Shown: piece by piece, positions 1-53,765 of the stretch
How the letters are laid out: every line of letters starts with the position of its first letter
How positions within the stretch are numbered: position 1 is the first letter of the stretch
NCBI GenBank assembly: GCA_022759035.1
Contig: JAEMQD010000012.1
Location: forward strand, 1 to 53,765
DNA from: Thiotrichales bacterium
Lineage (GTDB): Bacteria > Pseudomonadota > Gammaproteobacteria > Thiomicrospirales > Thiomicrospiraceae
Reading direction: 5' to 3'
Length of the DNA: 53,765 bases
Position numbers and translations under genes: made by a program
The notes under the pieces: generated by a model
Told to the model about the DNA's origin: nothing
Databases searched by the model: none
The model's input: only the letters and a program-made list of their open reading frames with translations

Positions 1-1493
1 TGCTGAATCAAACGTTTTCTTGTCTTCTTACCATTGCGGGTCACGACCCATCTAGCGGTGCGGGTGTTTCTGCTGACATGGCAGCAGCGAATGCCTTGGG
101 TGTGCCTTGTTGCAGTGCGATTACTGCGTTAACCATTCAAAATTCACAAGGGGTAACGGCAGTACATTCTGTTATGCCTAAAGTGCTTCAGGCTCAAGTC
201 GAAGCTATTTTATCGGATATGCCTGTGGCCGCCATTAAAATTGGCATGATTGGTAGCCGTGCAATGGTATCGCGCTTAGTTAATATGCTTGCAGATGTGT
301 CAATACCCATTGTTTTAGATACGGTTTTCAAAGCCAGTATTGGAGAAAGTTTGCTCGATACAGGTGCGCGATTGATGTTTACCACTCGGTTATTGCCGAT
401 GGCGACGCTTATTACGCCCAATATTCCCGAAGCAGAACAACTAACAGGGTTAAGTATTTGCAGCAGAGCCGATCAATTAGCAGCGGCGCAAGCGTTGCTT
501 AGTATGGGTGCGCAAGCGGTATTACTTAAAGGCGGGCACTTTGCTGACGCTTTGGCTGCAGACTTATTATTAACGCGAAATAAAGCGCCTGTTTGGTTAG
601 TTGCACCAAGTATTGATTCTCAACATAGCCATGGTTCTGGCTGCGTGCTGGCAAGCAACATTGCCGCGGGTTTAGTGCAAGGGTTGTCGTTGTTGTCTGC
701 CGTTGTGCAAGCTAAAGCGCGCGTGCATGGTGGTATTGCCCATAGTCAAAAACTTGGTAAGGGTGTCGGTGCTGTCGCGACGTTTGATTGGCAGCCAAGT
801 TCACTGCATTTTCCTTGGTTGGTCGAAGGGTCGCAGCCAACCTCACTGCCAACCGCTTTTCCTGCGATGTTGCATGAAATTGCTATTTATCCTTTAGTGT
901 CTTGTGCTGATGCACTCAAACCTTTGTTGGCGGCAGGTTGTCGTACATTGCAGTTGCGTTTGAAATCGGATGATTGTGCTTTTGTTCGAGCACAAATTGT
1001 GCGTGCAGTAGCGCTCTGTCGAGACTATCCTGACAGTCAGCTATTTATTAATGATCATTGGCAAATGGCGATTGAAGTGGGTGCTTTTGGTGTTCATTTG
1101 GGACAGGAAGATTGGCAAGCCTTGTCTTTCGCAGAGCAACAGCAATTACGGGAAAGTGGTTTGCGTTTGGGATTAAGTACGCATAATTTAGCAGAAATGG
1201 CATTGGCGCACGCCGCTCGTCCTAGTTACATGGCAATTGGTCCGTTATTTGGTACGCAGAGTAAACAAATAGCGCATCCAGCAGTCGGATTGGCGAATTT
1301 GCGCGATTGGTTGCGTTGGTTGACACCAACCTATCCCGTGGTGACGATTGGTGGTATTCAAGCACAAGAGATTTGCCAAGTGAAAGCTTGTGGTGTTAAT
1401 GGTATTGCGGTGATTGCTGCTGTCGATGCGGCTACTGATACAGATGTGATGGAAAAGGCCGAGCAATTGCGTGCATTGTGGCAAACAGCTTAA
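1..1493 (+). CDS. thiDE: Bifunctional HMP-P kinase / thiamine-phosphate synthase (ThiD-ThiE fusion), start just outside window
   Basis: Makes thiamine phosphate in the cytosol. The N-terminal ThiD half phosphorylates hydroxymethylpyrimidine (phosphate); the C-terminal ThiE half joins HMP-PP to thiazole phosphate. The reading frame is open from the first bases. Bases 1-2 (TG) would complete an ATG begun one base upstream, giving [16 protein letters not shown], the normal ThiD N-terminus; the first ATG inside the window (78) would delete the substrate loop [12 protein letters not shown]. ThiD's C-terminal anion-hole motif HGSGC lies near residues 213-217. ThiE begins near residue 290 and shows [21 protein letters not shown], a GPLFGTQSK loop and a terminal VVTIGGI phosphate site. 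About 497 residues, the sum of the two enzymes. The stop overlaps the convergent 1490-1741 gene by 4 bp. Such fusions are known in bacteria. Confidence 0.93.
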
Positions 1494-1741
1494 CGAGTCA
1501 GACGCTCTAGCTCTGTTAGGTAGCTTAGGGCGTCTTGCTGGCAACTACCACACATTTCCAATGAAGGTTGCAAACTAGCGCAGACTTTTGGGCGCTCTGG
1601 TTTGTCGAAAAGTGCGCAACGTAATTGACTATCTAAATGAGGACAAGGGGTGCCTGCGGGTTTTCCATTGGGCATTTTGGGTAAGGGCGAAGAAATAGAT
1701 GGCGCAATGCAACATGCGGCACAGGCATCACGACATTTCAT
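1490..1741 (-). CDS. Small YkgJ-type cysteine-cluster protein
   Basis: An 83-residue protein with a cysteine pattern typical of the YkgJ/UPF0153 family of putative Fe-S or zinc proteins: C3, C7, C10 and C11 at the N-terminus (ACAACC), a central [10 protein letters not shown] and a later CGSC. No enzymatic role is established for the family and none can be inferred here. The start overlaps the end of waaA by 14 bp, so it is probably translated from the same mRNA, downstream of waaA. The 3' end overlaps the thiDE stop from the opposite strand. The spacing of the cysteines and the short length support the family call. Confidence 0.75.
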
Positions 1742-2969
1742 CTGTAGCTGCCAGTAAGTTTAGATAGTTGGTCAAGATTTGTCCTTGATTGTTTGCTAAC
1801 CACGTCTTTCCTGCTAAAGCACGTTGTTGGGTTGCTTCTGGGTGTAACAGTAGGGGATTGAGTTGTGCGGGTAGAGAAGCGATCGTCTCGACCTGTATTA
1901 AAGCGCCAGTGGTTAACAACGCAGTAACTTCTTGGGCAAAGTCTCGCATATCTGGACCACATAAAACCACTTTGCCTAAGCGTATGGCTTCTAATGGATT
2001 TTGTCCGCCTTTCGGAGCAAAGCTGCCGCCCATAATAACCAGTTCGGCATAAGCCATCCATGCTTGCAATTCGCCAAAGGTGTCGGCAAGGATGAGCGCA
2101 TTATCTGGTACAGCATGCTGTTGACTTCGCTGGCTATAAACAATATTGGCTTGCTCTAATTGTTGCGCAATTTCCTTCCCTCGTTTGGGATGACGCGGCA
2201 CAATGACCAGTTGTGGCCATTGTGGATGTTGCGACCAAAGCTTTGCCAGTGTTAATTCTTCTGGTTCATGGGTTGATGCAAATACCACATAAGGTCGATG
2301 GTATAACTGTGGTAAGGTGTTGGGCGCGAAGTCACACCATTTCAGATTGCCCAATACCCGCAATTGATTGCCAGTCACACCAAGCTGTTTAAAATCAGTT
2401 AAATCTTGTGTATTGCGGCAGGCAACGATGCTAACGGTTTTTTCTAAGAGCTGTAATAGAAGTGCTTGCCACCAATGCGGCGTTTGGCTGGTTTTCTGCG
2501 TGATGCGTGCATTAATCAGGTTGATATACATGCCACGCCGCCGCGCTTGTAACATGAGCGTGGGCCACAATTCGGTTTCAACCAAGCATAACTGTGGGCA
2601 AGTAACTTGTGCCAAAAAACGCTTTACGCTCCAGTTCCAATCGAAAGGCAGTAGTCGAATTTCGAGTTGTTTTAAGTGGGCAAAGCGACGGTGCGCTTGT
2701 TGCATACCAGTAGGGGTAAATGTCGTAATGAGTAATGTTTTTCCTTGATCAATCAGGGCTTGTATTAAGGGAGCAGCAGCGTTTACCTCACCGACGGAAG
2801 CACAATGAAACCAGATATCGGCTTGAATGGGTGGTGTCTTTCCTAGTCTTGCATTCAGCCAAGCAAGATGCCTTTGCTGCCATGCTTCACGAAGTAGCCA
2901 TACAAAAATTACGGGGCTAAGTAAGCAGAGCAGTAGTCGGTAAATTAAGATTTCTTTAGTGTAGGCCAT
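1728..2969 (-). CDS. waaA: 3-deoxy-D-manno-octulosonic acid (Kdo) transferase
   Basis: Transfers Kdo from CMP-Kdo onto lipid IVA at the inner membrane, the first step of LPS core assembly. 413 residues, normal for the family. The N-terminus carries the usual single membrane anchor (about residues 8-27). It is followed by [11 protein letters not shown] with the catalytic Glu of the SVGE motif, then [13 protein letters not shown] and LVETELWP in the GT30 domain, and a C-terminal nucleotide-binding domain with KGGQNPLEA. It is divergent from kdnA-kdnB-kdsB, about 150 bp away. Because those genes make 8-amino-Kdo, this transferase may accept CMP-8-amino-Kdo as donor; that is an inference from context. 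Confidence 0.95.
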
Positions 2970-3070
2970 TGGTCAGTTTGTTTTATAAATAACAGCGACA
3001 ACGTAAAAGCACAGTAATAAGCGTCTTTTATTGTTATCCTGTTACGAAAGTGTAGCCTAGTTTATCTTAA

Positions 3071-5391
<2,321 letters not shown>

Positions 5392-5393
5392 AG

Positions 5394-6146
5394 GTGATGA
5401 AAAAAATCGCCTTTATCCCAGCTCGTTACGGCTCGACCCGTTTCCCAGCTAAACCCTTAGCCCTAATTGCGGGCAAGCCGTTAATTGTTCATGTGTATGA
5501 ACGCGTCGCCGCTGCAAGTGGATTAGATGCGGTTTACGTTGCTACCGATGATGAACGCATTGCTGAAGCTGTGGCGCACTTGGGTGCGCCAGTGGTGTTA
5601 ACGGTTAAGCCAGCACATACGGGCACAGATCGCTTGGCTGAAGCGGCAGCTCAGGTGGGTTTGTCGCATGATGATTTGATTATCAATGTACAAGGCGATC
5701 AGCCCTTGGTGCATCCACACAGTATTGAAGACGTCATTCGGCCTTTTGTTGAAAATTATGATGCGAGTTTTCAAATGAGCACTTTGGCTTATGCGATTAC
5801 CGATCCACGTGAAATTCATGATCCAAAAGACGTGAAGATGACTTTCGATGCTTGTGGGAATGCTTTGTATTTCTCGCGCGCAGCCATTCCATTTGGTCGT
5901 GATCACTGGTTGCATAGTGTGTATAAGCATTTAGGGGTTTATGCCTATACTAAAGCTTTTGTTGATAACTTTAATCAGCTTAAACCAGGTCTGCTGGAAG
6001 AAGTGGAAAAGTTAGAGCAATTACGTGTATTAGAAAATGGTCATAAAATTCGTGTTGCCATTACGCAACATGACTCTTTGGAGGTTGATTTGCCTGAAGA
6101 TATTGCACGTATAGAGGCCTTTTTAGCGAATACAATGCCCCTATAA
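5394..6146 (+). CDS. kdsB: CMP-Kdo / CMP-8-amino-Kdo synthetase
   Basis: Activates Kdo, or 8-amino-Kdo, with CTP for transfer by WaaA. 250 residues. The N-terminal nucleotide-binding signature [13 protein letters not shown] is at residues 9-21, followed by TDDERIAEA, a TGTDRLAEA motif and NVQGDQPLV with the Mg-binding Asp; the C-terminal [11 protein letters not shown] is typical of the family. Two start codons are adjacent, GTG at 5394 and ATG at 5397, differing by one residue; the sequence cannot decide between them. In the Shewanella pathway the equivalent enzyme prefers the amino sugar, and the operon here suggests the same. No clear terminator follows. Confidence 0.93.
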
Positions 6147-6244
6147 AAAATATTTGTGCAAGGTAGTCGTCTTTTTCTCGACTTGCTGTGATCCCTTGAC
6201 TAAAATTTACCCATAACAATAACTGATAATACGTTAGGCTACTT

Positions 6245-6988
6245 ATGGTAAATCCAATTTCTCTGTTTAACGCAAGTTGTACCGACTGTGGTTTGAAAAA
6301 ACTCTGCTTTCCGCTTGGGTTAGATAAAGGTGATATCTTACGTCTTGATGCGTTAGTAAAACGAAAGCCTGCTTTGCAAAAGGGTGAGGCACTATTTCAC
6401 GTCGGTCAACCCTTTCAAGCCGTCTATGCTGTTCGTGCCGGTGGGTTTAAAGTTTCAACAGTACCCGCGAGTGGCGAAGATAAGATTATCGGTTTCTATT
6501 TGCCTGGTGATATTTTAGGGGTTGATGCACTTTCAACTGGGACGCATGTCTCGACAGCGGTTGCTATTGATACAACGACAGTGTGTGAAATTCCTTTTTC
6601 TGCTTTAGAGCGATTGTCGTTACAAATTCCAAGTTTAAATCATCAATTACTTGCTTTGATGAGTAAAGAGTTAACCGATGAACGGATGCACGCAGAGCTG
6701 TTATCTCGTAAAGGGGCAGAGGAGCGCCTAGCGCTGTTTATTTTGTGGTTGTCGGAGCGGCAATCACGTCGCGGGTTTAATGCGTTAGATTTTCGTTTAG
6801 GCTTGTTGCACAGAGATGTGGCGCTGTATTTGGGGTTAACGCCAGAAACCGTGTCGAGGGTGCTGGCGCGTTTTGCTGAAGATGATATTTTGTCGTGGCG
6901 CAATAAACAATTAAATATTAGTAATCTGCATAAACTACATGCTTTAGCGGGCGTAAATGAAAGTGTGCAACAGTGTTTGCGTGCTTAG
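6245..6988 (+). CDS. fnr: FNR-type oxygen-sensing transcription regulator
   Basis: Crp/Fnr-family regulator that holds an oxygen-labile [4Fe-4S] cluster and activates anaerobic genes. All four cluster ligands are visible: C12, C15 and C21 (CTDCGLKKLC) and C114 in TTVCEIPFS. The cyclic-nucleotide-fold sensor domain spans about residues 30-150. The helix-turn-helix has ETVSR (E201, S204, R205), the residues that read TTGAT half-sites. 247 residues, close to E. coli FNR at 250. Genes 3' of it on the other strand encode a two-component system, and a perfect FNR box lies 33 bp after its stop. A weak FNR-like half-match precedes the gene, but autoregulation cannot be shown. Confidence 0.95.
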   Translation: MVNPISLFNASCTDCGLKKLCFPLGLDKGDILRLDALVKRKPALQKGEALFHVGQPFQAVYAVRAGGFKVSTVPASGEDKIIGFYLPGDILGVDALSTGTHVSTAVAIDTTTVCEIPFSALERLSLQIPSLNHQLLALMSKELTDERMHAELLSRKGAEERLALFILWLSERQSRRGFNALDFRLGLLHRDVALYLGLTPETVSRVLARFAEDDILSWRNKQLNISNLHKLHALAGVNESVQQCLRA

Positions 6989-7020
6989 TTTAAGCCATAA
7001 TAAAAGTAGTGCTTTAAAAA

Positions 7021-7034
7021 TTGATTGAAATCAA
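7021..7034 (+). promoter_or_regulatory. Perfect FNR-binding site
   Basis: TTGATTGAAATCAA matches the FNR consensus TTGAT-N4-ATCAA at all ten defined positions. It is in the intergenic space between fnr and the convergent response-regulator gene, so it cannot serve either of those genes as a normal promoter element. A -10-like TCAAAT (4 of 6 consensus bases) at 7057-7062 places the box centre at -41.5 relative to a start near 7069, the standard class II FNR activator position. Confidence 0.8.
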
Positions 7035-7068
7035 CTCATTTTTGTCGGGCTTGTGTTCAAATTAGCAC

Positions 7069-7142
7069 TGTGATGGACATGAATGTATTCGTATCCTCCA
7101 TAATGTAGCCCGCTTAGCCCAGCCTTACCGCTGGGCTTTTTT
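7069..7142 (+). ncRNA. Predicted FNR-activated small regulatory RNA
   Basis: A transcript of about 74 nt is predicted from an FNR-dependent start near 7069 to the T-run of a strong terminator ending at 7142. No convincing protein is encoded; the only ATG-led frame is 11 codons without a Shine-Dalgarno sequence. The middle contains ATCCTCCAT, a C-rich stretch complementary to Shine-Dalgarno sequences, of the sort small RNAs use to block translation. FnrS in enterobacteria, AniS/FnrS in Neisseria and PhrS in Pseudomonas are known FNR/ANR-driven small RNAs. I see no clear sequence identity to them, so this is an analogue by architecture. Start and function are inferred. Confidence 0.6.
7116..7142 (+). 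terminator. Rho-independent terminator
   Basis: Perfect 8-bp stem AGCCCAGC/GCTGGGCT around a six-base loop, followed by six T. Oriented for plus-strand transcription. It would end the predicted small RNA and any read-through from fnr. Confidence 0.88.
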
Positions 7143-7151
7143 GTTGTGTGT

Positions 7152-7793
7152 TTATAGCGATAGCTGCTGAATAATTGGAAAGATATCGTCAGATGAGTTG
7201 ACGCCTAATTTGTGATAAATATTCTCGCGATGTTTCGACACGGTTCTGTCTGAAATGCCAAGTTTGTCGGCAATTTGTTTACTGGTTAGATCGTTTAATA
7301 CCAATAATAATATTTCTCTTTCTCGACGTGTTAATGTATGGTTTAGGTGATCTGGGAGGGTTAAATACACGCCAGAGTCTTGTTGAGATAACTCGGCTTG
7401 GATGGCAGGGTCAATAAACATCTTGTTAAGCATGACTTGACGAACACCTTCAACCAGTTCTTCCGAAGCAACGCTTTTAAGGGCAATTCCATTTGCACCT
7501 AGCGCTAATACTTTTTGCCAAGTTTGTTTGATTTGCGTTGCGGTTAACACAATGACGTGTAGTTCGGGATAGGCTTTTTTTAGAATGGGCAATAATTCAC
7601 TGCCAGAAATACCAGGAAGTTGTAAATCGAGAATTAAGACATGCGGTTTTCGATTGACCACCAATTCAAGTGCACTTTTGCCATCGTAGCCAGTACCAAC
7701 GACTTTAAAGTCTTTATATTGGTTAAATAACCCCGACAATGCTTGCGTTACAATGCGATGGTCATCAATAATGGCAATGCGAATTTGTTTCAT
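7152..7793 (-). CDS. NarL/FixJ-family response regulator
   Basis: 213-residue DNA-binding response regulator. The receiver domain has the acidic pair D10-D11, phospho-acceptor D56 in LILDLQLPG, and T84 in VLTAT. A LuxR-type helix-turn-helix lies near residues 148-200 (LTRREREIL, LGISDRTVSKHRENIYHKL). Its ATG overlaps the stop of the upstream hybrid kinase by 4 bp (ATGA), so the two form a cognate pair translated together. Target genes are unknown; closeness to fnr suggests a respiratory or redox signal, which is inference only. It converges on fnr, with the candidate small RNA between them. Confidence 0.9.
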   Translation of the reverse strand: MKQIRIAIIDDHRIVTQALSGLFNQYKDFKVVGTGYDGKSALELVVNRKPHVLILDLQLPGISGSELLPILKKAYPELHVIVLTATQIKQTWQKVLALGANGIALKSVASEELVEGVRQVMLNKMFIDPAIQAELSQQDSGVYLTLPDHLNHTLTRREREILLLVLNDLTSKQIADKLGISDRTVSKHRENIYHKLGVNSSDDIFPIIQQLSL

Positions 7794-9247
7794 TTATAGT
7801 TCCTTTCTTGGCTATAGTGCGTTAGAGCTTGATTCAGTGTGCTTAAGCATTCGTCATGATGCTTAGCGTTTGCATGGTTTTCCAGTTGGTCAAAAATCTG
7901 AATAAAGTCCGCTTGCTGGAAAACCATCGATTGTCCTTTTAGGCGATGTGCTAAACCAGAAAGTGGTGTAAATTGATTGTCGGTTAGGTACTGTTGGCAA
8001 CGAGAGATGCCGTCATATATTTCTTGATAAAACTCTGGCATGAGTGCTTGTAGATAGCTTGGCAATGAATTTCTAGGCGATTCAGAATTGGTTGTTTGAA
8101 CAACGCGAGCGTTTTGTTCATGGGTAAGCGATTGATAACGATTTGCCAAGCTAATGAGCGCGTTAATATTGAGTGGTTTGTTCAGCAGGGCATCAATTGT
8201 GCCGTCGAGTAATGCAGTTTGCAATTCGTTACCAGTGTGTGCCGTGAGCATCACAAGGTGAATAGGCTGTTGTTTGTTATGGCTATGACAATGGCGTAAT
8301 GCTTTAGCCAGAGTTAGCCCGTCCATGTCGGATAGGCGATAATCAATTAAGATAATTGTCGCGTCAATCGTTGAGCATAGCGCAAGGGCTTGCTCACCCG
8401 TTAGAGCGCTATGTACGGTAATAGGCAAGTGTTGCACCATGCCACGAAACACTTGGTGATGAAGTTGATCGTCATCCACTAATAGCACACTCGTGGGCGA
8501 TTGAAGGATGGCCATCGCTTCATTGTTAGTTACGTCTACAACGTTTTCATCGCCTTTGGTTAGTGGTAGCACGATAATAAATTCACAGCCATCATCTGGT
8601 TGGCTATTCACTAAAATTTCACCGTGCATCAACTCAATTAAACGTCGCGTTATCGCTAGACCAATACCCACACCTTGAGGGTTTTTTGTGCTCTCATCGT
8701 GGAAATAGGGCGTAAAAAGTTGTGTTAGTGCATCGGTATTAATGCCAACACCCGTATCTTTTACGCTAATTCTAAGTTTGTTGGCAACTTCGCTGAGATG
8801 AACGTGTACTAATCCTTGCGGCGGTGTAAATTTAATCGCATTGGAGATTAAGTTAATAAGCACTTGTTTTATCTTGCGCTTATCACCATACCAAAAGTGT
8901 GGGCAGTCGTGCGCTATTTCATACTGAATGCATAGCTGTCCAACAATTGCTTGTGGTTGTAGCCCGTTAACGATCAAGCGCACTAAATCATCGATATCCA
9001 CAAGTTCGTGGGCTAGTTTGATTGTTTTTTGATTCAGTTGATCAATATCAATCACATCGTTGATCAGTTCGAGTAAGTGTTGGCCTGCGTGTCGGATATT
9101 GTCTAGCCATTCCGCATCTTGAGGGGTTTTGCAGTTTTCAGACAGCATATGCGTAAAGCCCAAAATGCTATGCATTGGTGCGCGCATATCGTGTGCCAGC
9201 TCCGCGAGATATCGGGAGGTGCTTTCTGTAATCGTAATCTTTTCCAT
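7790..9247 (-). CDS. Cytosolic hybrid histidine kinase with receiver and HPt domains but no sensor domain
   Basis: 485 residues with the whole phosphorelay in one chain: HisKA with H19 (AELAHDMRAPM), HATPase with N136 (NLISNAIKF) and glycine boxes (DTGVGI, GVGIGLAI), a receiver with D302 (IILIDYRLSDMDG), and a C-terminal HPt domain with H434 (LAHRLKG). The HPt would pass phosphate to the LuxR-type regulator encoded next. The protein starts almost directly at the HisKA domain: there is no transmembrane segment, PAS, GAF or HAMP region. The signal must therefore come from a partner protein or through the kinase core itself. No further upstream start would add a domain, because dapD's terminator lies about 80 bp upstream. 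Confidence 0.9.
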   Translation of the reverse strand: MEKITITESTSRYLAELAHDMRAPMHSILGFTHMLSENCKTPQDAEWLDNIRHAGQHLLELINDVIDIDQLNQKTIKLAHELVDIDDLVRLIVNGLQPQAIVGQLCIQYEIAHDCPHFWYGDKRKIKQVLINLISNAIKFTPPQGLVHVHLSEVANKLRISVKDTGVGINTDALTQLFTPYFHDESTKNPQGVGIGLAITRRLIELMHGEILVNSQPDDGCEFIIVLPLTKGDENVVDVTNNEAMAILQSPTSVLLVDDDQLHHQVFRGMVQHLPITVHSALTGEQALALCSTIDATIILIDYRLSDMDGLTLAKALRHCHSHNKQQPIHLVMLTAHTGNELQTALLDGTIDALLNKPLNINALISLANRYQSLTHEQNARVVQTTNSESPRNSLPSYLQALMPEFYQEIYDGISRCQQYLTDNQFTPLSGLAHRLKGQSMVFQQADFIQIFDQLENHANAKHHDECLSTLNQALTHYSQERNYK

Positions 9248-9324
9248 GTGTTATTTGCGTACTTTGTATACGTATTAGGCTCATTATCCATAAGTACGTA
9301 TTGCTGCGCAAGGCCACAAAAACA

Positions 9325-9349
9325 AAAAAGCTGGCAATGCCAGCTTTTT
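9325..9349 (-). terminator. Rho-independent terminator of dapD
   Basis: Inverted repeat with arms AAAAAGCTGGC and GCCAGCTTTTT around a three-base loop. Read on the minus strand it follows dapD and is trailed by a T-rich run, so it ends dapD transcription before the kinase gene. The A/T flanks could also make it work in the plus direction. Confidence 0.85.
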
Positions 9350-9374
9350 ATGATGTCGTTAAGCATTGTAGCGC

Positions 9375-10205
9375 TTAAATATCGCGTAGTAGCTCGTTGA
9401 TACCTACTTTAGAAAGTGTTTTTGCATCGACTTTCTTAACGATAACAGCACAGTACAAGCTGTAACTACCATCTTTAGCAGGTAGGTTGCCTGATACAAC
9501 CACTGAACCAGCTGGTACACGACCATAGTGAATTTCGCCTGTTTCCCGATCATAAATGCGTGTCGACTGACCAATATAAACGCCCATAGAAATGACAGAA
9601 CCTTCTTCTACGATGACGCCTTCAACAACTTCTGAGCGCGCGCCGATAAAACAGTTATCTTCAATAATTGTTGGTGCTGCTTGTAGTGGCTCTAATACGC
9701 CACCAATGCCTACGCCGCCAGATAAATGAACATTTTTACCAATTTGCGCGCAAGAACCAACGGTTGCCCAGGTGTCAACCATTGTGCCACTATCGACATA
9801 GGCACCAATATTGACATAAGAGGGCATTAAAATAGCGCCTGATGCGATATAGCTACCGCGACGAGCGACTGCTGGCGGGACAACACGAACACCAGATGCT
9901 TGAAAATCCGCTTCTGAGTAATTTGCGAATTTTGTTGGTACTTTATCATAAAACTGCATGCTACCACCAGATGGCATTACTTTGTTGTCTTCCATGCGGA
10001 ATGACAGTAAAACTGCTTTTTTTAACCATTCATTGACCGTCCATTTACCGACAGACTGGCGCTCGGCAACACGCATCTTGCCCGTGTCGAGTAAATGTAA
10101 CGCTTCTTCTACCGCACGCTTGCTTTCGGCGTCTACTGTTTTTGGCGTAATATCAGCACGACGTTCAAAAGCGGCTTCAATAATGGTTTTGAGTTGTTCG
10201 CTCAT
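9375..10205 (-). CDS. dapD: Tetrahydrodipicolinate N-succinyltransferase
   Basis: Lysine and peptidoglycan pathway enzyme that succinylates tetrahydrodipicolinate; cytosolic homotrimer. 276 residues (E. coli 274). An N-terminal helical domain is followed by a left-handed beta-helix of hexapeptide repeats (about residues 100-230), with [20 protein letters not shown] and the [22 protein letters not shown] tail typical of DapD. The start is ATG at 10205 (MSEQ), which has AAGGA 7 nt upstream; a TTG two codons earlier lies too close to that site. The minus-strand -10 at 10253-10258 gives a short leader. Confidence 0.96.
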
Positions 10206-10233
10206 TGGCAATTCCTTGTCATCAAAAAGTATT

Positions 10234-10276
10234 ATTCGTCATAATGTCGGCTATTATAACGGAAGTCGTGACGAAT
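10234..10276. promoter_or_regulatory. Divergent dapD/VOC promoter region with flanking inverted repeat
   Basis: A perfect minus-strand -10 (TATAAT, plus positions 10253-10258) would drive dapD. It sits between the arms of a perfect 8-bp inverted repeat, ATTCGTCA at 10234-10241 and TGACGAAT at 10269-10276, 27 bp apart. Arms flanking a -10 in a divergent region look like an operator. The -35 is poor, which is compatible with an activator-dependent promoter. No protein can be named. Confidence 0.45.
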
Positions 10277-10287
10277 TGAGGTGATGA

Positions 10288-10656
10288 ATGATTGTTGGTT
10301 TAGATCATGTGAGTCTGTTGATTAAAAATAAAACGGAAGCATTGGCTTTTTATTGTCATCTATTGGGATTAGAGGAGATAGATCGGCCTGTGTTGGGTTT
10401 CGATGGCATTTGGTTGCGCTTAGGGCAAGCGCAAAGCTTGCATTTAATGTGTTTGCCGAGTACTGAAACTGGGCAGTTGGCTCCAGCGCATGCTGGTAGA
10501 GATAGACATATCGCCTTATTGGTTAACTCATTAGAGCAAGCAAAACAACGTTTGAATCAAGCGCAAGTTCCTTTTACAACAAGCCGATCTGGGCGTGCGA
10601 GTATTTTTTGTCGCGATCCCGATGGTAATGGCATCGAATTAATGCAAATGCCCTAA
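10288..10656 (+). CDS. VOC-superfamily (glyoxalase/bleomycin-resistance-like) protein
   Basis: 122-residue single-domain vicinal-oxygen-chelate protein. Candidate metal ligands are H7 (LDHVSL), H74 (DRHIALLV) and E117 (NGIELMQ), and the C-terminal DPDGNGIEL is the usual family ending. Two beta-alpha-beta-beta-beta modules fit the length. The reaction is not predictable: members include glyoxalases, dioxygenases and resistance proteins. GAGG lies 6 nt before the ATG. It is divergent from dapD and its stop overlaps the glnD stop by 3 bases on opposite strands. No resistance role is implied by context. Confidence 0.82.
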   Translation: MIVGLDHVSLLIKNKTEALAFYCHLLGLEEIDRPVLGFDGIWLRLGQAQSLHLMCLPSTETGQLAPAHAGRDRHIALLVNSLEQAKQRLNQAQVPFTTSRSGRASIFCRDPDGNGIELMQMP

Positions 10657-13232
10657 TTTAGTGTGTCGATTAATGCTTGTTTGAGCTGACGTTGTTGTTG
10701 TTCGTTGAGGGGTTGTTTGCTCAAATTGCTTAGTAAAAAAACATCTTCTGCACGCATGCCAGCAGTGCTAATGCGTGCGGATACTAAATTCAACCCTTGT
10801 TGGTGAAAGACTAATGCGCACTTAAACAACAGTCCAGGTCTATCACTACTAATGAGCGTGACTTCTGTTTGCAGATTGTGCTGGTTAATATCGATTTCTG
10901 TTTTAATCGTAAAGTGTTTTTGGCGACTATGTTGTCTGTGGAAATGGGGTGAGACAGTCATGTCATCACACTTTAAACTGTTGCTAAGTGCATGAATGAA
11001 TTCTGCTTGATCTGCTGTCGACCAATGTAGCGGTGATAAAAATTTTAAGTCAATTAATACGTGACCATCATTTGTTGTATAGACTCTTGCTTCAACAATG
11101 TCTAACTTGGCTTGGTCGCAGGCGGCTGTGATCATTAGCCATTCGCCATGAATATCTTCGGCGTAAATTGTTAGGCTACATACTCCTTGCACTGGAGTTG
11201 GGCGCATACCGATTTTAGGCAAGGTTTGTTGGTCAATAAAAAGGTGGGCATGCCGATAGAGGTCGTCGGCAGTTTGTTGTTGATGATAAGGGCTATTTTT
11301 TAAGCTATTCCAGATGCTAATAACTTGTTCTTGTGCTTGTTTTGGCATATCCAGTAAAGCTTGCTGTGCATCCACTAACGCTTTGGGTTTGTTTTGTAAG
11401 TAAGCTAAGGTGCGATGATAAAGGCTTGCTAATAAGTTGTCTTTCCAGCCATTCCATACCACGGGCGAAGTAGCGCAAATGTCTGCCACCGTAAGTAAAT
11501 ATAAGTTGTTTAGTCGTTCAATACTGCCGACTTGCTGCCCAAATTGTTGAATAACCTCTGCGTCGCTAATGTCTTTCTTTTGCGCTGTGTGTGACATTAA
11601 TAGGTGCTGTTCCACTAACCAAGCCATGCGTTTTTGTTCTTTTTCTGTTAAGCCTGCTTGTTGTGCAAACTGTAATGCGTCGAGCGCGCCTAATATTGCG
11701 TGATCGCCGCCACGCCCCTTGGCAATGTCGTGAAATAGCGCTGCAAGTAATAAAATGTCTGGAAATTGTATTTGTTGTGCTATTCGGCAAGCTAAGGGGA
11801 AATTGGCCTGTGTTTCTGGCTGGTTGCGCATAAATTGCCGTAAGTTGCGTACAACAAATAAGGTGTGCTCATCGACCGTATAAGCATGAAAAAGGTCAAA
11901 TTGCATTAACCCTGTAATGCGGTGAAATGCAGGAAGAAGCCTGCCAAGTAAACCAAGGGAATGCATAATGCGTAACGAACGCGTTACGCCGATTGGCTGA
12001 GATAATAAAGTTCGAAAAGTTTGCCATGTGGTCGGCTCTGAGCAGAATTGCTCATTGATCAGGTGGGCATAGTTTTGGATAATCCGCTGCGTGTTGGCTC
12101 GGATATTACTTGCTTGGGTGCTTTCTAATAAAATAAAACAACGTAATAGTTGTATGGGTTCTTGAATAAAAGACTGTTCACTATTGACGCTAATTGCATC
12201 GTTAATTAGTGTGAAATGGGCATCAATTGGCTTTACTTCAGGAGTGTTTGGCGCAATAAGGTCTTCCCTAAAGTGTTGCAGTAACAGTGTGTTAAGACGC
12301 TGAATGGTTTTAGCGTTGCGATAATAGTCTTGCATGAAAGCTTCGACAGCGAGTTTGCCAGCGCTATCTGTGTAGCCGAGTGTTTGTGCAATGCGTTTTT
12401 GATGTTCGAATAATAGGCGTTCTTCTTTGCGTTTAGTTAAACTGTGTAAAACAAAACGAACACGCCAGTGAAAGCGCATGGAGCGCTCTAAATCGTTATA
12501 TTCACTAACCGATAAAAAGCCTACGCTAACGAGCTGTTGTAGGCTATTGGCGCCAAAGTGCCGCTTTGCCACCCAGGCAATCGTATGAATATCACGTAAT
12601 CCGCCTGGGCTTTCTTTGATGTTGGGTTCTAATTGTGCAAGCGCATCGTGTGCTTTGTTGTGTCGCTGGATTTGCTCATCAACTTTGGCAAGAAAAAAAG
12701 CACGGCTTGGCCAGAAATCGCGCTTCTTCCATAGTTGTCGAAGTTCGTCGAATGCTTCATAGTGACCAATTAACCATCGGGCTTCGGTATAGTTTGTTGC
12801 AGTGGAAATGTCGTCTTTACCTATTTCGTAACATTCAACAATGCTGCGAATGGCATGACCAACTTGTAACCCGATATCCCATAAATAGGTGATGAACGCT
12901 TCGAGTTGTTGTTGTTCTGTTTTGTTTACCCCGTCTTCGGTGGTTAATATAAGAATATCAATGTCGGAGTAAGGGTGTAACTCGCCACGACCATAGCCAC
13001 CTACTGCAACAAGACAGAGGCGCTGTGTTTGGCCGATATGGTGTTTCCAGACACGCCGTAACAATTGGTCGATAAAATTAGTGCGCTCACTAATTAAGTG
13101 TTGAATAGGTGCTTTGTTTTCAAAGCGTTGCCATTGCTGTGTTTGCAAGTTGGCAAGCAAACTTCTGCCCACACTTACTGCTTCCTTCGGATTTTTTAGC
13201 GATTGAACCAGTAGCGGGGTAGGTAATGTCAT
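10653..13232 (-). CDS. glnD: [Protein-PII] uridylyltransferase / uridylyl-removing enzyme
   Basis: Glutamine sensor that uridylylates PII at low nitrogen and deuridylylates it at high nitrogen. 859 residues from ATG at 13232. That start overlaps the map stop as ATGA and has AGGAG upstream; the longer frame into map has no support. Domains in order: nucleotidyltransferase with GGYGRGELHPYSDID (about residues 78-92), a GlnD linker, an HD domain with LFHDIAKG for UMP removal, and two C-terminal ACT domains (one with EDIHGEWLMIT, one with SSDRPGLLFKCALVF) that bind glutamine. All activity motifs are intact. Map-glnD adjacency is common in gammaproteobacteria. Confidence 0.95.
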   Translation of the reverse strand: MTLPTPLLVQSLKNPKEAVSVGRSLLANLQTQQWQRFENKAPIQHLISERTNFIDQLLRRVWKHHIGQTQRLCLVAVGGYGRGELHPYSDIDILILTTEDGVNKTEQQQLEAFITYLWDIGLQVGHAIRSIVECYEIGKDDISTATNYTEARWLIGHYEAFDELRQLWKKRDFWPSRAFFLAKVDEQIQRHNKAHDALAQLEPNIKESPGGLRDIHTIAWVAKRHFGANSLQQLVSVGFLSVSEYNDLERSMRFHWRVRFVLHSLTKRKEERLLFEHQKRIAQTLGYTDSAGKLAVEAFMQDYYRNAKTIQRLNTLLLQHFREDLIAPNTPEVKPIDAHFTLINDAISVNSEQSFIQEPIQLLRCFILLESTQASNIRANTQRIIQNYAHLINEQFCSEPTTWQTFRTLLSQPIGVTRSLRIMHSLGLLGRLLPAFHRITGLMQFDLFHAYTVDEHTLFVVRNLRQFMRNQPETQANFPLACRIAQQIQFPDILLLAALFHDIAKGRGGDHAILGALDALQFAQQAGLTEKEQKRMAWLVEQHLLMSHTAQKKDISDAEVIQQFGQQVGSIERLNNLYLLTVADICATSPVVWNGWKDNLLASLYHRTLAYLQNKPKALVDAQQALLDMPKQAQEQVISIWNSLKNSPYHQQQTADDLYRHAHLFIDQQTLPKIGMRPTPVQGVCSLTIYAEDIHGEWLMITAACDQAKLDIVEARVYTTNDGHVLIDLKFLSPLHWSTADQAEFIHALSNSLKCDDMTVSPHFHRQHSRQKHFTIKTEIDINQHNLQTEVTLISSDRPGLLFKCALVFHQQGLNLVSARISTAGMRAEDVFLLSNLSKQPLNEQQQRQLKQALIDTLN

Positions 13233-14023
13233 GGATGCGTTTCTCCTGGGCGCAGAGTGAGAATTTCTACGCCTGTTTCTGTAACAGCGAGCGTATGTTC
13301 CCACTGTGCAGATAGTGTACGGTCACGCGTTACGACTGTCCAACCATCTGGGAGAACTTTAATATCTTTTTTTCCCAAGTTGATCATCGGCTCTATTGTG
13401 AAGGTCATACCTGGTGTTAAAACCAATCCTTGTCCTTTATGACCATAATGCATAACGTGAGGCTCTTCGTGAAAAGCTAAACCGACGCCATGACCACAGT
13501 ATTCTCTTACAACAGAGCAATGGTTTTTTTCGGCATGTTGTTGAATGGCGTAACCAATATCACCTAGTGTCGTGCCAGGTTTAACAAGGTCAATGCCAAT
13601 CCATAAGCATTCATGTGCAATGCGGCAAATGCGGCTACCACGAATCGTAGGTTTGCCTACTTCAAACATCATGCTGGTGTCACCAAAATAGCCGTCTTTG
13701 ATCACCGTAACATCAATGTTAACAATGTCGCCATCGCTTAGCTTTTTATCGCCAGGAATGCCGTGGCATACTTGATGATTGATGCTGGTACAAATTGACC
13801 GAGGGAAGCCTTTGTAATTAAGACATGCTGGAATCGCTTGTTGTTGGTTAACGATCATATCATAAGCGAGCTTATCTAAGGTGTCGGTGCTCACACCTGG
13901 ACGAACATGCTCACTTAACATCACCAAAACATCTGCCGCCAATTTTCCAGCGATGCGCATGCCGGCAATTTGTTCTGCTGTTTTAATAATGACTGCTTGA
14001 TCTTCGGTATTGTTTGGCGCCAT
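13229..14023 (-). CDS. map: Methionine aminopeptidase type I
   Basis: Removes the initiator methionine from nascent proteins. 264 residues with the dinuclear metal site visible: the Asp pair in NIDVTVIKDGYFGDTS, His in GHGVGLAFHEEPHV, Glu in TFTIEPM and the last Glu in HTLAVTE. The start is ATG at 14023 (MAPNN), with AAGGA about 11 nt upstream; the TTG at 14032 is too close to the ribosome site. It is first in the map-glnD unit and divergent from rpsB, as in E. coli. Confidence 0.96.
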   Translation of the reverse strand: MAPNNTEDQAVIIKTAEQIAGMRIAGKLAADVLVMLSEHVRPGVSTDTLDKLAYDMIVNQQQAIPACLNYKGFPRSICTSINHQVCHGIPGDKKLSDGDIVNIDVTVIKDGYFGDTSMMFEVGKPTIRGSRICRIAHECLWIGIDLVKPGTTLGDIGYAIQQHAEKNHCSVVREYCGHGVGLAFHEEPHVMHYGHKGQGLVLTPGMTFTIEPMINLGKKDIKVLPDGWTVVTRDRTLSAQWEHTLAVTETGVEILTLRPGETHP

Positions 14024-14069
14024 TGTGTCCAATTTCCTTATGAATTTTTACGATAAGAGATGAGATTGC

Positions 14070-14098
14070 TTGAGAATTTATCTGAAATAGAGTATAAA
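14070..14098 (+). promoter_or_regulatory. Sigma-70 promoter of rpsB-tsf
   Basis: TTGAGA at 14070-14075 and TATAAA at 14093-14098, separated by exactly 17 bp: 5 of 6 matches at each box. It predicts a start near 14105 and a 5' leader of about 120 nt before rpsB. Confidence 0.75.
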
Positions 14099-14104
14099 TG
14101 CACG

Positions 14105-14226
14105 CTTGAATCCCCATGTTGGGGGTATTTTATCACTCCACATATATTCCGTCACCGATTACTGGGTGGCCGTAAGGCTTAGTAACTCGGGGAATATAGA
14201 GGCAAAACCCAAGAAAGGAAAATTTC
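14105..14226 (+). promoter_or_regulatory. Structured rpsB 5' leader, probably an S2 autoregulatory RNA
   Basis: The leader folds by eye into a small CCCC/GGGG hairpin near 14112-14125 and a larger domain closed by TATATTCC (14143-14150) pairing with GGAATATA (14191-14198). The domain encloses a GC-containing core, and a purine-rich AAGAAAGGAA ribosome site follows before the ATG. In gammaproteobacteria the rpsB leader is a known target for feedback by ribosomal protein S2. The position and closed multibranch shape fit that; identity with the known RNA family was not tested. Confidence 0.55.
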
Positions 14227-14967
14227 ATGGCTAAAGTATCTATGCGTCAGCTGCTTGAAGCAGGTGTTCATTTCGGTCACCAAACACGTTACTGGAACCC
14301 TAAAATGGGACAGTATATTTTTGGTTCACGTAACAAAATTCATATTGTTAACTTAGAACAAACATTGCCAATGTTCCAAGATGCTTTAAATGCGGTTAGC
14401 AAAATTGCAGCAGCTCGTGGCACAGTATTGTTTGTGGGTACTAAGCGCGCGGCACAAGATGTTGTTGCTGAACAAGCAAAACGTTGTGGTATGCCTTATG
14501 TAAACCATCGCTGGTTGGGCGGTATGTTGACTAACTTTAAAACGGTTAAGCAATCTATTCGTCGTTTACGTGAGCTAGAAACAAATGCACAAGATGGTAC
14601 TGTTGAGCGTTTAACAAAAAAAGAAGCATTAATGCAAGCGCGCGAATTAGAGCGTTTAGAGCGTTCTTTAGGCGGTATTAAAGATATGCGCCAAATGCCA
14701 GATGCTATTTTTGTTATCGACACAGGTGTTGAGCACAATGCTATTTTAGAAGCTAAGAAATTAGGCATTGCTGTTATTGGTGTTGTTGATACTAATAACG
14801 ATCCATCATTGGTAGATTACGTGATTCCTGGTAACGATGACGCGATTCGCGCATTAAAACTTTATCTAGAATCAGCAGCAGATGCGATTTTGGAAGCAAA
14901 AGCGAGCATCACAACTGGTGCCGCTGAAGATGAGTTTGTTGAAGCAACTACAGAAGTAGCAGCTTAA
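14227..14967 (+). CDS. rpsB: 30S ribosomal protein S2
   Basis: Small-subunit ribosomal protein, assembled late near S1. 246 residues (E. coli 241). Typical S2 blocks are present: [19 protein letters not shown] at the N-terminus, then [21 protein letters not shown] and [16 protein letters not shown]. First gene of the rpsB-tsf unit, preceded by a strong promoter and structured leader and followed by an attenuator-like hairpin. Codon use is biased to A/T-ending preferred codons, as expected for a highly expressed gene. Confidence 0.98.
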
Positions 14968-14983
14968 GCAGCCTTGAATAAGG

Positions 14984-15007
14984 AAGGGGCGTTATAGCCC
15001 CTTTTTT
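14984..15007 (+). terminator. Attenuator/terminator between rpsB and tsf
   Basis: Stem AAGGGGC/GCCCCTT with a six-base loop, followed by a run of T. E. coli also has a partial terminator here that lowers tsf relative to rpsB expression; the same role is likely. A weaker hairpin (GAAAATCC with GGGTTTTTC, near 15040-15064) follows before tsf. Confidence 0.8.
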
Positions 15008-15089
15008 CATAAAAGCGTCACATACGCAAGAATACAATGGAAAATCCTGAAAAGGGTTTTTCTCGAACGGTAAGATAAAGGAATTTAAG

Positions 15090-15977
15090 ATGGCAATTAC
15101 AGCAGGCATGGTAAAAGAGTTACGTGAACGTACTGGCGTAGGCATGATGGAATGTAAAGGCGCATTAACAGAAACGAATGGTGACATGGAAAAAGCCGTT
15201 GATTTGTTGCGTGCGAAAGGTATGGCTAAAGCAGACAAAAAAGCGGGTCGTACGGCGGCAGAAGGCACGATTGCGATTGTTATGTCTGCGGATAACAAAC
15301 GTGCAGCAATTGTTGAAGCTAACTGTGAAACAGATTTCGTTGGTAAGAGCGACGAATTTAACGAGTTTGCTAAAGCAGCAGCGCAAGCAGCTTTAGATAG
15401 CAAAGCGACAGATATTGATGCATTGCTTGCTGCTAAATTGCCTGATGGTAAAACAGTTGATGAGCGTCGTCGCGAGTTAATTGCTAAAATTGGTGAAAAC
15501 ATGAGTATTCGTCGTTTTGAAGTTATTGAAACTTCGGGTGCAATTGGTACTTATCGTCATGGCGATAAAATTGGCGTTGTTGTTAACCTAGAAGGTGGTG
15601 ATGAAGCTTTTGGTAGAGACTTGGCGATGCATGTTGCTGCAAGTCGTCCATTGGCAATCGATGCTTCTGGTGTTGATGCTGAAACAATTGAACGCGAACG
15701 CGCTATTGCACAAACTAAGGCAGATGAAAGTGGTAAGCCTGCTAATATCGTTGAAAAAATGGTAGAAGGGGCAATGCGCAAGTTTATGGAAGAAGTTACT
15801 TTACTGAGCCAGCCATTTGTGAAAGATCCAGATATTACTGTTGGCAACTTGTTGAAGAAAAACAATGTAACCGTTAAGCACTTTGTTCGCTTAGAAGTTG
15901 GTGAAGGTATCGTTAAAGAAACCGTAGACTTCGCAGCAGAAGTTGCTGCAACTGCGGCTGCAATGCAAGGTAAATAA
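15090..15977 (+). CDS. tsf: Elongation factor Ts
   Basis: Guanine-nucleotide exchange factor for EF-Tu. 295 residues (E. coli 283). The N-terminal UBA-like domain has VKELRERTGVGMMECKGAL and the signature EANCETDFVGKSDEF follows near residues 75-89. The core and coiled-coil regions are complete. AAGGAA lies before the ATG. It is followed after 3 bp by pyrH, so transcription from rpsB or an internal promoter probably continues into pyrH and frr. Confidence 0.97.
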   Translation: MAITAGMVKELRERTGVGMMECKGALTETNGDMEKAVDLLRAKGMAKADKKAGRTAAEGTIAIVMSADNKRAAIVEANCETDFVGKSDEFNEFAKAAAQAALDSKATDIDALLAAKLPDGKTVDERRRELIAKIGENMSIRRFEVIETSGAIGTYRHGDKIGVVVNLEGGDEAFGRDLAMHVAASRPLAIDASGVDAETIERERAIAQTKADESGKPANIVEKMVEGAMRKFMEEVTLLSQPFVKDPDITVGNLLKKNNVTVKHFVRLEVGEGIVKETVDFAAEVAATAAAMQGK

Positions 15978-15980
15978 CTC

Positions 15981-16700
15981 ATGCGTGATCCAATCAAACG
16001 CATCCTACTAAAATTTAGTGGTGAAGCGCTGGCTGGTAGTGCAGGATTTGGTTACAACCCCGAGGTTCTCCTCGGGGTTTGTCGTCAAGTGGCTGCATTA
16101 TCTGCTCAAGGCACAGAAATCGCCATTGTTGTTGGTGGCGGCAACTTATTTCGTGGCGCAGCTTCGGTTGGTCAGGGTATTCATCGTGCAACAGCAGACC
16201 AAATGGGTATGTTGGCTACGATGATGAATGGTCTTGCGCTTCGTGACACGTTGCAGTCATTAGGTGTTGATGTGGTAATCTTTTCTGGGTTGTCTGTTGA
16301 TGGTGTCTTGCCAGCTTTCGATGCCTTTGCTGCCCGTAATGCTTTAACACAAGGAAAGGTTGTTTTATTACCAGGTGGCACGGGCTCCCCTTATTTTACA
16401 ACAGATACAGCAGCGGCCTTGCGTGCTGTTGAGTTGTCTTGCGATGTGGTGTTAAAAGCCACGAAAGTGGATGGTATTTATACCGCTGACCCTAAAAAAG
16501 ATGCTAGTGCTACGCGTTACATTACTTTGACCTATGCAGAGGCTTTGGCAAAAAACTTGGCGGTAATGGATACGACTGCCTTCGTATTATGCCAAGAACA
16601 GTCAATGCCAATTCGCGTATTTGATATGTTTAGTGAGGGTGCCTTAGCTGCCATTGTTCGTGGCGAAGCTGTCGGCACCTTGGTGACTCAGGAGAAATAA
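15981..16700 (+). CDS. pyrH: UMP kinase
   Basis: Phosphorylates UMP to UDP; allosteric hexamer of the amino-acid-kinase fold, not related to eukaryotic UMP/CMP kinases. 239 residues. Motifs: LLKFSGEAL near residues 9-17, [11 protein letters not shown] near 50-60, the [11 protein letters not shown] segment, [16 protein letters not shown] and [13 protein letters not shown]. It begins 3 bp after tsf and ends 2 bp before frr. Codons 26-33 form a perfect 10-bp hairpin (separate entry). Confidence 0.97.
16056..16079 (+). repeat. Perfect intragenic hairpin in pyrH
   Basis: AACCCCGAGG and CCTCGGGGTT form an uninterrupted 10-bp stem around a TTCT tetraloop, spanning pyrH codons 26-33 in frame (N P E V L L G V). 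The codons used (CCC, GAG, CTC, CTC, GGG) are ones this gene otherwise tends to avoid in favour of A- or T-ending synonyms. That suggests the RNA structure itself is selected. Confidence 0.85.
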
Positions 16701-16702
16701 TC

Positions 16703-17260
16703 ATGATCAACGATATTAAAAAAGATGCGCAAACACGCATGGAAAAAGCATTAGATGCGTTAGCAAACCAATTGCAACGCATTCGTACAGGGCGTGCGCA
16801 TCCAAGTATTTTAGACCCAGTACAAGTTGAATATTATGGCAGCATGGTACCAGTTAGTCAGGTCGCTAATATTGGTATTGAAGATGCGCGTACGTTGAAG
16901 GTTTCTCCTTGGGAGAAAAACATGTTGCCGGCAATTGAGAAAGCGATTATTAAAGCGAATTTGGGATTGAACCCATCTTCTTCTAATGGTGATATTCGTA
17001 TTCCATTGCCAGCTTTAACTGAAGAAACACGTAAGGAAATGATTAAGCAGGCTAAAGCGGAAGCAGAGCATGGTCGTGTTGCGATGCGTAACGTGCGCCG
17101 TGATGCTAATCAGAGTATTGCAAAATTATTGAAAGATAAAGCAATTAGTGAAGACGATGAGCGTCGTGCAAATGACGAGATTCAAAAGTTAACCGATAAA
17201 GCCATTGCTGATGTTGATGCAACATTGGCTGCAAAAGAAAAAGAACTGATACAAGTTTAG
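16703..17260 (+). CDS. frr: Ribosome recycling factor
   Basis: Splits post-termination ribosomes together with EF-G. 185 residues, identical in length to the E. coli protein. The three-helix-bundle domain I has [12 protein letters not shown] and the C-terminal RRDANQ region; domain II carries VPVSQVANI and [13 protein letters not shown]. It lies 2 bp after pyrH and 8 bp before uppS. Confidence 0.97.
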
Positions 17261-17268
17261 GCACGAGA

Positions 17269-18024
17269 ATGAAGCAAGACAGTCTCCAACCTATAGTGAA
17301 GGTGCCAGCGCATATCGCGATCATTATGGATGGTAATGGTCGTTGGGCTAAATCCAAGGGCTTGCCAAGATTTTTTGGTCATGAGCGAGGGTTGGCGACT
17401 GTACGTAAAGTCGTTAAACGTTGCCGAGAACGTGGTGTTTCTGCGTTAACTTTATTTGCTTTTTCAACAGAGAATTGGCGTCGCCCTCCAGAAGAAATCG
17501 GTAAGTTGATGGAAATTTTTGGCTGGGCCTTGGTCAGGGAAGTTAAAAAGCTCGATGAAAACGATGTACAACTGCGCGTTATTGGTGAGTTGGATCGCTT
17601 TTCTACGGATATTCAGCAAAAAATAATCGATGCACAAATGAAGACGCAACATAATAAGGGGTTGGTGCTAACGATTGCAGCAAATTATGGTGGGCGTTGG
17701 GACATGATTCAAGCCGTTAAGGCATGGTCGGAAACGCATGAAAAAACCGCTATTTCTGCACTGACGGAAGCCGATTTGGCTCCGTTTTTGTGTTTATCTG
17801 ATTTGCCTGAACCCGATTTGTTGATTCGTACGGGTGGTGAGAAACGAATCAGTAATTTTTTATTGTGGCAGCTAGCTTATGCAGAGTTTTACTTCACAGA
17901 CACGCTTTGGCCTAATTTTGATGCGGATCATTTAGATATGGCTATTGCTGATTTTTCAAAGCGACAACGTCGTTTCGGTATGACAGGCGATCAACTTTCA
18001 GGTGAGAACGCACTAAATGCTTAA
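17269..18024 (+). CDS. uppS: Undecaprenyl diphosphate synthase
   Basis: Cis-prenyltransferase that makes the C55 carrier lipid for peptidoglycan and O-antigen. 251 residues. The catalytic Asp is D21 in IIMDGNGRWA; FGHERG, FAFSTENWRRP, the pyrophosphate-binding DLLIRTGGEKRISNFL and WQLAYAEFYFTDTLWP are all intact. The stop overlaps the cdsA start by 8 bp. Confidence 0.97.
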   Translation: MKQDSLQPIVKVPAHIAIIMDGNGRWAKSKGLPRFFGHERGLATVRKVVKRCRERGVSALTLFAFSTENWRRPPEEIGKLMEIFGWALVREVKKLDENDVQLRVIGELDRFSTDIQQKIIDAQMKTQHNKGLVLTIAANYGGRWDMIQAVKAWSETHEKTAISALTEADLAPFLCLSDLPEPDLLIRTGGEKRISNFLLWQLAYAEFYFTDTLWPNFDADHLDMAIADFSKRQRRFGMTGDQLSGENALNA

Positions 18025-18823
18025 GCAACGCGTTATCACTGCGATCGGTTTGTTGCTAATGGCATTAGCATTTTTGTTTGTTTTTCCGCCATCGTGGTTA
18101 CCTTATTGGGTGCTCTCCATTCTTGCTTTAATGGCTTGGGAATGGGCAGGATTAGCCAAAGTGACGAGCATATCTCATCGTTTACTCTACGTGTTTGTAG
18201 CGGTAGTCATTGCGGCGATCCCATTAGATAATTTAACGACGTTATTGCAAAGCCAATGGTGGCAGTGGATAACCTTATTGCTAACCGTGTTGGTGTTGGT
18301 TTCGGTACGACGTTTCGCGTTACAAGGTTATTGGTCTGGTCCATGGTCGGGCATGTCACTTATCTTTGGTATGTTTTGGCTGATTAATTTTGCTTGGTCA
18401 TTTGTTGCGATTCATCAGCAATTGGGTGTTTGGTGGTTACTCTACGCAATGAGCCTTGTTTGGTTAACCGATACGGGCGCTTATTTTTCGGGTAAGGCGT
18501 TTGGTCGACGAAAATTAGCCATAAAAGTTAGCCCAGGTAAAACGTGGGAAGGGGTTTATGGTGGTGTTGCTTTGGCTGTGGTAATGGCTGTTAGTATTGC
18601 CTTATGGACAGAACGTTCAGTTGGAGCGATGGTCTTAATTGCGTTTATTGTCAGTTTTCTTTCTGTTTATGGCGATTTGTTTGAGTCTGCATTAAAACGA
18701 CAAGCTGGTTGTAAAGATAGCTCTGCGATGTTACCGGGGCATGGCGGTTGGTTAGATCGATTCGATGCACTGTTACTTGCGCTGCCTTTGTTTTGGCTGT
18801 TGTGGCAAGGTTTGTTGCGATAA
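18017..18823 (+). CDS. cdsA: Phosphatidate cytidylyltransferase (CDP-diglyceride synthase)
   Basis: Inner-membrane enzyme making CDP-diacylglycerol, the precursor of all major phospholipids. 268 residues with about eight hydrophobic segments. The family signature lies near the C-terminus: SALKRQAGCKDSS, then LPGHGGWLDRFDALL. It overlaps uppS by 8 bp and shares a TAATG with rseP. In E. coli and Pseudomonas dxr comes next; here it is missing and there is no gap for it. Confidence 0.96.
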   Translation: MLKQRVITAIGLLLMALAFLFVFPPSWLPYWVLSILALMAWEWAGLAKVTSISHRLLYVFVAVVIAAIPLDNLTTLLQSQWWQWITLLLTVLVLVSVRRFALQGYWSGPWSGMSLIFGMFWLINFAWSFVAIHQQLGVWWLLYAMSLVWLTDTGAYFSGKAFGRRKLAIKVSPGKTWEGVYGGVALAVVMAVSIALWTERSVGAMVLIAFIVSFLSVYGDLFESALKRQAGCKDSSAMLPGHGGWLDRFDALLLALPLFWLLWQGLLR

Positions 18824-20181
18824 TGTTTGCTATCGTTGGTTTTTTACTTGCTGTGTTGCTGGTTGTCTCTGTGCATGAGTGGGGGCATTTTTACGCTGCG
18901 CGTAGGTTAGGCGTTCCAGTTGTGCGCTTTTCGATTGGTATGGGCGCTGCGCTTTGGTCGAAAAAAATTGCAGGTGTCGAATATCGGCTAGCATGGTTGC
19001 CTTTAGGTGGCTATGTTCTATTTGCAGACCCTAAAGAACATGTTGTTGCTGAAAGTGATCGGAGTAAAGTGTTGTCTGAACGCTCGCTACTTGTCCGTGC
19101 TTGGATTGTATTTGCTGGACCTGCTGTTAATTTGTTATTGGCGTGGTTACTCATGGTTGTTGTGCTTGTTGTCGGCATTCAATCACCTAAAGCGTGGCTA
19201 GCGCCAGGTGCTGTAGGTACCCCTTGGGCGGCGGTTTCTGGTCAGCAAACCTGGCAAGTTAACGCGATTAACGGACACGAAATAACGCAGTTTGAGCAAT
19301 TGCCAGTTGCTTTGTTAAACGCGGTTTCTTCCTCTGAAACGCTTGTTTTTTCTTTACAAAGTTGGCAAGGGGAACAAAAACAAGTTGCAGTGTCTGCTCA
19401 AGCATGGAAAGACTTGGCGTGGAAAAATCCAGCAGAACAAATGTCTCTTTGGGGGATGAAATTGGCGATGCCCGTCCTAGAGGCAAAGTTGGCAGCGGTT
19501 GAGCGCGATAGTGCTGCGGCAAAGGCTGGATTGCAAGAAGGTGATGTTATTAAGTTAGTCGATGGCATGGTGGTGGATGATTTTTCTGTCTTATCACAAT
19601 GGATTAAGGGTCACCCTAATCAAGCTGTTGTTTTTACTGTGCTGCGTAATGATCAACTGCTCTCGTTACCTGTTGTGATTGGTGTTCAAATGACACCGGA
19701 AGGTAATGAGCAAGGTTTTTTAGGCGTTCGTCCTGTCATGCCTGATGCCGTTATGGCGAATTGGTTATCGCGTTCTAAATTGAGTTTGTTAGATGCTAGT
19801 TTAGCGGCGCCTGAAAAGCTGTGGGCGTTAACGCGTCTGACGTTACAGGCTATCGGGCGTTTATTGACAGGACAGTCTGGATTAGAACAAATTTCTGGTC
19901 CAGTAGGTATTGCAGAAGCCGCGGGTTCGAGCTTGGAGCAAGGCTGGATTAGATTTTTTCAGTTTTTAGCGCTATTGAGTCTGAGTCTAGGCGTGTTAAA
20001 CTTACTGCCTTTGCCGCTATTAGACGGCGGGCATTTGTTTTTGTATGCGCTTGAAGCAATAAATGGAAAAGCTTTCTCTGAAACGTTTATGCTAGTATGG
20101 CAAAAAGTAGGTATTGTGTTAATAGCGTGTTTAACGCTGTTAGCGATTGGTAGTGATTTAAAACGCCTGTTTGGGGGCTAG
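18823..20181 (+). CDS. rseP: Site-2 intramembrane zinc protease RseP
   Basis: Second-step protease in the sigma-E envelope stress cascade; also clears signal peptides. 452 residues from the ATG that overlaps the cdsA stop (TAATG). This start puts the zinc motif HEWGHF at residues 18-23 in the first membrane helix. Two PDZ domains occupy roughly residues 115-310, and the second metal motif NLLPLPLLDGGHL lies near residue 400. A longer frame running back into cdsA exists but lacks merit. No rseA or rpoE is present in the window. Confidence 0.96.
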   Translation: MFAIVGFLLAVLLVVSVHEWGHFYAARRLGVPVVRFSIGMGAALWSKKIAGVEYRLAWLPLGGYVLFADPKEHVVAESDRSKVLSERSLLVRAWIVFAGPAVNLLLAWLLMVVVLVVGIQSPKAWLAPGAVGTPWAAVSGQQTWQVNAINGHEITQFEQLPVALLNAVSSSETLVFSLQSWQGEQKQVAVSAQAWKDLAWKNPAEQMSLWGMKLAMPVLEAKLAAVERDSAAAKAGLQEGDVIKLVDGMVVDDFSVLSQWIKGHPNQAVVFTVLRNDQLLSLPVVIGVQMTPEGNEQGFLGVRPVMPDAVMANWLSRSKLSLLDASLAAPEKLWALTRLTLQAIGRLLTGQSGLEQISGPVGIAEAAGSSLEQGWIRFFQFLALLSLSLGVLNLLPLPLLDGGHLFLYALEAINGKAFSETFMLVWQKVGIVLIACLTLLAIGSDLKRLFGG

Positions 20182-20183
20182 TT

Positions 20184-22607
20184 GTGTTAAATAAGTTTCG
20201 TATTAGTGCTTCAGTATTGTTTTTGGTAGCGGGTCATGCATTGGCAGCTGGTAATAATCAAAAAATTGAGTTTGTGGGATTGGAAAGGGTAACCCCTGAA
20301 ACTGCAATGAGCTATTTATCTATCCAAGACGGTCAAAAACTTTCGCCTGCACAAGTTAAGCAAGTTATTAAATCACTGTTTGCTACGGGTTTCTTTCGTG
20401 ATGTTAAGGTTTATCAGCACAATGGTGGTATTAAAATTCAGGTGGTTGAACGACCTTCTATTGCACAAATTAAACTAGAAGGTTCTAAGCTCATTAAGGA
20501 AGATGAGCTGCTACAAGCATTAGAAGTGATGGGCATCAAAAAAGGTCGCATCCTTAACGAGTCAGATTTAGACCGTATTGCACAAGATGTCCGCCAGCGT
20601 TATCAAAACCAAGGCTATTATGCGACGGTTGTTGAGCCTAAGTTAGAACATTTAGAGCGTAATCGTGTTAACGTTACCATTAAAGTTCAGGAAGGTGAGC
20701 TTGCGCGAATTACCAAGATTAATTTGGTTGGTAATAAAGCGTTTGATGAATCTAAATTGGTAGGTTTGTTTTCTTTATCAGAGCCAACGATGTGGTCTTG
20801 GTTGACTGATGCAGACCAGTATGCGAGAACGAAACTACAAGCAGATTTGGAAACTTTGCGTTCTTACTACATGGACAAAGGTTATGCGGATTTTCGCATT
20901 TTATCGTCTCAAGTGAGTATTTCTTCAGACAAGACGCGCGTTTATGTAACGGTTAACATGAGCGAAGGCCGCCAATACACGGTAACGGATGTTTCTTTTT
21001 CTGGTAGCAATGTCTTAAGTGAAGAAAAAATGAACAGTCTGTTGAAGTTTAAAACAGGCGAAATCTTTGCACGTAATAAAATTACCGACTCGATAAATGC
21101 GATCAAAGACAGCTTGTCCGAGCAGGGCTATGCTTTCGCAGAGGTAGAGCCGAAGACGCAGTTAGATAAAGAGAATGGTACAGTTAAGCTGGTAATTGAT
21201 GTTAATCCAAAAAATCGCGCTTATGTGCGTCGTATCGAAGTGAAAGGTAATAATCGCACGCGTGATCATGTTGTTCGTCGTGAGATGCGTCAGTTTGAAG
21301 CAGCGCCTTATAATCTGTCTTCTGTCCGTCAGTCGCAAGCACGCTTGAAGCGGTTGGGTTTCTTTAAAACGGTTGATATTGAAACGCAGCGCGTTGGGCA
21401 AGATCAGGTTGATTTGATTGTTAAAGTAGAAGAAATGCCAACAGGCGCCATTACCGCTTCGATTGGCTACTCACAAGTTGAAAATATGTTGCTGGGCTTT
21501 AGCCTATCGGAACGTAATATTTTTGGTACGGGTAATAATGCAACGTTTAGTATTTCTTCGTCGTCTGCGCGTAAAAATTATGATATTAATGTCACGAACC
21601 CTTACTACACACCTGATGGTGATAGTTTAAGTGCGGGTGTTTTTTGGCGAGAAATTGACGCTAAATATCTTTATCTGGCGCCTTATAGCACCAATACGAT
21701 TGGTGGACGTGTCATCTATGGTATCCCGTTAAGCGAAGAGGATCGGTTGAACTTTGGTGTCCAAGCTGAAAAACTGAGCTTGGTATTCCAAGGAAATGGC
21801 TTAGGAACTTATGACCAAAACGGCGTGTATACAGATTCGAGTGGCAATGTCATCACGCCAGGTTTTGGTGATGCCCTAAAAGAATATTCAACATATGGTT
21901 TACCAGCGAGCGCCTTTGCAACTGATCCAAAATTGGTGCAACAATATAACAAATTCTATAGTAATGGCTCGCAGTTTAATGATATTTCATTAAAAACCAG
22001 CTTTGTGCATGATACGAGAGATGAGTTTTACTTCCCAAATAAAGGGACTTACCACTCTAGTTCATTATCTGTATCCACGCCAATGGGTGACTTAACCTAC
22101 TATCAACTGGATATGCAACAAAAACTCTATATGCCAATTACAGAAAGAAGCAATATCAGCTTAACAGGCACAATTGGCTATGGTAAAGGGTATGGTAATC
22201 TTGATGGGTATGGTTTGCCGTTTTTCCGACGTTATTATGCGGGTGGTATTCAAACGGTTCGTGGCTATGAATCGTATAGTTTAGGTAATAGTTATGTGCT
22301 GGCAACAGATGGTTCGAGTCGCGCAACAGGGGGAGATTTCTTAACAGTTGCCTCTGCTGCATTGAATTTCAGGCCTTGGTTTATTGAAGATAGCACGAAT
22401 ATGCGACTAAGTTGGTTCTTTGATGGCGGAAATGTGTTCACAGACCCTGACAAATTCAAGGCAGATGAGTTAAGATTGTCAACTGGATTAGGCTTCTCTT
22501 GGATTACGCCGATTGGGCCACTTACGTTTAGTTATGCAAAACCACTAAACCCACAAGTGACAGATCGTACACAAGAGTTTCAATTTACAATCGGTGTGCC
22601 TTTTTAA
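20184..22607 (+). CDS. bamA: Outer membrane protein assembly factor BamA
   Basis: Core of the BAM complex that inserts beta-barrel proteins. 807 residues. The GTG start at 20184 is 2 bp after rseP. A signal peptide ends at ALA near residue 21, five POTRA domains span about residues 24-420, and a 16-strand barrel follows with the RGY element (TVRGYESYSLG) near residue 690, FDGGNVF and a C-terminal aromatic (TIGVPF). Co-occurrence with skp and the lpx genes is the normal gammaproteobacterial arrangement. Confidence 0.97.
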   Translation: MLNKFRISASVLFLVAGHALAAGNNQKIEFVGLERVTPETAMSYLSIQDGQKLSPAQVKQVIKSLFATGFFRDVKVYQHNGGIKIQVVERPSIAQIKLEGSKLIKEDELLQALEVMGIKKGRILNESDLDRIAQDVRQRYQNQGYYATVVEPKLEHLERNRVNVTIKVQEGELARITKINLVGNKAFDESKLVGLFSLSEPTMWSWLTDADQYARTKLQADLETLRSYYMDKGYADFRILSSQVSISSDKTRVYVTVNMSEGRQYTVTDVSFSGSNVLSEEKMNSLLKFKTGEIFARNKITDSINAIKDSLSEQGYAFAEVEPKTQLDKENGTVKLVIDVNPKNRAYVRRIEVKGNNRTRDHVVRREMRQFEAAPYNLSSVRQSQARLKRLGFFKTVDIETQRVGQDQVDLIVKVEEMPTGAITASIGYSQVENMLLGFSLSERNIFGTGNNATFSISSSSARKNYDINVTNPYYTPDGDSLSAGVFWREIDAKYLYLAPYSTNTIGGRVIYGIPLSEEDRLNFGVQAEKLSLVFQGNGLGTYDQNGVYTDSSGNVITPGFGDALKEYSTYGLPASAFATDPKLVQQYNKFYSNGSQFNDISLKTSFVHDTRDEFYFPNKGTYHSSSLSVSTPMGDLTYYQLDMQQKLYMPITERSNISLTGTIGYGKGYGNLDGYGLPFFRRYYAGGIQTVRGYESYSLGNSYVLATDGSSRATGGDFLTVASAALNFRPWFIEDSTNMRLSWFFDGGNVFTDPDKFKADELRLSTGLGFSWITPIGPLTFSYAKPLNPQVTDRTQEFQFTIGVPF

Positions 22608-22645
22608 TGGCTAAAAATTTTTGTTTGATGAAAGGAAATAACAAG

Positions 22646-23188
22646 ATGCGCTCGCACAGTTTGCGTTTAGTTGGTTTGGTTGCGTTGGCAGCCATGTTTT
22701 CAGTATCTACGGCAATTGCTGATGAAGTAAAAGTTCGTGTTGTTAATGTCGCGAAATTGCTTGATCAGGCGCCTCAAGCTAAAGATGCATCTGGCGCTTT
22801 AGAGCGTGAGTTTGCGCCACAACAGCGCGAATTGAATAAAATGAACGATGAAATTGAAAAGCTTGCTAAAGACTACGAGAAAAACAAGTCGGTAATGAGC
22901 GAAGCGCAGCGCGAAGCGAAAGAGCGAGATATCGTCATGAAAAAACGTGACTTGCAACGTCGTCGTAATGATGTGCAGGAGCTGTTGAATATCCGCCGTA
23001 ATGAAGAGTTGTCAAAATTGCAAGATTTAGTGAATGTTGCGATTAAAACGGTTGGTGAAAAAGAAGGCTATGATTTGATTCTTTATGATGGTATTGCGTA
23101 TACACGCGATACAATTGATATTACCGCAACGGTATTGAACTATTTGGCAGGTGAAGCAGATAAACGCAAAAACTTAAATAAACCTTAA
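22646..23188 (+). CDS. skp: Periplasmic chaperone Skp/OmpH
   Basis: Trimeric jellyfish-shaped chaperone that holds unfolded outer membrane proteins for BamA. The favoured start is ATG 22646 (MRSHS), with AAGGAAA 8 nt upstream and a clean signal peptide ending near IADE. An alternative ATG at 22607, overlapping the bamA stop, would put 13 polar residues in front of the signal peptide. The mature part is dominated by charged coiled coil (about residues 55-130), followed by VGEKEGYDLILYDGIAYT. 180 residues, slightly longer than the E. coli precursor at 161. Confidence 0.93.
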   Translation: MRSHSLRLVGLVALAAMFSVSTAIADEVKVRVVNVAKLLDQAPQAKDASGALEREFAPQQRELNKMNDEIEKLAKDYEKNKSVMSEAQREAKERDIVMKKRDLQRRRNDVQELLNIRRNEELSKLQDLVNVAIKTVGEKEGYDLILYDGIAYTRDTIDITATVLNYLAGEADKRKNLNKP

Positions 23189-23198
23189 GTTATTCTCG

Positions 23199-24248
23199 AT
23201 GATGTTTACACTTGGACAGATTGCAGAACATATCGGTGCGCAATTGCGTGGCGATGCTGATTACGTAGTGGATGGTGTGGCAACCTTAGCAAGCGCCACA
23301 TCGTCAAATCTTAGTTTTTTGGCCAATAGCAAGTATCGTACACAACTCGCCAGCGCTCGTGCTGGCGTTGTTGTTTTATCAGCAGAAGATGCTGAGAGTT
23401 GGTCTGGTAATGCTTTAATTGCGCGCAATCCTTATTTAGCTTATGCAAAAGCAGCAGCCTTGTTGCATCCTCAACCTGTTTCTGAGCTGGGTGTACATGC
23501 GAGCGCACAGGTGCATGCTAGCGCTAAAGTATCAGATCAGGTGTCTATTGGCGCTGGTGCTGTTATTGCAGCAGAGGTGTCTATTGGTGCGAAAACGACA
23601 ATCTCTGCGGGTGTTGTTTTGGCTGAATGCGTAGTGATTGGCGAGAATTGTTGGATTGGCCCGAATGTGACGATTTTGCATCATTGCCAACTAGGAAATA
23701 ACGTTGTTGTTGAATCAGGGACGGTTATTGGTAGTGAAGGCTTTGGTTGGGCGAAAGATGGTGCGCGTTGGGTTAAGGTGCCACAGATTGGTCGGGTAAT
23801 TATTGGTAACGATGTCTCTATCGGTGCGAATTGTTGTTTAGATCGTGGGGCGATTGAAGACACCGTTATTGAAGATGGCGTGAAACTTGATAATTTCGTT
23901 CAAATTTCGCACAACGTTCGTATTGGTCAACATACGGCAATGGCTGGACATTCTGGTGTTGCGGGCAGTACGCAGGTTGGTCAGAGTTGCACTATAGCGG
24001 GGATGGCGGGTGTTGCAGGTCATTTGACTCTCGCTGATAACGTACATGTTACCGCTATGACGCTTGTTAGCCGTTCTTTGTCTGCACCAGGTGTGTATTC
24101 TGGAAACTTGCCAGTTGAAGAAAATGCGCTGTGGCGTAAGAACGTTGCTCGATTTAGACAGCTTGAAGCGATGGCAAAACGTTTAAAAGCACTAGAAAAG
24201 CAGGCAGCATCGCAACAAGATAATGCAGAAAAAGCGATAAACGATTAG
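23199..24248 (+). CDS. lpxD: UDP-3-O-(3-hydroxyacyl)glucosamine N-acyltransferase
   Basis: Third step of lipid A synthesis. 349 residues: an N-terminal uridine-binding domain with [10 protein letters not shown], then a long left-handed beta-helix of hexapeptide repeats (about residues 100-310) with the catalytic His in [13 protein letters not shown], and a C-terminal helix. Tandem ATG codons start the gene; either is possible. It is 10 bp after skp. A terminator-like hairpin lies inside the gene at 23348-23367. Confidence 0.96.
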
Positions 24249-24295
24249 AATATTCGCTTGATAATAAAAACGATACGCCTAAAAGGGTTTTAACT

Positions 24296-24739
24296 ATGAT
24301 CATGCGAATAGAAGACATTTTTCAGTACTTGCCACACCGTTACCCATTTTTACTTATCGATCGCGTGACCGAGTTAAAAGAGATGGAATACCTTAAGGGT
24401 TACAAAAACGTAACATTTAATGAGCCGCAATTTACTGGTCACTTCCCTAATCATCCGATCATGCCTGGTGTCATGATTATTGAAGCAATGGCTCAAGCGA
24501 CAGGAATTCTGGCGTTTAAATCAAGTGCAACGAAGCCAGATAACAATTCGATTTATTATCTTGTTGGTGTTGATAATTGTCGTTTCCGTCAGCCTACTTA
24601 TCCAGGTGATCGTTTAGATTTCCATGTTCAAGTCGTGTCAACTAAACGTGGTGTGTGGAAGTTTTTAGCGGAAACGCATGTGGAAGACAAATTGATTGCA
24701 AGTGCAGAGTTGATGTGCGCTGAGAGGGAAGTGGCTTGA
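24296..24739 (+). CDS. fabZ: 3-hydroxyacyl-[acyl-carrier-protein] dehydratase FabZ
   Basis: Dehydrates 3-hydroxyacyl-ACP in fatty acid elongation and competes with LpxA for the same substrate. 147 residues, hotdog fold. [13 protein letters not shown] near the N-terminus, then the active-site block [20 protein letters not shown] with catalytic His and Glu. AAGGG lies 8 nt before the first ATG. The stop overlaps the TTG start of lpxA, which ties the two competing activities together in translation. Confidence 0.97.
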
Positions 24740-25506
24740 TTCACCCAAGTGCGATTATTGATCCGAAGGCGGAGCTTGCACCTGATGTGCAGGTAGGGCC
24801 TTTTTCGATTATCGGTGCAGGGGTTCGCATTGACGAAGGTTGTCAAATCGGTCCGCATGTTGTTATTGAGGGCCCAACGCACTTAGGCAAACGCAATACC
24901 GTTTTTCAATTTGCGTCTATTGGTGCGGCACCGCAAGATAAAAAATATCGGAATGAGCCGACGCGCTTAGTGATTGGTGATGATAATACCATTCGGGAGA
25001 ACGTTACCTTAAACCGCGGTACGATTCAGGATCGTGGTGAGACGACGATTGGTAGTCGCAATTGGATTATGGCAGGCGTGCATATTGCACATGATTGTGT
25101 GATTGGTAACGATACTATTTTTGCTAATGCGGTTGCCCTAGCGGGGCACGTTATTGTTGAAGATTATGCCATTCTGGGTGGTTATACCTTGGTACACCAA
25201 TTTTGTAGAATTGGTGAGCATAGTTTTTGCGGCATGGGAAGTGTGATTAACCAAGACGTGCCGACTTTTGTCACTGTGTCGGGTAATTTGGCTCGCCCAC
25301 ATGGCATTAATAGTGAAGGATTGAAGCGCCGTGGTTTTAGCGTCGAACAAATTTCGGTCATTAAGCGCGCTTATCGTACCTTGTATCGTTCAAGCACGCC
25401 GTTGGAAAGCGCGATTCTTGCGATGTTAGCGCAAGACGATCCAACGGATGTTTTACAGCCTTTAATTGCTTTTTTGCAATCAGCAACACGTGGCATCATC
25501 CGCTAG
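24736..25506 (+). CDS. lpxA: UDP-N-acetylglucosamine O-acyltransferase
   Basis: First step of lipid A synthesis. 256 residues (E. coli 262). The start is a TTG at 24736 that overlaps the fabZ stop; it is chosen because it yields the canonical [11 protein letters not shown]-terminus and no ATG is near. Hexapeptide-repeat helix to about residue 190 with the catalytic His in [14 protein letters not shown], then a helical C-terminal domain with GLKRRGFS. Its 3' end overlaps lpxB. Confidence 0.96.
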
Positions 25507-26650
25507 TCCAAAACGCGTTGTTCTCTTGGCTGCAGAGCCTTCGGCTGATGCGCTAGGTGCTTCTGTAGCAGAAGCCTGGCGTGTTGCCTTTCCAGATGTT
25601 CAATTGCTCGGGATGGCTGGTCCTTTAATGCGTGCGGCGGGTGTTCAGGCTTTGTGGCGGATGGAAGAAGTCTCGGTCATGGGGCTGTTTGAGGTGCTGA
25701 AGCATTATCGGCGCTTGAAGCGTCTGCAAAGGCAGATGATTGAAACATTAAAAGCAATGAAGCCTGATCTCGTGTTAGGGATTGATGGGCCAGATTTTAA
25801 TTTGACAATTGAATCTGCTTTGCGAGATGCCAATATTCCGAGCTATCACTTTGTTGCGCCTAGTGTTTGGGCTTGGCGGCCAGGCAGAGCCTTGAAAATG
25901 GCTGAGCGCACAGATGGACTTTTATGCTTGTTTCCTTTTGAGCCACCTTACTTTTTGGTACATGGTTTGGCTGCCGCGAGTGTTGGTCATCCTTTAGCCG
26001 ATCGCTTGCCGCTCGTGCCAGATAAAACTGCGGCGAGAATGGCATTGAATATTGCTACTGATGTGCCTGTTTTGGCGGTTTTACCAGGTTCGCGTCGTGG
26101 TGAGTGGCAGTATAACGCACCAGTATTTTGGGATGCGGTCAGTCTGTTATTGATGCAACATCCTTCGTTGCAAGTGCTAGTGCCGTGTCTCAATGCGCGA
26201 ATGCAGCAAGTTTTGTCTGCTGGCGTGAAAGATTTGCCGATTCATTGGGTGATTACGGAAGCTGGTGCTAGTCAGGTGTTGACCGCGGCAGATGTTGCTT
26301 TAGTGGCATCGGGAACGGCAACATTAGAAACAGCCTTGTGTCATACACCAATGGTCGTGGGCTATCGAATGCATTGGTTGTCGCATCGCATTATTACAGC
26401 GATGCTAAAAACCCGTTGGATAGCCTTGCCTAATATTATTGCAAATCGCGGTGTTGTTCCTGAATTGCTTCAGTCGCAGGCGACGGGCGCTGCTTTGGCT
26501 GCGGAAGTATCAAAGTTACTATCGCCCTCGTCTGAGTTAAGACAAGTCCAACTTAATTGGTTCGATACGCTGCATAACTTATTACATTGTAATGCAGCAG
26601 CCACCGCGGTAACACAATTGATATCTTGGTGGAGAGAACGTGTACGCTGA
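25490..26650 (+). CDS. lpxB: Lipid-A-disaccharide synthase
   Basis: GT19 glycosyltransferase that condenses UDP-diacylglucosamine with lipid X at the inner membrane. 386 residues from GTG 25490, which overlaps lpxA by 17 bp. The TTG at 25466 would add eight residues without family support. Motifs: [13 protein letters not shown] near residues 12-24, [26 protein letters not shown] and the nucleotide-site LPGSRRGE. It overlaps rnhB by 11 bp. Confidence 0.95.
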
Positions 26651-27230
26651 TGCTACCTGGGCAGGTGTCGATGAAGTTGGCCGAGGACCGCTTGTTGGTT
26701 CTGTTGTAACTGCTGCTGTTATTTTGCCATTGGATTATGACTTGCCAGGGTTGACTGACTCAAAAAAACTGTCTGAAAAACGGCGTGAATTGCTTGCAGA
26801 GCAAATTAAAATGCAAGCCATTGCTTGGTCTGTGTGTGAAGCGTCTGCCTCAGAAGTGGATGCGTTGAATGTGTTACAAGCAAGTTTGTTGGCAATGCGT
26901 CGTGCTGTGGAAGGTCTGTCGATTGTGCCAGCGGGTGTTTGGGTTGATGGCAATCGTTGTCCGCAAGGCTTGACCATGCCGTGCCAGGCTGTTGTTAAAG
27001 GTGATTTGACAGTTCCTGCCATTAGCGCGGCATCTATTTTGGCAAAAGTAGCACGAGATGCGCAAATGCAACAATTGCATGAAGCTTTTCCAGAATATGG
27101 CTTTGATAAGCATAAGGGATATCCTACCGCAGCGCATTTGTCTGCTTTGGCACGCTTAGGGCCGCTGTCTGAACACCGAAAAAGTTTTGCACCTGTGCGC
27201 GCTATGCTGACACAGTCTTCGTTACTGTAG
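26640..27230 (+). CDS. rnhB: Ribonuclease HII
   Basis: Removes ribonucleotides and RNA from RNA-DNA hybrids. 196 residues. The GTG start lies inside the end of lpxB. Active-site acids D11 and E12 lie in [12 protein letters not shown]; a further Asp lies in [11 protein letters not shown], and KVARDAQM and [13 protein letters not shown] complete the family pattern. Last gene of the rpsB-to-rnhB block; normally dnaE follows at once, but here about 600 bp with two damaged genes intervene. Confidence 0.96.
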
Positions 27231-27232
27231 GA

Positions 27233-27258
27233 AAAAAGAACCCACAGTTAAGCGGGTT
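27233..27258 (-). terminator. Possible weak terminator downstream of the DsrE-like gene
   Basis: On the minus strand an ACCC/GGGT stem with a ten-base loop is followed by a T6 run. The stem is only 4 bp, so confidence is low. Confidence 0.3.
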
Positions 27259-27284
27259 AAATGGTAGGAGCGAAAGTTGTTTGT

Positions 27285-27509
27285 TTATAACTTTAAATAA
27301 ACAAAACCAAGCCCTTGAAGTCTCGCAATTTCAGCGACTCCTGCCAATACAATGTTGTCTTTTATAACATGATAGAGTTGGTTAATCGTAATTTTTTTAG
27401 CGACTAATGTGTTATAGCACACCAATAAATGGACGCCATCTTTAGCTAATAGCGCATCTACTTTTTCGCCTAGTTTTGGTGCGGAGCCGTATTGTGCGGT
27501 AAGTAACAT
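27285..27509 (-). CDS. DsrE/DsrF-family protein, apparently missing its 5' end
   Basis: 74 residues resembling the C-terminal two-thirds of DsrE-like sulfur-relay proteins: a VCYNTLVAKKI block, then LAGVAEIARLQGLGFVYLKL, equivalent to the usual AGVAELARLQ..GY.YIKP ending. Family members are about 110-120 residues. The conserved GINMLL segment begins two codons before the only ATG, the upstream in-frame codons offer no start before a TGA, and the N-terminal beta-alpha unit is absent. The frame runs into the damaged anti-sigma gene on the other strand, with 24 bp between start codons and no room for two promoters. Either a truncated remnant or a very short variant; function uncertain. Confidence 0.5.
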   Translation of the reverse strand: MLLTAQYGSAPKLGEKVDALLAKDGVHLLVCYNTLVAKKITINQLYHVIKDNIVLAGVAEIARLQGLGFVYLKL

Positions 27510-27533
27510 GTTAATGCCTGTAGTGGTAAAGTG

Positions 27534-27780
27534 ATGGAAAAAAGAAACCTCTATAGATGTTCACGCCTATGTTGATGGACAGCTAGATGAGCAGCAAAAT
27601 AGTGCTATGTTGTTGCGTTTAGCGGAAGAGACGGATCTTCGTCAAGATGTTGCGGAATTGCAAATGTTAAAAGATATGGTGAAATCTGCTTACGCAGAGG
27701 CGTTACCAAAACTTGCCTCGGCTCAATATGACGTCACACGGCAAAAAACGCAATACTTGCGTAACAAGGTTAGTTGTTGA
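27534..27780 (+). pseudogene. Frameshifted anti-sigma-factor-like gene
   Basis: An ATG at 27534 opens MEK and then meets a run of six A. Skipping one A gives a continuous 81-residue protein with DVHAYVDGQLDEQQ followed by a helical stretch (LAEETDLRQDVAELQMLKD), the pattern of the N-terminal sigma-binding domain of many ECF anti-sigma factors. Read as written, the frame stops after 13 codons (TGA). No membrane segment follows, so the gene would also be short. No ECF sigma gene lies in the window. Explanations are a decayed gene, slippage on the A-run, or a homopolymer sequencing error. This fills the gene-poor stretch 27510-27831. Confidence 0.5.
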
Positions 27781-27817
27781 TCATTAGCGATCTTAAAAGG
27801 GTTAAGGTGTTGCATGC

Positions 27818-27823
27818 TATAAT
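27818..27823 (+). promoter_or_regulatory. -10 element of the dnaE promoter
   Basis: Perfect TATAAT, with no good -35 at 16-18 bp. The predicted start near 27830 lies at the first dnaE ATG (27832), which bears on the choice of start codon. Confidence 0.5.
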
Positions 27824-27831
27824 AAACGCCT

Positions 27832-30800
27832 ATGTTTTTTGAGAAGACTATGACTGACTTATCTCTGATACAGCCCCGTTTTGTCCATTTGGCCGTCCAT
27901 TCTGAGTTTTCATTGGTTGATTCGACGCTGACGATTAAGCAACTAGTGCAATTGGCAGCAAAAGATGGTCAAGTCGCCATGGCTTTGACTGATGCCCATA
28001 ATATGTTTGGCTTGGTGCAGTTTTATAAGGCGGCACTAGGCGCAGGAATTAAGCCAATTGCTGGTGCAAATATGTTGGTTTCGCTGCCAGATGGTAGCAC
28101 AACAGCAGTTACCTTTTTGTGTCAGCATTACGATGGCTATCAAAATCTATCTTATCTTATGAGTCGTGCTTATACGGAAGGGCAAGGAAGTGGTACGCCT
28201 GTCATTGCTTGGGCATGGTTAGCAGAACATAGTGATGGACTTTTTGTCATACTTGGTATGAATTCTACTCTGGCTGCTTTGGCGATGAATCAATCTGTAG
28301 CGGAAGCGCAAGCACAGTTGCAGTTATGGATGCGTTTGATGCCAACATCGGTATTGCTGTCAGTCAGTCGAACTGGGCGAGCACAAGAAAACGCTTGGAT
28401 TGATTCGGCTATCTTTTTATCGGTCTCCTCTGGTGTGCCGATTGTTGCTGTGAATGATGTGTGTTTTGCTACGAGTGAAGACTTTGAAGCACATGAAGTT
28501 CGCGTGTGCATTCGAGAGGGTTACGTATTAGATGACAGTAGTAGACCTAAGCGACACTCAGAACAGCAATATCTTCGTTCTCAGGATGAAATGTGTGCGT
28601 TGTTTGCTGATATGCCCCAAGTACTAGCCAATACGGTTGCAGTGGCACAAGCATGCAATTTATCGTTGACGCTAGGAAAAAACTATCTACCAGATTTCCC
28701 TGTGCCGGATGGGATGACCATTGACAGTTATTTTGCTTATACCTCTCGTGAAGGCTTAAATGCGCGCTTATCTGTCATTCTCGATACACAATCGCCAGAG
28801 TTTGAAATGCAAGCAGCGCCTTACCGAGAGCGTTTAGAGGTTGAGCTGTCGACAATTATTCAAATGGGTTTTCCTGGCTATTTTTTGATCGTAGCAGACT
28901 TCATTCAATGGGCTAAAGACAATGGCATTCCTGTTGGACCTGGGCGTGGTTCTGGAGCAGGTTCGCTAGTCGCTTACGCTTTAAAGATTACGGACTTGGA
29001 TCCACTGCCTTATGATTTACTTTTCGAACGGTTTTTGAACCCAGAACGGGTATCAATGCCAGACTTTGACGTTGACTTCTGTATGGATAGACGTGATGAG
29101 GTGATCGATTATGTTGCCCGTAAGTATGGCCGAGATCATGTATCACAAATCATTACCTACGGTACGATGGCGGCAAAAGGGGTAATTCGTGATGTGGGTC
29201 GCGTACTGGGCTTTGCTTATGGCTTTGTTGATCGTATTTCGAAGCTTATTCCAAATGAATTGGGGATTACGTTAAAAGACGCGATTGAAAAAGAGCCAGA
29301 GCTTAAAGACAAGTATGAAAATGATGAAGAGGTTAGTTATTTATTATCGCTGGCGCTGAAGCTTGAGGGTTTAGCAAGAAACGTTGGACGACATGCGGGT
29401 GGTGTTGTCATCGGTCCACGTCCATTGTGGACGTTTGCGCCTATGTATTGTGAAGCGGACGGTAGTAACCTAGTCACGCAGTTTGATAAGAGTGATGTTG
29501 AAGCTGTTGGTCTTGTGAAGTTTGACTTTTTAGGATTACGAACGCTAACGATTATTGACTGGGCAGTAAAAGGCATTAATACACAACAATTACCTGCGGT
29601 GATGCGAGAAACGGGTAGTGCGCGTGCAGATGGCCCTATTGTCGATATTAGTCGTATCCCATTAGATGATGCAAAAACCTATCAGATGATTAAAACGGGA
29701 AATACCTCTGGCGTTTTCCAGTTGGAATCGACAGGTATGCAAGACTTAATTCGTCGTTTGCAGCCCGACTGTTTTGAAGATATTGTCGCTTTGGTGGCGT
29801 TGTTCCGTCCCGGCCCGTTGGGTTCAGGTATGGTAGACGATTTTATTAATCGTAAACATGGTAGGCAAAAAGTAGAATATTTGCATCCTATGTTAGAGCC
29901 GATTCTCAATCCAACCTATGGCACGATTTTATATCAAGAACAAGTTATGCAAACCGCACAGGTTATGGCTAATTATAGTTTGGGTGGTGCAGATTTATTA
30001 CGCCGTGCGATGGGTAAAAAAGATGCGGCAGAAATGGCACGTCAGCGAGAAACATTTCGACAAGGCGCAGATGCGAATGGTGTGGATCCAGAAATTGCAG
30101 GCCGTGTTTTTGATATTATGGAAGAGTTTGCGAACTATGGCTTTAACAAGTCGCACTCCGCTGCGTATGCGCTCGTTTCTTATCAAACGGCTTGGTTAAA
30201 AACACATTATCCTGCTTATTTAATGGCGGCTGTATTAACAGCAGATATGGACAATACTGACAAAGTTGTGCATATGTTGAAAGAGTGTCGAGCGATGAAA
30301 CTACAAGTTTTACCGCCTAGTATTAATTCAAGCGCTGTTGGCTTTTCGGTATTGTCGGCCGATACGTTACGCTACGGTTTAGGTGCAATTAAAGGTGCTG
30401 GCGAAGACGCGTTAGCATCTGTCATGCAAGTGCGTAGTAATGATGGTCCGTTTGTTGATTTGTTCGATTTTTGTGTGCGCGTTAATAAGTTATTGAATCG
30501 TCGTATGATTGAGGCATTAATTGATGCAGGCGCCATGGATGATTTGGGCGCACATAGAGCACAATTACATGCTAATTTAACAAAAGCGCTAGAACATGCG
30601 CAACAAGAAGCTGCACGGATAGCAAGCGGACAAAATGACCTGTTTGGCGATGCCGTCGCTATGGATAACGTAGAGGCTACTTGTACTTACGATGCGAGCG
30701 ATCCTTGGCCGCTAGATGAGCTGTTGCGTAAAGAAAAAGCGGTGCTCGGCTTTTTTGTTAGTGGCCATCCTTTTGATAGTGTGCGTGAGCGAGCGCGGAG

Positions 30801-31374
30801 TTTTGCGCATACGCTAGCAACACTTCCAAAGCCTAAAGCAGCAGAACTGGGTAAACGAGGTGGACAGCGGGTTCTTCTTGCTGGTCGAATCGATAGTATC
30901 AGAGTAAAGATTGGCAAGCGCGGCGATAAAATGGTGTTCGTTGGCATCGAAGATAATGACCAGATTATGGAAGTTTCTGCCTTTGGTGAAGTGGGTAATG
31001 AGGTACTTAACCAGCTTGCTGTCGATGATTTAGTAGTTGTTGAAGGTGATTTGTCTTTAGATGGGTATTCTGGCCAACCGAGATTGCGCGCGAGTAAAGT
31101 ATTGCCTTTTGAACAAGCGTATATTGCCCAAGCAAAAGCATTGGTTTTAACGCTGTGTGCAGAAGATGATTGGGCTGTTGAGCCGTTAATTCAGTTGTTG
31201 TCACAACATAGGGATGATGAGCAAGGAAAGTCTTTGCGCTGGTTTTGGCAGCAATCAGGCTGGCAAGTTCCGCTGCTTCAGCAAGGAGATAGTTCATTGA
31301 TTGCTATTTCGGTGACACCAGCATTAATGGATGCTTTTGCGCAAATAGGGGTGAAGGCCCAGCTGGTATATTAA
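27832..31374 (+). CDS. dnaE: DNA polymerase III alpha subunit
   Basis: Replicative polymerase catalytic subunit, 1180 residues from the first ATG. A second ATG at 27850 (MTDLSLIQPRFVHL) matches the usual N-terminus better; a transcript starting near 27830 would be almost leaderless for the first ATG, so the second is the likelier start. Domains: PHP (FVHLAVHSEFSLVDS at the start), the polymerase core with PDFDVDF (D405 and D407 counted from the second ATG), GPGRGSGAGSLVAYAL, the fingers region, a helix-hairpin-helix, and an OB fold (RVLLAGRIDSIRVK) near the C-terminus. accA, which often follows dnaE, is absent. Confidence 0.97.
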   Translation: MFFEKTMTDLSLIQPRFVHLAVHSEFSLVDSTLTIKQLVQLAAKDGQVAMALTDAHNMFGLVQFYKAALGAGIKPIAGANMLVSLPDGSTTAVTFLCQHYDGYQNLSYLMSRAYTEGQGSGTPVIAWAWLAEHSDGLFVILGMNSTLAALAMNQSVAEAQAQLQLWMRLMPTSVLLSVSRTGRAQENAWIDSAIFLSVSSGVPIVAVNDVCFATSEDFEAHEVRVCIREGYVLDDSSRPKRHSEQQYLRSQDEMCALFADMPQVLANTVAVAQACNLSLTLGKNYLPDFPVPDGMTIDSYFAYTSREGLNARLSVILDTQSPEFEMQAAPYRERLEVELSTIIQMGFPGYFLIVADFIQWAKDNGIPVGPGRGSGAGSLVAYALKITDLDPLPYDLLFERFLNPERVSMPDFDVDFCMDRRDEVIDYVARKYGRDHVSQIITYGTMAAKGVIRDVGRVLGFAYGFVDRISKLIPNELGITLKDAIEKEPELKDKYENDEEVSYLLSLALKLEGLARNVGRHAGGVVIGPRPLWTFAPMYCEADGSNLVTQFDKSDVEAVGLVKFDFLGLRTLTIIDWAVKGINTQQLPAVMRETGSARADGPIVDISRIPLDDAKTYQMIKTGNTSGVFQLESTGMQDLIRRLQPDCFEDIVALVALFRPGPLGSGMVDDFINRKHGRQKVEYLHPMLEPILNPTYGTILYQEQVMQTAQVMANYSLGGADLLRRAMGKKDAAEMARQRETFRQGADANGVDPEIAGRVFDIMEEFANYGFNKSHSAAYALVSYQTAWLKTHYPAYLMAAVLTADMDNTDKVVHMLKECRAMKLQVLPPSINSSAVGFSVLSADTLRYGLGAIKGAGEDALASVMQVRSNDGPFVDLFDFCVRVNKLLNRRMIEALIDAGAMDDLGAHRAQLHANLTKALEHAQQEAARIASGQNDLFGDAVAMDNVEATCTYDASDPWPLDELLRKEKAVLGFFVSGHPFDSVRERARSFAHTLATLPKPKAAELGKRGGQRVLLAGRIDSIRVKIGKRGDKMVFVGIEDNDQIMEVSAFGEVGNEVLNQLAVDDLVVVEGDLSLDGYSGQPRLRASKVLPFEQAYIAQAKALVLTLCAEDDWAVEPLIQLLSQHRDDEQGKSLRWFWQQSGWQVPLLQQGDSSLIAISVTPALMDAFAQIGVKAQLVY

Positions 31375-31399
31375 TGCTAAATTTTGGAGTAGTGTTTAG

Positions 31400-31903
31400 A
31401 TGAACCGCAAACTGACCATTATGTTAATCATTGTGCTTGTACTGATAGTCGGTGCTGTTTTAGGTTATGAAGCCTATATGGATAAACTAGCGCCCGAAGA
31501 TGCTGTAGCGCAGCATGCTAACCAGTTGAATCAACAAATTCTAAAAGCACGTCAAGATATTGATGCAATTAATGCGGCTTTACAGCAATATCGCCATGAT
31601 CACTTTAAGCTTCCCAGTAATCAACAGGGGTTGGCTGTGTTGGTGAAGCGTGCCGAGAATGTTAGTCCTACTGATCCAAACTATTCTGTTGGTTATTTAA
31701 CAGCGCTTCCTAAAGATGCATGGGGCAAAGATTACATCTATAAATATCCAGGAGACTACAGTGAATATGATTTATATTCCTATGGCGAAGATGGTGTTGA
31801 AGATGATGATGACATAGGAAATTGGCTGCAAAATAAAGGGTCACACGTTAAAAATTGGTCTAAATATTCGATATTGGGTGCAGCAAAAGAAAGGACACAA
31901 TAG
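31400..31903 (+). CDS. GspG-like pseudopilin-domain protein without a prepilin processing site
   Basis: 167 residues. Residues 6-26 form one hydrophobic helix. Residues 50-145 match the periplasmic domain of the type II secretion major pseudopilin GspG: ARQDIDAINAALQQYRHDHFKLPSNQQGL, then LPKDAWGKDYIYKYPG and YSYGEDGVEDDDDIGNW, the last being the calcium-loop region. The N-terminus (MNRKLTIMLIIVLVL) lacks the G-F-T-L-x-E cleavage and methylation motif. No other secretion gene is near. Probably an inner-membrane anchored, periplasmic GspG-domain protein of unknown role, and not a pilus subunit. It starts 25 bp after dnaE and may be co-transcribed. Confidence 0.7.
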   Translation: MNRKLTIMLIIVLVLIVGAVLGYEAYMDKLAPEDAVAQHANQLNQQILKARQDIDAINAALQQYRHDHFKLPSNQQGLAVLVKRAENVSPTDPNYSVGYLTALPKDAWGKDYIYKYPGDYSEYDLYSYGEDGVEDDDDIGNWLQNKGSHVKNWSKYSILGAAKERTQ

Positions 31904-31990
31904 TAAAGCTATCATCATTTTCTGATTGATGTCGCCTTGCGCTTAACCAGATAGCGATCTTGGATTATCTACACGAGATGCTACTTAACC

Positions 31991-31999
31991 TGTTATAAT
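31991..31999 (+). promoter_or_regulatory. Extended -10 promoter of ybiT
   Basis: TGTTATAAT fits the TGnTATAAT extended -10 consensus exactly; the -35 is weak, as is common for this class. Predicted start near 32006, about 33 nt before the GTG. Confidence 0.6.
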
Positions 32000-32038
32000 A
32001 ACCAGCTTTCTTTTTGCTTATTTTTCTGGATAAATCCC

Positions 32039-33634
32039 GTGCTCGCTACTGCTAACATTACCATGCAATTTGGTCCTAAACCGCTATTTCAAGATATCTC
32101 TGTTAAGTTTGGTAACGGCAATCGTTATGGCTTAATTGGTGCGAATGGCTGCGGTAAGTCTACTTTTATGAAAATTTTAGGGGGAGATTTAGAGCCAACT
32201 TCAGGCAATGTAATGCTTGATGATAACGAAAAGTTAGGTAAGTTGCGCCAAGATCAATTCGCTTTCGAAAACCACAATGTAATCGATACCGTTATTATGG
32301 GTGATGCACGCTTGTGGGAAGTGAAGCAAGAGCGTGATCGTATTTATGCGCTAGCTGAAATGAGCGAAGAAGATGGTATGAAGGTCGCTGACTTAGAAGT
32401 AGAGTTCGCTGAGTTGGATGGTTATACAGCCGAATCTCGTGCGGGAGAGTTATTGCTCGGTGTTGGCATTGAAGAATCGTTGCATTATGGGTTAATGAGT
32501 GCCGTTGCTCCAGGTTGGAAGCTAAGGGTGCTATTGGCACAAGCCCTATTCGCCAATCCCGATATTCTATTGTTGGATGAACCAACGAATAACTTAGACA
32601 TTCATACGATTGAATGGTTAGAAAATGTTCTGAATGCGCGTAATAGTACGATGGTGATTATTTCCCACGATCGCCATTTCCTAAATAGTGTTTGTACGCA
32701 TATGGCCGATTTAGATTATGGTGCGCTTAATATTTTCCCAGGTAATTATGACGAATATATGATTGCTGCCGAGCAAGTGCAAGCGAAAATGCGCGCAGAA
32801 AATGACAAGAAAAAAGCGCAAATTGCCGAATTACAAAGTTTCGTTTCGCGCTTTTCTGCCAATGCTTCAAAAGCAAGGCAAGCAACCTCTCGTGCAAAAC
32901 AGTTAGAAAAAATTGAGTTGGCTGAAATTAAACCTTCTAGCCGTCAAAACCCATTTATTCGTTTTGATCAAGAAAAGAAATTGTACCGTCTCGCGTTAGA
33001 AGTCGAAGATTTGGCTAAGGGCTTTGATGGTAATACGTTATTTTCAGGGCTAAACTTAATGTGTGAAGTTGGCGAGCGTATTGCGGTTATTGGTCAGAAC
33101 GGTGCAGGTAAAACGACTTTGCTAAGAACATTGATTGGCGAAGTTGCTGCAGACAAGGGTAAGGTTAAGTGGTCTGAGAATGTGCAGATTGGTTATTTTT
33201 CCCAAGACCACGTGGCAGAGTTTGAGGCAGACATGAATTTGTTTGATTGGATGAGCCAATGGAAAAAACCGAGTGATGATGAGCAAGCAATTCGTGCTAT
33301 TTTAGGGCGTTTATTGTTTAATGCTGATGACATTAAAAAGTCGGTTAAGGTACTTTCTGGCGGCGAAAAAGGCCGCATGCTTTACGGTAAGCTGATGCTA
33401 GAAAAACCGAATGTGCTGATTATGGACGAACCAACAAACCATATGGATATGGAATCCATTGAATCGTTGAACTTGGCACTAGAAAACTATCCTGGTACGT
33501 TAATTTTTGTTAGCCATGATCGTGAGTTCGTTTCTTCGTTGGCAACACAAATTATCGAAATTATGCCAAATAAACTCGTGCACTTTATTGGCAGTTATGA
33601 AGATTATTTGAAAGAGTATCAAGCAACGCATTAA
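32039..33634 (+). CDS. ybiT: ABC-F family ATPase YbiT
   Basis: Cytosolic twin-ATPase of the translation-associated ABC-F group, acting on the ribosome. 531 residues (E. coli YbiT about 530). The GTG start gives [17 protein letters not shown], matching YbiT. First ATPase: Walker [10 protein letters not shown] (about residues 34-42) and Walker [12 protein letters not shown]. Linker: [31 protein letters not shown], the P-site tRNA-interaction motif region. Second ATPase: [17 protein letters not shown] and [11 protein letters not shown]. Both ATPase sites are complete. No transmembrane domain, so not a transporter. Confidence 0.95.
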
Positions 33635-33666
33635 TGTCAGCAAGGCATATGAAATCGTTGTCGATT

Positions 33667-33689
33667 AAAGCGCCTTTTGGCGCTTTTTT
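33667..33689 (+). terminator. Rho-independent terminator after ybiT
   Basis: AAAGCGCC/GGCGCTTT stem with a TTTT loop, followed by a T run. The A/T-flanked stem may also serve the convergent minus-strand gene at 33712. Confidence 0.88.
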
Positions 33690-33711
33690 GTTGTTACTAT
33701 CAAGCTGCGCT

Positions 33712-34245
33712 TTAGTGATGTGCTTTGCGTCTTCTTAATTGCGTTTGACGATAGAGTCGTAACAATAATCCACGTTTGTGGCGCATCAGTTTGAGTAGTC
33801 TTTTTGTTTTGGCAAATAAAAGATGAATTTCTTGATAGATACTCGTTGCTTGAATGTAATGAATAAATTGGAGGGTGCGGGTGTAAGCGTAAGCAAACCA
33901 AGAGAAGCTGAAAAGTTTTGTTTTTTGTGTTTCAAGTAAGATAAAAGCATAAAGCGCGAGTAGGGTTTTTATGCTATAGGCAAGTATGCCTAAAAAAAAT
34001 AAACCACTGGCCAAAAGTGCAAATGAAATCAGTCCTAATAACTCGCCAATGACAAAAAAGCTCATGAACAGGATGAGAATGGTGTAACGATTTTGTCGTG
34101 AAATGAAGACATTAATATATTGAACAACATGGGTTAGCTTGATTCGTGCGAAGATAGGCTGAATGAAATGACGGTAGATTAATTCTTCAAATAAAATGAA
34201 GAGTACCACGAGTGGGTAAAGCAAGATGCGTTTCATCTGCTTCAT
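33712..34245 (-). CDS. Uncharacterised inner-membrane protein with basic C-terminus
   Basis: 177 residues. One hydrophobic helix near residues 5-24 precedes FEELIYRHFIQP; two or three more lie in about residues 55-105; the last 45 residues are rich in Arg and Lys (KTKRLLKLMRHKRG, QLRRRKAHH) and should face the cytosol. The layout (helix, E-E-x-x-Y/W, long amphipathic stretch, hydrophobic block, basic tail) resembles a family of unannotated proteobacterial membrane proteins. Function unknown. It lies 57 bp after the MFS gene on the same strand and may end that operon. Confidence 0.7.
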   Translation of the reverse strand: MKQMKRILLYPLVVLFILFEELIYRHFIQPIFARIKLTHVVQYINVFISRQNRYTILILFMSFFVIGELLGLISFALLASGLFFLGILAYSIKTLLALYAFILLETQKTKLFSFSWFAYAYTRTLQFIHYIQATSIYQEIHLLFAKTKRLLKLMRHKRGLLLRLYRQTQLRRRKAHH

Positions 34246-34302
34246 CTTTACTTCCGTTTATCGTTTTGATAGTGGTAATGTGTTGTTTTTGTCATACTGG
34301 TA

Positions 34303-35454
34303 TTACAGTCGTTTGCTTTGCCAAATTAAGATGAGTAGTGTTACTAGTGTGCCAGTCATTGCCAATAAGATGGCGCTATTAGCATCAAAAGCTTTCCATA
34401 TCCAACCAGTTAGTACCGCACCCAGTGCCGTTGCAATGGCTGTTCCTGCGTAAAATACGCCATAGGCATAGCCCTTGTATACTGTACTTTTAGCAATTTT
34501 TACACGAATGCTATTCAGTAGTGCAATACTAAACACACCTTGAAAGATTACTGCGGCTAAGATGGCGCTGATGCTTGGGACGAGCATAAGCAATAAGCTA
34601 ATCACCCCCATCACTAAGCCTATTATAAAAATGCGATTAAAATCCAAGTTATCGAGTTGCTTGCCGATCGGCAAAGCAACGAATGTTTGAATCAATCCAC
34701 CCAATAAGACGAGCAAGGGTAACCACTCGATGTGGAAGCCAACGTCATGTGCCCGAATTAAAACAAAAGATTCGTTAATCATGAAAAAAGAAGCAATAAA
34801 ATACAGCCCTAGCATGAGCTTAATATCGGTGGAAAGTGGTTGATATTCGTTTGTGTTTTTAGGTGCTGAACTGTGTTGCTTTGCTTTATCTTCAACAACA
34901 AAAACCAAAATGAATAAGGCAACTAAGCCAGGAAAAAGTGACCAGTAAAATATCTGCTGAATCCATTCAGCCGACGAACCTAACCAAGTCAGTAATAAAA
35001 AAGCAATTAAGCCTCCTAGCGCCTCACCAGCAATATCAAGTGTTTTATGGACTGAAAAAGCACGACCTTCTTTAGACTGATTGGCAGAAGCAGCAATGAG
35101 GACATCTTTTGGTGCTGCACGAAGTGCTTTGCCTAAACGCTCTAAAGAGCTGACCGCAGCAACCCCAACCCATGTTTGCGCGATGGCAAATAGTGGGTTG
35201 GCAAAAGTAGAAATACCATAGCCGACAACTAACAAGGGCTTTGTTACTTGAAAACGATCACTTAACCAGCCTCCAAGCCAACGAAGCGCATAAGACACAA
35301 AAGTGGTGACGGCTAGTACATAACCGAGTTGATCAATCCCTTGATTGAGGACATAAACGACATAAATGGGAATGAGCGGTTTAAGCATCGCCATCGCCAT
35401 GTCAGTAAAAAAACTCACCCAACCCAAAGCCCAAATGTTTTTAGGTGTTTTCAC
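34303..35454 (-). CDS. Major facilitator superfamily transporter
   Basis: 383 residues, about 11-12 membrane helices. The loop-2/3 motif appears as GGWLSDRFQ and a second signature as ERLGKALRAAPKDVLIAAS, typical of an MFS branch of small-molecule exporters and permeases whose substrates are mostly unknown. The start overlaps dgkA by 4 bp (ATGA), so they are co-translated. The neighbours suggest lipid or envelope business, but no substrate can be assigned. Confidence 0.85.
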   Translation of the reverse strand: MKTPKNIWALGWVSFFTDMAMAMLKPLIPIYVVYVLNQGIDQLGYVLAVTTFVSYALRWLGGWLSDRFQVTKPLLVVGYGISTFANPLFAIAQTWVGVAAVSSLERLGKALRAAPKDVLIAASANQSKEGRAFSVHKTLDIAGEALGGLIAFLLLTWLGSSAEWIQQIFYWSLFPGLVALFILVFVVEDKAKQHSSAPKNTNEYQPLSTDIKLMLGLYFIASFFMINESFVLIRAHDVGFHIEWLPLLVLLGGLIQTFVALPIGKQLDNLDFNRIFIIGLVMGVISLLLMLVPSISAILAAVIFQGVFSIALLNSIRVKIAKSTVYKGYAYGVFYAGTAIATALGAVLTGWIWKAFDANSAILLAMTGTLVTLLILIWQSKRL

Positions 35455-35810
35455 GAGATGTTTCCTGTTGAAAAAATAGCGAGTAATCCAATTGTCACAG
35501 CACTAATACTAAGTATTAATACCATAGCAGCAAGCATGTCTTTAACATGACCAATTTGCTCGTGACGTTCTGGGTGAAGGTGGTCAATTAAAGATTCTAT
35601 TGCTGAGTTGGCGAGTTCTGCGGCCAGAATGAGACCAATACAAAGAACAATTAATGCCCACCAAATACTGGCAACACCTAACCAGGCAAATAGTCCTAGC
35701 GTGAGTATTGCGATAATAATATGTCGTTGCATATTGTGTTCGTTTTTAATGGCGTAGATAAAGCCCTGCCATGCAAAGATGAGTTTATGCAATAACGATT
35801 GGTTTTTCAT
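35451..35810 (-). CDS. dgkA: Diacylglycerol kinase family protein
   Basis: Small trimeric membrane kinase that recycles diacylglycerol (or undecaprenol) into the phosphorylated form. 119 residues, three hydrophobic helices. Signature AELANSAIESLIDHLHPE, with the catalytic Glu and Asn, and KDMLAAMVL match the family; the short N-terminal region with NEHNMQRHI binds nucleotide and metal. It sits 7 bp after a PAP2 phosphatase remnant, so the original operon paired a lipid phosphatase with a lipid kinase. Confidence 0.88.
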   Translation of the reverse strand: MKNQSLLHKLIFAWQGFIYAIKNEHNMQRHIIIAILTLGLFAWLGVASIWWALIVLCIGLILAAELANSAIESLIDHLHPERHEQIGHVKDMLAAMVLILSISAVTIGLLAIFSTGNIS

Positions 35811-35816
35811 GTTGGA

Positions 35817-36011
35817 TCATTTTAAATGAATATATTTATGTGTATTTAGCCATTCATAGAGGCTAATGGCAATCAAAAACCACAAAGTGCCCAACAATAA
35901 GCCAGCGACTACATCGCTTACGTAGTGTACACCAATAATAATTCGGCTCATAGCAAGCAGTGAAATAAAACTGCTCCCTAAAAACAACGCCCATACTTGT
36001 CCTGCCCACGA
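35817..36011 (-). pseudogene. 5'-truncated PAP2-family phosphatase
   Basis: A 64-codon open frame without an ATG at its head encodes only the end of a PAP2 lipid phosphatase: a helix, then phosphatase motif 3 (SRIIIGVHYVSDVVAG, with Arg, His and Asp) and a last membrane helix. Motifs 1 and 2 (K-x6-RP and PSGH), which the active site needs, are absent. In-frame stops lie directly upstream, before the end of the efflux operon. The reading frame is otherwise intact, so the loss looks like a clean deletion. It occupies most of 35811-36061. Confidence 0.75.
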
Positions 36012-36061
36012 TTAAGATTACAGGCAAAGAATTAGGAGAAAATTAGGGGATGATAAATTTG

Positions 36062-37537
36062 TTAATTGCTTGCGTTGTCTGCTGTTGTTAAGGCAATCCC
36101 ATTCCCCGTGTTCTTCCATAGTATAACCGTGGCAAGGCGTTGACGATTTTCAATATCGGCTAGTGTTTTTTTTGCGGTTAGCTCCGCAGTTTGTGCGGTG
36201 ATGACATTGAGTGCACTATTAATGCCTGCCTGATATTGGCGTTGTGCAATGAATAGTGCCTGAGATGCTGCCGCGACTGCTTCACGTTGAATGTTTGCTT
36301 CATTGGTAAGCTGTTTAACAGTATTTAAGTTGTCTTCTACTTCTTGAAAAGCGGTGAGTACCGTTTGTTTGTAGGTTGCGGCGGCTTGTTCCATGTTGGC
36401 AACGGCAATGGCTTTATTCGCTGCACGTAGTCCGCCATCAAATAAAGTCAAGGCGGCGCTTGGGCCTAGTGACCAAATAGTATTGGGAATATCAATTAAA
36501 TTGGCGAGCTCTTTATTGCGATAAGAGGCAGAGGCAACAAGGTTAATGGTAGGGAAATAGGCGCTTTGGGCCACCCCAATTTGTAAGTTGGCGGCGTAAA
36601 CGCGACGTTCGCTAGCAATAATGTCGGGGCGCTGTGCGAGTAGCGTTGATGGCACTAATGTGGGTGCATTGGGTATGCTTATTGCTGTTTCGCCTTGCGA
36701 TGCAATATTGACATTGGCGCTGTACTGTCCGACAAGCGTTGCAATGGCGTTTTGAAAACGTTGACGCTGTTCTTGTAAATCAACTTGTTGTGCTTGAATA
36801 CTATAAAGCTGCGTTTGTGCTTGGGTGGCATCTAATTTAGAGGCAATACCAGCTTTAATTCGTGCTTGTGTAAGTTGCAAAAAGCGCTGGTAAGCTCGTG
36901 CTGTTTGCTCGAGTAGGGCAATTTGTGTGTCAGCATTACGTAGTTGTAGATAAGTTTGTATCAATAAGGCTTGTGTGCTCAGTCTGGCGGCATAAAGGTC
37001 TGCTAGGCTGGCTTGTGCTTTTGCTTCATTGCTGGCGATGGTGTCGTGAATTCGGCCCCATAAATCCATTTCCCAACTGGCGCTTGCGCTCAGATTATAG
37101 CTGGTGCTGGTTGGTAGGCTACTGTTAGAAAAACTGGTTGTTGAGGCGATCGTGCCATTGGTTGCACTAAAGCTGCTGTTGAGTGTTGGGTAGCGTGCTG
37201 CAGCAGCACTATTAACCGTTGCTAGTGCTGCACGGTATTGTGCTTCGTTTGCTTTAAGGGTTTGATTGTTGACGATTACTTGTTCGCTGAGCTGATTCAG
37301 TAATGGATCATTAAATACTTGCCACCAATGTGCATCTGTTGGTGCGTTAATTTGGTTAAGCGGTTGCCAATTGGCATAGCCTGCAAAGGTTTTTGGGGGT
37401 TGTGTGTTTGGCGTCTGATACTCAGGCGCCATGCTACTACATGCGGTCACGATACTGGTGACACCAATTAAGATGCAGAGATGACTAAGCTGACGTAGTG
37501 CTTGGCTAAGGTTCAGGAAAGACAATGGGGCGATCAT
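36062..37537 (-). CDS. Outer membrane efflux lipoprotein (OprM/NodT family)
   Basis: TolC-like channel completing the tripartite pump. 491 residues with a lipobox (SIVTACSS, Cys near residue 33) after a basic and hydrophobic signal, so the trimer is lipid-anchored in the outer membrane. Two OEP repeats are visible, with WEMDLWGRIHD, LAQRPDIIASERRVYAANLQIGVAQSAYFP and SLGPSAALTLFDGG as family landmarks. The start overlaps the mdtC-like gene stop by 4 bp, placing it as the last cistron of the operon. Confidence 0.93.
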   Translation of the reverse strand: MIAPLSFLNLSQALRQLSHLCILIGVTSIVTACSSMAPEYQTPNTQPPKTFAGYANWQPLNQINAPTDAHWWQVFNDPLLNQLSEQVIVNNQTLKANEAQYRAALATVNSAAAARYPTLNSSFSATNGTIASTTSFSNSSLPTSTSYNLSASASWEMDLWGRIHDTIASNEAKAQASLADLYAARLSTQALLIQTYLQLRNADTQIALLEQTARAYQRFLQLTQARIKAGIASKLDATQAQTQLYSIQAQQVDLQEQRQRFQNAIATLVGQYSANVNIASQGETAISIPNAPTLVPSTLLAQRPDIIASERRVYAANLQIGVAQSAYFPTINLVASASYRNKELANLIDIPNTIWSLGPSAALTLFDGGLRAANKAIAVANMEQAAATYKQTVLTAFQEVEDNLNTVKQLTNEANIQREAVAAASQALFIAQRQYQAGINSALNVITAQTAELTAKKTLADIENRQRLATVILWKNTGNGIALTTADNASN

Positions 37538-40500
37538 AAGGGTTTTTCCAAAATAGGGGAGACGATAATGGGTTGTTTTGGTTTTTTTGTGCGCAGACGA
37601 TTTTTTAATGCTTCTAGGGCTAAAAAGACGACAGGGGTTGTGTATAAGGTCAGCAGTTGGCTAACAACTAATCCGCCGATTAGTGTGATACCTAACGGAC
37701 TACGCAACTCGCTTCCTTCACCAAAACCAATAGCAAGTGGAATAGCGCCTAAAATACCGGCGATTGTGGTCATCATAATGGGGCGTAAACGCACTTGCGC
37801 TGCTGTATAAATAGCCTGTGCGGCGCTTAGATGATGCTGGCGTTGATGTTGCAAGGCAAAGTCGATCATAAGAATGGCGTTTTTCTTAACCAAACCAAGC
37901 AACAAGAAAATGCCAATCAGTGCAATCACGGTTAACTCGTTGTGGGTTAGCTCTAACGCGATAAGACCACCAAGGCCTGCTGTAGGCAGTGTCGATAAAA
38001 TGGTAAGTGGGTGAAGTAGGCTTTCATATAAAATCCCTAAGATAAGATAGAGACAAATAAAGGCACTTAAAATCAGGATTAACTGATTAGATTGTGTCGA
38101 TTGAAAAAGTTTGGCGTTGCCGCCAAAAACAAGTTGTACGTTGCTAGGTAAGGCAAGTTCGGCAATGGCTTCATTAATGGTTTCAATGCCTTTAGCTAAG
38201 CTGACTTTATCAGCTAAGTTAAAGCTTATCGTAAGTGAGGGAAAGCCGCCTTCGTGATTGACGGCGAGCGGAGCGCTGTTTTGTTTTATTTCAGCGAAGC
38301 GTGCTAACGCAATCGCTTGCCCAGTATTGTTAATAACGAATAATTGTTTGAGGCTGTCGGTATTTTTTCTTTCTGCTGCGTCGCTTTCAAGAACAATACG
38401 ATATTGATTGAGTGGTCGGTAAATGGTGCCAATTAGGCGCTGTGCAAAAGCATTATTCAAGGTAGTGTCAATGTCACGCATGGTAATGCCTAATGCTTGC
38501 GCTGCATCTCGATTGATATGCAGATAGGTTTGTGCGCCTTTATCTTGTTGATCAGAATCAACGTCGGTTAATTGTTTTTGTTTTTTTAATGCGCTAACCA
38601 CCTTGGGGGCAATATTTTGTAAAGTCGAAAAATCGTCTGCTTTTAGGCTAAAGCTATATTGTGCTGTGGTGGTGTGTGTTCCCATGCGTAGATCTTGTAC
38701 AGGAACAAGCATGGTTCGCGCGCCAGGTAACTGATTCGTTTTTGGATGTAATCGCGCAATGACCTGATTAACACTAATTTTTCGTTCTGATTTTGGTTTT
38801 AAACTCATAAAAATGACGGCGCTATTGCTGGCACCAAACCCCATAAAGGCGGTTGCACTTTCTACGGCTGGATCAGATTGAATCGTATGTAACAGCGTGT
38901 TGAGCTTATCGCGCATAGATTCAAAAGAAATGTTTTGATCTGCTTGAACTCTGCCCATAATTCGCCCAGTATCTTGTTCTGGCATAAAGCCTTTGGCAAC
39001 ATGAATATATAGACTAATGTTAATGATAATGACGCTTAATAAAAATAAAAGCATGGTTTTAGGGTGGCGTAAACTCCATGCAAGTGAAGCTTTGTAAGCG
39101 CGCTGCCAGCGTGCTCGAGGTGCTTTCTTGGTGAATGTTGTGTGCTGTTGTGTGGCTTTAGGGAGTAGTTTAACCGCTAAGGCAGGGGTAGTGGTTAAGG
39201 CGATCACCATAGAAATGATAACCGCAGCACTCAGCGTAATGGCAAACTCGCTAAATAAGCGACCAATTAACCCGCCCATAAACAGTAAAGGGATAAAAAC
39301 AGCGACGAGCGATAAACTAATCGCGATCACTGTAAAGCTAATTTCTCTGGTGCCGTGTAATGTTGCTTCGCGCGCGTTGTAACCTTGCTCTTGATAGCGC
39401 AAAATGTTTTCTAGGACAACAATACTATCGTCAACCACAAAACTGGTCGCAACAATCAGTGCCATCAGCGACAAATTGTTCAGGCTAAAGTCTAGCCAAT
39501 ACATTAGCGCTAGGGTGCCTAATAATGAAACAGGAATGCTAAATGCAGGAATAAGTGTCACCATCCAGCTGCGTGTGAACAAATAAACGACAAAAATAAC
39601 CAGGATAATGGCGATAATGAGGGTTTCTTTCACCTCAGTTAATGCCGCGCGGACAGTTGGCGTACGGTCAATCGCAACTTGTAAATCAATGCTATTAGGC
39701 ACAAGTTGGCTGAGCATTGGCAAAGCAGCCCGTACACGATCTACCGTGGCAAGCATATTAACCTTGGGTTGGCGATATAAAATAAGGAGTACCGCAGGCT
39801 TGCCATTGCTATAACCAAAGGTGTTGATGTCTTGAAGGGATTCGCTGACATTAGCGACATCGGTTAAACGTAATATGCTGCCATCGGGATTCATACGTAG
39901 AATAAGGTTTTTGTAATCCTCTGGATCGTTGAGTTGTTGATTACTATTTATTTGATAATACTGATCATTGCTTTCAATGATGCCTAACGGACTGAACGTA
40001 TGGCTTTGGTTAACCAGGGTGCGCACGCTATCTAATGAAAGTTGATAGTGATTGAGTGCTTTGCTATCGGCTTGAATACGAATAGCAGGCGAAGCACCAC
40101 CACCAACCACGACTTGACCAACGCCTTCAATCTGCGCAATGCGCTGCGCTAAGATGGTATCTGCTACGTCGTATAGCTGGCCACGCGATAAGGTGTCTGA
40201 TGTTAACGATAACACCATAATCGGCGCATCGGCTGGATTTGCTTTTTTATAGGTAGGGTTGCTGGTCATTCCCGATGGTAGCAGACTTCTAGAAGCTTGA
40301 ATGGCCGACTGAACATCTCTTGCCGCGCCGTCGATATCGCGGTTTAAGTCGAATTGAATGACGACACTTGTTTTTCCTAAAGTGCTGGTAGAGGTAATTT
40401 CGTTGACGCCAGCCAGTTGACCTAAGGTTTTTTCAAGTGGCGTGGCAACGCTCGTAGCCATGACTTCTGGGCTGGCGCCTGCTAAGTTGGCGTTGACAGA

Positions 40501-40635
40501 AATAACGGGAAAATCTACCTGTGGTAAGGGTGCGGCGGGCAGAAAGCGTAAAGCAACCAGCCCTAATAAGGCGACTGCAAGCGTCAACAATAAGGTGCCA
40601 ATGGGGTGATATACAGACAAGCGACTAACGTTCAT
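37534..40635 (-). CDS. mdtC: RND efflux permease, MdtC-type
   Basis: Inner-membrane proton-driven multidrug permease, 1033 residues, 12 transmembrane helices and two large periplasmic loops. The N-terminus (YHPIGTLLLTLAVALLG, LPAAPLPQVDFPVI) and YKKANPADAPIM are close to E. coli MdtC. The proton-relay aspartates lie in SFVVDDSIVVLENI in helix 4. It is probably the second subunit of a heterotrimer with the MdtB-type protein encoded 10 bp upstream. Substrates cannot be read from sequence; MdtBC pumps export bile salts, novobiocin and similar amphiphiles. Confidence 0.92.
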   Translation of the reverse strand: MNVSRLSVYHPIGTLLLTLAVALLGLVALRFLPAAPLPQVDFPVISVNANLAGASPEVMATSVATPLEKTLGQLAGVNEITSTSTLGKTSVVIQFDLNRDIDGAARDVQSAIQASRSLLPSGMTSNPTYKKANPADAPIMVLSLTSDTLSRGQLYDVADTILAQRIAQIEGVGQVVVGGGASPAIRIQADSKALNHYQLSLDSVRTLVNQSHTFSPLGIIESNDQYYQINSNQQLNDPEDYKNLILRMNPDGSILRLTDVANVSESLQDINTFGYSNGKPAVLLILYRQPKVNMLATVDRVRAALPMLSQLVPNSIDLQVAIDRTPTVRAALTEVKETLIIAIILVIFVVYLFTRSWMVTLIPAFSIPVSLLGTLALMYWLDFSLNNLSLMALIVATSFVVDDSIVVLENILRYQEQGYNAREATLHGTREISFTVIAISLSLVAVFIPLLFMGGLIGRLFSEFAITLSAAVIISMVIALTTTPALAVKLLPKATQQHTTFTKKAPRARWQRAYKASLAWSLRHPKTMLLFLLSVIIINISLYIHVAKGFMPEQDTGRIMGRVQADQNISFESMRDKLNTLLHTIQSDPAVESATAFMGFGASNSAVIFMSLKPKSERKISVNQVIARLHPKTNQLPGARTMLVPVQDLRMGTHTTTAQYSFSLKADDFSTLQNIAPKVVSALKKQKQLTDVDSDQQDKGAQTYLHINRDAAQALGITMRDIDTTLNNAFAQRLIGTIYRPLNQYRIVLESDAAERKNTDSLKQLFVINNTGQAIALARFAEIKQNSAPLAVNHEGGFPSLTISFNLADKVSLAKGIETINEAIAELALPSNVQLVFGGNAKLFQSTQSNQLILILSAFICLYLILGILYESLLHPLTILSTLPTAGLGGLIALELTHNELTVIALIGIFLLLGLVKKNAILMIDFALQHQRQHHLSAAQAIYTAAQVRLRPIMMTTIAGILGAIPLAIGFGEGSELRSPLGITLIGGLVVSQLLTLYTTPVVFLALEALKNRLRTKKPKQPIIVSPILEKPL

Positions 40636-40645
40636 GTGTATGATC

Positions 40646-43600
40646 TTATTGTTTTATTTTTGTTGGGAAATAGCGTTCAAACATTAAAAACATCACAGGT
40701 GTCGTAAAAAGCGTGATCAGTTGGCTGAAAAGCAGGCCACCAACAATGGCTAGCCCCATAGGTTGACGTAACTCCGCGCCTAACCCTGTTGACAGCATTA
40801 GCGGTAATGCACCAAATAAAGCAGCAAAAGTTGTCATCAAAATGGGGCGAAACCGATGTTGACAGGCCTGAAAAATGGCTTCCTGTGCGGCCAATTGCTG
40901 GGTTCTCATGGCGTCTAAGGCAAAGTCGACCAACATAATGGCATTCTTTTTAACAATCCCGATTAATAAAATTAAACCAATAATGCCGATGATATCTAAC
41001 GATAATCCTGCAAGATTGAGGGCGAGTAGTGCACCAATTGCCGCGGCTGGCAGTGTAGATAAAATCGTGATGGGATGAATGAGGCTTTCATATAACACGC
41101 CCAGCACAATATAAACCGTTACGATTGCAGCCAGTAGTAGGAAGAGACTGTTATCCAGTGATTTTTCAAACGCGAGTGTTGCTCCTTGTAGTTTAAGCTC
41201 GACGCGTTGTGATAAGTTAAGACGCTGCTTCGTTGTTTCTATAGCTGCGACCGCTTCGCCCAAGCTGACGTTATCGGCCAAGTCAAAAGCAATGCTAACA
41301 CTCGGAAACTGATCAGTACGTTGAATAGCAAGCGTGCTTTGTTTAGCCGTAATGGTGGCAAGTCTATTTAATGGAATAGCTTGTCCTGCGCTATTATGCA
41401 CAAAGACCTGTGTTAAATTATCGATGCCTTGCTGCGTTAATGTTTGGGTTTCTAAAATAACACGATACTGGTTCGCTTGTGTAAAAATGGTCGAGATGAG
41501 CCTTTGCCCGAAAGCATTGTATAGCGCCGCGTCGATATCTTTTACCGTTACGCCTAGCCGAGCAGTTTGCTCTCTATCAATATTAATCCAAAGTTGTTGG
41601 CCTTGCTGTTGTAAGTCGCTGCTTACGTGTTTAAATTGTGGTAATTGTGATAAAGCAGTTACCAATTTCTCACTCGCTTCGTTTAATTCGTCAGTAAAAG
41701 GGCTTGTCAATTTAAATTGATATTGGCTGCGTGACACTTGGTCTTCAACAGTTAGCTCTTGACTGGGCTGCATATACAGCGAGATATTGGATTGGCTATC
41801 TGCGATTTTCTGTAATCGATTCATGACAATCGGCATGGCATCGCGTGTTTCTTTTGCTTTAAGTTGAATGGTCATTCTGCCGCTGTTAGCGGTTGCATTT
41901 TGACCATCAACACCAATAAAACTACTAATACTTGCAACAGCAGGATCGTGCAGGAGCAAACTGCCCAAAGTCTGTTGTTGTTTTGCTTGTTGCTCAAAAG
42001 CTGTTTTTGCAGGAACATCGACAATTGCTGCGATAATGCCCGTATCTTGGGTAGGAAAAAAGCTTTTTGGAATAACGAGGTAAAGCAGCATACTGGTGAT
42101 GAGCAGGCCAGTGCTAACCCATAACGTTAGTGTTTGATGTGATAACACCCATGCAAGACATCGTAAATAAACTTGTTGCACGGATACAAACCATTTTGTC
42201 TGGCTATTTGTTGTTATATGTTGTTGATCTGGCGCTAAATAGGCGGCCAACATCGGTGTCAAGGTTAGGGAAATGATGGCAGAAATCAGCATAGCAACAG
42301 TGAGCGTTAAGGCAAATTCCCTAAATAGGCGACCAATAATGTCTTGCATAAACAAGAGTGGAATTAACACGGCAATGAGCGAAAAGGTTAACGAAATGAT
42401 GGTGAAACCAACTTGTTGTGCACCGTTAATTGCGGCTTGTAGGGCAGGGGTACCCGCTTCTCGGTGACGTGTAATATTTTCAACCATGACAATCGCATCA
42501 TCGACAACGAAACCAGTAGCAACGACGAGTGCCATTAATGTTAGGTTGTTAATTGAAAAACCGAGTAAATACATAATTCCAAGCGTGCCAACAAGCGATA
42601 AAGGGATTGCCAGGCTTGGAATGAGTGTTGCTTTTAGATTGTTTAAAAAAACAAACATCACGACCACAACCAAGGCAATGGCAATTAACATGTCTTTACG
42701 CATTTCTGTTAACGCCTGGCGAATGGCTAGCGTTCGGTCTGTCACGACTTCTATATTGACAGCCGCAGGCAGATTAGCAGCAAGTTCGGGTAAGGTTTGG
42801 CTAATTCGATCCGTTACTGCGATGACATTGGCATTAGGTTGGCGTTGAATTTGTAGCAAGAGTGCAGGTTGTTCGTTAAACCAAGCACCAAGATATTTGT
42901 CTTGTGCTTCAATATCAATGTGTGCGATATCGCCCAAGCGAATGGCCTGTCCTTGATTATAAGCAACAATCAGTGATTTGTAGTCTTCTGGTGTTTTAAG
43001 TTGATCATTTGCATCAATATTACTTGCACGATATTTGTCTTGCAGTGTGCCTTTGCTTTGCGTTAAGTTGTTATTGTTAATTAACGTGCGAATCGCTTCA
43101 AGCGATATACCCATAGCGGCTATTTGGGTAGGATTCAGTTGAATGCGCATAGCCGGACGTTGATTGCCTGCAATACTGACTAGGCCAACGCCAGGCAGTT
43201 GCGACAACTTCATCGCTAATCGTGTTTCAACTAAATCTTGCAACTGTATGATGTCCATCGTTGGTGACGTCACTGCAATCGTCATGATAGGGGCATCGGC
43301 AGGATTAACCTTATGGTAGATAGGCGGCATTGGCATGTCTTGCGGTAGCAAGTTGCTTGCGGCATTAATGGCCGCTTGAACCTGTTGCTCTGCAACATCT
43401 AAGGGAAGATTGAGCTCGAAACGCAGCGTAATCGTCGCCGCGCCACTCGCGCTATTACTACTCATTTGCGCCAAACTCGGCATTTGACCTAACTGTCTTT
43501 CTAAAGGCGCAACAATTGTACTGGCAACGACTTCTGGGCTGGCGCCAGGATAAAAAGCACTGATTTGAATGGTGGGGTAATCTACCTGGGGTAGGGCAGA

Positions 43601-43702
43601 TAAGGGCAGTAAGCGATAAGCTAGCCAGCCAGAGAGCAAAACTGCGATCATTAATAAGCTGGTTGCAATTGGGCGTAAAATAAAAAAACGACTGAGCGTC
43701 AT
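40646..43702 (-). CDS. mdtB: RND efflux permease, MdtB-type
   Basis: Inner-membrane permease, 1018 residues. Strongly MdtB-like blocks: ILRPIATSLLMIAVLLSG, LPLSALPQVDYPTIQ, YPGASPEVV, LPLDVAEQQVQAAINAASNLLP and GVGLVSIAGNQRPA. Proton-relay aspartates are in GFVVDDAIVMVENI. It is 2 bp after the adaptor gene and 10 bp before the MdtC-type gene; two different permeases in tandem are the hallmark of MdtABC systems, in which both are needed. Confidence 0.93.
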   Translation of the reverse strand: MTLSRFFILRPIATSLLMIAVLLSGWLAYRLLPLSALPQVDYPTIQISAFYPGASPEVVASTIVAPLERQLGQMPSLAQMSSNSASGAATITLRFELNLPLDVAEQQVQAAINAASNLLPQDMPMPPIYHKVNPADAPIMTIAVTSPTMDIIQLQDLVETRLAMKLSQLPGVGLVSIAGNQRPAMRIQLNPTQIAAMGISLEAIRTLINNNNLTQSKGTLQDKYRASNIDANDQLKTPEDYKSLIVAYNQGQAIRLGDIAHIDIEAQDKYLGAWFNEQPALLLQIQRQPNANVIAVTDRISQTLPELAANLPAAVNIEVVTDRTLAIRQALTEMRKDMLIAIALVVVVMFVFLNNLKATLIPSLAIPLSLVGTLGIMYLLGFSINNLTLMALVVATGFVVDDAIVMVENITRHREAGTPALQAAINGAQQVGFTIISLTFSLIAVLIPLLFMQDIIGRLFREFALTLTVAMLISAIISLTLTPMLAAYLAPDQQHITTNSQTKWFVSVQQVYLRCLAWVLSHQTLTLWVSTGLLITSMLLYLVIPKSFFPTQDTGIIAAIVDVPAKTAFEQQAKQQQTLGSLLLHDPAVASISSFIGVDGQNATANSGRMTIQLKAKETRDAMPIVMNRLQKIADSQSNISLYMQPSQELTVEDQVSRSQYQFKLTSPFTDELNEASEKLVTALSQLPQFKHVSSDLQQQGQQLWINIDREQTARLGVTVKDIDAALYNAFGQRLISTIFTQANQYRVILETQTLTQQGIDNLTQVFVHNSAGQAIPLNRLATITAKQSTLAIQRTDQFPSVSIAFDLADNVSLGEAVAAIETTKQRLNLSQRVELKLQGATLAFEKSLDNSLFLLLAAIVTVYIVLGVLYESLIHPITILSTLPAAAIGALLALNLAGLSLDIIGIIGLILLIGIVKKNAIMLVDFALDAMRTQQLAAQEAIFQACQHRFRPILMTTFAALFGALPLMLSTGLGAELRQPMGLAIVGGLLFSQLITLFTTPVMFLMFERYFPTKIKQ

Positions 43703-43704
43703 GA

Positions 43705-44907
43705 TTATTTTTGCTCGGCTTCAGATGTTTTATCTTGTGCTGGAATAATGCGTACCTTACTTCCTGGGCGAAGCTTATCATTGCCATCTGTCACGAGTTG
43801 ATCCCCTGAATTTAATGAAGCGCTAATTGCTAGCTGATCATCATGTGTCTCCAATAGCTTAACAGTCACAGCTTGTACTGTGTTATCAGGCATGATTTGA
43901 TACACATAGTCACCTTGTGCACCATGCAATAGCGCATTGGTTGGAATAATAAGGGCGGATTTTAGGGTGTTAATGTTAACTTTAATATTCACAAATTGAT
44001 TCGGTGTCAGGTGTTGCTCAGGGTTATCGAAGAAGGCTTTTAAACGAATACTCCCTGTTGTCGCATCAACTTGATTATCCATAATCCAATTCTGGCTCGT
44101 TGCCAAACGCACTAAGTTATCTTTTTGCCATGCTTCGATGGTCAGAGGTGATGCTTTGTTTTGGTTGGTTAGCAAGACAGTTAGATAGTTTTCGGGTAAC
44201 GAGAAAACAACGGTAATGGGATCAATTTCAACGATTGTTGCTAAGCCATTGCTGTCGCTTGCTTTAATTTGATTGCCGACGTCTACCTGACGAAAACCAA
44301 TTTTTCCATGTAATGGTGCGGTAATTTTGGTATAGCTTAGTTGCAGTTCTGTGTTGTTAATTTGTGCAATATCGCTATCAATGGTCGCTTGATATTGTTG
44401 CACTAAAGCCGCTTGTGTATCTCTCTGTTGTACGGCAATGGCCTCGTCTGCGGCAAGATCGTTATAACGCGCTAAATCACGTTGAGCATTATGAAAAAGC
44501 GATTTATCTTTAGCAAGTTGTGCGCGCTGCTGAGCGAGTTGTGTTTGTAAGCCACGTGCATCGATTTCAGCAAGCAGCTGCCCTTTTTTTACAAGTTGTC
44601 CTTCTTTGAAGTGTAAGGCAACAAGTTCACCATCGATACGACTGCGTAGTACAACCTGCTGACGCGCACTAACATTGCCCAGTGCATTTAACCAGACAGG
44701 AAAGTCACCTTGCCTTACCTGACTAGCATAAACAGGAATAGGTCTGTCTGCCTTTTCTTTCATTGCGTTTTTATTTGTTATGTTTGTGCTGTTGTCGATA
44801 TCTTTTTCTTTTGACGTATGAAAATAGGCGTAGCCAGCAATCAGTATTACTGTGCCTAAAACAGCCAAAAGAATAGGGGAGTATTTTTTTAAGTGAATCG
44901 AAAACAT
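43705..44907 (-). CDS. mdtA: RND efflux periplasmic adaptor (MdtA-type)
   Basis: Membrane-fusion protein linking the permeases to the outer membrane channel. 400 residues from ATG 44907 (MFSIHLKKYSP), with GAG 9 nt upstream; the longer frame from 44961 would overlap the thioredoxin gene. One N-terminal hydrophobic helix anchors it. Then lipoyl halves (VVLRSRIDGELVALHFKEGQLVKKG and KITAPLHGKIGFRQVDVGNQI) flank a helical hairpin, and a beta-barrel domain follows. First gene of the pump operon, 25 bp after the thioredoxin-like gene. Confidence 0.92.
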   Translation of the reverse strand: MFSIHLKKYSPILLAVLGTVILIAGYAYFHTSKEKDIDNSTNITNKNAMKEKADRPIPVYASQVRQGDFPVWLNALGNVSARQQVVLRSRIDGELVALHFKEGQLVKKGQLLAEIDARGLQTQLAQQRAQLAKDKSLFHNAQRDLARYNDLAADEAIAVQQRDTQAALVQQYQATIDSDIAQINNTELQLSYTKITAPLHGKIGFRQVDVGNQIKASDSNGLATIVEIDPITVVFSLPENYLTVLLTNQNKASPLTIEAWQKDNLVRLATSQNWIMDNQVDATTGSIRLKAFFDNPEQHLTPNQFVNIKVNINTLKSALIIPTNALLHGAQGDYVYQIMPDNTVQAVTVKLLETHDDQLAISASLNSGDQLVTDGNDKLRPGSKVRIIPAQDKTSEAEQK

Positions 44908-44932
44908 TGCATAACACTCGATGGAATAAAAG

Positions 44933-45409
44933 TTAAGGTATCGTTTTGAGCAGCGCGTCAAGCTTGAGGCGATAATGTTCAGGACTGGTCATGCCGACGA
45001 TGTTTTCTGCAATTTTATTGCCTTGTAAATCGACAATGACTAAAGTTGGAAACAAGCTGGTTTTATAAATGCTTTTCCAATCCCGAATTTGCTTATAACC
45101 TGCGCCACGTACATATTGCCAATCAGCATCACTATATTGCATGACTTCTTCAAATTGTTCAGGTTGAATTTGCCCAGCCTCAATCATTGGGTGAATCACC
45201 TGATCACGCATTGTCATACAGTAAGTACAACCAGGTGTTGAAAATAAGAGCAATTGAAAATTTTTAGAGTAAGTGGGTTGAGTGACGACTGTGGCTGCTT
45301 TGGTGTTGATTTTTTCTGCGGCATGGAGCAGTGGCATAAAGCAGAGTAATAAAACGGATAACAAACGCGTGCTGTATAGAGATAATACTGTGTGTGCGAT
45401 ATTCATCAT
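44933..45409 (-). CDS. Periplasmic thioredoxin-fold protein
   Basis: About 158 residues. The likely start is one of two adjacent ATGs (45409/45406), which have AAGGA just upstream; a frame from 45472 would add 21 residues in front of the signal peptide. The signal peptide ends near LLHA. The redox motif CTYC (STPGCTYCMTM) is about 60 residues in, and the cis-Pro loop SLFPTLVIVD follows. Resembles periplasmic thioredoxin-like reductants; partner unknown. Same strand and close to mdtA, so it may be co-transcribed with the pump. Confidence 0.82.
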   Translation of the reverse strand: MMNIAHTVLSLYSTRLLSVLLLCFMPLLHAAEKINTKAATVVTQPTYSKNFQLLLFSTPGCTYCMTMRDQVIHPMIEAGQIQPEQFEEVMQYSDADWQYVRGAGYKQIRDWKSIYKTSLFPTLVIVDLQGNKIAENIVGMTSPEHYRLKLDALLKTIP

Positions 45410-45518
45410 GCTTCCTTGCGGATATAAAAATAATAAGAACGAACCAATTTTTACAACTGTATCTTGTGCCACTTAGCATAGCCTAATTGCTAAAATAATA
45501 TAAGAGATTGGTAATAAA

Positions 45519-45539
45519 AAAGGCGCTAATTGCGCCTTT
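45519..45539 (-). terminator. Terminator of the flgM-flgN-PilZ operon
   Basis: AAAGGCGC/GCGCCTTT stem with a five-base loop; on the minus strand it is followed by a T6 run, 20 bp after the PilZ gene stop. Confidence 0.85.
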
Positions 45540-45558
45540 GAGATGAGAGCAGTATGGC

Positions 45559-46137
45559 TTATTGTTGACTGCGTTTTTCTCGTGCCATTTCTAATTCTTT
45601 TGTCTGAATAAAGTAGACCAATTGGCGACGCATTTCTTCATTAAGATTACGAAACTCAACCGCAACCATGAATGTTGCATCAGGATTAGGGATAACTTTG
45701 ACGACTTGTGAGCGAATTAGCAGTGGTTCGTTATTAATATTTAAGAAAATAATAAAATCGATCGTAGTCCCTGGCGCGACGCTTTGTGCCAGGTTGAGTG
45801 ACAAGCCACCTGCACTAATATTAACAGGGATCGTTGGTAGCACGTGCTTGACGGCATGTTCCCCTAGGCCGTGAACAATAAAATTCAGCTTTTCGTTCAA
45901 TGCATCAAGCGCACTTGCCATAATCGCACTTTTTTCGCGTATCACATTGACAGCTTCTTCGATGCGTTCATCCAATTCATTCAGCGCACTAGGAAAATAT
46001 TGCTCAATAAACAAAGCATCAGCTGTGGCAGGCAAGGGATTTCGCGCTTCCTCGCTCGTTAAAATGCGATACGACATGGGCAGCATCGTATCCATACGGT
46101 AATAGGCGCGTTGTTGTGCGTTATTTTCTTTAGTCAT
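45559..46137 (-). CDS. PilZ-domain protein with helical insertion (flgZ position)
   Basis: 192 residues. The two halves of the c-di-GMP motif are both present but far apart: RAYYR at residues 10-14 (RxxxR) and NISAGG at 106-111 (N/DxSxxG). Between them lies a predicted helical segment (about residues 40-90) rich in Glu, Leu and Ala with heptad-like spacing. Ordinary PilZ domains have about 20-25 residues there; the arrangement recalls the tetrameric PilZ of Xanthomonas, which uses inserted helices to oligomerise. Its gene follows flgN with a 4-bp overlap, the place of flgZ in Pseudomonas, so it probably adjusts flagellar function in response to c-di-GMP. No YcgR N-terminal domain is present. 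Confidence 0.8.
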   Translation of the reverse strand: MTKENNAQQRAYYRMDTMLPMSYRILTSEEARNPLPATADALFIEQYFPSALNELDERIEEAVNVIREKSAIMASALDALNEKLNFIVHGLGEHAVKHVLPTIPVNISAGGLSLNLAQSVAPGTTIDFIIFLNINNEPLLIRSQVVKVIPNPDATFMVAVEFRNLNEEMRRQLVYFIQTKELEMAREKRSQQ

Positions 46138-46586
46138 GCTGTTGCCAACTTTATCGTAGAAGAGGGAGTGTTGTTCATTTGACCTGAAGCACCGTAGGTT
46201 TTATTGAAATCTACCTTGCCAGTTAATAAATTTAAGCCATATTCGTTCAGACGAATCATACTGCTTAGTAGCATGCCGTTACGCTGATTGGCTTGTTGTG
46301 CTGTGCGTGTAAGTGTTGTAATGGCGCGGGTTGCTTCGGTGTCAGGGCAAACTTGATTAATTGTGCGTTGAAAATCGTCTAACTCATCGAATCCCGCGGC
46401 TTTAATTTCGGTGATAAGTTGCGTTTCGATATAGCCAAGCGCTTCAACCTGTTCCGCTTTAAGGTGGGCAATGCGGGTAATTTCATCAAGTTGTTTATTT
46501 TTTAGCGCCGAAAACTCATCCTCAAGTGTCTTAATCACTTGCTCCATCGATACAACCCATGTTGTTACGAGTTCACAAATCGCCAT
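46134..46586 (-). CDS. flgN: Flagellar export chaperone FlgN
   Basis: Chaperone for the hook-filament junction proteins FlgK and FlgL. 150 residues, mostly helical. The C-terminal block NGMLLSSMIRLNEYGLNLLTG with the following TYGASGQ is characteristic of FlgN. An internal Met (residue 14, MEQVIK) could be an alternative start. Located between flgM and the PilZ gene, overlapping the latter by 4 bp; transcribed from the sigma-28 promoter upstream of flgM. Confidence 0.88.
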   Translation of the reverse strand: MAICELVTTWVVSMEQVIKTLEDEFSALKNKQLDEITRIAHLKAEQVEALGYIETQLITEIKAAGFDELDDFQRTINQVCPDTEATRAITTLTRTAQQANQRNGMLLSSMIRLNEYGLNLLTGKVDFNKTYGASGQMNNTPSSTIKLATA

Positions 46587-46616
46587 TTTTACTACCTACA
46601 ACGACAGCGCGCGACA

Positions 46617-46934
46617 TCAACTCTTTAATGCAGTCTCAAACGCCAGCAATCTCGCTGCGATAATGCCCGCGTTAGGCTTATAGCTACCATCTGCTAATGC
46701 AGCACGAAGGCTTGCCACACGCTCGCTATTGACCTCAGCTTTGCTAGGCTGCGCCGCTTGGCGCAGGCGGTTTGCCGTATCTGTTAAGGTCACAGTTTCA
46801 CTTTTTGCGGCAATTGTTGCCGTACTTGCCGTATCTGCGTTGCCATCTGTTTTACGCGTATTGTTAACGTCAGACTGGCCGACGCCTTTGCTGGGGGATG
46901 AGCCCATGCCACGTAATATAGTATTAATGTCCAT
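46617..46934 (-). CDS. flgM: Anti-sigma-28 factor FlgM
   Basis: Holds FliA (sigma-28) inactive until the hook-basal body is complete, then is exported through it. 105 residues from ATG 46934 (MDINTIL), which has GTGAGG 6 nt upstream; a longer frame from 46964 is not favoured. The C-terminal FliA-binding half is intact: VTLTDTANRLRQ, then NSERVASLRAALADGSY and IIAARLLAFE. The N-terminal half is polar and disordered, as usual. A near-perfect sigma-28 promoter precedes it. Confidence 0.92.
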   Translation of the reverse strand: MDINTILRGMGSSPSKGVGQSDVNNTRKTDGNADTASTATIAAKSETVTLTDTANRLRQAAQPSKAEVNSERVASLRAALADGSYKPNAGIIAARLLAFETALKS

Positions 46935-46994
46935 TTTTTGCCTCACCTGTGTACTTATTATCATTCTAGCAATTTTTTTGCCTTTCTGCGGAGT

Positions 46995-47021
46995 TTAGCG
47001 GCAGATAGTAAAAAAACTTTA
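46995..47021 (-). promoter_or_regulatory. Sigma-28 (FliA) promoter of flgM
   Basis: On the minus strand TAAA, exactly 15 bp, then GCCGCTAA: one mismatch from the TAAA-N15-GCCGATAA consensus. The start would lie near 46987, giving a leader of about 50 nt. This makes flgM a late-class gene that is induced by the factor it inhibits. Confidence 0.8.
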
Positions 47022-47053
47022 ATTTTTTCTTTATTTTTTCACAATTTTTATTG

Positions 47054-47776
47054 CTATTCTACGCTCACAGTATCGGCACCAGAAACAAAAGCTTTAATAA
47101 TTTTATTAGAAGTTGTGTTTTGAACACGAATTTGTTTACCCATTTCGCCGTCTTCTAAGGCAATGCCCGCCATTTCAACGCGGATATTGCCATCGCTAGC
47201 AACAATATTTACTTGATCGTTTTTATGCACTAATACACTGGCTTTTATTTGGTTGACCGTAATCGCCGTACCTGCTGCGATAAATTGCCGTGCGCTTGTG
47301 TTGGTAAGTGAGGCAAGTTGCGTTAGATGATTGTTGTTAATTTGATTGTTGGCGCGCCATTCTAATTGAATATCATTGGCAGTGATGGGTTGACCTGGTA
47401 ATAAATCGGTTTTACTGATAACAACAGGCAGTTCGCCCGTGATTCGTGCACTCACATATTGTTGCCATCTTGGTTTTTCACAGCTAAGCGTTAAATTAAC
47501 ATTGCCAACGCGTTGTGCGCCATTAAAATGAATTTGTATGGGTGTCTCGCATTTGGGTTTGCCGGCAACGACGGAAAGTTGTGTCATACTAATCGAGGGA
47601 TGTTTTAATTGTTTGTCTAAATGCGTTAGGATATAGTCGTGTGCTAGCTGAGAAAGTTCTTTAGCATTTTCAGCATAGCTAGTTTCGGCATGACATGTCA
47701 TTGCAATGATTAAGCTAACACAATGAAATACTTTTTTTTGTAGTATTTGGCACGATTTACGCTTTGTGCTGTTCAT
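47054..47776 (-). CDS. flgA: Flagellar P-ring assembly chaperone FlgA
   Basis: Periplasmic chaperone needed to assemble the FlgI P-ring. 240 residues. An N-terminal signal peptide ends near residue 30 (CHAETSYAE). The C-terminal SAF domain shows LLPGQPITANDI, AAGTAITVNQIK, GNIRVEMAGIALEDGEMGKQIRVQN and the VSGADTVSVE end. Divergent from cheV; upstream of the sigma-28 promoter that drives flgM. Confidence 0.93.
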   Translation of the reverse strand: MNSTKRKSCQILQKKVFHCVSLIIAMTCHAETSYAENAKELSQLAHDYILTHLDKQLKHPSISMTQLSVVAGKPKCETPIQIHFNGAQRVGNVNLTLSCEKPRWQQYVSARITGELPVVISKTDLLPGQPITANDIQLEWRANNQINNNHLTQLASLTNTSARQFIAAGTAITVNQIKASVLVHKNDQVNIVASDGNIRVEMAGIALEDGEMGKQIRVQNTTSNKIIKAFVSGADTVSVE

Positions 47777-47781
47777 AGAAG

Positions 47782-47808
47782 TTAAGATTTACTCAAACTT
47801 GCCGCAAT
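47782..47808 (+). promoter_or_regulatory. Possible sigma-28-like promoter of cheV
   Basis: TTAA, 15 bp, then GCCGCAAT: 3 of 4 and 5 of 8 consensus positions. Position (36 bp before the ATG) and gene class fit, but the -10 match is imperfect. Confidence 0.3.
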
Positions 47809-47843
47809 AGTGCTTATTGTAGCGAAAAAACGGATTTTCATAT

Positions 47844-48803
47844 ATGTCAGATCTGCTAAAAACTATTGACCGCCGTACCAAGTTGGTGGGTATGAATAGA
47901 ATGGAGTTGTTGTTATTCACTTTGCATGATCAACAACGTTTCGGTATTAACGTATTTAAAGTACGTGAAGTTATTCGTACCCCAGAGATTTCTCCTGTGC
48001 CGAAGTCGGATCCTCGCGTGGTGGGTATTGCAGATATTCGCGGCACAACAATGCCGATTATCGACCTGCCACTTGCCCTAGATTTGCCGCCAATGTCTGA
48101 CAACACGGGTACCTTGACGATTGTGACCGAGTTTAATAGCTCTATTCAAGGCTTTTTGGTTGGTGCGGTGGATAAAATTGTTCACCTTCGTTGGGAAGAT
48201 ATTTTGCCACCACCTGAAACCTTAATGAATGTGAATTATTTAACGGGCGTTACAAAAGTAGGTAATAACCTAGTCGAAATTATTGACGTTGAGCGCGTAT
48301 TGCAGGAAGTCGCAGGTAGAAGTGCTGCGGATGTATCCGATGAATTGGCACAAAAGGGTTTGAGTATAACGCAAGGTAAGAAATTTCATGTTGTTGGTTG
48401 TGATGATTCTGTTGTTGCCCGCGCAAAACTAAAGGCTATTTTAGATAAATTGGGTGTAGAGTCCTCTATTTATAATAATGGCCGCTTAGCTTTAGAAGCG
48501 CTACAACGCATGGCAGAGCAGGCTGAAAAAGGTGATGCCTTGGCGGTGAGTAAACAGGTATTGATGGTTGTGTCAGATATTGAAATGCCTGAAATGGATG
48601 GTTACACATTGACGGCGAATATTCGTAAAGATCCTAGGTTAAAAGATTTATATGTTGTATTGAATTCATCATTGTCTGGTGGTTTCAATGACACACTAAC
48701 GCAGAAAGTGGGCGCGAATAAGTTTTTATCAAAATGGCATACCGATGAGCTAGCGAATTTAATTATTGAAAGAATTCGCTTAAAAGATGCTGTGGCAGCA
48801 TGA
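47844..48803 (+). CDS. cheV: Chemotaxis coupling protein CheV (CheW-REC)
   Basis: 319 residues. The N-terminal CheW domain (about 20-165; FGINVFKVREVI, GIADIRGTTMPIIDL) couples receptors to CheA. The C-terminal receiver domain (about 180-310; phospho-acceptor Asp in VVSDIEMPEMDG, Lys in NKFLSKW) tunes adaptation. Divergent from flgA. The 3' end overlaps flgT by 4 bp. In many relatives cheR follows cheV; here it does not. Confidence 0.95.
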   Translation: MSDLLKTIDRRTKLVGMNRMELLLFTLHDQQRFGINVFKVREVIRTPEISPVPKSDPRVVGIADIRGTTMPIIDLPLALDLPPMSDNTGTLTIVTEFNSSIQGFLVGAVDKIVHLRWEDILPPPETLMNVNYLTGVTKVGNNLVEIIDVERVLQEVAGRSAADVSDELAQKGLSITQGKKFHVVGCDDSVVARAKLKAILDKLGVESSIYNNGRLALEALQRMAEQAEKGDALAVSKQVLMVVSDIEMPEMDGYTLTANIRKDPRLKDLYVVLNSSLSGGFNDTLTQKVGANKFLSKWHTDELANLIIERIRLKDAVAA

Positions 48804-49999
48804 TTTTTAGCGCGCTTGCTAAACAATGGCTATGGCTGGCCCTTTTTATGGTGGCTTGTGGTGTTGCGCAAGCAGAGCCGAATTGTGTTGAAGTAGATGG
48901 TATTGCCACGATTGAAAATGGTGATGTGGCTTTTGCGCGACAAATGGCGATTCGCGATGCCGTGGCGCAGGCGGCAATGTCATCGCAAGTGCAAGTGACT
49001 GCACAGTCTGAAACACAAAATTTTGCGTTAACAAAGCAATCGGCGCAGTTCGCTGCACAACAGCGGGTTACCAGTATGAAAGTACTGAGTGAGGCGCAAG
49101 AGGGAGGGAATATGCTTCGCGTGCGCGTTTCTGCCTGTTTAACAGCTGGCGCGCGCAGCTGCCCTAATTACATTGCACGTTATAAGCCTCGTATCGCCGT
49201 TGCTTCAGTTGCGGTTCAAGACCAATATTCTGTTAAAGATATCATGGATATCGTGCCAGGTTATCAGAGTGAGGTATATCGGCGACTTTGGGAGTCGGGT
49301 CAGCGAAATTTAGAGCAGTTAACGACTGCCTCGGACTTATATGTTGGTCGCCCTATTACGCCTAACTTATCCGCAGACTTATTGTCGACACTTGCAGATC
49401 GATCGTTAGCGCAGTTTTTATTATTGACTGTGGTGCGTTCGGCAGACTGGGAAGTCGAGCAAACGCAGTTGGGTAAAGAAGTTCGTCAATTTTTTCGTTA
49501 TGATAAAGAGCCAACGCAAAGAACAGTCAGTGTTGACTGGTATATCGTAGATTTGGTGCAACAACGCATTATGATGCAGGGTAATGCATTTAAACAAATT
49601 AACGATGAAGATGTGCGCGTTGGTCGAGATAAACCCTTTGGGAGTCGTCAGTTCTTTGTTACACCGACTGGTAAAGCCTTTGATTATGTTATTAACGAAC
49701 AAGTTAAATCAATATTAGACGCTATAGCTTGTGTTCCGATCGCTGCGACCATTGCTGAGGTCGATAATGGTAAGGTAATTGTTCCTATTAGTATTGAAGC
49801 AGGTGTTGCCCAGGGTGATGTGCTTGCGGTATACAGTCGGACGACACGTCCTTACCGTATTGGTAATATCGATTTGGGTACAGATCTGGAGCCGACCGCT
49901 TTCTTGCGTGTGCAAAAAGTGTTGCCTAAATTTATTGTTGGCACGTTTGAAGGTAAGAAGGGTTTGGTTCAAGCTGGAGATCTTGTTAAGTCTTGGTAA
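48800..49999 (+). CDS. flgT: FlgT-like flagellar H-ring protein
   Basis: 399 residues (Vibrio FlgT 377). The signal peptide ends near residue 25 (GVAQA), although C20 in MVACG might also act as a lipobox. The N-terminal domain has VDGIATIENGDVAFARQMAIRDAVAQAAM, the FlgT-N pattern, followed by a middle TolB-N-like domain and a C-terminal SH3-like domain (IEAGVAQGDVLAVY, GLVQAGDLVKSW). FlgT forms the H-ring that stabilises sodium-driven polar flagella. Its usual partners flgO and flgP are not in the window. Translationally coupled to cheV. Confidence 0.82.
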   Translation: MIFSALAKQWLWLALFMVACGVAQAEPNCVEVDGIATIENGDVAFARQMAIRDAVAQAAMSSQVQVTAQSETQNFALTKQSAQFAAQQRVTSMKVLSEAQEGGNMLRVRVSACLTAGARSCPNYIARYKPRIAVASVAVQDQYSVKDIMDIVPGYQSEVYRRLWESGQRNLEQLTTASDLYVGRPITPNLSADLLSTLADRSLAQFLLLTVVRSADWEVEQTQLGKEVRQFFRYDKEPTQRTVSVDWYIVDLVQQRIMMQGNAFKQINDEDVRVGRDKPFGSRQFFVTPTGKAFDYVINEQVKSILDAIACVPIAATIAEVDNGKVIVPISIEAGVAQGDVLAVYSRTTRPYRIGNIDLGTDLEPTAFLRVQKVLPKFIVGTFEGKKGLVQAGDLVKSW

Positions 50000-50047
50000 A
50001 ACTGGCTGTTGTGTGGCCACGTTGCATGATGATTCTGATTAAAGATA

Positions 50048-50098
50048 GGCAAAAATTGCCATTTTTGTTTCTTTTTTGCCGTTATCGGCATTTCTTTT
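50048..50098 (+). terminator. Tandem terminators after flgT
   Basis: Two hairpins in a row, each followed by T-rich sequence: GGCAA/TTGCC at 50048-50060 and TGCCG/CGGCA at 50077-50090. They separate the cheV-flgT unit from the sigma-54 flgB operon. Confidence 0.7.
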
Positions 50099-50116
50099 AA
50101 ATTCTTTACTCTTTTT

Positions 50117-50132
50117 TGGCATTGTATTTGCT
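50117..50132 (+). promoter_or_regulatory. Sigma-54 promoter of flgBCDE
   Basis: TGGCATTGTATTTGCT: the -24 GG and -12 GC are separated by exactly 10 bp, with one mismatch to TGGCAC-N5-TTGCT. Predicted start near 50143, 26 nt before flgB. Sigma-54 control of basal-body and hook genes is the rule in polar flagellates (FleQ/FlrA, FlrC hierarchy). Confidence 0.8.
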
Positions 50133-50168
50133 AAATCTAACTCATGAGAAATCCATGAGGATGGATAA

Positions 50169-50582
50169 ATGAAATCACAATTTGATGCTTTATTTGGTAT
50201 TCATGCCACCGCTTTACCAATACGTGAAGCGAGAGGCCGTATTTTAGCGGCTAACTTGGCGAATGCCGACACACCAAACTATAAGGCCAAAGATATCGAT
50301 TTTCGTGCGGCGATGTTAAAACAGCGCGGTGAAGCAGGCGACTTGCCTAATCCAAGCATGAAATTGACCAACAAGAATCATATTGCTGGCTTTGATGGCA
50401 CGATTAGCACTGCAGATTATTTGCGTTATCGTAATCCAACACAACCTTCGTTAGATGGCAATACCGTAGAGACGCACATTGAAAAAGCAAAATTCATGGA
50501 AAATGGCATTCAGCAGACCATGACAATTGAGTTTTTGAATGATGAGATTAGAGGTATTAGCGCTGCCTTGAAAGGGAATTAG
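50169..50582 (+). CDS. flgB: Flagellar proximal rod protein FlgB
   Basis: Rod protein of the basal body, exported by the flagellar type III system. 137 residues. The N-terminal rod motif ILAANLANADTPNYKAKDIDF is complete and the C-terminal helix is typical. GAGG lies 8 nt before the ATG. First gene after the sigma-54 promoter; flgC follows after 10 bp. Confidence 0.97.
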   Translation: MKSQFDALFGIHATALPIREARGRILAANLANADTPNYKAKDIDFRAAMLKQRGEAGDLPNPSMKLTNKNHIAGFDGTISTADYLRYRNPTQPSLDGNTVETHIEKAKFMENGIQQTMTIEFLNDEIRGISAALKGN

Positions 50583-50592
50583 GGAGTAACTT

Positions 50593-51015
50593 ATGTTTGA
50601 CATTATTAGTATTGCTGGTTCTGGTATGAATGTGCAAAACGTGCGCTTAAATACAATTGCCTCTAATTTGGCCAATGCCGATAGTATCAGTTCGAATGCA
50701 AAAGATACTTACCGCGCCAAAATACCAAAATTTGAAACCATTATGGCAGAGGTAGGAACACCGCCTGGGAGTATTCCAGCGGGAGGAGTGCGTGTTAAAG
50801 AGATTGTTGAAGATCAGTCGGAGTTGAAAGCGGAGTACAACCCGAACCATCCTATGGCAAATGCAGAGGGCTATATTTATCGTCCGAATGTCGATACGGT
50901 AGAAGAAATGGCCAATATGTTGTCTGCATCACGCAGTTATGAAATGAATATTGAGGTAATGAATACCTCGAAACAATTGTTATTGCGCACCATTCAACTG
51001 GGTAGTGGTGCTTAA
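50593..51015 (+). CDS. flgC: Flagellar proximal rod protein FlgC
   Basis: Rod protein. 140 residues. N-terminal LNTIASNLANADSISSNAKDTYRAKIP; the C-terminal NVDTVEEMANMLSASRSYEMNIEVMNTSKQLLLRTI is the conserved coiled-coil ending of rod and hook proteins. GGGAG lies just upstream of the ATG. Confidence 0.97.
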   Translation: MFDIISIAGSGMNVQNVRLNTIASNLANADSISSNAKDTYRAKIPKFETIMAEVGTPPGSIPAGGVRVKEIVEDQSELKAEYNPNHPMANAEGYIYRPNVDTVEEMANMLSASRSYEMNIEVMNTSKQLLLRTIQLGSGA

Positions 51016-51043
51016 CGTTAAGTGACTGAAAGGAGTAAGTGAC

Positions 51044-51718
51044 ATGGCAGGTACAACTGTTAGTCCAACAGACTATTCTCAGGTTTATCAAACCAATAAG
51101 GCGGCTCAGGTTGCACCACAAAAGACGTTAGGTCAGAACGATTTTTTGAAACTGCTAACGGTGCAAATGCAAAACCAAGATCCGACTAATCCCGTGGATA
51201 ACACGAAGATGATCGCAGACATGGCTAACTTTTCTAGCTTGCAAGCAATGACGGACTTGAATAAAACAGTAACGAGCATGAGTCAAATGTTTAAGATGAG
51301 TCAAGCAATGCAGTCGAGCAGTTTAATTGGTCGAGACATTGTTGGTCCAGGATCAAAAGTGCCTTTAGTCTCAGGTAGTATGCCAGTAGCAATCGTCAAT
51401 TTAGATCAACCATTAACCGATGTGCATGCGCAATTGCGTGATTCAAGCGGTGCGGTTGTTCGTGAGTATCGCTGGGATAGCTTGCCTGCTGGACAAGGGG
51501 ATTTGAAATGGGATGGCACTGATGGTAATGGTCATGCGCTAAATGTTGGCACTTATACCTTGTCTGCGTGGGGCACAGATGCAAGTGGCGCGAGAGCATC
51601 TGTTGGCACATTAGTTGCTAATAAAGTGGTTAGTGTTGACCTGTCTTCTACAGGCGCACTTTTGAATTTAGCGGATGGTTCACAAACCACGCTTGATAAT
51701 GTTCAGCAAATCCGATAA
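51044..51718 (+). CDS. flgD: Flagellar hook-capping protein FlgD
   Basis: Scaffold that caps the growing hook and is later removed. 224 residues. The N-terminal export and capping region has TLGQNDFLKLLTVQMQNQDPTNPVDN; a fibronectin-like and tudor-like C-terminal part follows (YRWDSLPAGQGDLKWDGTDGNG). GAAAGGAG precedes the ATG. Normal length, although the hook protein it serves is oversized here. Confidence 0.95.
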   Translation: MAGTTVSPTDYSQVYQTNKAAQVAPQKTLGQNDFLKLLTVQMQNQDPTNPVDNTKMIADMANFSSLQAMTDLNKTVTSMSQMFKMSQAMQSSSLIGRDIVGPGSKVPLVSGSMPVAIVNLDQPLTDVHAQLRDSSGAVVREYRWDSLPAGQGDLKWDGTDGNGHALNVGTYTLSAWGTDASGARASVGTLVANKVVSVDLSSTGALLNLADGSQTTLDNVQQIR

Positions 51719-51733
51719 GCGGAGGACGATAAA

Positions 51734-53765
51734 ATGGCCGTTAACTTTTCTTTAACTGCATTGACAGGGATTAACTCTGCTTCGACAGGGTTGGGTGTTA
51801 TTTCGAATAATATTTCGAATGCGCAAACGATTGGCTTTAAGTCTTCGCGTGCGGAATTTGCTGATATGTTTTATGGTGCGCAAAATAGCCCAGGTACGGG
51901 TTCTCGTACACAAGCGGTGACACAAAACTTTACACAGGGTGCGATTAACGATACAGGTAATACGCTTGACTTGGCTATTAGTGGCGAAGGTATGTTTATT
52001 GTTTCCGATGCTTCTGGTCGTTACGATGCACTGTACACGCGTAATGGCTCGTTTAAGCTGGATAAAGATGGTTATATTACTGACCAAGTTGGTAATAAGT
52101 TGCAAGGATTTAATAAAGATACGAGCTTGTCGACACCAACAAATAATATTTATAAAACGGTTTTAGAACCAATGAATATTGGTGCATTAAATAAAGTGCC
52201 AAAACCTACGTCGTTGTTTACCTTCGATTTGAACTTAAACGGACAAGACCCAGTGACTTATAGTACATCTACGAATAGTGGACCGCAAAGCTCTACAGGT
52301 GTACCGTTTAATATTAACAGTTTAAAAGACCTTTCTTATAATGGTGCACCTAACTATTCGACGAGTAAAGTTATTTTTGACTCGTTGGGTGGACAACATC
52401 GCGAAACGGTTAACTACTATAAAGTGGGTGTAAATGCACCTGGTGCTTATCCAACAGCCAATGGAACGTCTGGCAATGTGGTTAGCTACACCAATGAAAC
52501 CACAGACTGGTATGCACAGTATGTGGTAGAGGATTATGATCCGCTGACAGCAACTTGGTTTAAGTCTGGCTCTAGCCAAGAGTCATCGGTGAATGGTAAG
52601 AATAATACGAATGCGTTTACACAATACCAGAGCTTAATTACAGGTGGTGCGACAGCGGCACAAGCAACGACAGCATTAACTGCCTCGACAACTTTTGGGA
52701 CACCAACGACTGCGGCCGATGCGGCTAGCTCTGCCTATACCATGGCGCTGTCTTTGGGTGCAACTGATGCACAGGCAGTAACAGCGCGTGATGCGGTGTG
52801 GACTAGTTACGGCTATGCATTGCCTTATCCTTCTGGATTGGGTGGTTCATTTACCACTCCTGCTGCAGGCTTTCAGGCGGCTACGAGTAGCTTGCAAACA
52901 AGTGGTGTGTTGTTAGCAGCAGATAAAACGAGATTAGATAACACTTATACGGTTTATGGTACTGCTGCTACAACATGGACGCCAGAATCTATTCGTTTAG
53001 CCAGTGCTTATGGTAGTCCAGCGAATTCAGCGGAAGCTCAGCAAAATGCACAAGCAGCGGCTTTGTTGTTAGGGTTGAGTCCTGCACAAGCTTCACAAGC
53101 CGGGGTTGCGGCACAAAAAGCTTATACAGGTAACAATACAGCAGGGTGGCAGGCTTCTTTTGATGCAGCCTTCGGTTTAGTTGGAACAACACAAGGTGTG
53201 GTAACGTCTATTCCAGATGCGCAAGTACAGGCGTTGCGTTTCGATAGCAATGGTAAGTTGTTAGATTCTAACGCAGCTGGTGACTTTGCGTTGATTGCAG
53301 GTAATACTACGCCGCCTATTTTGGCCAATGCAACACAACAATGGTATTTTGATATCCCTAACCAAAATGGTGCTGCTGGGGTAACTGAGGCGTTAACCTT
53401 TAGCATGGATTTAACAAAAATTACCCAATATGCGGGTAACTATAACATCCGTGGTGTTACCCAAGATGGTTATGCGGCAGGTGACTTGGTGGGTGTTGTG
53501 GTTAATAAAGACGGTTCTGTTGAAGCGAAATACTCTAACGGACGTTCTGATGTCGTATCTAAAATTGCATTGGCTAACTTTAATGATAAGCAAGGCATGC
53601 AAAAGCTAGGCAACCAAATGTGGGCGGAAACAGCGGCATCAGGCCCTCGTCAGTTAGGTAATGCTCAAGCTTCTGGTTTTGGTGCGATTCAAGCGGGTTC
53701 TTTAGAATACTCTAACGTAGACGTTACAGGCGAATTAGTGAATATGATCTTTATGCAAAAGATGT
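51734..53765 (+). CDS. flgE: Flagellar hook protein FlgE, oversized, 3' end outside window
   Basis: 677 codons are open to the window end; typical FlgE is about 400-450. Start ATG 51734 with GGAGG 8 nt before. Residues 1-75 give the D0/D1 N-terminus (VISNNISNAQTIGFKSSRAEF); about 100-290 correspond to the usual D1/D2 region, ending with DWYAQYVVEDYDPLTATW. About 293-495 is an extra Ala/Thr/Ser/Gln-rich segment. Normal sequence resumes at LRFDSNGKLLDS, with VTQDGYAAGDL, AETAASGP and LEYSNVDVTGELVNMI. Only about 30 C-terminal residues are missing. The extra segment has loosely repeated GxTxAQAxxA motifs and should form a surface domain on the hook. Confidence 0.95.
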   Translation, partial: MAVNFSLTALTGINSASTGLGVISNNISNAQTIGFKSSRAEFADMFYGAQNSPGTGSRTQAVTQNFTQGAINDTGNTLDLAISGEGMFIVSDASGRYDALYTRNGSFKLDKDGYITDQVGNKLQGFNKDTSLSTPTNNIYKTVLEPMNIGALNKVPKPTSLFTFDLNLNGQDPVTYSTSTNSGPQSSTGVPFNINSLKDLSYNGAPNYSTSKVIFDSLGGQHRETVNYYKVGVNAPGAYPTANGTSGNVVSYTNETTDWYAQYVVEDYDPLTATWFKSGSSQESSVNGKNNTNAFTQYQSLITGGATAAQATTALTASTTFGTPTTAADAASSAYTMALSLGATDAQAVTARDAVWTSYGYALPYPSGLGGSFTTPAAGFQAATSSLQTSGVLLAADKTRLDNTYTVYGTAATTWTPESIRLASAYGSPANSAEAQQNAQAAALLLGLSPAQASQAGVAAQKAYTGNNTAGWQASFDAAFGLVGTTQGVVTSIPDAQVQALRFDSNGKLLDSNAAGDFALIAGNTTPPILANATQQWYFDIPNQNGAAGVTEALTFSMDLTKITQYAGNYNIRGVTQDGYAAGDLVGVVVNKDGSVEAKYSNGRSDVVSKIALANFNDKQGMQKLGNQMWAETAASGPRQLGNAQASGFGAIQAGSLEYSNVDVTGELVNMIFMQKM

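Follow-up and report, generated by a model that had tools for sequence, protein, structure and literature searches.

The window analysed here is the whole stretch of 53,765 nucleotides at positions 1 to 53,765 of contig JAEMQD010000012.1 from a Thiotrichales bacterium. In this window an fnr gene is followed by an FNR box, a -10 element and a predicted small RNA gene with its own intrinsic terminator (Table 1), and on the far side of the small RNA from fnr lie response regulator and hybrid kinase genes on the minus strand. The fnr product has the cysteines of its Fe-S site as well as an ETVSR recognition helix. The terminator stem pairs AGCCCAGC (7116-7123) with GCTGGGCT (7130-7137) in a perfect 8-bp helix and is followed by six T, ending at 7142, while the stretch that bears CCUCC, ATCCTCCAT, occupies positions 7093-7101. 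A perfect box, a TCAAAT -10, a start near 7069 and a terminator with six T had all been proposed in the original prediction, and each was found where it had been placed. Of note, perfect FNR boxes start at three positions in the window (7021, 9038 and 38548), so that such a box alone is weak evidence and its weight comes from conservation. The second of these boxes (9038-9051) lies inside the hybrid kinase gene at 7790-9247, and the third occupies 38548-38561.

Table 1. Coordinates of the features at the fnr locus of the window.
Feature	Position	Strand	Remarks
Predicted target site GGCTAC-TTATGG	6237..6248	+	Spans the fnr start codon; complementary, apart from one bulge, to CCAUAAUGUAGCC in the small RNA
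fnr	6245..6988	+	NCBIfam NF008365 (Fnr), above cut-off
FNR box TTGATTGAAATCAA	7021..7034	+	Centre 41.5 nt upstream of the predicted start; class II position
Extended -10, TG-T-TCAAAT	7054..7062	+	TG at 7054-7055, TCAAAT at 7057-7062; TGnTnnAAT in most members
Small RNA, ~74 nt	7069..7142	+	Covariance model match of 81 bits
5' hairpin	7070..7102	+	CCUCC in the 3' arm; sequence variable, hairpin kept in most members
Core TAATGTAGCCCGCTT, predicted seed	7101..7115	+	Nearly invariant, single-stranded
Intrinsic terminator	7116..7142	+	Probably common to fnr read-through transcripts

To determine the distribution of the RNA, we derived a covariance model from 19 sequences and counted only full-length matches of at least 39 bits. 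With this model the RNA was found in 30 of the 63 genomes of the order (a single family in the data set used), in one copy per genome and in five of the seven genera, the carriers being Thiomicrospira, Thiomicrorhabdus, Sulfurivirga and relatives. These 30 genomes and one contig from a named record gave 31 loci, and fnr lay directly upstream on the same strand in every one of them, which bears out the adjacency that the original prediction had wished to see checked in relatives by a covariance search. A DNA pattern scan without any promoter constraint also detected the RNA in Thiomicrospira microaerophila, Thiomicrorhabdus marina, Thiomicrorhabdus sp. 6S3-12, Sulfurivirga caldicuralii and several metagenome genomes, and in each true member found in this way a box scoring 9/10 or better was present with unchanged spacing. 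A Paraburkholderia match to the DNA pattern was without an FNR box and was set aside as a chance match. Outside the order, no credible covariance match was obtained among 369 genomes of the class; the matches there reached at most 28 bits, and the best-scoring ones that were inspected were without the core, except for the unrelated L076. A weak match of 28.6 bits (G031:C21:222582-222649), in a genome that has fnr on a different contig, was left out of the count. The contig L040 (JALWKC010000190.1), titled as a Lysobacterales MAG, holds fnr with a Sulfurivirga-type small RNA and is probably mis-binned. In a scan of viral contigs fnr was not found.

Genomes that lack the RNA were of two kinds. 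In three complete or near-complete genomes of genus g5 (G007, G015 and G029) fnr was not matched either, an apparent joint loss of fnr and small RNA. In genera g6 and g3 and in part of g2 fnr is kept with no trace of the RNA downstream, and it is mostly followed by an apparent lipoprotein gene.

The members share one layout, consisting of an FNR box, ~22 bp, a -10 (mostly extended), a hairpin RNA, TAATGTAGCCCGCTT and the terminator. The box agrees at 9-10 of 10 positions and its spacing to the -10 is constant in 31/31, and the -10 and the terminator are likewise kept throughout; loss of the box or of the terminator spacing in relatives, named beforehand as grounds for giving up the prediction, was thus seen in none. 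The most conserved alignment columns are those of the promoter and the core. Because every member has the box and the -10 at constant spacing, the RNA's own promoter appears to be under selection, and with this conservation the existence of the small RNA gene is near certain. FNR probably switches the RNA on as oxygen falls, and on the conserved promoter anatomy the proposal of an FNR-activated small RNA adjoining fnr seems to have been right.

Two simpler accounts of the locus can be weighed against the same data. The RNA might act mainly in cis as the fnr 3' UTR, either cut from a read-through mRNA or pairing through its 3' end with the 5' end. The distance from the fnr stop to the box is indeed only 0-93 nt in all members but one (208 nt, where the stop is possibly mis-assigned), and the window shows no terminator between fnr and the box. 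However, the constant promoter spacing just described speaks against this account, as does the DNA search of relatives, in which matches start at the predicted transcription start and extend through the terminator, the similarity of the closest relative likewise beginning at that start; we consider it very improbable. The other account, a short peptide gene or a plain fnr terminator with a chance FNR box, could draw on an 11-codon frame (MDMNVFVSSIM) that is present in the window and in the Sulfurivirga members, but this frame is stopped or without a start in L002, L003, L005, L008 and L012. No frame is conserved among the members, in line with the initial view that there was no coding frame worth naming, and this account, mainly refuted by the retention of box, core and spacing in 31/31, is scarcely credible.

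With respect to structure, the terminator helix covaries, with six of its eight pairs changed on both sides. Its covariation score was 0.515, versus 0.188 +/- 0.023 for shuffles and at most 0.104 when the helix was slid, a comparison that is favoured by the alignment having been fitted to that helix. The nearly invariant single-stranded core, UAAUGUAGCCCGCUU, lies just 3' of CCUCC. Within it, ATGTAGCCCGCTT is invariant across the 19 aligned members, and small departures from the core occur in L016, L064, L072 and L073. In predicted structures the mean unpaired probability of the core is ~0.65-0.85 over most of its length, and the 5' hairpin is predicted in most members despite sequence change. 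CCUCC, which had been singled out as the pairing element, is absent in L003, L005, L007, L008, L013, L014, L019, L022 and others, and in the window RNA it is predicted to be partly paired within the 5' hairpin. Because it occurs only in some members and is partly paired, a Shine-Dalgarno mimic does not describe the family. By sequence, the RNA has several attributes of a trans-acting small RNA of the Hfq type, namely its own promoter, an intrinsic terminator with a U tract and, on the predicted structures, a conserved unpaired seed. Hfq is encoded in 15/15 genomes tested, and the small RNA is probably bound by it.

The translation start of fnr itself emerged as a candidate target of the core. 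In the window, GGCUAC-UUAUGG covers the fnr start codon and matches the core over only 6+6 nt with a bulge. Other lineages have their matches elsewhere: GGGCUAC at -8 in L019 and L066 and GGGCUA at -8 in L067-L069, AAGCGGGCU at -16 in L004, CGGGCUACAU at +5 in L006 and L040, and GCGGGCU at +3 in L009 and L010. The sites thus lie at -16, -8, +3 or +5 depending on the lineage, with three positions within one genus, and such shifts are expected if pairing, not protein sequence, is what is kept. Between -25 and +15 of fnr, the longest exact complement to the core had a mean length of 5.72 nt in 29 carriers versus 3.67 nt in 18 non-carriers. None of 2000 shuffled cores equalled the real core on the carriers, and the fnr starts of non-carriers were no better than shuffles. 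The match lengths of carriers and non-carriers differed with a Mann-Whitney p of 3e-6, which is not a true probability because the species are related; the shuffled-core test is less affected by this. Predicted duplex energy gave the same picture (-11.4 kcal/mol in carriers versus -7.3 kcal/mol in non-carriers, with 0/500 shuffles as good). Against fnr as the target, no good match to the core was found at the fnr start in about one third of the carriers (for example L002, L014/L015, L022, L024, L032 and L073); in genus g5 the position of the fnr start codon is not certain.

We also ranked fnr among other start regions, in samples of the window's own genome and of one other genome. In the own-genome sample fnr ranked 2nd of 415 start regions with an 18-nt core, 49th with the bare 15-nt core and 15th with a 24-nt core that includes CCUCC, and in the sample of G009 it ranked about 3rd of 365. 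Since these sites overlap either the start codon of fnr or its ribosome site, the small RNA probably represses fnr. The locus had been thought of as a possible feed-forward unit, whereas the complements at the fnr start instead favour negative feedback. Negative feedback is also supported by the three fnr-lacking genomes, which are without the RNA as well. Perfect FNR boxes upstream of fnr were observed in L003, L005, L024 and L101, which suggests direct transcriptional autoregulation in these few species; most species, that of the window included, are without a box before fnr. There is no more than a hint that the distribution of such boxes is complementary to that of the small RNA site.

An alternative is that the FNR-activated RNA acts mainly in trans to repress several mRNAs, of aerobic or other functions, in the manner of FnrS, with the fnr match being minor or secondary. 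It would account for a core that is near-invariant over 15 nt when no more than 6-10 nt are engaged at the fnr site, and for the third of the species without an evident fnr site. The searches for such targets argue against it. Among 75 orthologue pairs from the two genome samples, which covered only about one fifth of the own genome and one fourth of the other, there was no further orthologous gene with a shared site, and exact 10-nt complements of the core were genome-wide no commoner than those of a reversed control pattern; the ones inspected were mostly inside coding sequence. The best own-genome match was fur, with AAGCGGGCT at +24, but this site differs in a congener and is not conserved within the genus, in a comparison that worked in few genomes only, and we rejected fur as a second target. 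The flgB start, originally put forward as a possible pairing partner, came an unremarkable 158th among the ~400 start regions that were scored from the own genome sample. One complement of the core, in L170, is found immediately past the apparent end of a thiamine riboswitch, probably by chance. Taken together, we consider it rather unlikely that repression of several mRNAs is the main role of the RNA. Further mRNA targets are nevertheless likely to exist, since pairing at the fnr site would not require so invariant a core.

Our preferred reading is therefore a stand-alone, FNR-activated small RNA whose core would pair with the fnr start and exert negative feedback on FNR, and we regard it as fairly probable. 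Somewhat more cautiously, and still leaning in its favour, we propose a module of two genes, passed on vertically, in which FNR would activate a co-encoded RNA that represses fnr translation, with the site re-evolving around the start codon.

How this RNA relates to described ones was examined with Rfam, where no family matched; scans of the window and of the locus gave only sub-threshold chance matches here, so the absence of kinship with described small RNA families, as first reported, was upheld. Elsewhere in the window, at 14121-14208, the Rfam t44 RNA (RF00127) was found above the gathering score upstream of an rpsB-like gene. AniS of Neisseria and PhrS of Pseudomonas are FNR/ANR-activated small RNAs whose neighbours and targets differ from the neighbour and predicted target of the fnr-linked RNA, and families of this type gave no match in a permissive Rfam scan of the locus. 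FnrS, the E. coli small RNA reported by Durand and Storz (2010) and represented by Rfam entry RF01796 (frnS), is not directly adjacent to fnr. The RF01796 model gave a match in E. coli and none at our locus or in six genomes of the order. FnrS is activated by FNR, made without oxygen, ended by an intrinsic terminator and active through pairing (see PMC11331407). Here too there are an FNR box (class II, 31/31), an intrinsic terminator and predicted pairing, but the predicted target is fnr itself.

In E. coli, ArcZ is encoded beside the oxygen-regulator gene arcB and represses it, which results in negative feedback; its gene runs antiparallel to arcB and is subject to repression by ArcA (PMC11331407). 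In contrast, the RNA described here is co-directional with fnr and its promoter has an activator site for the product of the neighbouring gene. OppZ and CarZ of Vibrio cholerae are 3' UTR RNAs that are released from the mRNA by RNase E, pair with their own transcript and inhibit translation (PMC7398697). Unlike these RNAs, which depend on RNase E release and have no promoter of their own, the present RNA has a dedicated and conserved FNR-box promoter, and the regulated gene would be the activator itself. By analogy, ArcZ/arcB is the nearest circuit, FnrS the functional analogue for activation, and OppZ and CarZ come closest as 3'-end RNAs that target their own transcript. In text searches that covered mainly open-access papers, we found no small RNA work in the Thiomicrospira group and no small RNAs described downstream of fnr or acting on fnr mRNA. 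The best reading of these comparisons is a new small RNA family tied to fnr, undescribed before and encoded by a stand-alone gene.

In the mechanism that we propose, a drop in oxygen would lead FNR to bind the box at -41.5 and to activate the extended -10, as the conserved promoter anatomy suggests. An RNA of ~65-95 nt would then stop at its own terminator and, according to the predicted structures, form a 5' hairpin and leave a core of 15 nt exposed. As judged from sequence evolution, this core would pair with the start region of fnr mRNA, masking the ribosome site or the start codon, and the pairing would lower FNR synthesis. The net outcome would be a delayed negative feedback by which FNR is capped or its settling sped up. 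Close relatives that have fnr and lack the RNA provide a natural control for the effect of the feedback on the FNR response. If this reading is true, chemolithoautotrophic sulfur oxidisers of oxic-anoxic boundaries have a new family of small RNA, which would provide a compact case of a regulator that limits itself via a neighbouring RNA.
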